Origin: an uncultured Anaeroplasmataceae bacterium
GTDB taxonomy: Bacteria; Bacillota_I; Bacilli_A; Acholeplasmatales; Anaeroplasmataceae
Length of the DNA stretch: 42,760 nucleotides
Direction of reading: 5' to 3'
NCBI GenBank assembly: GCA_944325695.1
Contig: CALVBA010000008.1
Coordinates: 1-42,760, forward strand
Part shown: piece by piece, positions 1 to 42,760 of the stretch
Numbering within the stretch: position 1 is the stretch's first letter
Layout: each line of letters begins with the position of its first letter
Position numbers and translations under genes: made by a program
The notes under the pieces: generated by a model
Databases searched by the model: none
Seen by the model: only the letters and a program-made list of their open reading frames with translations
What the model was told of the DNA's origin: nothing

Positions 1-97
1 CTTTTTTAAACTTTTTTTACATTTTTTTTATTCATATAAAACGCCTTCTTACGCTCTTTTTTACTATTAGGTTAGTTGAAACTATTTCATATAAATA

Positions 98-120
98 AAA
101 CGGGAATTTTCTTCCCGTTT
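98..120 (-). terminator. Intrinsic terminator of thrS
   Basis: On the minus strand AAACGGGAA and TTCCCGTTT pair around a 5-nt loop and are followed by a T-rich run. It lies 19 nt past the thrS stop. Bases 1-97 beyond it hold no gene I can recognise. Confidence 0.85.
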
Positions 121-138
121 CTTCTTCATTTTGTTGTA

Positions 139-2037
139 TTAGTCTAAATTTTTTACATGTTTATTGATGATTTCAACAAATTCAGTAAATGGTACTGTTA
201 CTTGTTCTTGAGACCCATATTTACGATAAGTTACAGTATTATTTTTTACTTCATCATCACCGATTACTAATGTATATGGAATTTTTTTAGTTTGAGCTTC
301 ACGAATCTTATATCCTAATTTTTCATCGCGATAATCGTATTCAAAACGTATTTTATTATCATAGAATGTACTTGCTAGACTTTCACAATATTCTTTATGG
401 TATTCTAAATTAACCGGAATAACTTTAACTTGAACAGGGGCTAACCAAGTTGGGAAAGCACCAGCAAAATGTTCTGTAATTACCCCAATAAAACGTTCAA
501 TTGATCCAAATAATGCACGGTGAACCATTACAGGACGTTTCTTTTCTCCTTGTTCATCAATATAAGTTAAATCAAAACGTTCTGGTAAATTCATATCTAG
601 TTGAATTGTTCCACATTGCCAAATACGATTCATTGAATCTTTTAGCTTAAAATCTAATTTTGGACCATAGAATGCACCATCACCAGGATTTAATTTATAA
701 GCAAATCCCGCTTTTTCACATGCTTGTGCTAAAGCTTTTTCAGCCTTATCCCAAACTGAAATATCACCGATGTATTTATCTTCTGGACGTGTTGATAATT
801 CAATATGGAATGGTAAATTAAATACTTCGTATACTTCTTTATATAATTTAATGATAGAAGCAATTTCATCTTCCATTTGTCCTTCTGTCATAAAGATATG
901 AGCATCATCTTGAGTAAATGTGCGTACACGGAATAATCCATTTAATGCTCCACTAGCTTCATGACGGTGTACTAATCCTAACTCACCAATGCGTAATGGG
1001 AAGTCTTTGTACGAATGAATACTATTTTTATAAACTAGCATTCCTCCAGGACAATTCATTGGTTTAATAGCAAATTCATGTTTATCAATTTCAGATGTAT
1101 ACATATTTTCACGATAATTAAACCAGTGCCCAGAGATTTCCCATAATTCTTTATTTAACATAATTGGTGTAGAAACAAATTTGTATCCATGTCTTGTGTG
1201 GATATCATACCAATAATTTTGTAAAGCGTTACGTAAAGCCATTCCATTAGGTAACCAGAATGGTAATCCTGGACCAAAATCTGAAACCATGAATAATCCT
1301 AATTCTTTTCCTAATTTACGATGATCGCGTTTCTTACGTTCTTCTAAATTAGTAAGTTGTGTCTGTAAATCTTCTTCAGTGAACCAGCAAGTTCCATAAA
1401 TACGTGTTAACATTTCATTATTTGAATCTCCACGCCAATATGCTCCTGAAGTATTTAATAATTTTACATATTTTAATACACTTGTTGAGATAACATGAGG
1501 TCCACGACAAACATCTTGAAAATCACCTTGTGTATATAATGAAACAACATCATCGTCAATCGCGTCGATTAATTCTAATTTATATTTATCATCTTTAAAA
1601 ATAGCTTTAGCTTCTTCTTTTGAAATGATAGAATGATTAATCGCAATATTTTCTTTAACAATTTTTTTCATTTCAGCTTCAATTTTTGGTAAATCTTCTA
1701 ATGTAATAGTTTTATCTACTGATAAATCATAGTAAAAACCTTCTTCAATCGCAGGACCAACACCTAATTTAGTGTTTGGATATAAACGTTTTACCGCATG
1801 AGCTAATAAGTGGCTTGCTGAATGATTTAAAACTTCAAAAGCTTCTTTGTCATCTTTAGTTAAAATTTCAAGTGAGCAATCTTGATCAATTAATGTTTTT
1901 AAATCAACTAACTTTCCATTTAAGCGAGCTACAACAGCTTTTTTAGCTAAACTTACTGATAATTTTTTTGCAAAATCAATTACTAAAATTGGTTCTAATT
2001 CTTCTTTTTGGCTGCCATCTTTTAATGTAATAATCAT
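139..2037 (-). CDS. thrS: Threonyl-tRNA synthetase
   Basis: Charges tRNA-Thr with threonine in the cytoplasm. The 632-aa protein has the full class II ThrRS layout: an N-terminal TGS domain (MIITLKDGSQ...), the editing domain with HSASHLLAHAVKRLYP and GPAIEEGFYYD, the catalytic core with motif 2 (HRHEASGALNGLFRVRTF) and motif 3 (VHRALFGSIERFIG), and a C-terminal anticodon-binding domain starting near WLAPVQVKVIPV. The start is the ATG at 2037, placed 7-8 nt after AGGAGG. An in-frame start 15 codons further upstream lies inside the T-box terminator hairpin and is rejected. It is transcribed alone behind a T-box leader, so expression should rise when uncharged tRNA-Thr accumulates. Length and motifs are ordinary for the family. 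Confidence 0.98.
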   Translation of the reverse strand: MIITLKDGSQKEELEPILVIDFAKKLSVSLAKKAVVARLNGKLVDLKTLIDQDCSLEILTKDDKEAFEVLNHSASHLLAHAVKRLYPNTKLGVGPAIEEGFYYDLSVDKTITLEDLPKIEAEMKKIVKENIAINHSIISKEEAKAIFKDDKYKLELIDAIDDDVVSLYTQGDFQDVCRGPHVISTSVLKYVKLLNTSGAYWRGDSNNEMLTRIYGTCWFTEEDLQTQLTNLEERKKRDHRKLGKELGLFMVSDFGPGLPFWLPNGMALRNALQNYWYDIHTRHGYKFVSTPIMLNKELWEISGHWFNYRENMYTSEIDKHEFAIKPMNCPGGMLVYKNSIHSYKDFPLRIGELGLVHRHEASGALNGLFRVRTFTQDDAHIFMTEGQMEDEIASIIKLYKEVYEVFNLPFHIELSTRPEDKYIGDISVWDKAEKALAQACEKAGFAYKLNPGDGAFYGPKLDFKLKDSMNRIWQCGTIQLDMNLPERFDLTYIDEQGEKKRPVMVHRALFGSIERFIGVITEHFAGAFPTWLAPVQVKVIPVNLEYHKEYCESLASTFYDNKIRFEYDYRDEKLGYKIREAQTKKIPYTLVIGDDEVKNNTVTYRKYGSQEQVTVPFTEFVEIINKHVKNLD

Positions 2038-2061
2038 TTTTATTCCTCCTTTTAAAAATAA

Positions 2062-2278
2062 AAAAAGTCCTTGAAAATTCAAGGACGAAATAACTTTCGT
2101 GGTACCACCTTAATTCTAGCATCACAATGCTAGCACTCAAGCCTTTAACGCAGGATACGGTCATCTCTTTCGAGGACAGTTCATAGGTAGTAATTATAAT
2201 TTTTTTTAAAGTCTTTTCACCAACCAGACTCTCTCTTGTAAAAAATGAATTATAATATTGTCCTAATCATCACATTTC
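2062..2278 (-). promoter_or_regulatory. T-box leader (Thr) of thrS
   Basis: The canonical T-box motif AGGTGGTACCACG is at 2098-2110. It is followed by a terminator hairpin (GTCCTTGA / TCAAGGAC, 2068-2087) with a long T run, just before the thrS ribosome-binding site. Upstream lies a long Stem I whose base pairs AGGACA with TGTCCT. Its 3' bulge carries an ACC triplet (plus-strand 2186-2188), a Thr codon, as the likely specifier. The specifier assignment is inference from the folding; the T-box identity is clear. Confidence 0.93.
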
Positions 2279-2284
2279 GTTGTT

Positions 2285-2312
2285 ATTATACCACTTTAAA
2301 TAACTTTGTCAA
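2285..2312 (-). promoter_or_regulatory. Promoter of the thrS T-box transcript
   Basis: Consensus -35 TTGACA (2307-2312) and -10 TATAAT (2285-2290) are separated by 16 bp, and the T-box transcript begins immediately after. Confidence 0.85.
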
Positions 2313-2330
2313 TATAAATAAATTTTTTTA

Positions 2331-2352
2331 TGATATAATCATCTAAGGTGAT
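2331..2352 (+). promoter_or_regulatory. Extended -10 promoter and RBS of tmcAL
   Basis: TGATATAAT (2331-2339) is an extended -10 with no good -35. AAGGTGAT (2345-2352) follows as ribosome-binding site, so the mRNA leader is only about 12 nt long. Confidence 0.6.
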
Positions 2353-2357
2353 AGAAA

Positions 2358-3473
2358 ATGAATGTTGGAATTATCGTTGAATATAATCCATTACACAATG
2401 GTCATATTATTCATTTACAAAAAGTAAAAAAAATGTATCCTGAAGCTAAAATCATTGCATGTATGAGCGGAAATGTATCTATGCGTGGTGAGATTAGCGT
2501 AATTAAAAAATTCGATAAAACTAAATTAGCTTTAGAAAATGGAATTGATTTAATCGTTGAACTGCCAGCTACTTATACTATGCAAAGTGCTGAAATTTTT
2601 GCTGATTATGCTGTAAAAATTCTTAATTCATTTGATGTTGAGGTTATCGTTTGTGGTTCTGAAGAAGATAACACCAAATTATATGAAGAATTATATTTAT
2701 TAGAAAAGAGTCCATTTTTCCAAGAAAAAATCAAAAAAAATCTAAATTTAGGCTACAGCTATGCCAAGAGTTACCGTCTTGCCTTAAATTTAGATTTAAA
2801 AAGTAATGATGTTTTAGGTTTTAATTACTATAAAGCTATAATTAAAAATAATTACTCTATTTGTCTAAAAACAATCAAAAGGGAGAAAACAGATTATTTA
2901 GATTCAAATTTTAATGATCAAAATATTGCCAGTGCTAAAGCAATCCGTAAACAAAAGATTTTTCATAACTATGTTCCTGAAAATGTCGAGAGGTATTTAG
3001 ATAAAAATATGTTGATTGATCATAAAAATATTTTTCCCTTCTATCAATATAGTTTACTTGAAAAATCTTCTCTTGCCCTAAAGAACATTTTTCTAATTGA
3101 TGAAGGTTTAGAGAATCGTCTAAAAACATCACTTAAAACATACGATGAATACTTAGATCATTTAGTTTCTAAAAGATATACTGCATCAAAAATTCAACGT
3201 ATCATGCTGTATGTTTTATTTAATATTACTAAAGATGAAATGGCTAAGTCATTATCTGAGGATATTATTATTCGCATTTTAGGATATAATAGAAACGGAT
3301 TAGAAATCATAAAGGGTAAGAAAAAAGAAATGAAACTTTATACCAATATTAAGGAAGGATTATCCTATACTTTAGACATTGAACTAAAGATTGCGAAAAT
3401 TCTATCTTTAATTTTTAAAATTGATTATTTTAGTGACGAACAAAAAGGTCCTGTCATGTATCAATTTGACTAA
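2358..3473 (+). CDS. tmcAL: tRNA(Met) cytidine acetate ligase TmcAL (YlbM family)
   Basis: Expected to activate acetate with ATP and form N4-acetylcytidine at the wobble position of elongator tRNA-Met. The N-terminus MNVGIIVEYNPLHNGHIIHL holds the nucleotidyltransferase HxGH signature (HNGH), and MSGNVSMRGE follows, as in the YlbM family. The protein is 371 aa, a little shorter than the roughly 400 aa of the Bacillus homologue. The C-terminus (KIDYFSDEQKGPVMYQ) is typical, so the gene looks complete. It is one of two protein-coding genes on the plus strand and is divergent from thrS. Function is by family; the sequence itself shows only the fold and motif. Confidence 0.9.
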   Translation: MNVGIIVEYNPLHNGHIIHLQKVKKMYPEAKIIACMSGNVSMRGEISVIKKFDKTKLALENGIDLIVELPATYTMQSAEIFADYAVKILNSFDVEVIVCGSEEDNTKLYEELYLLEKSPFFQEKIKKNLNLGYSYAKSYRLALNLDLKSNDVLGFNYYKAIIKNNYSICLKTIKREKTDYLDSNFNDQNIASAKAIRKQKIFHNYVPENVERYLDKNMLIDHKNIFPFYQYSLLEKSSLALKNIFLIDEGLENRLKTSLKTYDEYLDHLVSKRYTASKIQRIMLYVLFNITKDEMAKSLSEDIIIRILGYNRNGLEIIKGKKKEMKLYTNIKEGLSYTLDIELKIAKILSLIFKIDYFSDEQKGPVMYQFD

Positions 3474-3475
3474 GC

Positions 3476-3498
3476 AAAGCGTTATTTAACGCTTTTTT
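3476..3498 (+). terminator. Intrinsic terminator of tmcAL
   Basis: AAAGCGTTA pairs with TAACGCTTT and a run of T follows directly, 2 nt after the tmcAL stop codon. Confidence 0.85.
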
Positions 3499-3510
3499 CT
3501 TTTCATCAAT

Positions 3511-3586
3511 GTTAGTTTCTAACTATTTTAATTGGTTAGTTATAACTAACCAATTACAGTTTACTATATTTATATTTATATGTCAA
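3511..3586 (-). promoter_or_regulatory. Operator-like 26-bp palindrome with minus-strand promoter
   Basis: AATTGGTTAGTTA at 3530-3542 is followed without gap by its exact reverse complement (3543-3555). On the minus strand a -35 TTGACA (3581-3586) and a weak -10 TAAACT (3558-3563) are 17 bp apart and point straight into the palindrome, which would cover the transcription start. A second dyad GTTAG-TTT-CTAAC is at 3511-3523. The layout is that of a MarR-type operator, yet no gene starts downstream: tmcAL and the MATE gene converge here. Confidence 0.5.
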
Positions 3587-3643
3587 TAAAAAAATAAAAT
3601 ATTTTTTATTATATATTTTCATTTAAATTACTAAGAAAATAAA

Positions 3644-3661
3644 AAAGTGCATTACGCACTT
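3644..3661 (-). terminator. Intrinsic terminator of the MATE gene
   Basis: AAGTGC and GCACTT pair around a 5-nt loop that contains the MATE stop codon, and a T run follows on the minus strand. Confidence 0.75.
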
Positions 3662-5040
3662 TCTATTTTATTCATTGTTTTAAAAAAACTAATCGTTAAA
3701 AAAACTAAAATAACAATTGTTAAGGCATCAGCAATCGGAGCAGCATATAAAATAGCTTCAACTCCTGTCCCTGGATTGGCTTTTTCTATAAAATATGGCA
3801 TCAATATTACTAAAGGTACAAAAAAAACTAAATCACGAATTAACGATGAAATCATTGCAAATATCGTTTTTCCAACTGCTTGAAAGAAAATTGACGACAT
3901 CTTAACAAGCAACGTCATAATAATAAACATTAAAAAAATTCTAAACATTTTTTCTGTATAATCATAGAATAATGGATTGGTATCGTTACTAAACATTCGA
4001 ATTAATAAATCTGGGAAGAATTGAAAAATAATTGTCGAAACTATTCCTATTATTAACGTAATCATTAAGACTTTTAAATACGCTTCTTTTACGCGATCAA
4101 AACGTTTCGCACCATAGTTATATCCAAATATTGGTTGAGATCCTAATATAACACCGACAACTAAATTAATTACCACTGTATAAATTTTTGTTTCAATTGT
4201 AATAGCTGTAATAGGAATAACATCTCCATAATTAGACATTAAACCATATTTTTTTAACATTACATTACAAACAATTGATACAACAGCAATTGAAATTTGC
4301 GTAATAAACGTTGAAATTCCTAAAATAAAAATTTTTAAAAACTCTTTAATATGAAAATTAAAGCTATCTTTTTTTAAAGTAAATGTTTTCGTTTTAAACA
4401 TATAAATAAAACATAATATAAAAGTTGCTATTTGTCCAATTACTGTAGCAATTGCAGCACCATCAATTCCCATGTTTAAACTAAAAATAAAGATTGGATC
4501 TAAAATTATGTTTATTACAGCTCCTAATATCATCGCTTTCATGGCATAGTTTGGACTTCCATCAGCACGAATAATCGAGCACATCATATTCATTAAAATA
4601 AAAATAGGAAAAAAAGCGACAACGTAATTAAAATATCTCGAAGCTAAATCATACGATTCATTTGGACAACCAAAAATCATTAAAAGAGGATGTTTAAATA
4701 CTAAAAAAATAACTGTTAAAACGATACTAATAATAAGAGTTAACAATAAACTCGTTCCAATACCTTTATGAATTTGTTCTGTATCTTTTCTTCCTTGACA
4801 AATGCTTAAATATGCCGCACATCCATCACCAATACACCAGGCTACACCTTGAGCAATAATAAATGCTAAAAAAACAACCCCCGTAGCAGCGATTCCATTA
4901 TTACCTAATTCACTTTGACCGATAAAAATTTGATCGACAATATTATAAAGTGAACTAATTAATAATGATAAAATACATGGTAATGAAAATTTAAAAAGTA
5001 ATTTTGAAATCTTCTCCGTTTCTAAATAATTCCCTTGCAA
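3652..5040 (-). CDS. MATE family efflux transporter
   Basis: A 462-aa integral membrane protein with about 12 predicted segments, the usual length for MATE exporters that expel cationic drugs or metabolites using a Na+ or H+ gradient. Family hallmarks are PCILSLLISSLYNIVDQIFIGQ near the N-terminus, GVAWCIGDGCAAYLS, RADGSPNYAMKAMILGAVIN and GSQPIFGYNYGA. The start codon is TTG at 5040, chosen because AGGAGG (5048-5053) lies 7 nt upstream and no ATG fits. The stop codon sits inside its own terminator loop. A 20-bp dyad and a terminator-like hairpin precede it, suggesting regulated expression. Substrate cannot be told from sequence. Confidence 0.93.
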   Translation of the reverse strand: MQGNYLETEKISKLLFKFSLPCILSLLISSLYNIVDQIFIGQSELGNNGIAATGVVFLAFIIAQGVAWCIGDGCAAYLSICQGRKDTEQIHKGIGTSLLLTLIISIVLTVIFLVFKHPLLMIFGCPNESYDLASRYFNYVVAFFPIFILMNMMCSIIRADGSPNYAMKAMILGAVINIILDPIFIFSLNMGIDGAAIATVIGQIATFILCFIYMFKTKTFTLKKDSFNFHIKEFLKIFILGISTFITQISIAVVSIVCNVMLKKYGLMSNYGDVIPITAITIETKIYTVVINLVVGVILGSQPIFGYNYGAKRFDRVKEAYLKVLMITLIIGIVSTIIFQFFPDLLIRMFSNDTNPLFYDYTEKMFRIFLMFIIMTLLVKMSSIFFQAVGKTIFAMISSLIRDLVFFVPLVILMPYFIEKANPGTGVEAILYAAPIADALTIVILVFLTISFFKTMNKIESA

Positions 5041-5056
5041 AATATAACCTCCTAAA

Positions 5057-5089
5057 TAAAAAAGACGTCAACTTTAATGTCTGACGTCT
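5057..5089 (-). terminator. Terminator/attenuator between the Ntn hydrolase and MATE genes
   Basis: AGACGTCA and TGACGTCT pair around an 11-nt loop and run into TTTTTT on the minus strand. It ends a few nt before the MATE ribosome-binding site. It may simply end the upstream gene, or it may attenuate MATE transcription. Confidence 0.65.
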
Positions 5090-5098
5090 AATTAAAGA

Positions 5099-5127
5099 TG
5101 CTACATAATTGTAGCATAGATATTATA
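5099..5127 (-). promoter_or_regulatory. Candidate MATE promoter with 20-bp dyad
   Basis: TATAAT on the minus strand (5122-5127) has a weak -35-like TTTTCA 17 bp upstream, inside the end of the preceding gene. The start region is covered by the perfect dyad ATGCTACA-TAAT-TGTAGCAT (5099-5118), which looks like a repressor site. Confidence 0.4.
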
Positions 5128-5130
5128 TTT

Positions 5131-6351
5131 TTACAAGCTAAAGCTGAAAACACTACTTGAATCATGGAATTGTTCATTACTTACCCAAGTTACTGTTTTA
5201 TTTGTTAAATCATATAGACAAGACCAAACAGTAATACTGTTAGAATCTGATGCACCGTTATTAGCATCCCATTTTCTTCTTCCTACTGTTTCTAAGATGT
5301 CTAAACCTTGTTGTTTTGTAATAACTCCACTTGTATTTGTTCCATTTGGATTAATCATTTCTTCAATTTTGTTATAACGATCAAATCCACCTTTTTCACT
5401 ATCATCTTCATAATAATTTGGAGAAACAATAAAGTTTGTTACATATTGGAAATCATTTTGTCCTTCTTTTTCACCAACATATGCATCATCATTATTATAA
5501 ATAACTTTTAATTCACGTTTTGAACCATCAGTATCTGTTTTATCAGTACCATTAATCCATTCAACAATAGCACTTTTTCCTGTACTATCAGCAATCATAT
5601 AATGGAATGATGTACTAGCACTATCATGTAAATCGTATTTTTGAATTAATTCAATTGCCTTATCTACACTATCAGCATAATCCAAAACCATGCGTAACAT
5701 TGTTGTTGAAGTGATGTCAGGACGTTCAGTTTGTTGATCTGTAGATACAACATTATCACTTGGCCCTTGATATGTCATATAAATTCCACAAGATACTCCT
5801 TTTTCATTTATTCCATCAAGTGGAACATAAACAGAAGCTAAAGAAATTACTTTATCCATGATACCTTCAATTTTTTGACCATCTGTTAATCCTAAGAATT
5901 GTAAGTCAACACTAGAAATAGAACGATAACGTCCATTACCTGGATTTGTTTCTACAATCATCGCTGTTGTTTTTGAAAAATCATAGTTACGTCCAAAATA
6001 ACGTGTTCCATCACTTCCTTGTGCTGTAAATGATGAACATCCAATTGTTGGAGCTTCAAGAGAAATTGGAATAATTCCTTTAGTAAGATTTCCAACAATA
6101 AAATTAATTAACTCTTGGTCACTTGACACTCCACCTTGTTCAATGAATTCATCAAAGTAGTATCCACCTTTAACATCCATTTTATAAACTGGTGCTCCGT
6201 GTTCTGCATTACTTCCATCAACTAACATTTCAATTGACATAATTGATGAAATCTCATTACGCCACATAATCGCCACTACGGCGAATAATATCACAAATAC
6301 ACCAACTATAGATGCTAATGTTGTGATTATAATTTTTTTAATCTTTGTCAT
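5131..6351 (-). CDS. Membrane-anchored choloylglycine hydrolase-family (Ntn) amidase
   Basis: A linear-amide C-N hydrolase of the bile salt hydrolase / penicillin V acylase / AAT superfamily. The likely nucleophile is Cys105 in TIGCSSFTAQG, followed by FGRNYDF (Arg121, Asp124), INEKGVSCGIYM, MIADSTGKSAIVEW and YVTNF, all matching conserved positions of the family. A transmembrane segment (about residues 6-29) anchors it with the enzyme outside. The ATG at 6351 is chosen for GGAAGGAG upstream; a longer reading would start inside the promoter. Classical gut bile salt hydrolases begin Met-Cys and are cytoplasmic, so this one would need a ~104-residue propiece removed, and its substrate is open. 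406 aa, apparently intact. Confidence 0.85.
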   Translation of the reverse strand: MTKIKKIIITTLASIVGVFVILFAVVAIMWRNEISSIMSIEMLVDGSNAEHGAPVYKMDVKGGYYFDEFIEQGGVSSDQELINFIVGNLTKGIIPISLEAPTIGCSSFTAQGSDGTRYFGRNYDFSKTTAMIVETNPGNGRYRSISSVDLQFLGLTDGQKIEGIMDKVISLASVYVPLDGINEKGVSCGIYMTYQGPSDNVVSTDQQTERPDITSTTMLRMVLDYADSVDKAIELIQKYDLHDSASTSFHYMIADSTGKSAIVEWINGTDKTDTDGSKRELKVIYNNDDAYVGEKEGQNDFQYVTNFIVSPNYYEDDSEKGGFDRYNKIEEMINPNGTNTSGVITKQQGLDILETVGRRKWDANNGASDSNSITVWSCLYDLTNKTVTWVSNEQFHDSSSVFSFSL

Positions 6352-6379
6352 TTTACTATTCTCCTTCCGAACGTCTTTG

Positions 6380-6408
6380 ATTATATCATAATCTATTTTT
6401 GTTGACAA
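6380..6408 (-). promoter_or_regulatory. Promoter of the Ntn hydrolase gene
   Basis: -35 TTGTCA (6403-6408), 17-bp spacer and an extended -10 TGATATAAT (TATAAT at 6380-6385) on the minus strand, about 30 nt before the ATG. Confidence 0.8.
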
Positions 6409-6449
6409 TATTTATATTAAAAATATTTTAATGTCAAAATATTTTATAT

Positions 6450-6482
6450 AAAAAAAAGGAAGATTATCCGATTGAATCTTCC
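6450..6482 (-). terminator. Terminator of the suf operon, overlapping the end of sufB
   Basis: GGAAGATT (6458-6465) pairs with AATCTTCC (6475-6482) and an 8-nt T run follows on the minus strand. The sufB stop codon lies in the 3' arm of the hairpin. Confidence 0.85.
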
Positions 6483-7870
6483 ATTTCTAATTTAATTAAT
6501 TGATTTAATTCTACTGCATATTCCATTGGTAACTCTTTAGCAAATGGTTCAATAAATCCCATTACAATCATTTCAGTTGCTTCTTTTTCAGTTAATCCAC
6601 GACTCATTAAATAAAATAATTGTTCTTCTGAAACTTTAGAAACACTAGCTTCATGTTCAATATAAATGTCATCTGTTTTCCCAATATTCAATGGAATAGT
6701 ATCACTTTTTGACAGATTATCTAAAAGAATTGTATCGCATTCGACATGACTTTTTGATCCTTTAGCATTTGGACCACAAGAAACTAAACCGCGATAATTA
6801 ACTACGCCACCCAAACGTGAAATTGATTTTGAAATAATTGTTGAGCTTGTATTTTCTCCTAAATGAATCATTTTAGCTCCTGTATCTTGAAATTGTCCCT
6901 TAGAAGCAAAAGCGATACTTACGGTTGTTCCTTTGGCATTTTTTCCCTTTAAAATACAAGCAGGATATTTCATATTAATTCCAGCACCAATATTTCCATC
7001 AATCCATTCCATATGACCATTTTCTTCAACTAAAGTACGTTTTGTAACTAAGTTAATAATATTATTGGCCCAGTTTTGAACTGTTGAATAGCGACAATAT
7101 CCATCTTTCTTAACAAATATTTCAACAACTGCTGCATGTAATGAATCTTTAGAATAAAGTGGAGCTGTACATCCTTCAACATAGTGGATTGAAGCCCCTT
7201 CATCAACAATAATCAATGTTCTTTCAAATTGCCCCATTTGTTCACTATTGATACGGAAATAGCTTTGAACAGGTTTTTCTAATTTAACACCTTTAGGGAC
7301 ATATATAAATGATCCACCACTCCAAACAGCACTATTTAAGGCTGCGTATTTATTATCAGAAGGTGGAACTAGTTTACCAAAATATTCCTTAACTAGTTCT
7401 GGATATTTTTTTATTGCTGTATCTGTATCTGTAAAAATAACTCCAAGCTCTTCTAATTCGTGTAAAGTATTGTGGTAAACAACTTCACTTTCAAATTGTG
7501 TTGAAACCCCGGCTAAAAATTTTCTTTCACTTTCAGGAATTCCTAGTTTATCAAAAGTATCTTTAATTTCTTCAGGAACTTCATCCCAATCATTTTCTGT
7601 TTGTTTACTTGATTTAATATAATATGTGTAGTCATCAAAATTAATTTGTGATAAATCAGGCCCAAATTTAGGATTTTCTTGTTTTAAAAACGAATCATAT
7701 GCTTTTAGACGAAATTCTAACATCCATTCTGGTTCGTTCTTAACGTGCGAAATTTGACGAATAACTTCTTCATTCAATCCTTTTTCAGTTGTAAAAACAG
7801 AAGTTGTTTCCGTTTTAAATCCGTATTTGTATTCTCCTACAATATCATTTATTTTTTTCTTGCTTTCCAT
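6464..7870 (-). CDS. sufB: Fe-S cluster assembly scaffold SufB
   Basis: Core scaffold of the SUF system; SufB2C2D or SufBCD complexes build [4Fe-4S] clusters in the cytoplasm. The protein is 468 aa, the normal length, with SufB signatures [49 protein letters not shown] and [21 protein letters not shown], ending in the conserved [18 protein letters not shown]. The start ATG follows AGGTGG. It is the last gene of sufC-D-S-U-B, 20 nt after sufU, and is closed by a terminator that overlaps its last codons. Confidence 0.97.
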
Positions 7871-7890
7871 TTTACCACCTACTGGTCTTT

Positions 7891-8325
7891 TTATTTTTTA
7901 TCGTTAATTCCTTTTTCAACGGCCTTCCATGATAAAGTTACACATTTAATACGAGCTGGAAATTTACTTACCCCCGTATAAACAACAGATTCCCCTAAAT
8001 CAACTTTATCATTAACTTTTTCACCTTTGACTAACTCATAAAAATTATCGATAATTTCTAACGCTTCTTTTGTTGTTTTCCCTTTTAAAGTTTCACTCAT
8101 AATTGAAGCACTTGAACAGCACATTGAACATCCAATACCACTATGCTTGATATCAACAATAACATCATCAACAATTTTAACTTGCACATTAACATCATCA
8201 CCACATGATGGATTATTTAAATGAACTGTATAATAACCTTCATCGTTAATTAAACCTTTATTTTTGGGATTTTTGTAATGCTCCATAATCACTTGTCTAT
8301 ATAATTGTTCTAAATTATTATTCAT
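7891..8325 (-). CDS. sufU: SufU sulfur-transfer / scaffold protein
   Basis: Zinc-dependent sulfurtransferase that accepts persulfide sulfur from SufS. The 144-aa protein has Cys41, Asp43, Cys66 and Cys128, exactly the positions of the Zn ligands and acceptor cysteine in Gram-positive SufU, in [19 protein letters not shown] and RIKCVTLSW. The extra Cys69-Cys70 are additional. The ATG at 8325 is preferred because AAGGTGA sits 5 nt upstream; a GTG three codons earlier overlaps that site. Placed between sufS and sufB, as expected. Confidence 0.95.
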
Positions 8326-8339
8326 TTCATTCACCTTGC

Positions 8340-9551
8340 TTACATAAATTGTCTAAAAAAATCGCGGGCTTCAATAACTGTGTTAACAAATTTAAAAACA
8401 TCTTCTTCAGTATTATATAAATAAAATGAAGCACGTAGTGTTGATACTTGCCCTAACCATCGTGTTATTAATTGGGCACAGTGATGTCCAGCTCGAATAC
8501 ATACATCATTTTTATCAAATACAGAAGCTGCATCATGCGGATGAACTCCATCAATATTAAACGCAATAACACCGGTTTCACATGTCTTATTAAAAACAGT
8601 TACTCCATCGACATTGGCTAATAATTTCATCGCTAATTGACATAGACGATGTTCATGATTACTAATATTTTCCATTCCATATTCTTCTAAACATTCACAA
8701 GCCACTCCAAGTCCGATTGCTTCTGCAATAATTGGCGTTCCAGCTTCAAATTTATAAGGAATATCTTTATATGTAGCATTATCTTTCAAAACTAAATCAG
8801 CCATATCTCCACCAAATTCAATTGGTTGCATTTTTTCAAGAAGTTTTCTTTTACCGTATAAAACACCAATCCCTGTTGGACCTAACATTTTATGTCCGCT
8901 AAAAGCTAAAAAATCACAATCTAAATCTTTAACGTCTATTTTCATATGAGGAACTGATTGAGCAGCATCTAAAATCACAACTGCTCCAACACTATGCGCT
9001 AATCTAATAATTTCTTTAATCGGTGTAATATATCCCATAACATTAGAAACATGAGTAATCGCTACTACTTTTGTTTTCTCAGATAAAACACTTTTAAAAG
9101 CTTCTACAGTAATACGTCCTTCCTGATTAAGTGGAACATATTTTAATGTTGCTTTCTTTTTATTACAAATTCTAATCCATGGTAAACAACTAGAATGATG
9201 TTCTAATTCTGTTGTAATTACTTCATCACCTGCAAAAATAAAATCTTCGCCATAACTTGATGCCACTAAATTTAACGCTTGCGATGCTCCACGCGTAAAA
9301 ATAACTTCCTCAAAATCACTATTAATAAATTTTGCAATTTTGCTGCGAGCTTCTTCATATAAATCAGTTGCTTGATAACTTAGTTTATAAACTCCACGAT
9401 GAACGTTAACACCGATTTTTTCATAATAATTATCTAGAGCTTGAATTACTTTACGGTGTTTTAAACTCGATGCAGCACTGTCTAAATATGTTAAATTGCT
9501 ATTATTTTCCAAAACCGGGAAATCTTTTTTTATTTTTGTTATATCTAACAT
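8340..9551 (-). CDS. sufS: Cysteine desulfurase SufS
   Basis: PLP-dependent group II cysteine desulfurase that frees sulfur from cysteine for Fe-S assembly. The 403-aa protein carries the PLP lysine (about Lys221) in AFSGHKMLGPTGIGVLYG, the cofactor-binding ILDAAQSVPHM, and the catalytic cysteine (about Cys358) in RAGHHCAQ. The ATG at 9551 gives good spacing to AAGGGATG; the ATG three codons upstream is too close to that site. It follows sufD by 12 nt and precedes sufU by 14 nt, so the three are co-translated from one mRNA. Confidence 0.96.
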   Translation of the reverse strand: MLDITKIKKDFPVLENNSNLTYLDSAASSLKHRKVIQALDNYYEKIGVNVHRGVYKLSYQATDLYEEARSKIAKFINSDFEEVIFTRGASQALNLVASSYGEDFIFAGDEVITTELEHHSSCLPWIRICNKKKATLKYVPLNQEGRITVEAFKSVLSEKTKVVAITHVSNVMGYITPIKEIIRLAHSVGAVVILDAAQSVPHMKIDVKDLDCDFLAFSGHKMLGPTGIGVLYGKRKLLEKMQPIEFGGDMADLVLKDNATYKDIPYKFEAGTPIIAEAIGLGVACECLEEYGMENISNHEHRLCQLAMKLLANVDGVTVFNKTCETGVIAFNIDGVHPHDAASVFDKNDVCIRAGHHCAQLITRWLGQVSTLRASFYLYNTEEDVFKFVNTVIEARDFFRQFM

Positions 9552-9563
9552 TTTAATCATCCC

Positions 9564-10328
9564 TTACATTTTTTTATTAATACTATCTAGAACTAACTCT
9601 TGATGTTTTTCATCAACTTTTGCTATGAATGGATCAATAATTGCTTTTAAAATTAACAATTCAGCTTCTTTTTTCGATAGTCCACGGCTCATTAAATAAA
9701 ATAAATCATCTTCTGATAATTTACCGATGGCTGCTCCATGATTAGCTTCAACATCAAATTCATCAATCAATAAAATTGGTTCCGCTTTTACAATTCCATT
9801 ATTAGCTAAAATAAATCCGCGAGTTAATTGTTTAACTACTGCCATTTTAGCATTATTAATTACATGGCCAACAGTCTTGAAATTACAAGATCCACTTATA
9901 GAACTTACACCATAATTATTAACATATGATTTAGAAGATTTAGCTAAATGTTTTACATTTGTATGAATATTTTGTTGATCATCTTTAGCAATAGCTAAAA
10001 TATCTGCCTTGAAAGTAGAATATTCTTGTAATTCTACATGTAAATCAATTTTTGAATTTGTTCCTAAAACGATATTTGTCATTGTTACTGTAGCATTTTT
10101 TTGAAGAGTAATTGTATTTTCTTGTTTAACTTGTTCCAAAGAGCATGCAATAATTGTTACATTACTATTTTTTTCAGCAACAAGATCAAAACCTTTTGAA
10201 GAATAATTGTAAATGACATACGAACATCCTTCTTTAACAACCAAACTAGATACATTAGTATTATATTCAAAAACAATTGTTTCGTTAATTGAAGAATTTA
10301 AATCTTGATATTGTTTTAAATTTTCCAT
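9564..10328 (-). CDS. sufD: Fe-S cluster assembly protein SufD (short form)
   Basis: Partner of SufB in the SufBCD complex, needed for iron acquisition during cluster assembly. The C-terminal half is clear: [47 protein letters not shown], the SufB/SufD signature with the conserved His of ANHGA. At 254 aa it is much shorter than the roughly 420 aa of typical SufD, because the N-terminal region is reduced. It starts at ATG 10328, one base after the sufC stop, with AAAGGA inside sufC as ribosome-binding site; an upstream GTG is less likely. The frame is open throughout, so this is a compact homologue rather than a broken gene. Confidence 0.88.
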   Translation of the reverse strand: MENLKQYQDLNSSINETIVFEYNTNVSSLVVKEGCSYVIYNYSSKGFDLVAEKNSNVTIIACSLEQVKQENTITLQKNATVTMTNIVLGTNSKIDLHVELQEYSTFKADILAIAKDDQQNIHTNVKHLAKSSKSYVNNYGVSSISGSCNFKTVGHVINNAKMAVVKQLTRGFILANNGIVKAEPILLIDEFDVEANHGAAIGKLSEDDLFYLMSRGLSKKEAELLILKAIIDPFIAKVDEKHQELVLDSINKKM

Positions 10329-10329
10329 T

Positions 10330-11136
10330 TTAGTGTCCTTTATGAGCACATGACTCTAACATAATTTTATTATTTTTTTCTTCTTCAATTTCGATTCCTA
10401 ATTCTTCTTTAACAAAGTCATATCCTTGTTGATCAATCTTTTCAATTAATTCAAAACCACCAGTTTTAACAATTTTACCATTTATCATGATGTGGACAAA
10501 ATCTGGTTTAATATAATCTAATAAACGTTGATAATGCGTAATTAATAAACATCCAAATTCATCACTTACCATTGAACTAACATTTTCTCCAACAATGCGT
10601 AAAGCATCAACATCTAATCCAGAGTCGATTTCATCTAAAATTGCAAACTTAGGTTGTAACATTTTCATTTGTAAGATTTCATTACGTTTCTTTTCTCCAC
10701 CACTGAATCCTTCATTTAAATAACGATGTGGTAGATCTTCACGCATTTTAAGCTCACTACATGCTTTATCATATTTTGTAATAAATTTAAATAATGATTC
10801 TTCTTTCCCGCACGCTTTCATGGCTTGGCGAACAAAATCACTATTTGTTACTCCGCTAATTTCTGTCGGATATTGATAAGCTAAGAATAATCCTTTTCTA
10901 GCTCGTTCATCTACTGGTTTATCAATTAAAGATTCACCATCTAAAATAATATCACCTTGTGTTACATTGTATTTATTAGATCCCATAACAATACTCGATA
11001 AAGTCGATTTCCCTGTACCATTAGGTCCCATAATAACATGAACTTCATTAGAGTTTATCGTTAAATTAACTCCCTTTAAGATTTCTTTACCTTCAATTGA
11101 GGCGTGTAAATCTACAATTTCTAATGTATGCTTCAT
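10330..11136 (-). CDS. sufC: Fe-S cluster assembly ATPase SufC
   Basis: ABC-type ATPase that drives conformational change of the SufBD scaffold in the cytoplasm; it is not a transporter. Motifs: Walker A GPNGTGKST, signature FSGGEKKRNEIL, Walker B FAILDEIDSGLD, and the H-loop in LLITHYQRLLDYI. At 268 aa it is about 20 residues longer than usual because of an acidic and lysine-rich C-terminal tail ending in CAHKGH. First gene of the suf operon, start ATG behind GGGAGTG. A TATAAT (11168-11173) without a good -35 lies upstream, and no terminator separates it from 11211-12533. Confidence 0.96.
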   Translation of the reverse strand: MKHTLEIVDLHASIEGKEILKGVNLTINSNEVHVIMGPNGTGKSTLSSIVMGSNKYNVTQGDIILDGESLIDKPVDERARKGLFLAYQYPTEISGVTNSDFVRQAMKACGKEESLFKFITKYDKACSELKMREDLPHRYLNEGFSGGEKKRNEILQMKMLQPKFAILDEIDSGLDVDALRIVGENVSSMVSDEFGCLLITHYQRLLDYIKPDFVHIMINGKIVKTGGFELIEKIDQQGYDFVKEELGIEIEEEKNNKIMLESCAHKGH

Positions 11137-11210
11137 ATTTGTTTCACTCCCATTTCATGATGATTTGATTATATAATATCTTGTAAAAAAATGCTATTAA
11201 AAAGATAATT

Positions 11211-12533
11211 TTATTTTATTCTACTAATATGATTATTATCTTTTATAACTTTAGAAAAGTCTTTTTTACTATAAAAAACTTTCTCTATTACCTTAATTAT
11301 TTCATTGTAATTTTTTACTTTTATCCGGCTATCAAAATATTCATCATCAAATAATAAAGAATTATCTTCTGATAAATATAAAACATCCACTTTACCGAGA
11401 TTATTTTTAAGTTTTAAAATATTATTTTTATCTTTTGCAAAAATACGCATCGAATAAAAACCATCTTCTAACCATTTAATACTGTATGTAAGTTCATTTT
11501 TTAAATCAGTATTCATAATAAAATTAATTACTTTATTCAATAGTGTCATATCCCCAAGTATTAAATAAAATAAAATTTCCTTATTTTTTGGTGCCCTACC
11601 ATTAATATAATTTTTAAAGTATGTTTTTTTGCGTTTATTGTAATAAATCATTTCCATTTCGTTTTGCAAATCTTTATGATAAATATGTAAGATGTCATCA
11701 ATAATAACATGCGTAAAACGGTTAATTTTCTTTTCATCTAAAAAGTTATCAAGCTTTTTACGAGTATCTAATTTAATAGTTTCCGTATTTTCATAAGTGG
11801 ATGTTGAAACATTATAAGTTGCATGAGCATGGCATACTAAAAGTGGTATCTTAAAATCAATATTTTTAATGACATTATTAATCGTTGCTGCCGTCCTAGT
11901 AGTTAATAATGTAATATTACATCCACGCTTAATTAAAGTGTTTAGTTTATATTCTACATATCCATTCATCTCTAAACTATCCAAATTAACCACAAATAAT
12001 ACATTATTATTAGTATGTCTTTTGAAATGCAAATTATTTATCAGTAACGAAATTCCTAGTCCTATTAAAGTACAGGTAATTCGTGATAATGCAAAGCATA
12101 CTAAATTAAGATCATTATGATTGCCCACTGTAACCGATAAGTACGTTAAACATGTTACAAAAGTAGAGCTTGTTTGCTTAGTTAAAACAGTAATATAGAT
12201 TAAAGGAATAATTCCCAACGAAAAAATCGTATAACTGATAAAATTAGTAATATCGATTTGTTTAAAAAGCAAACTAAATAAAACTACTAAAACTCCGAAA
12301 AAACCACCCATTATAGATCCTATAGCACGAATTTTTGCTTGTTTGATAGAATTACTCTTATTTTGATGTAAACAATAAACTGTCGCAATTCCAGCAAAAA
12401 ATGGGGAATAATAGGATTCAAGTTCGACAAAAAAAGTATTTTTTAATGAAAAATACTTTAAAATAGCATCAATTAATAAGCAAATAAATACAGCTAATGA
12501 TGTTTTTAGAATTCTTAATCCGATTTTAGGCAT
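11211..12533 (-). CDS. FUSC/aromatic-acid-exporter-like membrane protein fused to a degenerate HAD (Cof-like) domain
   Basis: Residues 1-170 hold about five to six membrane segments resembling the ArAE/FUSC exporter module (YYSPFFAGIATVYC, AKIRAIGSIMGGFFGVLVVL). Residues 177 to about 430 resemble a Cof-type HAD hydrolase: LFVVNLDSLEMNGYV in place of the DxDGT loop, ITLLTTRTAATINNVI as motif II, a cap-like middle part, and a C-terminal segment where GDxxND should be (LSEDNSLLFDD). The nucleophile Asp is Asn183 and the motif IV residues are lost, so catalysis is unlikely. 440 aa, start ATG 12533 after AAGGGG. It lies 74 nt before sufC without a visible terminator. The family assignment is by eye; the function is unknown. 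Confidence 0.65.
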   Translation of the reverse strand: MPKIGLRILKTSLAVFICLLIDAILKYFSLKNTFFVELESYYSPFFAGIATVYCLHQNKSNSIKQAKIRAIGSIMGGFFGVLVVLFSLLFKQIDITNFISYTIFSLGIIPLIYITVLTKQTSSTFVTCLTYLSVTVGNHNDLNLVCFALSRITCTLIGLGISLLINNLHFKRHTNNNVLFVVNLDSLEMNGYVEYKLNTLIKRGCNITLLTTRTAATINNVIKNIDFKIPLLVCHAHATYNVSTSTYENTETIKLDTRKKLDNFLDEKKINRFTHVIIDDILHIYHKDLQNEMEMIYYNKRKKTYFKNYINGRAPKNKEILFYLILGDMTLLNKVINFIMNTDLKNELTYSIKWLEDGFYSMRIFAKDKNNILKLKNNLGKVDVLYLSEDNSLLFDDEYFDSRIKVKNYNEIIKVIEKVFYSKKDFSKVIKDNNHISRIK

Positions 12534-12559
12534 TCTAACAACCCCTTACAAACATTACA

Positions 12560-12588
12560 ATTATACTACAAAATGCTTATTTTAACAA
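12560..12588 (-). promoter_or_regulatory. Promoter of the FUSC-HAD gene
   Basis: TATAAT (12560-12565) with TTGTTA (12583-12588) 17 bp upstream on the minus strand, 27 nt from the ATG. Confidence 0.65.
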
Positions 12589-12604
12589 TATTAGATAAGA
12601 TAAA

Positions 12605-12634
12605 AAATGAAGCTTCATAAAAAGCTTCATTTTT
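12605..12634 (-). terminator. Terminator of nifJ
   Basis: AATGAAGC and GCTTCATT pair around a short AT loop, with T-rich sequence on both sides; it follows nifJ and may work in both directions. Confidence 0.8.
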
Positions 12635-12643
12635 AATAGTAAA

Positions 12644-15600
12644 TTAATTTTTTTCTTCGCTATAATCCATGCTTTGGTAACGTTTATACATTCTATATCT
12701 TCTTTGAGCATCTTTCTTGTTAGCTTCTAATAATTCATCAGCATGTTCTTTATTAGTTGATTTTAATTGTGCATAACGTCCTTCGCTCATTAAGAATTCA
12801 TCATATAAATCCCAATTTGGTTCTTTAGAATCTAATTGGAATGGGTTTTTACCTTCATTAACTAAAGTAGGATTAAATCTGAATAATGGCCAGTATCCAC
12901 ATTCAACAGCTAATTTAGCTTGACGTTGTGAGTTTACTAATCCACCTTTAATGTTATGTGCAATACATGGAGAGTATGCAATGATTAATGATGGTCCATT
13001 ATAACTTTCAGCTTCTTTTAAAGCTTTAATAACTTGAGCCGGAGATGAACCATGAGAAATAGTTGCAACATAAACATGTCCATAGCTCATAGCAATACTA
13101 GCAAGATCTTTTTTCTTACCTGGTTTACCAGAAGCAGTAAACTTAGCAATTGATCCAGTACGAGCAGATTTAGATGATTGCCCACCTGTATTAGAATATA
13201 CTTCAGTATCAACAACTAAAATATTTACATCTTCTTGGTTAGCAATAACATGGTCTAATCCGCCGTATCCGATGTCATAAGCCCATCCATCTCCACCGAT
13301 AATCCATTGAGAAACTTTAACTAAGTATTGTTTTAAAGATAAAATTTCTTTAGCAAATGGCTTAGTTTCTTTTTCACATAAAGCAATAATTTGTGGTGCA
13401 ACTTCTAATGTAAAATGACCTTCTTTTCTTGATTCAATCCATGATTGACATAATGATTTTAATTCTTCACTCATGTTGTCATAGTTTTCAACCATAATTG
13501 TTTGTAAACGATCACGCATTGTTTCATAAGCAATATTCATACCAAATCCAAATTCAGCATTATCCTCGAATAATGAGTTAGCCCATGCTGGTCCACGTCC
13601 TGATACAGCATTTTTTGTATATGGACTTGATGGGAATGATCCTGAATAAATTGAAGTACATCCTGTAGCGTTAGAAACAAGCATTCTTTCACCAAATAAT
13701 TGTGTGATTGCTTTAATATATGGAGTTTCTCCACATCCACCACAAGCTCCTGAGAACTCAAATAATGGTTGAGCAAATTGTACGTTTTTAACGTTATCTT
13801 TACCAGTAATATTATCTTTATAAGCTACTTCATTATAGAAATATTCTGCTTTAACATCTTGTTTATCCATAATAGCTTCATGGATTGGAACTAAAGCTAA
13901 TGCTTTTTCCTTAGATGGACAGATATTAACGCATACACCACATCCTGTACAATCTAAAACAGATACTTGAATACGGTATTGTAAGTTATCTAATCCTTTT
14001 CCAATAGCTTTTTTCATTGTTGTACCTTCAGGTGCATTCTTAGCTTCTTCTTCAGAAATTAAGAACGGACGGATACATGCATGTGGACAAACGAAAGAAC
14101 ATTGGTTACATTGAATACATTTATCAACATCCCAAGCAGGAACTTCATTTGCAACTCCACGTTTTTCATAAGCTGCAGTTCCAACTGGCATATGTCCATC
14201 TTTATAATCAATGAATGCTGAAACAGGTAAATTATCTCCCTCAATAGCATTTACTACATCCGCAATATTTCTTACAAATGATGGTCTTGTTTCATCAACA
14301 GTTTTATTTTCTAATGGTAAGTTAGCCCAAGATTCTTTAACTTCTACTTCGACTAAATATTCTGCCCCAGCATCAATAGCATCATAGTTCATTTTAACTA
14401 ATGCTTCACCTTTTTTAGAATATGTCTTCTTAGCAAATTCCTTCATTAAATCTTGTGCTTGAGCATATGGCATAATATGTTCATTTAATTTAAAGAACGC
14501 AGATTGCATAATTGTATTAGTACGACGACCTAAACCAATTTTATGTGCTAAATCAACGGCATTGATAATAAAGAAACGAGCTTTTTTCTTAGCTAATAAA
14601 ATTTTATAGCTATTTGGTAATAAACTTTCGATTTCTTCTTTTGGTGTTACAGTATTTAATAAGAATGTTCCACCATCACGTAAACCTTTAATCATTTCAA
14701 ATTTGTTTAAATATGCATCAGTTGAACATGAAACAAAGTGTGGTTGACTTACTAAATAAGTAGATCTAATTGGTTTTTTAGAGAAACGTAAATGTAAACG
14801 TGTTGATCCTCCTGATTTTTTAGAGTCATAAGCAGCATAACTTTGTGAATAGAAATCAGTATTATCTCCAATAATTTTTGAAGTATTTTTAACAGCACCT
14901 ACTGTACCGTCTGAACCTAATCCGTAGAATAATAATTCTGTTGTTTCTTTATCTGCTACATCACAAATCTCAGAGCAGTCTAAACTTGAATAAGTTACAT
15001 CATCATTAATACCTACTGTAAAGCGATCTTTTGCTTCTCCCCATAAGTTTTTAAATACTGCCAACATTTGTGAAGGTGTTGTATCTTTACTTGATAATCC
15101 ATAACGACCACCAATAATTAAAGGAGCATCTTCTAATCCATAATATAATCCTTTAACATCTAAGTATAAAGGTTCACCAACTGATCCTTGTTCAATTGTA
15201 CGATCTAATACAGCAATGCGTTTAACTGTTTTAGGCATTACATTAAAGAAGTATTTGCTACTAAATGGACGGTATAAGTGAACTTTTAATACCCCAACTT
15301 TTTTACCTTCTTTAGTTAATTTGTCAACAACCTCTTCTAAACAATCAGTTACAGAACCCATAGCTACAACTACATCAGTTGCATCTTCTGCTCCATAATA
15401 GTTAAATGGTTTGTATGTACGCCCAACTTCTTTAGAAATTTCTTCCATATAGTGGTTAACAATATCTGGAACATCTTTATAAAATGAATTTTGTAATTCT
15501 CTTGTTTGGAAATATACATCATCATTTTGTGCTGTACCACGAATTTTTGGATTTGATGGATTTAAAGCATTTTCTCTAAATTTTTGTAATGCTTCACGAT

Positions 15601-16186
15601 CTAATAGACGATCAAATACTTCATAATCCATCATTTCTACTGTATTAACTTCATGACTTGTTCTAAATCCGTCAAAGAAATGTAAGAATGGAATTGATGC
15701 TTTAATAGCAGCTAAGTGAGCTACCCCACCTAAATCCATAACTTCTTGAACTGACCCTGTCGCTAACATCGCAAATCCTGTTTGACGACAAGCCATAACA
15801 TCTTGGTGATCCCCAAAAATTGATAATGATTGCGCTGCAAGAGCACGAGCTGAAACATGAATTACTCCAGGTAAACATTCTCCAGCAATTTTATACATAT
15901 TCGGAATCATTAATAATAATCCTTGTGAAGCAGTATAAGTAGTTGTTAACGCCCCAACTTGTAATGATCCGTGAACTGTTCCCGCTGCTCCAGCTTCAGA
16001 TTGCATTTCAACTAATTTAACAGGCATACCAAAAAGGTTTTTCTTCCCTTGTGAAGCCCATTCATCAGTATATTCCGCCATCGGTGATGATGGTGTAATA
16101 GGATAAATTCCTGCTACTTCAGTAAAAGCATATGATACATAAGCTGCTGCATAGTTACCATCTATGGCTTTCATTTCTTTCTTCAT
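12644..16186 (-). CDS. nifJ: Pyruvate:ferredoxin (flavodoxin) oxidoreductase
   Basis: Oxidises pyruvate to acetyl-CoA and CO2, passing electrons to ferredoxin or flavodoxin: the central fermentation step of anaerobes. The 1180-aa single chain has all domains in order: the N-terminal pyruvate domain with YPITPSSPMAE, the central gamma domain, two [4Fe-4S] motifs (CIQCNQCSFVCPH and CTGCGVCVNICPS), then the TPP domain (GGCGETPY, IGGDGWAYDIGYGGLDHV, DTEVYSNTGGQSSK). The ATG at 16186 follows AAGGAGG. It is transcribed alone from its own promoter. Its clusters would come from the neighbouring SUF system. Highly typical, no anomalies. Confidence 0.98.
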   Translation of the reverse strand: MKKEMKAIDGNYAAAYVSYAFTEVAGIYPITPSSPMAEYTDEWASQGKKNLFGMPVKLVEMQSEAGAAGTVHGSLQVGALTTTYTASQGLLLMIPNMYKIAGECLPGVIHVSARALAAQSLSIFGDHQDVMACRQTGFAMLATGSVQEVMDLGGVAHLAAIKASIPFLHFFDGFRTSHEVNTVEMMDYEVFDRLLDREALQKFRENALNPSNPKIRGTAQNDDVYFQTRELQNSFYKDVPDIVNHYMEEISKEVGRTYKPFNYYGAEDATDVVVAMGSVTDCLEEVVDKLTKEGKKVGVLKVHLYRPFSSKYFFNVMPKTVKRIAVLDRTIEQGSVGEPLYLDVKGLYYGLEDAPLIIGGRYGLSSKDTTPSQMLAVFKNLWGEAKDRFTVGINDDVTYSSLDCSEICDVADKETTELLFYGLGSDGTVGAVKNTSKIIGDNTDFYSQSYAAYDSKKSGGSTRLHLRFSKKPIRSTYLVSQPHFVSCSTDAYLNKFEMIKGLRDGGTFLLNTVTPKEEIESLLPNSYKILLAKKKARFFIINAVDLAHKIGLGRRTNTIMQSAFFKLNEHIMPYAQAQDLMKEFAKKTYSKKGEALVKMNYDAIDAGAEYLVEVEVKESWANLPLENKTVDETRPSFVRNIADVVNAIEGDNLPVSAFIDYKDGHMPVGTAAYEKRGVANEVPAWDVDKCIQCNQCSFVCPHACIRPFLISEEEAKNAPEGTTMKKAIGKGLDNLQYRIQVSVLDCTGCGVCVNICPSKEKALALVPIHEAIMDKQDVKAEYFYNEVAYKDNITGKDNVKNVQFAQPLFEFSGACGGCGETPYIKAITQLFGERMLVSNATGCTSIYSGSFPSSPYTKNAVSGRGPAWANSLFEDNAEFGFGMNIAYETMRDRLQTIMVENYDNMSEELKSLCQSWIESRKEGHFTLEVAPQIIALCEKETKPFAKEILSLKQYLVKVSQWIIGGDGWAYDIGYGGLDHVIANQEDVNILVVDTEVYSNTGGQSSKSARTGSIAKFTASGKPGKKKDLASIAMSYGHVYVATISHGSSPAQVIKALKEAESYNGPSLIIAYSPCIAHNIKGGLVNSQRQAKLAVECGYWPLFRFNPTLVNEGKNPFQLDSKEPNWDLYDEFLMSEGRYAQLKSTNKEHADELLEANKKDAQRRYRMYKRYQSMDYSEEKN

Positions 16187-16221
16187 AAAATTCCTCCTTA
16201 TGAATTTTCTCTTACAATTAA

Positions 16222-16249
16222 ATTATACAACTTTAAAAAATTTTTTCAA
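16222..16249 (-). promoter_or_regulatory. Promoter of nifJ
   Basis: -35 TTGAAA (16244-16249), 16-bp spacer and -10 TATAAT (16222-16227) on the minus strand. Confidence 0.75.
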
Positions 16250-16307
16250 CAACTATACACGAATATATAACATAAAAAAATAACAATTACTAATTTTTTA
16301 ATTAATA

Positions 16308-16348
16308 AAAAAAACGCTATAACATATCATAACTAGATAAATTATAGC
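16308..16348 (-). terminator. Terminator of the amino-acid ABC operon
   Basis: GCTATAA and TTATAGC arms (16316-16322 and 16342-16348) with an AT-rich inner helix, followed by TTTTTTTT on the minus strand. Confidence 0.7.
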
Positions 16349-16356
16349 ATCATTTT

Positions 16357-17265
16357 TTATAAAACTTTTGAGATAAATTCTTTTGTACGTGGATTTTTCG
16401 GATTATCAAAAATCTCTTCTGGTGTTCCTTGTTCAGCTATGCATCCTTTATCCATAAAAATAATACGGTCACTAATCTCACGAGCAAATGCCATTTCATG
16501 TGTCACTATAATAATAGTCATCCCAGAATTAGCTAAATCCTTAATAACATCTAATACCTCTTTAACCATTTCTGGATCTAACGCACTTGTCGGTTCATCA
16601 AAAAGCATAATATTAGGGTTTGCAAAAAGAGCACGAACAATTGCAACACGTTGTTTTTGTCCACCACTTAAAGCATCAGGTTTTTTATTAGCTTGATTTT
16701 CTAATCCAACGCGTTTTAATAGTTGAATGGCTCTTTTTCTTGCTTCTTCCTTATCAACTTCCTTATTGCAAAGCGTAGAAATTGCTACATTATCCAAAAC
16801 TGTATATAGTGGGAAAAGTTCAAAGTGTTGAAAAACAATTCCCATATGCTTTCTTTTTTCTTTAATTTTAGGCATATTGCGATTTATTTCAGCATTCAAG
16901 GCCTTTTTTTGATTGTGAGCGATTACTTTATTTTTCTTTCGTAAAAAGTTAATTTCTTTTTTAGCATTTCGATCTTTAGTATTTACTGACTCTAAATGCT
17001 GTTCTAGCTCTTTAATACGCTCTAAATTAGCAAAATACTCCCCATAATTTATGTCAATGTTAAAAACAGATTCCCCATCAATAGATATACTTCCACTGCT
17101 TGGTACTTCTAAAAAAATTAAGCTACGTAATAAAGTTGATTTTCCACTTCCAGATGATCCGATAATCGATACGACTTCTCCTTCTTTAAAATCGACTGAT
17201 ACATTTTTTAAAACTTCAATATCTCCATAGTTCTTATATAAATTTTCTACTTTAATTATACTCAT
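16357..17265 (-). CDS. Polar amino-acid ABC transporter ATP-binding protein with coiled insert
   Basis: ATPase of a GlnQ-type amino-acid importer. Walker [10 protein letters not shown] (from residue 36), Q-loop Gln146 in [12 protein letters not shown], signature LSGGQKQR (199-206), Walker [11 protein letters not shown] (221-230) and IIVTHEM are all present. The protein is 302 aa against about 240-250 for the family, because roughly 60 Lys/Glu-rich residues (about 70-135, from [19 protein letters not shown] to PKIKEKRKH) are inserted between Walker A and the Q-loop; they look helical, possibly a coiled-coil hairpin. Its ATG overlaps the stop of the permease gene (TAATG), so translation is coupled. 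Confidence 0.93.
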
Positions 17266-18776
17266 TACGCTGACATCCTTTCTTCAAAGTGCTTAACTAA
17301 TTTAGAAATACTAAATGTTAAAACAAAATAAATTGCACCTACAATCACAAATGGTTCTAATGATAAATAGGTTAATGATGTGATATTATTTTTGATTGTC
17401 ATCAAATCACCAACAAAGAATACTGAAGCAAGAGATGTTTCTTTAATTAACATTACAAATTCATTTCCTAAAGCAGGTAAGATATTTTTTAAAGCTTGTG
17501 GAATGATTATTTTATGCATTGTTTGAAATTTAGTTAATCCTAAGCATGATGCTGCCTCAAATTGTCCTTTTGGTACAGCATTAATCCCAGCACGAATAAT
17601 TTCAGAAACATAAGCTGCACTATTTAGGAATAATGCCACTGCTACACTAATAAATGGTGGCCAATTTGATGGTGCAGCTAAGTAAATAAACCATAATAAT
17701 AGCAATAACGGAATCCCACGAATAAATTCAACATATACCGTCGCAAGTGCATTTAATGGTTTGAAAGAATTACGTTTTAAGAAAGTAATAAAAATAGCAA
17801 TGATTGTTCCAAATAAAACACTGATCAAACTTAACGAAAGAGTTATTCCAATACCTTCTAAAAATTGAAGACCATAATTTTTTACCAATTTAATAGTTAT
17901 AGTAAAGAAGTTAGACGAAGAATCAATTGATAGTTCATTAGCTAAAGCTTTAGAAACTTCAAACCACGTATAATATTGATTTTCTGCTAAGTTAGAAATG
18001 GCTAAATTAACCTTTTCTAATAAAACAGTATTATTTTTAGATACACAAGCAATTAGTCCACTTTCTTCTGTAGGGAAAGATACATTCGGAATAATAACAA
18101 AATCACTATTTTCCTCAACTACCGTTAAAGCAGCTAATTCTGAAATGGCTAATGCATCAACTTTATCTTGTTTAATTTTTGTTAAACCATCTGGAATTGA
18201 TTGGATTAAATCAATTTGTGCTGATGGTAAAAATTCTTTTACTAAATCCATTTGTAATGAATTATTTTGGGCAGAAATCTTAATATTACTTTTATTTAAA
18301 TCATCTAATGTCTTAAATTTATCAACATCTTCTTTCGAACAAATCAATACTTGTCCGCCTTCTCCATCATCATAATAAGATTTTGTTAATCCGTAATTTT
18401 CAGCTCTTTCTGATGAATAAGTTAATCCAGAAATAACAATATCGGCTTTATTAGTCGTTAATGTTGCGAATAGGTTATCAAATGACATTTGTATAATATC
18501 TAATTCTAAACCAAAATTTTGCGCTAAATATGATGCAAAGTATACATCCGATCCATTAAATTGGGCAATTCCGCTTTTAGTTAAGTCCAAAAATTCATAC
18601 GGAGCATAATCGGGAGATAACGCTACAGTTAATTTACCTTCGTTTACTAGTTTTGCTCCAGTAACATCGATTGTTTTCTCATATTTTTCATCTTGCCACG
18701 AACTTTTATTGTTACTACATCCAACTAAATTGAAAGTTAATATTCCTAATATAAAAGCAAGTATAATTTTTTTCAT
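17265..18776 (-). CDS. Fused substrate-binding lipoprotein / permease of an amino-acid ABC importer
   Basis: One 503-aa chain joins the extracellular binding protein and the membrane permease of a polar amino-acid importer. Residues 1-20 are a lipoprotein signal with lipobox LVGC (Cys20). Residues about 40-265 are a type 3 solute-binding domain ([30 protein letters not shown]). Residues about 285-500 are the HisM/GlnP permease ([34 protein letters not shown], the EAA loop in [23 protein letters not shown]). The ATG at 18776 is chosen for GGAG 9 nt upstream and because it gives a proper signal peptide. A long structured leader precedes it. Substrate cannot be fixed from sequence. Confidence 0.93.
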
Positions 18777-19012
18777 TTTATAATTCTCCATTTCTTTTTT
18801 TAAATTTTTTATATATTAAAAAAACGTCGGCCTTCCATAAAAGCATACCCCCTACAATAAACAAGAGTAAAAAAAAGGCCCATTTGAATATAATGGACAA
18901 CTAATAAATAAAGCCCATAATTATGAAGATCATGGGCTTGCATAATTATACTCAAGTTTAATACTATAATTTTAAACTATCTTTGCAAATTATCTTTAAT
19001 ATAATAAAGATA
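18777..19012 (-). promoter_or_regulatory. Structured 5' leader of the amino-acid ABC operon
   Basis: About 235 nt between the likely start site and the coding start. It contains hairpin 1 (AAGCCCAT / ATGGGCTT, within 18911-18939), then GTCCAT / ATGGGC followed by C and TTTTTTTT (within 18868-18898), a clear terminator. Further on, AAGGCC can pair back with GGCCTT of that terminator. The short frame ATGGAAGGCCGACGT... (9 codons, M E G R R F F N I) follows AGGGGG by 9 nt. The arrangement looks like transcription attenuation. I recognise no known riboswitch class. Confidence 0.5.
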
Positions 19013-19017
19013 TTTAT

Positions 19018-19052
19018 ATTATACATTTTCCTTAATTATTGTCAATAATTAA
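19018..19052 (-). promoter_or_regulatory. Promoter and dyad operator of the amino-acid ABC operon
   Basis: TTGACA (19040-19045), 16-bp spacer and TATAAT (19018-19023) on the minus strand. The -35 lies at the centre of a perfect inverted repeat TTAATTATTG-T-CAATAATTAA (19032-19052), a likely repressor site. Confidence 0.65.
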
Positions 19053-19061
19053 AAAATAAAA

Positions 19062-19088
19062 ATAAAAAAAGCGTTTTAAAAAACGCTT
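19062..19088 (-). terminator. Second terminator after cspA
   Basis: AAGCGTTTT pairs with AAAACGCTT and a T run follows on the minus strand. It backs up the hairpin at 19117-19138. Confidence 0.8.
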
Positions 19089-19116
19089 CAAAATTAAATG
19101 AAAGTATTATCAAAAT

Positions 19117-19138
19117 AAAAGAACTATTTTCATAGTTC
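19117..19138 (-). terminator. First terminator after cspA
   Basis: GAACTAT pairs with ATAGTTC around a GAAA tetraloop (minus strand), followed by TTTT. Confidence 0.75.
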
Positions 19139-19166
19139 ATTTATTTTAAGTTTTGAGAAAATTATA

Positions 19167-19364
19167 TTATAACTTTACTACGTTGCTTGCTTGAGGTCCT
19201 CTGTCTCCTTCTTTTACTTCGAATTCAACTTGGTCCCCTTCTGCTAAAGCTTTGTAACCTTCAGCAACAATTGCACTGTAGTGAACAAATACATCTTTTC
19301 CTTCTTCAGAAGTGATAAATCCATATCCCTTTTCTGAATCAAACCATTTAACTATACCTTTCAT
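19167..19364 (-). CDS. cspA: Cold-shock protein (CspA/CspB family)
   Basis: A 65-aa single-stranded nucleic-acid-binding protein of the OB fold, an RNA chaperone. RNP1 ([11 protein letters not shown]) and RNP2 (DVFVHYSAI) are both intact, and the length matches the family. The ATG follows AAAGGAG. The mRNA leader is about 60 nt, and two consecutive terminators close the gene. Several family symbols are possible; cspA is used in the broad sense. Confidence 0.96.
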
Positions 19365-19431
19365 TTAAAAAACTCCTTTTGTTTTAATTCAGTAATACTT
19401 TGTAAATAAACAATAAATACTACCTACATTC

Positions 19432-19460
19432 AGTATACTCCTTTATTAAAAATAAATCAA
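19432..19460 (-). promoter_or_regulatory. Promoter of the cold-shock gene
   Basis: TTGATT (19455-19460), 17-bp spacer and TATACT (19432-19437) on the minus strand. Confidence 0.7.
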
Positions 19461-19506
19461 TCTTTTTTTGAAAAAAAATATAATAAATGGCAAAAAATGT
19501 AATTAC

Positions 19507-19950
19507 TTAATTTAATTTCAATTTAAAAAAGCTTAAAATGTTTTCTAAAGACTTAATAAGAACAACTTCATCTTCTATTTTCATATCTAAAAACAATGAA
19601 TCAATTAAATGATTATGAAATTCTTCGTGTACTTTTAAAACTTTTTGGGCGGATTCGGTTAATTCTAATAACACTTTTCGACGATCTTTTTCATCATCGC
19701 GTCTAACGATATATCCTTTTTTTACAAGACGATTTACTGAAGTTGTTAAACTTCCCACTGTAATTCTAAGTTTTTCAGCTATATCACCCATTTTAGGTTC
19801 TTTAACTAATGTTACAGCTTCTAAAACGTGAACCTCGTTCATCGATAAATTTACACCATTTTTCTTTAATTGGTTTTGTTCAATATCTAAAATATGATTA
19901 AAAACATCAACTAATAATTCATTTAAAATATTTCTTGTTTTTTCTTGCAA
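19507..19950 (-). CDS. MarR-family regulator, FabT-like
   Basis: A 147-aa winged-helix protein. The segment LSMNEVHVLEAVTLVKEPKMGDIAEKLRITVGSLTTSVNRLVKKGYIVRRDDEKDRRKV contains the recognition helix (ITVGSLTTSVNRL) and the DxRxRKV wing. It resembles FabT, the fatty-acid synthesis repressor of Streptococcus and Lactococcus, more than drug-pump regulators. The TTG at 19950 is preferred since AAAGGGTG lies about 6 nt upstream; a GTG three codons earlier is buried in that site. It follows degV by 14 nt in one operon. DegV/FakB proteins bind fatty acids, so the pairing supports a lipid-sensing role; that is inference. Confidence 0.85.
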   Translation of the reverse strand: MQEKTRNILNELLVDVFNHILDIEQNQLKKNGVNLSMNEVHVLEAVTLVKEPKMGDIAEKLRITVGSLTTSVNRLVKKGYIVRRDDEKDRRKVLLELTESAQKVLKVHEEFHNHLIDSLFLDMKIEDEVVLIKSLENILSFFKLKLN

Positions 19951-19964
19951 AAATAGCACCCTTT

Positions 19965-20825
19965 CTATTTTATTTCAATATATCCTAAAGCAAATGTTCC
20001 TGGTCCGGCATGAGCTCCAACAACCGGTGTTAATGGGCATAAAACAACATCCACTAAATTACAATCATTAGCATTAGCCTTAACTTGTTCTAATAAAGCA
20101 TTAACTTCTTCTTTATTATTCGTATAAACACCGATTAAAATAATATTTTTACCTTTAATTTCTGATAATAAAATTTCCATGGTACGTGCTTTAGCTTTTG
20201 GGAGTGTTCTGATTTTTTCTTTAGTAACCAAAGCACCATCATTATCAAATTCTAAAAGTGGCTTTAATTTAAGGAATGAGCCTAAGAATCCTGCAACACC
20301 ATTTAAACGGCCATTTTTAACTAAAAATTTTAAAGTATCAACACAAACATAAACACGACAACGTTCTGGAATCAAAGAAATCTCAGAGGCCACTAAAGAA
20401 GCATCCATTCCACTTTCTAACAAGCGTTTAGCTTCTAACACCATCCAAACTTCAACATAACTAACAAATTTAGAATCAATTGTGTAAACATCAATATCCT
20501 CTACCATTGTTCCAGCTAAGCGCATGGCATTAACAGTTCCACTTAATTTAGATGAAATTGTAATACAAATGATACTTTTATATCCTAAATTTTTAATATT
20601 TTCAAACATTTCCCTAATTTTACCAACCGGTGTTTGACTTGTCGATAAATTAATATCTGGATCTTTAGCTATAATATCATAGAACTCTTCTGCTTTAATG
20701 TCAATAAAATCCTCATATTCTTTGTCCCCTAGATTAAGGATTGAACGTAATACAAAAACATCTTTAAATTCACCTAAATAGTCGATTCCACTATTACCAC
20801 ATACAACGATCGCTGTTTTATTCAT
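19965..20825 (-). CDS. DegV family fatty-acid-binding protein
   Basis: A 286-aa DegV-fold protein. Members of this family (FakB) bind one fatty acid and present it to the kinase FakA so that exogenous fatty acids can be used. The N-terminal KTAIVVCGNSGID, the TSQTPVGKIREMFE segment with the conserved T-S-Q-P, and the C-terminal PLTPVVGAHAGPGTFALGYI are the family marks. Start ATG behind AGGAG. No fakA is seen in the window. It is the first gene of a two-gene operon with the FabT-like regulator. Confidence 0.92.
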   Translation of the reverse strand: MNKTAIVVCGNSGIDYLGEFKDVFVLRSILNLGDKEYEDFIDIKAEEFYDIIAKDPDINLSTSQTPVGKIREMFENIKNLGYKSIICITISSKLSGTVNAMRLAGTMVEDIDVYTIDSKFVSYVEVWMVLEAKRLLESGMDASLVASEISLIPERCRVYVCVDTLKFLVKNGRLNGVAGFLGSFLKLKPLLEFDNDGALVTKEKIRTLPKAKARTMEILLSEIKGKNIILIGVYTNNKEEVNALLEQVKANANDCNLVDVVLCPLTPVVGAHAGPGTFALGYIEIK

Positions 20826-20861
20826 TCTTAAAAACTCCTAACATTATTTTTTAATATCTTT

Positions 20862-20890
20862 ATTGTAGCATGTTATATCTAGTTAGACAA
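20862..20890 (-). promoter_or_regulatory. Promoter of degV
   Basis: TTGTCT (20885-20890), 17-bp spacer and TACAAT (20862-20867) on the minus strand. A small TCTA-AC-TAGA dyad starts inside the -35. Confidence 0.6.
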
Positions 20891-20956
20891 CTATTTTATA
20901 AGATAATTTTTAATATCAAAATATTTGAATACTTAATTTTATTAAATGTTTATCAC

Positions 20957-20985
20957 AAAAAAAACAAGTTAAATTAATTAACTTG
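20957..20985 (-). terminator. Terminator of typA
   Basis: CAAGTTAA and TTAACTTG (20965-20985) pair around a 5-nt loop and run into eight T on the minus strand. Confidence 0.85.
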
Positions 20986-20995
20986 ATTTTTCATC

Positions 20996-22822
20996 TTAAT
21001 TTTCTTTATACTTTTTACGAGAATCAAATTTTTTACGTTCATTAGTATCTAATATGTATTTGCGTAGGCGAATATTTTTAGGAGTAACTTCAACTAATTC
21101 ATCGTCATTAATATATTCTAGGCATGCTTCTAACGATAAAATACGTGGTTTTTTAAGAACTACAGTATTATCCTTTCCTGCACTACGTGTATTAGATTGC
21201 GCTTTAGCCTTAACCACATTAACCGCTAAATCACCTTCGCGATTGCATTCTCCAACAATCATTCCTTCATATATTTTTTGTCCTGGTTCAATAAACATTG
21301 TTCCACGATCTTCTAACTTACCAATTGAATAAGCCGTTGAATCGCCAGTATCCATTGATACTAAAACACCTAATTTGCGTTCTCCAACAGTTGTGTTATC
21401 CATTTCACGATAATCTAAGAATATATGTGAACACATTCCATATCCTTTAGTAATAGTCATAAAATCTGTATTAAAACCAATTAAACCGCGTGATGGCATC
21501 GTATAAATAACACGTGCTTGACCATTTCTTTGATCCATCGATTCCATAATTCCACGACGATTTCCTAACATTTCAATAACTGAACCAACAGTTTCTTCTG
21601 GACAATCAATTTGCACATATTCATATGGCTCATACTTAATGCCATTTTCCTCTTTAACAATAACACGTGGGCGAGATACTTGGAATTCATATCCTTCACG
21701 ACGCATTGTTTCAATAAGAATTGATAAATGCAATTCTCCACGACCACTAACAACCCATTCTTCGCTATTACCGATTCGATCCACACGTAATGAAACATCT
21801 TTTTGCATTTCTTTAATCAATCGATCCTCGATTTTAGTTGCCGTAACAAATTTTCCTTCTTTTCCTGCAAATGGTGAAGTATTTGTCCCAAAAGTCATTT
21901 GGACAGTCGGTTCTGAAACTTTCAAAGGCTCTAAAGCCTCTTCTTTTCCTATATTACATACCGTTTCACCAACAGAAATATCGGGTAATCCAGAAATAGC
22001 AACGATATCTCCAGCATAAGCTTCTGATACTTCAATTCGATCTAATCCTAAAAAACCAAATAATTTTTGGATTCTAAATTGTTTGATTGTTCCATCTAAG
22101 CGAACACATGAAACCATTTCTCCGGTTTTCATTTTACCACGAACAATTCTTCCAATACCAATTCTTCCAACAAAATCATTATAATCTAATAACGCAGGTT
22201 GAAATTGCAGAGGTGCTTCAACATCAACTTTTGGAGCTGGAATAGATTCAATAATTAAATCTAATAAATTTTTCATCGTTTTTTCTTGAGTATTTAAATC
22301 CGGTTGTAAACTTGAAGTATTGTTGATGGCACTTGTATAACAAATAGGGAATTCTAATTGTTCTTCATCAGCCCCCAAATCGATTAATAATTCTAAAACC
22401 TCATCAATTACCTCTAATGGACGAGCTGATGGTTTATCTACTTTATTAATAACCACAATTGGTGTTAATCCTGCCTCTAAAGCTTTTTTTAGCACAAAAC
22501 GAGTTTGCGGCATTGTTCCTTCATAAGCATCAACAACTAATAAACAACCATCAACCATCTTCATAATACGCTCTACTTCGCCACCAAAATCAGCATGTCC
22601 TGGTGTATCTAAAATATTAATGCGATAATCTTTATATTTAATAGCTGTATTTTTAGCTAAAATAGTTATTCCACGTTCACGTTCAATATCATTAGAATCC
22701 ATCGCTCTTTCTTGAACATTTTGATTCTCTCTAAAAGTATGCGAACTTTGTAATAATTTATCAACTAATGTCGTTTTTCCATGATCAACATGGGCAATAA
22801 TAGCTATATTTCTAATTTCCAT
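20996..22822 (-). CDS. typA: Ribosome-associated GTPase TypA/BipA
   Basis: Translational GTPase related to EF-G that binds 70S ribosomes and aids 50S assembly and stress responses. The 608-aa length is standard. G1 AHVDHGKTT, the switch region ERERGITI, G3 [10 protein letters not shown] and G4 [10 protein letters not shown] are all intact. The BipA-specific region [12 protein letters not shown]...[11 protein letters not shown] and the C-terminal domain ([17 protein letters not shown]) follow. The start ATG has only a weak purine-rich stretch upstream (GAGATAGAGAT). Monocistronic, closed by a strong terminator. Confidence 0.97.
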
Positions 22823-22894
22823 ATCTCTATCTCAACTTTCTAAATTTCTAAATAACCAATCTATTATAACATTTTTTTTAAATTATTACTACTA

Positions 22895-23986
22895 TTATTT
22901 ATGTCGATAGTTCTTTAATTTACTACCAATGGTATAGATAAGATCATTTTCTTTTTTGATGTACAATTCATTTATAAAATTAAACAACGCCAACAACGTT
23001 TTATTTTGACAAATTTTTTTATTATCTAAAAACTTATGTAATGATACTTTAAAAAGTGGATGTGTCGCATCATTTAAGTATGACAAATAATGGATAAAAT
23101 CAGGATTATCCTTCATAAAACGATAAAATACTTTTAACATATAAGGTAATTTAATATATCCAACTTCATTATTTTTTGCGATCATTACTAATTGATTTAA
23201 TTTTTCTAATTCGTAACTAATCATATAATTAATTAATTCTTGAAGTAATTTATCATGAACTTCTTTAGCTATTAATATATCTATTAATCTACTTCGCCAC
23301 ATAAAACGTTCATATTTTTCCATTAATAAATTATATTTATTTTTAAATTGTTCCCATTGCTTACAAAAATCCTTTTGCGCTACCATATCTAATAAGATTT
23401 TAATATCATCACTAACTTTTTTATTTTCTACTAAATCTTTTTCAATATTAGATAGCTTAGAAAGTAGTTTATTAGCTTCTAAATAATAATTTTCTAAACA
23501 TTCTACCAAATCAATATGCCGTATTGCTTCTTCACAAGTTGTCTTAGTGCATTCAATTATTTTATAAGAAAAAACGCGATTAGTAATATCATCTTTATTC
23601 AAAATACAATAACCAATCGTATTTTCATAAACACGATGTGTTGGATGCCCAACTACATCATTGCGAATATATTTCAATTCACGTAAAATGTGATTTTGAT
23701 TGATATTAATGATATTTTTACTATTTGTTATACCATATGCTAAATCATATAACGCATCTATCGCTACAAAAAGACCTTGAACTAAACCATATAATCGTAA
23801 TAATAAGGCCCCTTTTCCATGTTTATCATCGATAGTATTGATAAAATTTTCTTGCATCTCGTTCATATTATCTAAAGCATTTAAGCTACTATTGATTTTA
23901 TAGCGTAAAAAACTTTTTTTATTATCGTATGGAAAGTTTAAAATTAATTGTTCATTAATTAATTGTAATTTTTTTATCTCTAACAT
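22895..23986 (-). CDS. Uncharacterised helical protein with a HEPN-like RX5H motif
   Basis: A 363-aa protein that I cannot place in a named family. The N-terminal third is all-helical and contains ELKYIRNDVVGHPTHR: Arg108 followed by Asn109 and His114 fits the R-[ND]-x(3-5)-H motif of HEPN nucleases, preceded by long helices (LLLRLYGLVQGLFVAIDALYDLAYGI) as in that fold. The rest (about 150-363) is Lys/Glu/Leu-rich and helical, with no catalytic motif I can see. HEPN proteins are often RNases of toxin-antitoxin, abortive-infection or CRISPR systems. There is no partner antitoxin next to it; the neighbours are nrdG and typA. Start ATG behind GGGGAT; an extended -10 lies upstream. Confidence 0.5.
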   Translation of the reverse strand: MLEIKKLQLINEQLILNFPYDNKKSFLRYKINSSLNALDNMNEMQENFINTIDDKHGKGALLLRLYGLVQGLFVAIDALYDLAYGITNSKNIININQNHILRELKYIRNDVVGHPTHRVYENTIGYCILNKDDITNRVFSYKIIECTKTTCEEAIRHIDLVECLENYYLEANKLLSKLSNIEKDLVENKKVSDDIKILLDMVAQKDFCKQWEQFKNKYNLLMEKYERFMWRSRLIDILIAKEVHDKLLQELINYMISYELEKLNQLVMIAKNNEVGYIKLPYMLKVFYRFMKDNPDFIHYLSYLNDATHPLFKVSLHKFLDNKKICQNKTLLALFNFINELYIKKENDLIYTIGSKLKNYRHK

Positions 23987-24018
23987 TTGTTATCCCCATT
24001 TCTACTTTATATATCTTT

Positions 24019-24027
24019 ATTATACCA
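24019..24027 (-). promoter_or_regulatory. Extended -10 promoter of the HEPN-like gene
   Basis: TGGTATAAT on the minus strand, about 33 nt before the ATG, with no clear -35. Confidence 0.5.
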
Positions 24028-24042
24028 AATATATATAATAAT

Positions 24043-24077
24043 AAAAATCCTCATAAAGAAATAATTCTTTAGAGGAT
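24043..24077 (-). terminator. Terminator of the nrdD-nrdG operon
   Basis: ATCCTC...AAAGAA pairs with TTCTTT...GAGGAT (24047-24077, with one mismatch) and is followed by TTTTTATT on the minus strand. Confidence 0.7.
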
Positions 24078-24083
24078 AATTTT

Positions 24084-24590
24084 TTAATTATATGAACTTA
24101 AAATTATTTTATTTTCTAAAATAGAATTTCGACATTCAATGATACGCTGATTTTTAGACCCTTTAAAATGTAAATCATAACTCTTCAAACTATCAATATA
24201 AGGGCCATCGACAAGTAAATCAATTTTTAGTAATAAATCATGTAAAACTAAATCAGTTTGTGATTTTTTTAATAAATCCTCAAAAATAAATCCTGTGTAT
24301 ACCATAATGTGTTTATCTTTTAATAAACTAACTAATAAGTGACATTCTCTAATTTGTAAAAATGGTTCCCCACCACTAATTGTAACGCCATCATAATATT
24401 TTATATTATTAATATTATTGGCTAATTCATCAATCTTTATGTTATATCCACCATCTAAAGGGTGTGTTTGTTGATTATGACAATTTAAACAATTATGCAA
24501 ACAGCCTTGTGTAAATATTACATACCTAATTCCAGGACCATCGACAACTGATTCTTCTATAATTCCTGAAATTCTAATCATGTTTAACAT
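24084..24590 (-). CDS. nrdG: Anaerobic ribonucleotide reductase activating enzyme
   Basis: Radical SAM enzyme that makes the glycyl radical on NrdD. The [4Fe-4S] motif CLHNCLNC (CxxxCxxC) sits in TQGCLHNCLNCHN, preceded by DGPGIRYVIF, with the SAM-binding GGEPF in GVTISGGEPFLQ. 168 aa, a normal length. The reading frame overlaps the end of nrdD by 17 nt, and a second in-frame ATG at 24581 would overlap by 8 nt; neither has a strong Shine-Dalgarno, so coupled translation is likely. Its cluster would come from the SUF system. Confidence 0.95.
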   Translation of the reverse strand: MLNMIRISGIIEESVVDGPGIRYVIFTQGCLHNCLNCHNQQTHPLDGGYNIKIDELANNINNIKYYDGVTISGGEPFLQIRECHLLVSLLKDKHIMVYTGFIFEDLLKKSQTDLVLHDLLLKIDLLVDGPYIDSLKSYDLHFKGSKNQRIIECRNSILENKIILSSYN

Positions 24591-26868
24591 TGTGTTTTAC
24601 TCGCTCTAATACTTCTTGATATTTCGCATTATTAAACCGTTCTAACGTTCCTACTAAATAACCAGTAATACGTCTTATACGTTCAAATTTAATAACATTT
24701 TCTTTACGTCCACATTTTGGACAAACATCATTAATAACTCCATTATAACCACAAACAGGATCGCGATCAACAGGATGATTAATTGAACCATAACCGATAT
24801 TACAATCGTGCATATGTCTAATAATAGTTTCAAAAGCTTCTGGATTTTGAGATAAATTCCCATCTAATTCAACATATGAAATATGTCCTCCATTTGTTAA
24901 TTTATGATAAGGAGCTTCTAAAGAAATTTTTTTAAAGGCACTTATAGGGTAGTATACAGGAATATGGAAAGAATTTGTATAATACTCATGATTTGTTACC
25001 CCTTCTATAACACCATAAATTTTACGATCTATTTTTACAAATCTTCCACTTAATCCTTCAGCTGGTGTAGCTATTAAAGCATAATTTAAATGGCGTTTCA
25101 CTGTTTCTAAATCCATTTTTTTTCGCATATAACTAATAATATCTAATCCTAAATTTTGAGCTTTTTCACTTTCACCGTGATGATATCCTGTTAAAACTTT
25201 TAAGGTTTCTGCTAAACCGATAAAACCAACAGTTAAACTTCCATGCTTTAATACCTCATAAAGGGTGTCATCATAGTTTAAATTTTCACTATTATGCCAT
25301 ACACCTTGTCCCATTAGAAATGGAAAATTATAAACACGCTTAGAAACTTGAATTTTAAAACGTTCATAAAGTTGTTCTGCGACAAGATTTAAATATTCGT
25401 CTAATAATTGATAAAAATTCTCTAAATTACCTTGAGCTTCTAAAGCTAATCGCGGTAAATTAATAGAAGTGAAACTTAAATTTCCGCGTCCTGGTGTTTT
25501 TTCGTACTCACTAAAAATATTCCCCATTACCCGTGTGCGACACCCCATATAAGCTACTTCTGTTTTAGGATCATCTTCTTTATAAAACATCTTATTAAAA
25601 TCAGAATCCAAAAAACTATAATTAGGGAATAAGCGTTTTGATGATACCCTAAAAGATAACTGTAATAAATCATAGTTTGGATCACCGATATTATAATTTA
25701 TCCCTTCTTTAACTTTAAAAATTTGAATTGGAAAAATAGGTGTTGATCCGTCTCCTAAACCTCTTTCAGTTGAAAGTAATAAGTTTTTAATAACCATTCG
25801 ACCTTCACTTGAGGTGTCAGTTCCATAGTTTAATGACGAAAAAGGAACTTGAGCTCCTGCACGTGAATGCATGGAATTCAAATTATGAATTAATGATTCC
25901 ATTGCTTGATATGTATCTTGATTAGTTTCTTCATAACTGTTTTTTAAAACAAACTTCATTATTTTTTCAACTACTGGTCTAGTAAAATTTTGTTCAAGTA
26001 ACTGATAAACTTGTTCATCAACACCATTATTTTGATCTAATACAGGATTTTTTTTAGATAAAATGAAATATATTTCATCTAATTTAAAATCTTCATCATA
26101 CAAACTAATTGCTTTTTGTAAATTACGTTTGTAATGTTTATAATATGTTTTTTTTACCCCTTCTGCCATATCAAAATCAAAATTACAAATTGATTGCCCA
26201 CCATGTTGATCATTTTGATTAGATTGAATAGCTATACAAGCCAAAGATGCATAAGTTTGAATACTATTAGGCTCTCTAAGGAATCCTTCACTTACCGAAA
26301 ATCCACCTTTAAATAATTTCGTTAAGTCAATTTGACAACATGTTGTAGTAAAATTATAAAAATCTAAATCATGGATGTGAATATATCCATCATCATGAGC
26401 CTTAGCATAACGCTTATCTAAAATAAATTTTTTATAAAAATCTTTTGCTCCTTCACTTCCATATTTAAGCATCATTCCCATCGCTGTTTCACCATTAACA
26501 TTGGCGTTTTCACGTTTTAAATTATTTCCTTCTTCATCATCAAACGTCATAGAACAAAAAGTTCGCATTAAACTAGTATTCATTTCTCGCATTTTTGTTC
26601 TTTCATTGCGATATATAATATAACGTTTCGCAATGTCTTGATATCCCAATTCTAATAATACATCCTCAACAATGTTTTGAACCTCTTCTACTGTGATCTC
26701 TTTTTCATATTGTTCATTAATTAGAACTAGAATTCTTTTTAAAATTGCATCAGTTTCTTCTAAATTGGCATAGTTACTCGCTTTAAAAGCTTTAAATAAA
26801 GCCCCCTTAATTTTTTCTTTATCGAAAACCATTCTTCTACCATCACGTTTTACGACAACATCTACCAT
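24574..26868 (-). CDS. nrdD: Anaerobic (class III) ribonucleoside-triphosphate reductase
   Basis: Reduces ribonucleotides to deoxyribonucleotides without oxygen, using a glycyl radical. The 764-aa protein starts with an ATP-cone (VVKRDGRRMVFDKEKIKGAL). The C-terminal metal site is seen as DPVCGYNGVINDVCPKCG, and the radical glycine (about Gly736) lies in RRITGYLVG, followed by RFNNAKYQEVLERVKH. Only three cysteines are visible in the metal site (Cys..CxxC), with Asp where a fourth could be. Start ATG behind AAAGGGAG. First gene of an operon with nrdG. A 12-bp palindrome lies in its promoter region. Confidence 0.97.
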   Translation of the reverse strand: MVDVVVKRDGRRMVFDKEKIKGALFKAFKASNYANLEETDAILKRILVLINEQYEKEITVEEVQNIVEDVLLELGYQDIAKRYIIYRNERTKMREMNTSLMRTFCSMTFDDEEGNNLKRENANVNGETAMGMMLKYGSEGAKDFYKKFILDKRYAKAHDDGYIHIHDLDFYNFTTTCCQIDLTKLFKGGFSVSEGFLREPNSIQTYASLACIAIQSNQNDQHGGQSICNFDFDMAEGVKKTYYKHYKRNLQKAISLYDEDFKLDEIYFILSKKNPVLDQNNGVDEQVYQLLEQNFTRPVVEKIMKFVLKNSYEETNQDTYQAMESLIHNLNSMHSRAGAQVPFSSLNYGTDTSSEGRMVIKNLLLSTERGLGDGSTPIFPIQIFKVKEGINYNIGDPNYDLLQLSFRVSSKRLFPNYSFLDSDFNKMFYKEDDPKTEVAYMGCRTRVMGNIFSEYEKTPGRGNLSFTSINLPRLALEAQGNLENFYQLLDEYLNLVAEQLYERFKIQVSKRVYNFPFLMGQGVWHNSENLNYDDTLYEVLKHGSLTVGFIGLAETLKVLTGYHHGESEKAQNLGLDIISYMRKKMDLETVKRHLNYALIATPAEGLSGRFVKIDRKIYGVIEGVTNHEYYTNSFHIPVYYPISAFKKISLEAPYHKLTNGGHISYVELDGNLSQNPEAFETIIRHMHDCNIGYGSINHPVDRDPVCGYNGVINDVCPKCGRKENVIKFERIRRITGYLVGTLERFNNAKYQEVLERVKHNVKHD

Positions 26869-26890
26869 CTTTCTTCACTCCCTTTAATTG

Positions 26891-26916
26891 GAAGTATACT
26901 TCATTTTAATATTATA
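26891..26916 (-). promoter_or_regulatory. Promoter region of nrdD with 12-bp palindrome
   Basis: TATAAT on the minus strand (26911-26916) is followed by the perfect palindrome GAAGTATACTTC (26891-26902), where a repressor would cover the start site. It does not match the NrdR-box consensus well. The -35 is weak. Confidence 0.4.
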
Positions 26917-26983
26917 TTCAACTGATTGATATATATAAAAAAAAATTATTATTAATGACAAAAAAATAAAAAAAATTATATTT

Positions 26984-27006
26984 AAAAAAGCCTATAATAA
27001 AGGCTT
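26984..27006 (-). terminator. Second terminator after the Cys-rich gene
   Basis: AAGCCT pairs with AGGCTT (26988-26993 and 27001-27006), with TTTTTT following on the minus strand. Confidence 0.65.
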
Positions 27007-27011
27007 AATTT

Positions 27012-27036
27012 AAAAAAAGAACCCAACGGGTTCTTT
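27012..27036 (-). terminator. First terminator after the Cys-rich gene
   Basis: AAAGAACCC and GGGTTCTTT pair around a 3-nt loop, then a T run on the minus strand; a strong hairpin 8 nt after the stop. Confidence 0.85.
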
Positions 27037-27043
27037 AAAATAC

Positions 27044-27427
27044 TTAATAACAATTATTTCTTCCACTTTGGCAACCACGACATCTAATTGGCGTATTTCC
27101 ATTAAAGTAAGCCATAATGCTACGACATATAATATTTCTTAAATTACAATCTTGAATAATTTCTACGGGGTCAGTATTTACAAATGCTTGGAAATACTTT
27201 AACCCTGTACAGTTATTTTCACGCACCGTAATGCGTGCAATTTCATAAACAGCTGTTGGCTGTGAACAAGGAGTTACAACTAAGTTAAACGTATTTTCGC
27301 TTACTTCTCGTAAATTGAATTCGAAAGTTGTTCCACAAGCTTCAATTTCATTACGATTTGAACGTCTATTGTCATCTAATAAATCATAAATACTTGTTTG
27401 AGAATTATTTTTTGAGCAACAATTCAT
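27044..27427 (-). CDS. Small cysteine-rich protein, family not recognised
   Basis: 127 aa with 10 cysteines, none in a familiar zinc-finger spacing. A pair (Cys3-Cys4) opens the protein and a cluster CRGCQSGRNNCY closes it; the middle (FEFNLREVSENTFNLVVTPCSQPTAVYEIARITVRENN) reads as beta-rich. There is no signal peptide or membrane segment. The distribution recalls cross-linked spore-coat or exosporium proteins, but I see no homology to CotY/CotZ. The ATG at 27427 follows AGGAGG by 7 nt; the adjacent ATG three bases earlier is possible. It stands alone with two strong terminators, which speaks for real and possibly high expression. Confidence 0.75.
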   Translation of the reverse strand: MNCCSKNNSQTSIYDLLDDNRRSNRNEIEACGTTFEFNLREVSENTFNLVVTPCSQPTAVYEIARITVRENNCTGLKYFQAFVNTDPVEIIQDCNLRNIICRSIMAYFNGNTPIRCRGCQSGRNNCY

Positions 27428-27530
27428 CATTATCCCTCCTTTCAATTATATAATATGAAATAAAATAGATTTGTTATGGATAAATATAACTATTCCATAA
27501 ATATATTTAGTTTTCTATTTTTTATTACAA

Positions 27531-27570
27531 AAATAAAAGGGTTATGTTTTTAATTATAAACATAACCCTT
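27531..27570 (-). terminator. Terminator of the Na/Pi cotransporter gene
   Basis: A 13-bp perfect stem AAGGGTTATGTTT / AAACATAACCCTT with a short loop (27537-27570), followed by TTTTATTTTT on the minus strand. Confidence 0.85.
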
Positions 27571-27586
27571 AAATACTATATAATTG

Positions 27587-29254
27587 TTAATTAGATGTTT
27601 GTAATTCTTCATTGGAAAAGAAATTTTCATCAAAAATCGATAATGCAATATTCGATAAATGATCACCAATACGTTCTAGATTAGCTAGAATATCAAAGAA
27701 GTTATCAACTTTATTGATACTACATTCTCCACTATTTAAACGTAATATATGACGTTTACGGAATTTCTTTTCTAAACTGTCGACTAAATCTTCACTTTCA
27801 ACGACATTTAAAGCCGGTTTTTTATCTTCAGTAGTAAATGCTTGAATGGCATTATCTAACATTGTTTTTAAAAGACTATATAATTCTTTTAAATCATTTT
27901 CACCTTGTGGTGATAAACTATTTTGATCATCATTATAACGTTCTTCAAAGAATTCAAAAATATTCATACAATGATCGCCGATACGCTCTAAATCACGAAT
28001 CGCATTTAAATAATTAGAAATAAGTTTGGAATCACTATCACTTATTTCTTTAGATGTAATTTCAATTAAATAATCATGAATTTCAACATCTAAAGAATCG
28101 ATATGTTCTTCAATTTCTTTAGCTTTATTAAAATCATTGTCATTACGATTAAACGAATATTTTGTTGTTATATCAAAAAATTCTGTAACTAAATCTGCCA
28201 TATGAATAATCGCTTTTTTGGCAAACGATAAAGCTATTACCGGTGATTCATTAATTAATTCTTCTTGTGACAAAATCTCACGATAAGAAAATTCTTTTTT
28301 ATCATCTTTAATTACACGACAAGCAAGCTTTACCATTTGATTGATAAACCAATATAAAACTAATGTTGTTGTTAAATTAAATATCATATGTGCGATAGCT
28401 AAAGTCATTTCCTTTGATGCACCTATAGTAGCTAAGAAATTTGTTTCAATAGATCCTACAACCCAAGAATAAGGTTTTAATAAAATCATGAAAATTAATG
28501 CACCAACCAAATTAAATAAGACATGAATAAATGCGGTTCTTTTGGCTGAAACAGTTCCTCCCACACTAGATAACAATGCTGTAACTGTAGTTCCGATATT
28601 AGAACCAATTAAAATAGGTAAACATGCTAAAATTGTAATGGTACCTTGAGCGTATAATGTTTGTAAAATTCCTGTAGCAGCACTTGATGATTGTATTACA
28701 GCAGTAACTAAAGTTCCAATTAATAACCCTAATATAGGATTATGACTTAAATTTTCAAATAATCTAATCGCTGTATCGCTTTCCGCAAAAACACCCATAG
28801 AATCACCCATTAGTTCTAAACCAAAGAACAATAATCCAAAACCTAATAGACATGATCCTAAATTTTTAATAATTTCTTTTTTAAAGAAAAATAGCATAAT
28901 TGCTCCAATTCCAACAATTAATAGCGAGTATTCACTAATTTTTAATCCAACTAAAAAAGCCGTTATTGTCGTTCCAATATTAGCTCCCATGATAACTCCA
29001 ATCGCTTGTGGTAGACTCATCAATCCCGCGCGAACTAATCCAACGGTTAAGGCGGTTGTGGCACTTGATGATTGAATTAATATTGTTACAATCATTCCGA
29101 CAAAAATTCCCTTTAAAGGTGTATTAGTTGTTTTTTCAATAAATGTTTTCATACGATTACCAGCAAGTAATTTTAATGAATTTCCCATTAATTCAATAGC
29201 AAATAGGAAAATTCCTAATCCTCCTAGTAAAGTGAAAATCGTTTGTGCGTTCAT
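27587..29254 (-). CDS. Na+/phosphate cotransporter with C-terminal PhoU-like domain
   Basis: Imports or exports inorganic phosphate with sodium. The 555-aa protein has two inverted NaPi-IIb-type repeats with the diagnostic QSSSAT (ILIQSSSATTALTVG) and QSSSAA (AVIQSSSAATGILQ), about eight to nine membrane segments, and a cytoplasmic helical PhoU-like domain from about residue 330 to the end (SNYLNAIRDLERIGDHCMNI, ANLERIGDHLSNIA repeats). This matches the YjbB/NptA type. ATG start with GGAGG 12 nt upstream. Monocistronic, with its own extended -10 promoter and terminator. Phosphate control by the PhoU-like domain is inferred from the family. Confidence 0.94.
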   Translation of the reverse strand: MNAQTIFTLLGGLGIFLFAIELMGNSLKLLAGNRMKTFIEKTTNTPLKGIFVGMIVTILIQSSSATTALTVGLVRAGLMSLPQAIGVIMGANIGTTITAFLVGLKISEYSLLIVGIGAIMLFFFKKEIIKNLGSCLLGFGLLFFGLELMGDSMGVFAESDTAIRLFENLSHNPILGLLIGTLVTAVIQSSSAATGILQTLYAQGTITILACLPILIGSNIGTTVTALLSSVGGTVSAKRTAFIHVLFNLVGALIFMILLKPYSWVVGSIETNFLATIGASKEMTLAIAHMIFNLTTTLVLYWFINQMVKLACRVIKDDKKEFSYREILSQEELINESPVIALSFAKKAIIHMADLVTEFFDITTKYSFNRNDNDFNKAKEIEEHIDSLDVEIHDYLIEITSKEISDSDSKLISNYLNAIRDLERIGDHCMNIFEFFEERYNDDQNSLSPQGENDLKELYSLLKTMLDNAIQAFTTEDKKPALNVVESEDLVDSLEKKFRKRHILRLNSGECSINKVDNFFDILANLERIGDHLSNIALSIFDENFFSNEELQTSN

Positions 29255-29291
29255 TTTTTTTATTATCCTCCATATATTAATACATGTTTTT

Positions 29292-29300
29292 ATTATACCA
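29292..29300 (-). promoter_or_regulatory. Extended -10 promoter of the Na/Pi cotransporter
   Basis: TGGTATAAT on the minus strand, 38 nt before the ATG, without a good -35. Confidence 0.55.
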
Positions 29301-29378
29301 TTTAAAACTTATTTTCTACAATATTTTTTATAAATTTCCTATCCTATTAAACTTCTAAAATAATTTTTAAAAAAATAG

Positions 29379-29407
29379 TTGACTTCCATAATTTTTTTTT
29401 ATATAAT
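29379..29407 (+). promoter_or_regulatory. Promoter of tRNA-Leu
   Basis: TTGACT (29379-29384), 17-bp spacer and TATAAT (29402-29407), ending 12 nt before the tRNA. Confidence 0.85.
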
Positions 29408-29419
29408 TACTAGTGCAAT

Positions 29420-29502
29420 GCGGGTATGGCGAAATTGGCAGACGCACTAGACTTAGGATCTAGCGGGCAACCGTGCAGGTTCGACTCCTGTTACCCGCAC
29501 CA
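29420..29502 (+). tRNA. tRNA-Leu(UAG)
   Basis: The acceptor arms GCGGGTA and TACCCGC pair perfectly and the CCA end is encoded. The anticodon stem CTAGA/TCTAG holds the loop CTTAGGA with anticodon TAG at 29454-29456, reading CUN Leu codons. A T arm with GTTCGAC and a variable loop with its own short stem, as in class II tRNAs, are present. It stands alone with its own promoter and terminator. Confidence 0.97.
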
Positions 29503-29515
29503 TTATTATAATGAT

Positions 29516-29543
29516 ACTTCAAAGTTTTTTTGAAGTTTTTTTT
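29516..29543 (+). terminator. Terminator of tRNA-Leu
   Basis: ACTTCAAA pairs with TTTTGAAGT and eight T follow. Confidence 0.85.
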
Positions 29544-29584
29544 ATTTATAAAGGTCTTAATTAAGCCCTTTTATACTATATAAT

Positions 29585-29640
29585 TTGACACATCTTATAT
29601 TTAATGGTATTATAAATAAAAAAGTTAGTTTAGTCTAACT
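29585..29640 (+). promoter_or_regulatory. Promoter and dyad operator of the ZIP transporter gene
   Basis: TTGACA (29585-29590), 17-bp spacer and TATTAT with a TGG extension (29608-29613). Ten bp downstream is the dyad AGTTAG-TTTAGT-CTAACT (29623-29640), placed where a repressor would block start-up, as expected for a metal-responsive regulator of the DtxR/MntR kind. The regulator is not identified. Confidence 0.65.
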
Positions 29641-29659
29641 GTTAAAGGAGGGTGTCATT

Positions 29660-30448
29660 TTGGATGTTTTTTATGCTTTTTTATTAACGCTTATTGCTGG
29701 TTTATCCACTGGAATTGGAAGTTTAATCTCCTTATTTCAAAAAAAGACTAATACAAAATTTTTATCAATCAGTTTAGGATTTTCTGCTGGAGTTATGATT
29801 TATGTTTCGATGATTGAAATATTTAGTAACGCTCAAAGTTCATTAACGAATTCTTTAGGAACTAAAATGGGAAGTTGGGTTACTGTTATAAGTTTTTTTG
29901 CAGGAATGTTTTTAATTGCTATAATCGATAAATTAATTCCTGCGGATAAAAATCCGCATGAACCAAAAAATATCAATGATAATAAAACAACAAATCAGAA
30001 ATTAATGCGAATGGGAATTTTTACTGCTCTAGCAATTGGAATCCATAACTTTCCTGAAGGTTTGGCGACATTTGTATCTGCATTACAAGATCCAGGAATA
30101 GCTGTTCCTATCGTTATTGCTATAGCGATGCACAACATTCCTGAAGGAATTGCTGTTTCTGCCCCAATTTATCATGCTACTGGATCTAAAAGAAAAGCAT
30201 TTATATACTCATTTTTATCGGGATTAGCCGAACCAATCGGGGCATTAATCGGGTGGTTAATTTTAATGCCTTTTATGAATGAAACCATCTTTGGAATTAT
30301 TTTTTCTGGTGTAGCTGGAATAATGGTCTTTATTTCTTTTGACGAGCTTCTACCTTCTGCAAGAGAATATGGTGAACACCATCTTTCAATTTATGGATTG
30401 ATATCCGGAATGATTATTATGGCTATTAGTTTATTGTTATTTATATAA
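29660..30448 (+). CDS. zupT: ZIP family divalent metal transporter (ZupT type)
   Basis: Takes up Zn2+ and probably Fe2+ or Mn2+ across the membrane. The 262-aa protein has eight predicted segments and both metal-site signatures: HNFPEGLATFVSAL and AMHNIPEGIAVSAPIY, as in ZupT, with a hydrophilic loop containing ADKNPHEPKN before them. The start is a TTG at 29660, 8 nt after AGGAGG; the nearby ATG is out of frame. It is one of two protein-coding genes on the plus strand. Operator-like dyad upstream. No clear terminator follows; the IS remnant begins 26 nt after the stop. Confidence 0.94.
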   Translation: MDVFYAFLLTLIAGLSTGIGSLISLFQKKTNTKFLSISLGFSAGVMIYVSMIEIFSNAQSSLTNSLGTKMGSWVTVISFFAGMFLIAIIDKLIPADKNPHEPKNINDNKTTNQKLMRMGIFTALAIGIHNFPEGLATFVSALQDPGIAVPIVIAIAMHNIPEGIAVSAPIYHATGSKRKAFIYSFLSGLAEPIGALIGWLILMPFMNETIFGIIFSGVAGIMVFISFDELLPSAREYGEHHLSIYGLISGMIIMAISLLLFI

Positions 30449-30473
30449 AAAAGTCAAATTTATACTTTCCCCC

Positions 30474-30876
30474 ATAAGTTGGACTAGTAGAAAATACTAG
30501 AAAGAATTATGGGATTTTATTATGAAATTAAGTTTAGATGATAAAGATAGACGTATTAAAGAACTTGAAGAAAGAAATGCTAAAGTTAGAAATGGAAAAT
30601 GATCTATTAAAAAAATTGAAAGTCTTGGTTCAACAAAGAACACAGCAACAAAAGAAGAAAAAAAGTTGTGTATGAATCAAGGAATATCAACTTAAAAAGA
30701 TGTTAAATTTCTTTAAAATTGAATAAAGCGATTAAATCTCTAATTACAGATATTTCTGAAGAAAATAAAACAAGATATAAGAATTTTAAAAAATTAAAAG
30801 GATTGACACCTATAATATATAGACATCAATCCAATAATCAAGTAATATTAAGTTAATTTTACTTAGTCCAATTTAT
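30474..30876 (+). mobile_element. Decayed IS3-family element with internal deletion
   Basis: The ends carry inverted repeats: ATAAGTTGGACTA at 30474-30486 and its partner TAGTCCAATTTAT at 30864-30876 (12 of 13 match). Only about 400 bp remain of an element normally 1.2-1.5 kb. Inside are fragments of the OrfA leucine-zipper region and the start and extreme C-terminus of the OrfB transposase, with several frameshifts and stops. It cannot move by itself. The 454-bp gap between the ZIP gene and the ABC gene is filled by this remnant and nothing else. Confidence 0.8.
30522..30856 (+). pseudogene. IS3-family transposase remnants (orfA/orfB)
   Basis: Three reading frames must be joined. Frame one (from ATG 30522) gives MKLSLDDKDRRIKELEERNA and stops at 30602. 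Frame two gives LEMENDLLKKLKVLVQQRTQ, the typical end of an IS150-type OrfA, and stops at 30675. Next come remnants like the OrfB start (YQLKKMLNFFKI), and after a large deletion RYKNFKKLKGLTPIIYRHQS, the usual C-terminus of the OrfB integrase, stopping at 30856. The DDE catalytic core is entirely missing. Confidence 0.8.
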
Positions 30877-30902
30877 AAGATTCAGTATAATGTAATCTTC
30901 TT

Positions 30903-32780
30903 TTATTCTAATTCGAAAGCTCCAGTATATAACTGATAATATTTTCCTTTTTGTTCTATTAATTCATCATGATTTCCGCGTTCAATAATATTACCTAACT
31001 CTAAAACCATAATCGCATCAGAATTTTGTACAGTTGATAAACGATGAGCAATAACAAATACTGTACGACCATGCATTAAACGATCCATTCCTTCTGTAAT
31101 TAACTTTTCTGTATAAGTGTCAATACTTGATGTGGCTTCATCTAAAATTAAAACAGGTGGATTTGCTATTGCCGCACGAGCTATAGATAATAATTGTCTT
31201 TGACCTTGAGATAAACTATCTCCATTACCAGTTATTACAGTATCGTATCCATCTTTTAATGTTTGAATAAAAGAATCTGCATTAGCTAGTTTACAAGCTT
31301 CATAGACTTCTTCATCTGTGGCATCTAATTTACCATATTTGATATTTTCTTTAATCGTTCCGGTAAATAAACTAGTATCTTGTAAAACAATTCCTAAAGC
31401 ACGACGTAAGTCTGCTTTTTTTATTTCTTTAATATCAATACCATCAAAAATAATTTGTCCTTCTTGAATGTCATAAAAACGATTAATTAAATTTGTGATA
31501 GTTGTTTTACCAGCACCTGTTGCCCCTACAAAGGCAATCTTTTGACCAGGCTTAGCAAATAAACTTACATTATGTAAAACAATTTTATCATCGCGATATC
31601 CGAAATCAACATCTTTAAAACGAACATCTCCTAAAACTTGTTTATAAGTAATAGTACCATCATTTGAAACACGTTTCCAAGCCCAGATACCTGTTTTTTC
31701 ACTTGCTTCAACTAATGTATCATTTTCTATTTTTACATCAACTAATGTAACAGTTCCTAAATCCTCTTCAGGCTTTTCATCAAGTAATTCAAAAATGCGT
31801 TCTGCTCCGGCAAGTGCCATAACAATTAAATTAAATTGTTGCGAAATTTGTGATATTGGCATAGAGAATTGTCTTGAAAATTGTAAAAATGGAATTAATT
31901 TGGCAATATTAAACCCTAAAACACCATAAATAGCTAAATATCCTCCTAAAATAGCTGTAAAGGCATAATTAAAATAACTTAAATTTCCTAAAACAGGCAT
32001 TAAGATACTAGCATAAACATTAGCTTTAGTAGCATCACGACATAATTCTTCATTTAATTTGTCAAAATCTTTTTTAGCATGTTCTTCGTGACAGAAAACC
32101 TTAATAACACGTTGTCCTTCAATCATTTCTTCAATATATCCATTTAAATTTCCAATTGCGATTTGTTGTAAAACAAAGTTTCGTCCACTTCTAGAACCGA
32201 TATATCGTGTAATAAAAATCATCACAACAACCATAATCATCATTAAGATTGTCAGAATAACATTTAGCATTAACATTAAAACAGTTAGTGCAACTACTTG
32301 AAAAATAGATGATAATATTTGTGGGATACTTTGACTTAACATTTGACGAAGCGTATCAGTGTCGTTAGTATATCGACTCATGATATCTCCATGACTATGT
32401 GTATCAAAGTATTTTATTGGTAATGTTTGCATGTGGTTGAACATACGATTACGAATATCTTTTAATGTTCCTTGAGCAACATTAACCATTAAACGTGAAT
32501 AAATATACGTCGAGATAATTCCTGCCACATAAACAAATAACATTTTTAAAAGTTCTTTAACTAATGGTGAATAATCTACGGCTAATCCTAAGTCAGCTTG
32601 TTGTTTTAAAGGATCAATATACTCAATAATATCTTTAATAAAATATGTTCCAATTGAACTACTTACTGCACTAATGAAAATACAAATAACAACTATAACA
32701 AAAGTAACAGGATAGTTTTCTAAGATTAATTTGATTAATTTACCCAAAATAGACATGGGATTTTTTGCTTTTTTCTTCAT
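30903..32780 (-). CDS. Heterodimeric ABC exporter subunit, canonical ATPase (cassette 1)
   Basis: Multidrug/peptide-type ABC exporter half-transporter of 625 aa: a six-segment membrane domain (about 1-330) and a nucleotide-binding domain (about 380-620). Walker A GATGAGKTT and Walker B ILDEATSSID with the catalytic Glu are canonical, while the signature is altered to LSQGQRQL. The partner 32783-34498 has the complementary defects, as in BmrCD/LmrCD-type heterodimers. A 40-residue linker with EKTGIWAWKRVSNDG between the two domains is characteristic of this subgroup. The ribosome-binding site GAAAGGAG overlaps the stop of the partner gene. Last gene of marR-ABC-ABC; the IS remnant lies just beyond. 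Confidence 0.93.
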   Translation of the reverse strand: MKKKAKNPMSILGKLIKLILENYPVTFVIVVICIFISAVSSSIGTYFIKDIIEYIDPLKQQADLGLAVDYSPLVKELLKMLFVYVAGIISTYIYSRLMVNVAQGTLKDIRNRMFNHMQTLPIKYFDTHSHGDIMSRYTNDTDTLRQMLSQSIPQILSSIFQVVALTVLMLMLNVILTILMMIMVVVMIFITRYIGSRSGRNFVLQQIAIGNLNGYIEEMIEGQRVIKVFCHEEHAKKDFDKLNEELCRDATKANVYASILMPVLGNLSYFNYAFTAILGGYLAIYGVLGFNIAKLIPFLQFSRQFSMPISQISQQFNLIVMALAGAERIFELLDEKPEEDLGTVTLVDVKIENDTLVEASEKTGIWAWKRVSNDGTITYKQVLGDVRFKDVDFGYRDDKIVLHNVSLFAKPGQKIAFVGATGAGKTTITNLINRFYDIQEGQIIFDGIDIKEIKKADLRRALGIVLQDTSLFTGTIKENIKYGKLDATDEEVYEACKLANADSFIQTLKDGYDTVITGNGDSLSQGQRQLLSIARAAIANPPVLILDEATSSIDTYTEKLITEGMDRLMHGRTVFVIAHRLSTVQNSDAIMVLELGNIIERGNHDELIEQKGKYYQLYTGAFELE

Positions 32781-32782
32781 TC

Positions 32783-34498
32783 TTAGGCTCCTTTCACTTG
32801 TTGATTATAAATATCTCTGTATAACTCATTTCGATTAATAAGTTCTTCATGTGTACCAATATCACTGATTTTTCCATCATTTAAAACAATTATTTTATCA
32901 GCTTCCATAACACTTGAAATACGTTGTGCAATAATAATTTTTGTTGTATTAGGAATTTCTGTTTTAAATGCATAACGAATCTGTGAGTCTGTTTTAGTAT
33001 CAACTGCACTTGTTGAATCATCAAGAATTAAAATTTTTGGTTTTTTTAATAAAGCACGAGCGATACATAAACGTTGTTTTTGTCCTCCTGAAACGTTAAC
33101 ACCACCACGATCAATATGAGTATCATATTTTTCTGGGAAACGTTCAACAAATTCTGCTGCACAAGCTAATTCAGCAGCATGTTTAATTTCTTCTAATGTT
33201 GCGTGTTCATTTCCCCATCGTAAGTTGTCCGCAATTGTTCCAGAGAATAATACATTTTTTTGTAATACAACACTTACTTCATTACGTAAAACTTCAATAT
33301 CATAATTTTTAACGTTTATTCCACCTACTAATAACTCACCTGATGTAACATCATATAAACGTGATATAAGTGAAACTAAACTTGTTTTAGAACTTCCTGT
33401 AGGACCAATAATTCCAACTGTTTCTCCACTTTTGATATCAATATTAATGTTTTCTAAAACTGCTTCACCATTTTGATAACAGAATGTAACATCTTTAAAT
33501 TGGATATCACCATTTGGTACCATCATAGCAGGATTTTCTGGATTAGTAATATCAATTTTTTCATGCAATACTTCTAAAATACGATCTAATGATGCTTTTG
33601 ACATGACAATCATCGCTAAAACTGTTGAAAACATCATTAAGTTCATTAAAATTTGCATTACATAACTTAAGAAAGTAGAAATTAGACCAACTAGCATTTC
33701 ATCAGCAACTACCATTTTTGCACTTAAATAAGAAATTAATAAAATACTTCCATATAAAACAAATTGTAATGCTGGAGTGTTTAAAATTAATAATTTTTCA
33801 GCACCCTTAGAATATCCATATAAACTTGTATTTGTTGAGAAGAATTTTTTCTTTTCTTCTTCTTCATTAACAAATGCCTTAACAGTACGAATTCCTGAAA
33901 TATTTTCTTGAACTGTACGATTTAATGAATCATACTCTTTGAACAACTTTTTAAAATACGGATTAGCAAAATGTATTACTAAATATAATGCAATAGATAA
34001 TAATGGGATTGCAAAAACAAAGATCATCGCTAATTTCATATTTAGAATCATTGACATAATTAATGAAAAAATAATCATAAATGGTGCTCTAACTGCAACA
34101 CGAATGATCATTTGAAATGAATTTTGCACGTTATTAACATCTGTTGTAATACGTGTAATTAAACTCGGTGTTGAAAAATGATCAATATTTGAAAATGAAT
34201 AATCTTGAATTTTGTGATATAGTGCTTGTCTTAAGTTTTTCGCAAATCCACAACTACTAATAGCACAATAACGACCACTAATAATTCCAAATGTTAACGA
34301 AAAAATACTTAACACAACCATTAAAACACCATATAAAATACATGCATTAATATCACTTTTATTAATTCCTTCATTAATCATTAGATTCATAACGAATGGT
34401 ATAAATACTTCTAAAATAACTTCTAATGATACAAAGACAGGTGATAAAATGGTTTCTTTTTCATAACCTTTTGTAAACTTTAACAACTCTCTAACCAT
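32783..34498 (-). CDS. Heterodimeric ABC exporter subunit, degenerate ATPase (cassette 1)
   Basis: A 571-aa half-transporter with membrane domain (about 1-310) and ATPase domain. The signature VSGGQKQR is intact. Walker B reads ILDDSTSAVD with Asp for the catalytic Glu, the known degenerate site of heterodimeric exporters. The Walker A is GPTGSSKTS: the Gly before Lys is Ser (codon TCT), which is unusual even for degenerate sites. It pairs with 30903-32780. Start ATG behind AAAGGAGTAG, 3 nt after the marR stop. Substrate unknown. Confidence 0.93.
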   Translation of the reverse strand: MVRELLKFTKGYEKETILSPVFVSLEVILEVFIPFVMNLMINEGINKSDINACILYGVLMVVLSIFSLTFGIISGRYCAISSCGFAKNLRQALYHKIQDYSFSNIDHFSTPSLITRITTDVNNVQNSFQMIIRVAVRAPFMIIFSLIMSMILNMKLAMIFVFAIPLLSIALYLVIHFANPYFKKLFKEYDSLNRTVQENISGIRTVKAFVNEEEEKKKFFSTNTSLYGYSKGAEKLLILNTPALQFVLYGSILLISYLSAKMVVADEMLVGLISTFLSYVMQILMNLMMFSTVLAMIVMSKASLDRILEVLHEKIDITNPENPAMMVPNGDIQFKDVTFCYQNGEAVLENINIDIKSGETVGIIGPTGSSKTSLVSLISRLYDVTSGELLVGGINVKNYDIEVLRNEVSVVLQKNVLFSGTIADNLRWGNEHATLEEIKHAAELACAAEFVERFPEKYDTHIDRGGVNVSGGQKQRLCIARALLKKPKILILDDSTSAVDTKTDSQIRYAFKTEIPNTTKIIIAQRISSVMEADKIIVLNDGKISDIGTHEELINRNELYRDIYNQQVKGA

Positions 34499-34501
34499 AT
34501 A

Positions 34502-34930
34502 CTACTCCTTTGATAAATTTTCAATTGCTAAATCTGTTTTATTTAAAAACATCAATAGTAATTTTTTTTCATCTGCACTAAACGTGGAAAGAACTTGATT
34601 TTCAAAATCATAAATTATACTACGAATAACATTACTTAATGATAATGCTTTATCGGTTAAAATAATTTTTTTAAAGCGATAATCACTATTATTAGACTCT
34701 CTAACAATTAAACCATCACGTTCCATTAATTGTAAGATACTTGTTATTGAAGATTTTCGAATTTCAAAATGATTTAATAAATCTTTTTGATAAATATCTC
34801 CCTGACTTTTTGATATAAACAAAATAAAACGAGCTTGAATAAATGTTATACCATATTTAGACAACTTTTTATCAATCTCGCGTTTTATTTTATTTGACAA
34901 GGTGTTTATTTTCTTTAAAATACCGTTCAT
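34502..34930 (-). CDS. MarR-family regulator of ABC cassette 1
   Basis: A 142-aa winged-helix protein: ITFIQARFILFISKSQGDIYQKDLLNHFEIRKSSITSILQLMERDGLIVRES contains the helix-turn-helix (QKDLLNHFEIRKSSITSILQLME), followed by a wing with SDYRFKKIILTD. First gene of the cassette, directly followed by the two exporter genes. A strong promoter with an inverted repeat at the start site precedes it, so autorepression released by a ligand is the likely logic. The start ATG is preceded by GGTGAT at short distance. Confidence 0.9.
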   Translation of the reverse strand: MNGILKKINTLSNKIKREIDKKLSKYGITFIQARFILFISKSQGDIYQKDLLNHFEIRKSSITSILQLMERDGLIVRESNNSDYRFKKIILTDKALSLSNVIRSIIYDFENQVLSTFSADEKKLLLMFLNKTDLAIENLSKE

Positions 34931-34945
34931 TTAATCACCATATAT

Positions 34946-34993
34946 TTAGTTCGATTTCTAACTAAATTATACAAAAAAGTTATACGGTGTCAA
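34946..34993 (-). promoter_or_regulatory. Promoter and operator of ABC cassette 1
   Basis: TTGACA (34988-34993), 16-bp spacer and TATAAT (34966-34971) on the minus strand. Directly downstream is the inverted repeat TTAGTT-N8-AACTAA (34946-34965), in place to block initiation when MarR binds. Confidence 0.75.
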
Positions 34994-35007
34994 TTAAATG
35001 AAAACAT

Positions 35008-35583
35008 TTACAATAAGTTATTTACTTTTCGATATAAATAAACTATCGTTTTTTCCAATAAAATAATCCCTAATAATATTAAACTTCCATAAAAACTAAT
35101 CTTTTTTCTCATTATACTAGAATAAGAGTACGGTCTAATTTGCAGTTTTTCATAATAATAATCATCAGATTTTTTTACTTGAACAATTACAAAATCTTGA
35201 TTTTTATAAACTACACAAAAATCTTGATTATAATAATAATTTTTTAATGTTATTTCAATATCCTCTAAATTACAATCTAGCTCAACTTTAGGTAACTCAT
35301 TATCGGCTATTATTTCATACTTTAACGAAACAAATTGAACTTCTTCTGCTTTTTTTAACTGTAAAATTAACTCATGCTCACCAGGATAATCAAAAGAATT
35401 TAAGTAATATCCCAAATTTAAAACTACAATTTCATCGTATTCATCAAATTTATAAGAACTATTTATAAAATCATCAATATAGCAAATTCCATCACTTTGA
35501 CAAAAGTAATAATTGTTATTATTATTAAAAATAGGATTAAAAAACAATGTTATACATTGTATAAAATAAAAAAACTTATTCAT
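35008..35583 (-). CDS. Unrecognised membrane-tethered protein
   Basis: 191 aa, no family recognised. A hydrophobic N-terminus (about 3-18) could be a signal peptide. It is followed by an Asn run (FNNNNNYYF), an acidic, Tyr-rich extracytoplasmic domain of about 130 residues with several cysteines, and one C-terminal membrane segment (about 165-183: SFYGSLILLGIILLEKTIVYL) followed by a short basic tail. Start ATG behind AGGTGG. It lies 40 nt after the methyltransferase gene and is probably co-transcribed with it, although a TATAAT lies in the gap. Composition is very AT-driven, like its neighbours. Confidence 0.7.
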   Translation of the reverse strand: MNKFFYFIQCITLFFNPIFNNNNNYYFCQSDGICYIDDFINSSYKFDEYDEIVVLNLGYYLNSFDYPGEHELILQLKKAEEVQFVSLKYEIIADNELPKVELDCNLEDIEITLKNYYYNQDFCVVYKNQDFVIVQVKKSDDYYYEKLQIRPYSYSSIMRKKISFYGSLILLGIILLEKTIVYLYRKVNNLL

Positions 35584-35623
35584 TTATTCCACCTCGAACA
35601 AATATTATAAGTTTTTTTCGTAT

Positions 35624-36754
35624 TTACTTTGTAAACATTAAATCATAAAGTGTTTGTTTAATTTGATAGTCTTTTAATAATTCATCTAATTCTTTTTTAA
35701 TAACTTCTTGCTTCGTATCATTAATTTCTTGATAACTACATCTTAATAAAATATTTTTAGGTGAATGAATTGAATCAATAAACTCTAAAACTTGCACCTT
35801 ATAACCAAAATATTCCAAGATATTAGCTCTAATCGCATCAGTTAATAAACTTGAAAAACGTTCTTTTAAAAGACCGTATTTATTAATCAAATGTAAACTG
35901 CTATTTTTTAACTGATTATTAATTTCATGTTGACAGCATGGAACACTAAATAAATATTTCACTTGATAATTTATAGCGTGATAAATAGCGTAATCTGTAG
36001 CTACATCACATGCATGTAATGTTATAATCATATCCACTTTAAAATCTGGTTTATATAAACTAATATCACCTAATTTAAAATCTAGGTTTTGATATTTATA
36101 TTTATCTCTTATCTCATTACATTGAGCAATAACATCTTTTTTTAAGTCCAATCCGATTATCTTTACATTCATTTTTTTTACATCAACTAAATAATAATAC
36201 AAAACAAATGTCAGATAAGATTTTCCACAACCAAAGTCAATGATATTCAATTCTTTTTCATCTTTTATAGCATCATCGATCATCTCAAGAAAACGACAAA
36301 TTTGTTTGAACTTATCGTATTTAGACTTAACTATTTTACCTTCATTTGTCATGACACCTAAATCTATTAATGGTGGTATGATATCACCTTCATTAATAAT
36401 ATATTTCTTTTGCTTGTTGTGATCTAATGAAACTTTTAAATTATTTGTTAATTTTTTCGAAGTAGTTAGTATTTTTCCTTTTTTAGATTTTTTATACATA
36501 ACATATTCATCTAGTAAATATGCATCTAATTGTTTAAAATGTTCATTAAATAATTCCTCAATTTTTTTCTTGGCTTCTTCCAATGATAAGTTAATATGAA
36601 ATGCTTGTTTATCGGTAAACGATTCAAATTGATACTTTACATTATCCTTAATTTTAACTGGTTTTATTATAACCTTATTATAATCATAATCTTTATTTAC
36701 TTTATTACTTAAAATTATTTTAACAATCTTTTCATTAATTAAATCTGTTATCAT
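35624..36754 (-). CDS. SAM-dependent methyltransferase, Methyltransf_32 (METTL25/RRNAD-like)
   Basis: 376 aa. The class I methyltransferase core is at about residues 150-300: motif I NIIDFGCGKSYLTFVLYYYL, an acidic end of beta-2 in KIIGLDLK, then ITLHACDVATDYAI and LFSVPCCQHE, the signature of the Methyltransf_32 group. The N-terminal 130 residues are a family-specific Lys-rich domain, which suggests a nucleic-acid or RNP substrate. The substrate is not known. Start ATG behind GGTAGGAG, with an extended -10 promoter directly upstream. Confidence 0.85.
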   Translation of the reverse strand: MITDLINEKIVKIILSNKVNKDYDYNKVIIKPVKIKDNVKYQFESFTDKQAFHINLSLEEAKKKIEELFNEHFKQLDAYLLDEYVMYKKSKKGKILTTSKKLTNNLKVSLDHNKQKKYIINEGDIIPPLIDLGVMTNEGKIVKSKYDKFKQICRFLEMIDDAIKDEKELNIIDFGCGKSYLTFVLYYYLVDVKKMNVKIIGLDLKKDVIAQCNEIRDKYKYQNLDFKLGDISLYKPDFKVDMIITLHACDVATDYAIYHAINYQVKYLFSVPCCQHEINNQLKNSSLHLINKYGLLKERFSSLLTDAIRANILEYFGYKVQVLEFIDSIHSPKNILLRCSYQEINDTKQEVIKKELDELLKDYQIKQTLYDLMFTK

Positions 36755-36774
36755 TTTATCACTCCTACCGTTAA

Positions 36775-36783
36775 ATTATATCA
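36775..36783 (-). promoter_or_regulatory. Extended -10 promoter of the methyltransferase gene
   Basis: TGATATAAT on the minus strand, directly after the T run of the small-RNA terminator and 20 nt before the ATG. Confidence 0.55.
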
Positions 36784-36786
36784 CAT

Positions 36787-36887
36787 AAAAAAAGAAAAAA
36801 GGTGAATTAAATTCACCAAGTTCGAGAAAAGAAAAATGTCTATGGACATATGAGAAAAAATTATTTATTTAGCTTAATTTCTTAAGC
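36787..36887 (-). ncRNA. Candidate orphan small RNA of about 100 nt
   Basis: A strong promoter ends 7 nt before a transcript that would begin exactly with the hairpin GCTTAA-GAAA-TTAAGC (36872-36887). A second hairpin ATGTC-CATA-GACAT (36836-36849) follows, then the terminator GGTGAAT-TTA-ATTCACC (36801-36817) with a long T tract. There is no ribosome-binding site and no complete reading frame before the terminator. It does not look like 6S, SRP RNA, RNase P RNA or tmRNA. It could alternatively be an attenuated leader of the methyltransferase gene. Confidence 0.5.
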
Positions 36888-36893
36888 ACGGTA

Positions 36894-36922
36894 ATTATAT
36901 CGAAAAACTACTTATATGACAA
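36894..36922 (-). promoter_or_regulatory. Promoter of the candidate small RNA
   Basis: TTGTCA (36917-36922), 17-bp spacer and TATAAT (36894-36899) on the minus strand. It lies downstream of the cassette 2 terminator, so it is independent of that operon. Confidence 0.7.
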
Positions 36923-36973
36923 GTTTTTTTTATTTGAAAATGTTTTTAATTGTTATAAAAATTTTTTCATAAT

Positions 36974-37007
36974 AAAAAAGTAAATCACTTAAAGTGATCT
37001 ACCTTTT
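36974..37007 (-). terminator. Terminator of ABC cassette 2
   Basis: AAAGGTAGATCACTT and AAGTGATTTACTTT pair with a single mismatch, and a T run follows on the minus strand; 7 nt after the stop. Confidence 0.85.
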
Positions 37008-37013
37008 TAAAAC

Positions 37014-38789
37014 TTAATTTTCAGAAAATTGTGAATTATATAAATCAGCATAGAAACCATTTAAAGTAATTAATTGCTCATGATTTCCCGTTTCGATAAT
37101 ATTTCCATCTTTCATAACTAAAATTAAATCAGCATTTTTAATAGTTGATAAACGATGTGCAATAACAAAACTTGTTCTTCCTTCAGTTAATTTATCCATT
37201 GCTTTTTGAATTAAAATTTCAGTTCTAGTGTCAACGCTAGATGTTGCCTCATCCAAAATCAACATTTGTCTATTAGCTAGCATTGCACGAGCAATAGTAA
37301 ATAATTGTTTTTGTCCTTGGCTTAAATTAGCATTATCATCTAATACCATATCATATCCACCTGGTAAAGAACGAATGAAATAATCAATATGAGCCATCTT
37401 ACATGCTTCATATACTTCTTCATCTGTGGCATCTAACTTACCATATTTAATATTTTCTTTAATTGTTCCTTCAAATAACCATGTGTCTTGTAGAACCATT
37501 GAGAATAAACTATGAACACATTCACGTGTCATATCTGTTGTTTTAATACCATCGATAATAATATCCCCACTATTTAATTCATAAAAACGCATTAATAAAT
37601 TAACAATAGTTGTTTTTCCAGCTCCAGTAGGTCCAACAATGGCTACTTTTTGCCCTGCTTTAACTTTAATTGAGAAATCATTAATAATAATTTTATCTTC
37701 TGAGTATCCAAATTTAACATGATCAAACTCTACATTTCCTACTACTTTTTCCATTTTAGTAATTTTATCTTTTTCGAAAGTCATTTCTGTTTCATTAAGG
37801 AATGTAAATACGCGATCACTTGCGGCTGCTGTTTGTTGTAAAACATTTAAGATTTGAGCAATTTGTCCTAATGGTTGATTAAATTGGCGGATATATTGAA
37901 TGGAAGCAACAATATCTCCAACCTTTAAAGTTTTATTTGCAGCCATATTTCCACCAATTATACAAATAACAATATATGCTGCATTAGAAACGAATGTCAT
38001 AATTGGCATCATCATTCCAGATAAAAATTGACTTTTATATGATGAATTATATAGTTTTTTATTAATACTATTAAATTTAATACTTACTTCATCTTCTGCA
38101 TTAAATACTTTAATAACATTATGTCCAGAGTACACTTCTTCGATATGTCCGTTTAACTCTCCTAAGCTTTCTTGTTGTTGCTTAAAGTAACGTTGTGATT
38201 TACCTACAACAAAGAACATTAATATCATCGAAACAGGAACAGAAACTAAAGCAATAACGAACATAATCCAACTAATCGAGATTAACATTATGGAAATTCC
38301 AATTAACATTGTCATACTACTAACTAGTTGACTTATTGCTTGGTTTAACGATTGTCCTAGTGTATCAATATCATTTGTCGCAACACTTAAAACATCACCG
38401 TGTGTACGTGTATCAAAATAATTTAATGGTAATCGATTAATTTTATGGCTAATATCACGACGTAATCGATTACATACTGTTTGCGTTACATGTGTCATAA
38501 TACGTGCCTGTATATATTGAGCAATAGCACTAAAAATGTAAATACCAATTAAGATAAATCCAATTTTATTAATATATTTAAAATCAAATTCGACACTGCC
38601 ACTTACTAATACATCTTGAATATGATTAGTAATTCTTGACAGAATTTTTGGACCTGTAATAGAGAAAAATGTTCCAAAAGCAGCTAATAAAACAGCAAGA
38701 AGTATTAAGCCACTATATGGTTTTAAATATCTAAATAGATCGCCTAAAGATTTTTTTACATCAACTTGTTTATTTGGCATCCTTTTCAT
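37014..38789 (-). CDS. Heterodimeric ABC exporter subunit, canonical ATPase (cassette 2)
   Basis: A 591-aa half-transporter with six membrane segments and a C-terminal ATPase: Walker A GPTGAGKTT, degenerate signature LSQGQKQLF, Walker B ILDEATSSVDTRTE with the catalytic Glu. It parallels the gene at 30903-32780 but lacks the 40-residue linker insert. Its partner is 38791-40551. It starts one base after the partner's stop codon, with AGGAGG about 12 nt upstream. It closes the marR-ABC-ABC cassette, and a strong terminator follows. Exported compound unknown. Confidence 0.94.
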   Translation of the reverse strand: MKRMPNKQVDVKKSLGDLFRYLKPYSGLILLAVLLAAFGTFFSITGPKILSRITNHIQDVLVSGSVEFDFKYINKIGFILIGIYIFSAIAQYIQARIMTHVTQTVCNRLRRDISHKINRLPLNYFDTRTHGDVLSVATNDIDTLGQSLNQAISQLVSSMTMLIGISIMLISISWIMFVIALVSVPVSMILMFFVVGKSQRYFKQQQESLGELNGHIEEVYSGHNVIKVFNAEDEVSIKFNSINKKLYNSSYKSQFLSGMMMPIMTFVSNAAYIVICIIGGNMAANKTLKVGDIVASIQYIRQFNQPLGQIAQILNVLQQTAAASDRVFTFLNETEMTFEKDKITKMEKVVGNVEFDHVKFGYSEDKIIINDFSIKVKAGQKVAIVGPTGAGKTTIVNLLMRFYELNSGDIIIDGIKTTDMTRECVHSLFSMVLQDTWLFEGTIKENIKYGKLDATDEEVYEACKMAHIDYFIRSLPGGYDMVLDDNANLSQGQKQLFTIARAMLANRQMLILDEATSSVDTRTEILIQKAMDKLTEGRTSFVIAHRLSTIKNADLILVMKDGNIIETGNHEQLITLNGFYADLYNSQFSEN

Positions 38790-38790
38790 A

Positions 38791-40551
38791 CTACTCTAAT
38801 TCCTCCTTCGATAATTGTGATAAGGCAATTTCTTGATAAACTTCACAAGTATCTAAAAGTTCTCTATGAGTTCCTTTTCCAACAATTTTACCTTCATCTA
38901 AAACAATAATTTGATCTGCATCAATAATCGTTCCGATTCTTTGTGCAACAATGATATTTGTTGTATTTTTAGTGTGTTCTTTTAATGCAGCACGTAATTT
39001 CTTATCTGTTTTATAATCAAGCGCACTAAAAGAATCATCAAAAATTAATATTTCTGGTTTTTTAATCAAAGCACGAGCGATACTTAATCTTTGACGTTGA
39101 CCACCAGATACATTTGTTCCACCTTGACTAATCTTAGTATCATATTGTTGGTCAAGTTTGCTTATAAATTCACTTGCTTGAGCAATTTGTGAAGCTTCAT
39201 CCATATCAGTAGTTGTTAAATCACGTTTACCAAATTCATAGTTAGTTTTAATAGTTCCAGAAAATAAAACACCTTTTTGTGGAACATAACCTATTTTATT
39301 ACGTAAATCTTCTAATTTATAATTACGAACATCAACACCATCAACTAAAACTTCTCCTGCTGTAACATCATATAATCGAGGAATTAAATTAATAATTGTA
39401 GATTTACCACTACCTGTAGCTCCAATGATGGCTAATGTTTCTCCTTTTTTAACTTTAAAACTGATATTTGAAACAACATCATCACTGGCATCTTCATATC
39501 TAAAAGCGACATTTCTAAATTCAACTTCACCTTCAATATCAGTTGATTGTTGTGGAACTTTTGGATCAACAATTAAATTTTTAGTATTTAAAACTTCTAA
39601 AACACGTTTAGCGGAAACTTGAGCACGTGGGAAGAAAATTAAAAACATTGAAAGCATCATAAACGAAATAATGACTTGCATTGCATATTGTGTAAATGTC
39701 GTTAATACTTCATAATCTAATGTTAAATTGTGAACTAAATATGATCCAAACCAAACAATTGCTAATGAAACACCTGACATTATTAATGTCAATGCTGGCA
39801 TTAAAATATTCATATTATTATTTACAAAAATATAGATGTTTGTTAATTTCTTATTAACATCATCAAATTTCTCTTCTTCAATAGATTCTGTATTGTAAGC
39901 TCTAATAACACGAATCCCTGTTAAATTTTCGCGAGTTACACGGTTTAACTCATCTGTTCTACTTTGGATTTGACGATATTTCGGTAAAACAATTAAACAT
40001 AAAGAAACAATTACAGTAATTAAGGCGAAAACTGCTCCCGCAATTACAACCGATAAATTAGGACTTTTATCTACTGCTTTAAAAATTGCAATTGCTGCAG
40101 TAATTGGTGAAGCAATTGCTATTCTAAACATCATAATCATAACAGTTTGAATTTGGGTAATATCATTTGTAGTACGCGTAATTAAACTTGCAGTTGAAAA
40201 TTTATCAATTTCTTGTAATGAAAAAGATTCTACTTTATGGAATACTTCACTACGAAGTTTTAATGATAAACCACTACCAATACGGGCAGCTAATAAACAA
40301 ACAATAACATTACTTACTAATGATAGGCTGACATAACCTAACATAATTAATCCATTACGATAAATTACAGCTTTATCACCCATCGCTGCAATTACTGGGT
40401 TGTTATTTCCGATAATCATAATTTCACGGATAATTTTTTCCATTAAATCAGGTAGTTGTAAATCTGAATAACAGGCAATAAAAACCAGAAGCACAACTAC
40501 TAAACTTAATATCCATTCTTTAATTGAAAAATATTTAAATAATTTAAACAT
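38791..40551 (-). CDS. Heterodimeric ABC exporter subunit, degenerate ATPase (cassette 2)
   Basis: A 586-aa half-transporter. Walker A GATGSGKST and signature VSGGQRQR are intact; Walker B ends IFDDSFSALD, with Asp for the catalytic Glu, so this subunit supplies the degenerate site. The membrane domain (about 1-320) carries the usual KLRSEVFHKVESFS coupling region. Its start overlaps the marR stop by 8 nt and its GGAGG lies inside marR, so translation is coupled. Same architecture as 32783-34498 but with a normal Walker A. Confidence 0.94.
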   Translation of the reverse strand: MFKLFKYFSIKEWILSLVVVLLVFIACYSDLQLPDLMEKIIREIMIIGNNNPVIAAMGDKAVIYRNGLIMLGYVSLSLVSNVIVCLLAARIGSGLSLKLRSEVFHKVESFSLQEIDKFSTASLITRTTNDITQIQTVMIMMFRIAIASPITAAIAIFKAVDKSPNLSVVIAGAVFALITVIVSLCLIVLPKYRQIQSRTDELNRVTRENLTGIRVIRAYNTESIEEEKFDDVNKKLTNIYIFVNNNMNILMPALTLIMSGVSLAIVWFGSYLVHNLTLDYEVLTTFTQYAMQVIISFMMLSMFLIFFPRAQVSAKRVLEVLNTKNLIVDPKVPQQSTDIEGEVEFRNVAFRYEDASDDVVSNISFKVKKGETLAIIGATGSGKSTIINLIPRLYDVTAGEVLVDGVDVRNYKLEDLRNKIGYVPQKGVLFSGTIKTNYEFGKRDLTTTDMDEASQIAQASEFISKLDQQYDTKISQGGTNVSGGQRQRLSIARALIKKPEILIFDDSFSALDYKTDKKLRAALKEHTKNTTNIIVAQRIGTIIDADQIIVLDEGKIVGKGTHRELLDTCEVYQEIALSQLSKEELE

Positions 40552-41017
40552 TGTATTCCTCCATCATTTTATTCAACTTTGCCATTATGCGTTTTAGATC
40601 TTTAATATCTTCATCATCTAAAGCATTTAATACACTTAAAAATATTAAATCAAACTTCTTAATGGTCTGTTCAAAAGATTGAATGGCTAGATCTGTTAAA
40701 CGAATATATTTTGTACGCTTATCATCATCTAAACTATACTTATAAATTAATCCCTTTTTTTCTAAGTTAGTTAATTTATGCATAATTGCCGGGATTGTCA
40801 CATCATTGTTTTTGGCAATTTCACTAATCGATATAATTTTATTTTCGCACTGAAACTTGTATAAACTATAACAAATCATCCCTTCAATCGGAGTAAGATT
40901 TTGCTCTTTAAAAACCATTTCATGAATATTTCTTAAACGCTTACTAACTACTTTTAGTTCTTGATATATTGCTAAATTTTTGTCGTCAGAAATTGTTGTA
41001 TTATTTAGTTCTTTCAT
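40544..41017 (-). CDS. MarR-family regulator of ABC cassette 2
   Basis: 157 aa. The winged helix is IISISEIAKNNDVTIPAIMHKLTNLEKKGLIYKYSLDDDKRTKYIRLTD, where DDDKRTKYIRLT is the wing with the conserved D-x-R. It is clearly different from the regulator of cassette 1, with a longer N-terminus (MKELNNTTISDDKN). Start ATG behind GAAAGGAG. First gene of its cassette, overlapping the next by 8 nt. Two overlapping inverted repeats in its promoter suggest autoregulation. Confidence 0.92.
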   Translation of the reverse strand: MKELNNTTISDDKNLAIYQELKVVSKRLRNIHEMVFKEQNLTPIEGMICYSLYKFQCENKIISISEIAKNNDVTIPAIMHKLTNLEKKGLIYKYSLDDDKRTKYIRLTDLAIQSFEQTIKKFDLIFLSVLNALDDEDIKDLKRIMAKLNKMMEEYNV

Positions 41018-41045
41018 GTCACTACTCCTTTCGTTTTTTGGATAT

Positions 41046-41081
41046 TTAATAGTTTATCACATAAACTTTATCAAGTAAAGT
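41046..41081 (-). promoter_or_regulatory. Promoter and double operator of ABC cassette 2
   Basis: TTGATA (41069-41074), 17-bp spacer and TATTAA (41046-41051) on the minus strand. The inverted repeat AGTTTAT-CAC-ATAAACT (41051-41067) fills the spacer, and a second, ACTTTA-N5-TAAAGT (41065-41081), covers the -35. Confidence 0.65.
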
Positions 41082-41106
41082 ATTTTTATAATTTCACATA
41101 ATTTGC

Positions 41107-41143
41107 AAAAAAAAAGCACATTATTCACGAAAGAATAATGTGC
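41107..41143 (-). terminator. Terminator of the DUF1508-rubrerythrin operon
   Basis: An 11-bp perfect stem GCACATTATTC / GAATAATGTGC (41116-41143) with a 6-nt loop, then nine T on the minus strand. Confidence 0.9.
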
Positions 41144-41155
41144 CTAACTTTAATA

Positions 41156-41692
41156 TTAATAGTTTTCTTTATGTACTTCAAAGTAGCTACGAGCATGTTT
41201 ACATACTGGACAAACTTCAGGAGCTTTTAAACCAATATGTAAGTGTCCACAGTTACGGCATTCCCAAACTGTTAACTCTGAATCTTTAGTAAATACCTTA
41301 TTTTCTAAAATATTTTTTAATAAAGCATTGTAACGTTTTTCATGTTCTTTTTCAATTTCACCAACAGCTCTAAATTGAGCAGCTAATTCTACAAATCCTT
41401 CTTCTTCTGCTTCTTTAGCAAATGTAGCATACATATCTGTCCATTCATAATTTTCTCCGCTTGCAGCTTCTTGTAAATTAGCTTTAGTATCCCCAATACC
41501 ATTTAAAGCTTTAAACCATAATTTAGCATGTTCTTTTTCATTGTTTGCAGTTTTTTCAAAGAATTCAGCAATTTGTTCATATCCTTCTTTTTTAGCAACT
41601 GAAGCAAAATAAGTATATTTATTACGTGCTTGTGATTCTCCAGCAAAAGCTGCCCATAAATTTTTTTCTGTTTTTGTACCTTTTAAATTCAT
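41156..41692 (-). CDS. rbr: Rubrerythrin
   Basis: Peroxide reductase of anaerobes with a diiron ferritin-like domain and a C-terminal rubredoxin centre. 178 aa. The diiron ligands lie in [56 protein letters not shown]; the rubredoxin Fe site is [10 protein letters not shown]...CPVC. Start ATG behind AGGAGG. It follows the DUF1508 gene by 20 nt and shares its mRNA, ended by a strong terminator. Electron donor not visible here. Confidence 0.97.
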
Positions 41693-41712
41693 AATCTTTT
41701 CCTCCTACTTTC

Positions 41713-42426
41713 CTATTCAATAATTAAAGCTAATTTAGCAAAGCGTTTAATCGATTCTATAGCACTTAAAACTCGAGCTTTAGTATCATAAACTTCACCT
41801 GTTATAATTAGCCTATTTTGTTTATTGTAAAGTTTAAATTGATACTTGGTATTTTTATCCTTGCAAATATAAAATTTACCTTCATATACCGCCAACTTAA
41901 ACTTTGCAATCGCATTTAAACATGAAACTTTTGATGAATATGTTTGGCTAGTGCAAATAACTTGTCCATTACTAGCTTTTAAGAAATACCAAAAAAAGCC
42001 ATCTTCATGAACGATTTCTATTTTTCCTTTAGAATCTAATTCAACTTCGATATCATATACTTCCTCATTAAAATGTTGAAAATCATTCTCTTCTACAACA
42101 TCATCTGTTAAAAAGAAGTTTTTAATCGATTCAACAGCATTCAAAGCACTTCGTCTTTGTTCGTAATTAGAAGTTTGGGCTAAAATACGTCCTTGTTTAG
42201 ACCTTACTGAAACACGAAATAGTCCATGTTTATCTTGATGAATTTCAAGATTTTCATCATTAAGATTCTTTTTTAAAATCTCAATTCCGTTTTTACAAGT
42301 TTGCAATGAGGCATATGGTTCACTAGTTAATAGTGTTTCTCCATTCGAGGCTTTTAAGATATATCGAAATAATTCACCTTCGTCAAGGATTACATACTTA
42401 CCCTTATATCTGTTTTTAGCATCCAT
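41713..42426 (-). CDS. Protein with four tandem DUF1508 (YegP-like) repeats
   Basis: 237 aa composed of four related units of about 45 residues at roughly 10-54, 59-104, 136-178 and 184-230. The pattern is F-x-[FVY]-x-L-K-A-S-N-G-x-x-[IL]-x-T-S-x-x-Y-x-S-x-x-x-x-x-x-x-I-x-x-[IF]-K, best seen in RYILKASNGETLLTSEPY and WYFLKASNGQVICTSQTY. Known YegP-like proteins carry one or two units. Function unknown; some are linked to stress. Co-transcription with rubrerythrin suggests a role in oxidative stress. The ATG at 42426 fits AGGGGTGA better than a TTG two codons earlier. Confidence 0.88.
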   Translation of the reverse strand: MDAKNRYKGKYVILDEGELFRYILKASNGETLLTSEPYASLQTCKNGIEILKKNLNDENLEIHQDKHGLFRVSVRSKQGRILAQTSNYEQRRSALNAVESIKNFFLTDDVVEENDFQHFNEEVYDIEVELDSKGKIEIVHEDGFFWYFLKASNGQVICTSQTYSSKVSCLNAIAKFKLAVYEGKFYICKDKNTKYQFKLYNKQNRLIITGEVYDTKARVLSAIESIKRFAKLALIIE

Positions 42427-42458
42427 ATTCAATTCACCCCTAAATATCCCTTTATTAG

Positions 42459-42467
42459 ATTATACCA
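42459..42467 (-). promoter_or_regulatory. Extended -10 promoter of the DUF1508-rbr operon
   Basis: TGGTATAAT on the minus strand, 32 nt before the ATG. No convincing PerR box is seen. Confidence 0.55.
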
Positions 42468-42523
42468 CATTCTTATAAAAAAATATACATCCTAAATACA
42501 TTAAATATTTTTTAATCGATTAA

Positions 42524-42551
42524 AACAAAAAAAGTCCTAATTATAGGACTT
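42524..42551 (-). terminator. Terminator of the Asn-rich gene
   Basis: AAGTCCTA pairs with TAGGACTT (42532-42551), followed by eight T on the minus strand. Confidence 0.85.
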
Positions 42552-42581
42552 CTTTAATGTAATTAATTTTAAGTTATATAT

Positions 42582-42760
42582 TTATTCATTGTTTTTGTTA
42601 TTAGCATTATTGTTAACAGTGTTATTGTTAATGTTATTGTTAACAGTGTTATTATTAATGTTATTATTAATGTTATTATTAACGTTATTGTTAATGTTAT
42701 TTTTGTTATTAATCACAATTTTTTGATTTAATGCATATGCTTTTGCTTGCTGAACATAAG
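42582..42760 (-). CDS. C-terminus of a protein with an Asn-rich repeat tail (partial)
   Basis: Only the last 58 residues are in the window; the gene continues past its right edge. The visible part begins YVQQAKAYALNQKIVI, a helical end of a domain, and then becomes almost pure Asn with Ile, Val or Thr at every fourth to fifth position (units NNNI, NNNV, NNNTV), ending NNKNNE and stop. The underlying DNA is a 12-bp-like repeat of GTTATTATTAAT and variants. The reading frame stays open over the repeats, the stop is followed by a good terminator, and no shift is seen. The family cannot be named from this fragment. Confidence 0.7.
   Translation of the reverse strand, partial: YVQQAKAYALNQKIVINNKNNINNNVNNNINNNINNNTVNNNINNNTVNNNANNKNNE

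Follow-up and report, generated by a model that had tools for sequence, protein, structure and literature searches.

A FUSC/ArAE-type membrane protein with a predicted catalytically dead Cof-type HAD-IIB domain, encoded beside the suf genes of an Anaeroplasmataceae bacterium

We found that a gene of an uncultured Anaeroplasmataceae bacterium, located within a 42,760-nucleotide stretch of DNA (contig CALVBA010000008.1, hereafter the window), encodes one protein in which a FUSC/ArAE_1 membrane domain is joined to a Cof-type HAD-IIB domain. Judged by its motifs, the HAD part is catalytically dead across the whole family of such fusion proteins, and this pseudophosphatase-exporter family appears to be old and was seen only inside the class to which the window belongs. 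Both the architecture and the predicted loss of catalysis are, on the sequences compared, family properties and not peculiarities of the window copy. We propose, with a probability of about 50%, that the protein is a half-size FUSC/ArAE-type transporter whose dead Cof-type HAD-IIB tail serves as a ligand-binding regulatory domain. The gene and its two parts are located as follows.

11211..12533, minus strand: fusion gene (FUSC/ArAE_1 membrane domain plus HAD-IIB pseudophosphatase domain), one protein of 440 amino acids
12024..12533, minus strand: membrane part, residues 1-170, with Pfam FUSC_2 at 34-165, ArAE_1 at 3-166 and helices in the AlphaFold2 model
11265..12011, minus strand: HAD-IIB-like domain, residues ~175-423, from profiles, the AlphaFold2 model and PDB comparison

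The first-pass annotation had given the open reading frame at 11211-12533 without its strand; the frame was confirmed and assigned to the minus strand, with an ATG start codon at 12533 in the ORF list. The same annotation had described FUSC-like membrane segments in residues 1-170 followed by a HAD-like domain after residue ~175, and both parts of this description held. In the membrane part, FUSC_2 (PF13515) matched with an E value of 1e-9 and 39.0 bits against a curated cut-off of 25.6, ArAE_1 (PF06081) matched with an E value of 2.6e-9 and 37.8 bits against a curated cut-off of 22, and the AlphaFold2 model placed helices at residues 6-167. The HAD part was weakly visible from the single window sequence and plain from its relatives. 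The NCBIfam model HAD-SF-IIB (TIGR01484) matched the window protein with an E value of 2.5e-5 and 24.5 bits, below its 41.8-bit cut-off, and a phmmer search of the PDB with the window protein alone returned no match; a family profile (A1) was needed, which matched the HAD structures 1nf2 (1.2e-6) and 1nrw (9.7e-5). Among 20 aligned members scanned, PF08282 matched 18 (best 9.9e-19), as did TIGR00099, and ArAE_1 was likewise present in 18; the relative L058 scored 85.3 bits with TIGR00099, under the cut-off of 137. The window protein is shorter than most relatives (440 versus ~475 amino acids) and carries extra deletions. Its gene is present as a single copy, and a profile search of the window genome found no further ArAE_1 match besides the fusion protein.

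Structure prediction of the C-terminal part agreed with the profiles. AlphaFold2 models were obtained for the window protein (pLDDT 88.1, 35 aligned sequences) and for L058 (pLDDT 91.7, 34 aligned sequences), and the top PDB matches of both were HAD-IIB phosphatases. The window model matched one of these, 4dwo, with a Foldseek E value of 3.4e-10, and its HAD part superposed on 3mpo_B with a Z score of 19.6 over 231 residues, while the HAD part of L058 reached a best Z score of 26.0 over 260 residues. Like solved Cof-type structures, the window model has a HAD core carrying a type-II cap. The membrane part (residues 1-170) superposed on the aluminium-activated malate transporter AtALMT1 of Arabidopsis (7voj) with a Z score of 16.0, an rmsd of 3.6 and 13% identity over 159 aligned residues; for helical bundles, Z scores below ~13 may mean little according to the comparison tool, and the ALMT1 value exceeds that level. 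The Pfam ALMT match on the window protein is weak (E 0.0014, below cut-off) and agrees with this superposition. The match list of L058 was filled by HAD chains and gives little read-out on its membrane part.

The fusion recurs in many related bacteria. A search of genome contigs with the single protein found no relative, whereas the family alignment found 45 loci, whose records are titled Acholeplasmatales, Acholeplasmataceae, Anaeroplasmataceae, Izemoplasmatales and Erysipelotrichaceae, some being metagenome-assembled genomes titled Clostridia or Clostridium. The fusion gene was present in 23 of 60 relatives (the window's own genome included), all of them in the window's family, f1, which accounts for 36 of the 60. 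Across the class, 61 of 395 genomes matched at an E value of 1e-10, in many cases with just one of the two parts, HAD or membrane; matches spanning the full length fell in families f1, f9, f19, f22, f17 and f24, and denser sampling at 1e-35 found matches in 11 of 195 f22 genomes and 5 of 43 f17 genomes. In a phylum sample of 392 genomes, all 21 genomes with a match at 1e-30 lay within the class, four of them (f15) matching by the HAD part alone. No plasmid record matched across 80% of the query. The fusion was found on all branches of the gene tree examined. On this tree, neither the grouping of the window with its own family (p-AU 0.444) nor that with lake Acholeplasmataceae (p-AU 0.329) was rejected, so that the tree is compatible with a suf adjacency that arose once or twice.

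The catalytic motifs of the window copy were located as follows.

11973..11993, minus strand: motif I V-V-N-L-D-S-L, residues 181-187; Asn183 in place of the nucleophile Asp, acid/base Asp185 retained
11895..11903, minus strand: motif II T-T-R, residues 211-213; phosphate-pocket Thr211 and Arg213 kept
11823..11831, minus strand: NGA-loop position, residues 235-237, reading H-A-H; Gly absent
11361..11423, minus strand: region of motifs III and IV, residues ~371-391; Lys lost and GDxxND lost, the alignment being gapped here

These assignments agree with the earlier reading of an Asn in place of the nucleophile (N183), a TTR motif II (T211-T212-R213) and a degraded motif IV, motifs III and IV both being lost in the window copy. 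The proposal of a catalytically dead HAD domain could moreover be extended to the family. We compared 43 members whose HAD part is complete, using as live references two Cof HADs of the window genome and a HAD encoded beside the fusion gene of a relative (L071). In none of the 43 were the nucleophile, the acid/base residue and the first motif-IV Asp kept together. The nucleophile position was Gly in 32 members, Ser in 6, Asp in 2, and Asn (the window), Cys and Ala in one each; the two members with Asp (L068 and L022) have Glu and Thr, respectively, at the acid/base position and have lost the first motif-IV Asp, which no member retains. Decay of a live enzyme confined to the window was rejected as an explanation, as the relatives are dead too. 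A live copy was not found among the members of the fusion family compared, and 15 more distant members (families f22 and f17) showed no intact catalytic set; the closest relatives with full motifs that we saw are stand-alone live HADs of family f15 (L152:3465-4298 and L153:3230-4063). The live HAD at L071:3912-4688 (DMDGT, GDGFND) is of Cof type and lies 2 bases after a fusion gene, forming a tandem of a dead and a live domain.

Other positions of the HAD part were retained. At the acid/base position 42 of 43 members carry Asp or Glu, at the motif-II position all 43 carry Thr or Ser, and 42 retain the NGA-loop Gly, the window copy being the sole exception. Members from lakes and sediments (L058, and those of L031-L037 that are complete) still have the Lys of motif III and the last Asp of motif IV, whereas most of the window's family lacks one or both, a pattern that would point to stepwise decay after an early loss of catalysis. 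The 282 HAD columns were ranked by variability across 33 alignment rows of less than 70% identity; least variable were the NGA Gly (rank 1) and the motif-II Thr (rank 2). These two pocket positions were picked after the conservation had been seen, and the whole set of 14 motif columns, tested afterwards, was jointly more conserved than sets drawn at random, of which 18 in 50000 were as low. The ratio dN/dS was 0.041-0.185 for the HAD part in all 12 chosen pairs of close members, which are relatives outside the window's own lineage, and 0.027-0.117 for the membrane part in the same pairs. The low values for the HAD part mean that the dead domain is under selection, and purifying selection thus keeps it in the relatives.

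The surroundings of the gene in the window are as follows.

6464..11136, minus strand: sufC-sufD-sufS-sufU-sufB in transcription order, 74 bases downstream of the fusion gene
12603..12634, minus strand: terminator-like hairpin between the upstream nifJ gene and the fusion gene
12560..12588, minus strand: promoter-like TTGTTA-17-TATAAT, 10/12 matches, such sites occurring at chance frequency in the region

The suf genes were named by recognition of their translations and by the use of these as tblastn and blastp queries. As the first-pass annotation had noted, the gene lies just ahead of the suf operon with no visible terminator: sufC follows on the same strand, no terminator-like site lies between them, and the hairpin upstream of the fusion gene is the sole such site in 10300-12800. 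The promoter scan was uninformative, with 18 sites against 18.3 expected. The gene beyond the hairpin, nifJ, encodes pyruvate:ferredoxin oxidoreductase. At the other end of the cluster, a C45-type autoproteolytic acyltransferase/hydrolase-like protein is encoded after sufB (5131-6408; NF040521, 88.7 bits, cut-off 85).

The link to suf is real but lineage-specific. In the window's family, 14 of the 23 genomes with the fusion gene have it within ~5 kb of sufB on the same contig. In two others (G026 and G035) sufC follows the fusion gene before the contig ends (L064 and L060), and in G032 the remaining HAD part lies together with sufB on a further contig, which brings the adjacency to 17 of 23. 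In the other six (G001, G004, G007, G008, G010 and G013) the fusion gene and sufB are on different contigs. Of the 45 named loci, 40 were readable and 5 cut off; sufC came next in 20, at gaps that tblastn starts put at -7 to 51 bases, and no sufC followed in the other 20. The suf-linked placement was met only in the window's family, the members of other families lying away from suf. A role as a general Fe-S gene was rejected, something other than sufC being next in 20 of the 40 readable loci. A strong SufB match was obtained in 58 of the 60 relatives (search counts give 59, the G015 hit being weak and partial), and 35 of these 58 are without the fusion gene, so suf does not need it. A copy in G021 that lies away from suf (L051:9485-12563) adjoins an ArsP_2-matching gene, then nadA, and the next gene is nadB-like.

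We give somewhat less than even odds to the explanation that the suf link is inherited gene order only, the fusion gene being a passenger of a leuS-suf neighbourhood with no role in Fe-S assembly. The suf label on the gene tree required 6 changes, as compared with 17.8 for shuffled labels, a clustering that suggests mostly vertical inheritance. Furthermore, leuS lies upstream of the fusion gene in 19 of the 20 suf-linked named loci and directly adjoins sufC in four relatives without the fusion gene (L107, L110, L112 and L114), and part of the suf pattern is therefore old gene order. However, the window and L057 have kept the sufC side and lost the leuS side, and in several loci the frame of the fusion gene either overlaps sufC or stops just short of it. 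Passenger status would be compatible with either a sensor or a scaffold role of the fusion protein. In several relatives, a HAD_2-type gene of ~202 amino acids (motif DLGST; L067:7332-7940) is located between leuS and the fusion gene.

According to the function that we propose, the membrane part would be a half-size FUSC/ArAE-type transporter, probably working as a homo-oligomer, and its cargo may be an organic, perhaps aromatic, anion. Organic anions are passed by ALMT1 and by FUSC-type proteins. The HAD-IIB tail would have lost catalysis long ago and would now be a cytosolic regulator, whose pocket may bind a small phosphorylated metabolite without hydrolyzing it; binding could open or close the membrane part or make the protein a transceptor. 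In the window's family, the fusion might be expressed with the suf Fe-S system and serve it, for example as a reporter of some metabolite that SufS or SufBCD need for their activity. A ligand-binding gate or reporter would be the simplest use of the tail, since it explains the lost catalysis and the kept pocket together. The conserved pocket residues could nevertheless be kept for folding only, and the window copy, which lacks the NGA Gly, the Lys of motif III and a stretch around motif IV, may have an altered pocket.

The main rival of the ligand-sensor reading is scaffolding, in which the dead HAD domain would have a structural or protein-binding task, in oligomerisation or the docking of a soluble partner, and would bind no small ligand; we regard this as rather unlikely. 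It fits the retention of the fold while the catalytic residues were lost, and distant members (e.g., L167-L172), in which motifs I and II are largely erased while the architecture is kept, argue for it, as does the missing NGA Gly of the window copy. PcrP of P. aeruginosa offers a precedent of a non-catalytic, protein-binding HAD member (PMC12632274). On the other hand, the two HAD columns conserved most strongly in the main family belong to the pocket, and a pure scaffold would have no obvious need of them. In the window copy, the absence of the NGA Gly may mean either that the ligand has shifted or that the domain is drifting towards a scaffold.

SufS is a PLP enzyme, and it is conceivable, albeit very improbable, that the fusion protein moves or senses vitamin B6 in its service, a PLP-bound pseudophosphatase setting B6 flux through the FUSC part. 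In G021 and G030 (order leuS-pdxK-fusion-sufC; kinases at L163:5113-5928 and L164:5329-6144, fusion loci L024 and L022), a pyridoxamine-kinase gene either overlaps the fusion gene or is 1 base away from it, and in the distant G313 (L147:2230-3051, fusion locus L167) the spacing is 61 bases. Two of these three kinases exceed the NCBIfam pyridoxamine-kinase cut-off and L164 falls just below it. In four relatives (L106, L108, L109 and L111) such a kinase fills the slot between leuS and sufC, with no fusion gene there. None of the 36 genomes in the window's family gave a strong PdxS match, as against 9 of 24 in the order's other families, although some weak partial matches in the window's family pass the Pfam cut-off when in-frame neighbours are added, and the contrast is confounded with kinship, 15 of the 24 other-family genomes having neither a strong PdxS match nor the fusion. 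The kinase stands beside the fusion in only 3 genomes and in 0 of the 20 suf-linked named loci, and linkage to PdxK as a general rule was rejected on the former count; the window genome has one kinase of this type, located elsewhere. Pyridoxal-phosphatase profiles matched the fusion far below their cut-offs and unspecifically. The kinase neighbours, the PLP cofactor of SufS and the lack of a strong PdxS match in the family together underlie this reading and its more specific version, a transceptor coupling Fe-S assembly to B6, in which the dead HAD would read PLP and gate a FUSC/ALMT-like B6 channel, and to which we attach very little credence.

Scarcely credible is a HAD part that is merely decaying, the membrane part alone being of importance: the window copy does have extra deletions and has lost residues that nearly all other members keep, but the HAD dN/dS of 0.04-0.19 in 12 of 12 pairs of relatives and the retention of the fusion on every branch of the tree examined speak against it.

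The family would exemplify a metabolic phosphatase that long ago became the permanent, non-catalytic tail of a transporter. Were the tail a sensor, this would, to our knowledge, be an unusual kind of input to a FUSC-type transporter. The ~58 natural variants allow pocket and catalytic residues to be compared, and because the gene recurs just ahead of sufC, a connection of small-molecule transport with Fe-S assembly can be tested in Anaeroplasma-like bacteria. We found no description of a FUSC-HAD fusion in the literature searched, in which subscription journals were thinly covered.

Among known systems, the aromatic acid exporter-type proteins with ArAE_1/FUSC_2 are alike in the membrane domain, both profiles matching above cut-off, and differ in the cytosolic C-terminal part, which here is a HAD-IIB domain. 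The usual C-terminal partner of ArAE_1 is the helical ArAE_1_C domain. With the Cof-type HAD-IIB phosphatases (TIGR00099, PF08282; 4dwo, 1nf2 and SupH 2hf2) the fusion protein shares the fold, the cap type, the motif-II Thr and, in the relatives, the NGA loop; unlike them, it has lost the nucleophile and the first motif-IV Asp and is fused to a membrane domain. The PcrP/PA2803 subfamily is likewise described as a HAD member that has lost catalysis and taken a non-catalytic role, but PcrP binds proteins and is described as a phosphonatase-like HAD, and the abstract mentions no transporter fusion (PMC12632274). AtALMT1 (7voj) resembles the fusion protein in membrane helices that superpose on residues 1-170 and has a different C-terminal domain. 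Taken together, what is known here is the FUSC/ArAE-type membrane protein, and what is new is its pseudophosphatase tail.

Follow-up and report, generated by a model that had tools for sequence, protein, structure and literature searches.

A predicted small RNA gene beside a methyltransferase gene in an uncultured Anaeroplasmataceae bacterium, and a conserved, apparently undescribed small RNA family in its sister genera

Among described regulators, the mode of action likely to come closest to that of the RNA considered here is that of CcpA-controlled small RNAs such as RsaI of Staphylococcus aureus, which acts in trans and is repressed by CcpA (PMC9266662). The cre box of CcpA has the consensus WTGNNARCGNWWWCAW, and in Bacillus subtilis cre boxes located upstream of the -35 element accompany activation, with an effect that depends on the face of the helix (PMC3463425). 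Trans-acting small RNAs encoded between genes generally have their own promoter and intrinsic terminator within the gap, where no convincing coding frame is found, and it is this combination that we find at the locus studied here.

We analyze a stretch of 42,760 nucleotides (the window; G+C content 28.7%) from the genome of an uncultured Anaeroplasmataceae bacterium (1.34 Mb, 97% complete). A gap of 259 bp separates an ABC transporter gene (37014-38789) from a gene for a Methyltransf_32 protein, and the predicted RNA lies in this gap on the minus strand. A preliminary description of the sequence had proposed that, between two genes unrelated to each other, a near-consensus sigma-A promoter (TTGTCA-17-TATAAT) drives a transcript that starts on a GNRA-capped hairpin and continues through a second small hairpin to an intrinsic terminator. 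We recover every one of these parts at its proposed place, all on the minus strand, and the two flanking genes are indeed unrelated. In window coordinates, the parts of the locus are:

35624-36754, minus strand: gene for a SAM-dependent methyltransferase, Methyltransf_32 (PF13679), with AGGAG at 36766-36762
36775-36783, minus strand: extended -10 element TGATATAAT, proposed as the methyltransferase gene's own promoter from its sequence and from a similar TGTGATAAAAT before the orthologue in genome G004
36788-36817, minus strand: intrinsic terminator (by sequence), with the stem GGTGAATTTAATTCACC (36817-36801) followed by the T run TTTTTTCTTTTTTT
36793-36887, minus strand: predicted small RNA of about 95 nt, starting at G36887 with its 3' end in the T run (by promoter and terminator geometry, fold and shuffles)
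about 36836-36849, minus strand: second hairpin AUGUC-CAUA-GACAU (by fold)
36872-36887, minus strand: 5' hairpin GCUUAA-GAAA-UUAAGC with a GNRA cap, at the expected start site (by sequence and fold)
36894-36899, minus strand: -10 hexamer TATAAT, with a spacer of 17 (by promoter scan)
36917-36922, minus strand: -35 hexamer TTGTCA (by promoter scan)
36935-36947, minus strand: cre-like operator AAAAACATTTTCA (relatives' form AAAAACGTTTTCA), its center 42 bp upstream of the -10 hexamer (by motif scan)
about 36974-37008, minus strand: long-stemmed terminator closing the ABC transporter operon that lies upstream (by sequence and fold)

The promoter matches the sigma-A consensus at 11 of 12 positions and has the top promoter score between 36000 and 38500; the probable start, G36887, lies 7 nt beyond the final base of the -10 hexamer. 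The minimum free energy of the RNA is -16.6 kcal/mol, compared with -8.75 +/- 2.26 in shuffles (z = -3.5), and only one of 200 shuffles folds equally well. Promoter-like sites alone are frequent in the window (13 promoters of 11/12, against 4.6 in shuffles), and we therefore place the evidential weight on the combination of promoter and terminator. When we ask for a terminator 60-160 nt beyond a promoter that scores 11/12 or better, the window yields a single composite, namely this RNA. Dinucleotide shuffling yields none, whether the window (0/60) or the gap (0/2000) is shuffled. By itself, the GNRA-capped stem is not unusual, with three matches of at most three mismatches in the window against 1.2 expected. 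Our best reading of the locus, which we consider somewhat better than an even bet, is a stand-alone small RNA gene; the promoter and terminator, the fold and the absence of the composite from shuffles all speak for it.

Searches for relatives of the RNA itself return little. It matches no Rfam release 15 family at the gathering threshold, the covariance search that had been proposed as a check, and permissive thresholds yield nothing relevant. No second copy is found in its own genome, and its exact 5' end is absent from viral contigs. DNA BLAST of the locus against 60 relatives, and then against all 55 family genomes, gives short AT-rich matches only, and a covariance model built from the single sequence finds weak matches in the 60 relatives (best 30 bits) and no relative; on inspection, almost all of these matches lie within or overlap open reading frames and are mostly chance. 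The preliminary description's undescribed RNA of roughly 100 nt thus stands insofar as a stand-alone small RNA is favored and Rfam holds no match. Its body has no relative in any of the 54 other family genomes, a weak test of conservation because none of them is from the same genus, and this confinement to one genome counts against the stand-alone reading. What related species do have in common with the locus is the operator-like site and the slot by the methyltransferase gene.

Now we consider how far the RNA is independent of its neighbors. On the upstream side, the terminator of the ABC transporter operon separates that operon from the RNA. On the downstream side, the order beyond the RNA's own terminator is TGATATAAT, AGGAG and the methyltransferase ATG; G004 (L043) has the comparable TGTGATAAAAT in the corresponding position before its orthologue. 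In folds of partial transcripts, each of the two hairpins and the terminator forms on its own, and the terminator's 5' arm pairs only weakly with sequence upstream, so that we see no clear attenuator. The operon's own terminator, the extended -10 and AGGAG of the methyltransferase gene and the lack of a strong anti-terminator all speak for a stand-alone gene. In a tree of 23 methyltransferase proteins the window protein groups with Peptostreptococcus (support 97/93) and not with its own taxonomic family, so that the gene may not be in place by descent, and horizontal transfer is possible. Two similar MarR - ABC - ABC operons (30903-34930 and 37014-41017), looking as if one had been copied from the other, flank the methyltransferase region, and a 454-bp gap at 30449-30902 contains broken frames that by eye resemble the remains of a transposase gene.

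We traced the methyltransferase into 24 relatives to compare the gaps upstream of it. The relatives with this neighboring gene come from gut and rumen, are uncultured and carry the labels Acholeplasmatales, Erysipelotrichaceae or Bacillales, taxa in which, to our knowledge, few small RNAs have been described and for which the window RNA is a concrete candidate. In genus g2 (G001, G007) the 150-bp gap before the methyltransferase gene is 98-100% identical, while the flanking coding windows are mostly 76-94% identical (minimum 68%); within this gap, a promoter is followed by a weak 5' hairpin, a stretch rich in U and C, and a terminator. A search with the g2 gap leads to G010, and from there to G015, G013, G002 and G008; these five genomes, which belong to g3 and g5, have in common CGUAUUC(A/G)C - loop - G(U/C)GAAUAC, the stretch UUCCUGUAAAUCUUUUCUUUUUC, which is unchanged between the two genera, and a terminator stem. 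The predicted family members are:

L168:1524-1615, plus strand
L045:1676-1770, minus strand
L050:2936-3027, minus strand
L037:3458-3549, minus strand
L055:2319-2410, minus strand
L051 and L052:2624-2698, minus strand

The unpaired core of this family, UUCCUGUAAAUCUUUUCUUUUU, is exact in g3 and g5 and takes a variant form in g2 (UUCCUACAAUCUUUUCUUUUUU). In an alignment of 7 sequences, of which 6 are distinct, pairing is kept in 95.7% of pair cells, five pairs are changed on both sides (1.7 in shuffles) and the terminator stem covaries. In g3 and g5 the RNA lies upstream of a small membrane-protein gene, itself before the methyltransferase gene in several genomes, and since this downstream gene has its own promoter of the TTGAAA-17-TATAAT type, the RNA there stands as a separate unit. 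Nothing in Rfam matches the family. Its covariance model, run on the 55 genomes of the Anaeroplasmataceae, finds members in g2, g3 and g5 only (65-97 bits) and nothing else above 30 bits. Outside g3 and g5 the exact core is found nowhere in 160 genomes of the order, and 395 genomes of the class yield two matches with 2 mismatches, at the level of pattern only. Long complementary targets of the core, searched with its 19-nt complement in six genomes, show no excess over a reversed control; the UUCCU of the family could face AGGAA. We conclude that this small RNA family is strongly conserved and apparently undescribed; it has an unpaired stretch of 20-odd nt that is invariant in g3 and g5, we propose that it is linked to carbon catabolite control, and it is a more solid novelty than the window RNA. 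For the latter, it is an argument for the stand-alone reading that five g3/g5 genomes have a predicted RNA of the same layout and that two g2 genomes have one directly before the methyltransferase gene.

The proposed link to catabolite control comes from the operator. A palindrome built around AAACGTTT lies ahead of the -35 element in all seven family members, and in its form, TGTAAACGTTTTC(T), it is similar to the cre box. The distance from the center of this palindrome to the -10 element is 41 bp in g2 and 51-53 bp in g3 and g5, approximately one helical turn apart. When up to one mismatch to AAAAACGTTTTCA is allowed, the 42.76 kb of the window contain a single site, AAAAACATTTTCA, where 0.5 would be expected over the two strands; it differs from the AAACGTTT operator by one mismatch, CA for CG, and its spacing of 42 bp falls within the 41-53 bp of the family. 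In all 11 genomes tested, the ccpA model picks out a LacI-family protein, in every case below the curated cut-off of 442 bits, and the source genome has one such CcpA-like protein, at 286 bits. The operator, which has no second site in the window and lies nearly at the distance seen in g2, and the CcpA-like protein in the genome count in favor of a stand-alone RNA under CcpA-like control; set against this are the scores below the cut-off and a site without the central CG of cre boxes. A second cre-like palindrome, TGTAAATGTTTTCA (34999-35012), with a CA/TG center, immediately precedes the TTGACA/TATAAT promoter of a MarR-ABC-ABC operon and resembles the site preceding the window RNA.

How else might the locus be read? 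The main rival, which the preliminary description had already named as the alternative, is a 5' leader of the methyltransferase gene that starts at 36887 and whose conditional terminator governs read-through. The T run of the RNA ends only about 33 nt before the methyltransferase start, a terminator-like hairpin stands just upstream of the gene in many relatives, and in g2 the equivalent terminator is followed at once by GGAGG and the ATG, so that there, with no room for another promoter after the terminator, the gene must rely on read-through. Against this, the window gene has its own predicted extended -10 (TGATATAAT) and AGGAG beyond the terminator, no convincing fold disarms the terminator (we found no mutually exclusive terminator and anti-terminator), no riboswitch family matches, and in g3 and g5 the gene that follows the RNA is another one, with a promoter of its own. 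The extended -10 weakens the leader reading, which we judge unlikely. Quite unlikely is a transcription unit without regulatory role, that is, a promoter and a terminator present by chance in AT-rich intergenic DNA: although the RNA body is confined to one genome and 11/12 promoters alone are as common in the window as noted above, their composite with a terminator never arises in shuffles, the fold is well below that of shuffled sequence and the operator is common to relatives. An open frame is also present, with an ATG in the second hairpin, that would make the RNA a short mRNA for a hydrophobic peptide of 22 residues, but it has no Shine-Dalgarno sequence upstream, crosses the terminator stem and T run, and is rich in phenylalanine and leucine as expected of frames in T-rich DNA; we regard this as very improbable.

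A different question, which refines the stand-alone reading, is whether the window RNA is a fast-diverged orthologue of the g2/g3/g5 family with its body rewritten. It lies upstream of the methyltransferase gene as in g2, it has the family's order of operator, promoter, start-site hairpin, pyrimidine-rich stretch and terminator, and its spacings are nearly those of g2 (operator to -10, 42 and 41 bp; -10 to stem, 6 and 6 nt); moreover, no other family member was found in the source genome. The body, in contrast, does not follow. The family core UUCCU(G/A)(U/C)(A)AAUCUUUUCUUUUU is not in the window RNA, where the best alignment is no better than shuffles (p = 0.61), and its pattern is absent from the source genome at up to 3 mismatches. 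The family covariance model gives the window RNA 18.0 bits (E = 0.21), the second-best match in the window, where members score 65-97 bits, and nhmmer with the family finds no match there. The grouping of the methyltransferase with Peptostreptococcus means that the gene itself may have moved. An apparent UCC-N8-UUUUCUUUU likeness between the RNA and the family was dropped on the same comparison with composition-matched shuffles (p = 0.6). Because the body differs, even though the two are alike in position, arrangement of parts, operator and spacing, we do not file the window RNA in the family, and we hold orthology as a tentative possibility. The stronger statement, that it is a retargeted descendant in which operator, promoter and slot were kept while the RNA was rewritten, is doubtful; if true, it would be a case of a regulatory RNA switching its pairing stretch under unchanged control. 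What seems probable, if not by a wide measure, is that the window RNA is the source species' own RNA, occupying the place that a conserved small RNA has in sister genera.

Returning to the stand-alone small RNA gene, we can sketch how it might work. Sigma-A RNA polymerase would start at about G36887 and stop at the terminator, giving an RNA of about 95 nt. The GNRA hairpin would close and protect its 5' end, and the middle would consist of two unpaired U/C/A-rich stretches around the small hairpin. The likeliest action would be for an unpaired stretch to pair in trans with one or more mRNAs. Pairing with Shine-Dalgarno regions, as suggested in the preliminary description, finds no support in these stretches, which hold UUUUCUC but no CCUCC/CUCCU-like run. 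A CcpA-like regulator at the operator-like site would set the output; since a site in this position, upstream of the -35 element, usually means activation in Bacillus subtilis, we expect activation, and the RNA would be made while the catabolite regulator is active.

The locus can thus be set beside three kinds of system. With the sister family it has in common the operator, promoter, start-site hairpin, unpaired pyrimidine-rich stretch, terminator and slot near the methyltransferase gene; the family has CGUAUUCAC..GUGAAUAC plus its core, whereas the window RNA is without such a core and has a GAAA-capped stem and an extra hairpin. Attenuator and riboswitch leaders, of which the window itself contains an example in a T-box leader (2078-2279, 119.6 bits) upstream of a threonyl-tRNA-synthetase-like gene, likewise place promoter, hairpins and terminator close before a gene; unlike them, the window RNA has no family match and no convincing anti-terminator, and precedes a gene with its own predicted promoter. 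RsaI resembles the window RNA as a small intergenic RNA, with catabolite control and pairing being proposals for the latter, and differs in that Rfam scans give no sequence match and that the G-rich and Shine-Dalgarno-pairing motifs of RsaI are not seen. Finally, while RsaI is repressed by CcpA, the position of the site at the window RNA suggests control of the opposite sign, activation.
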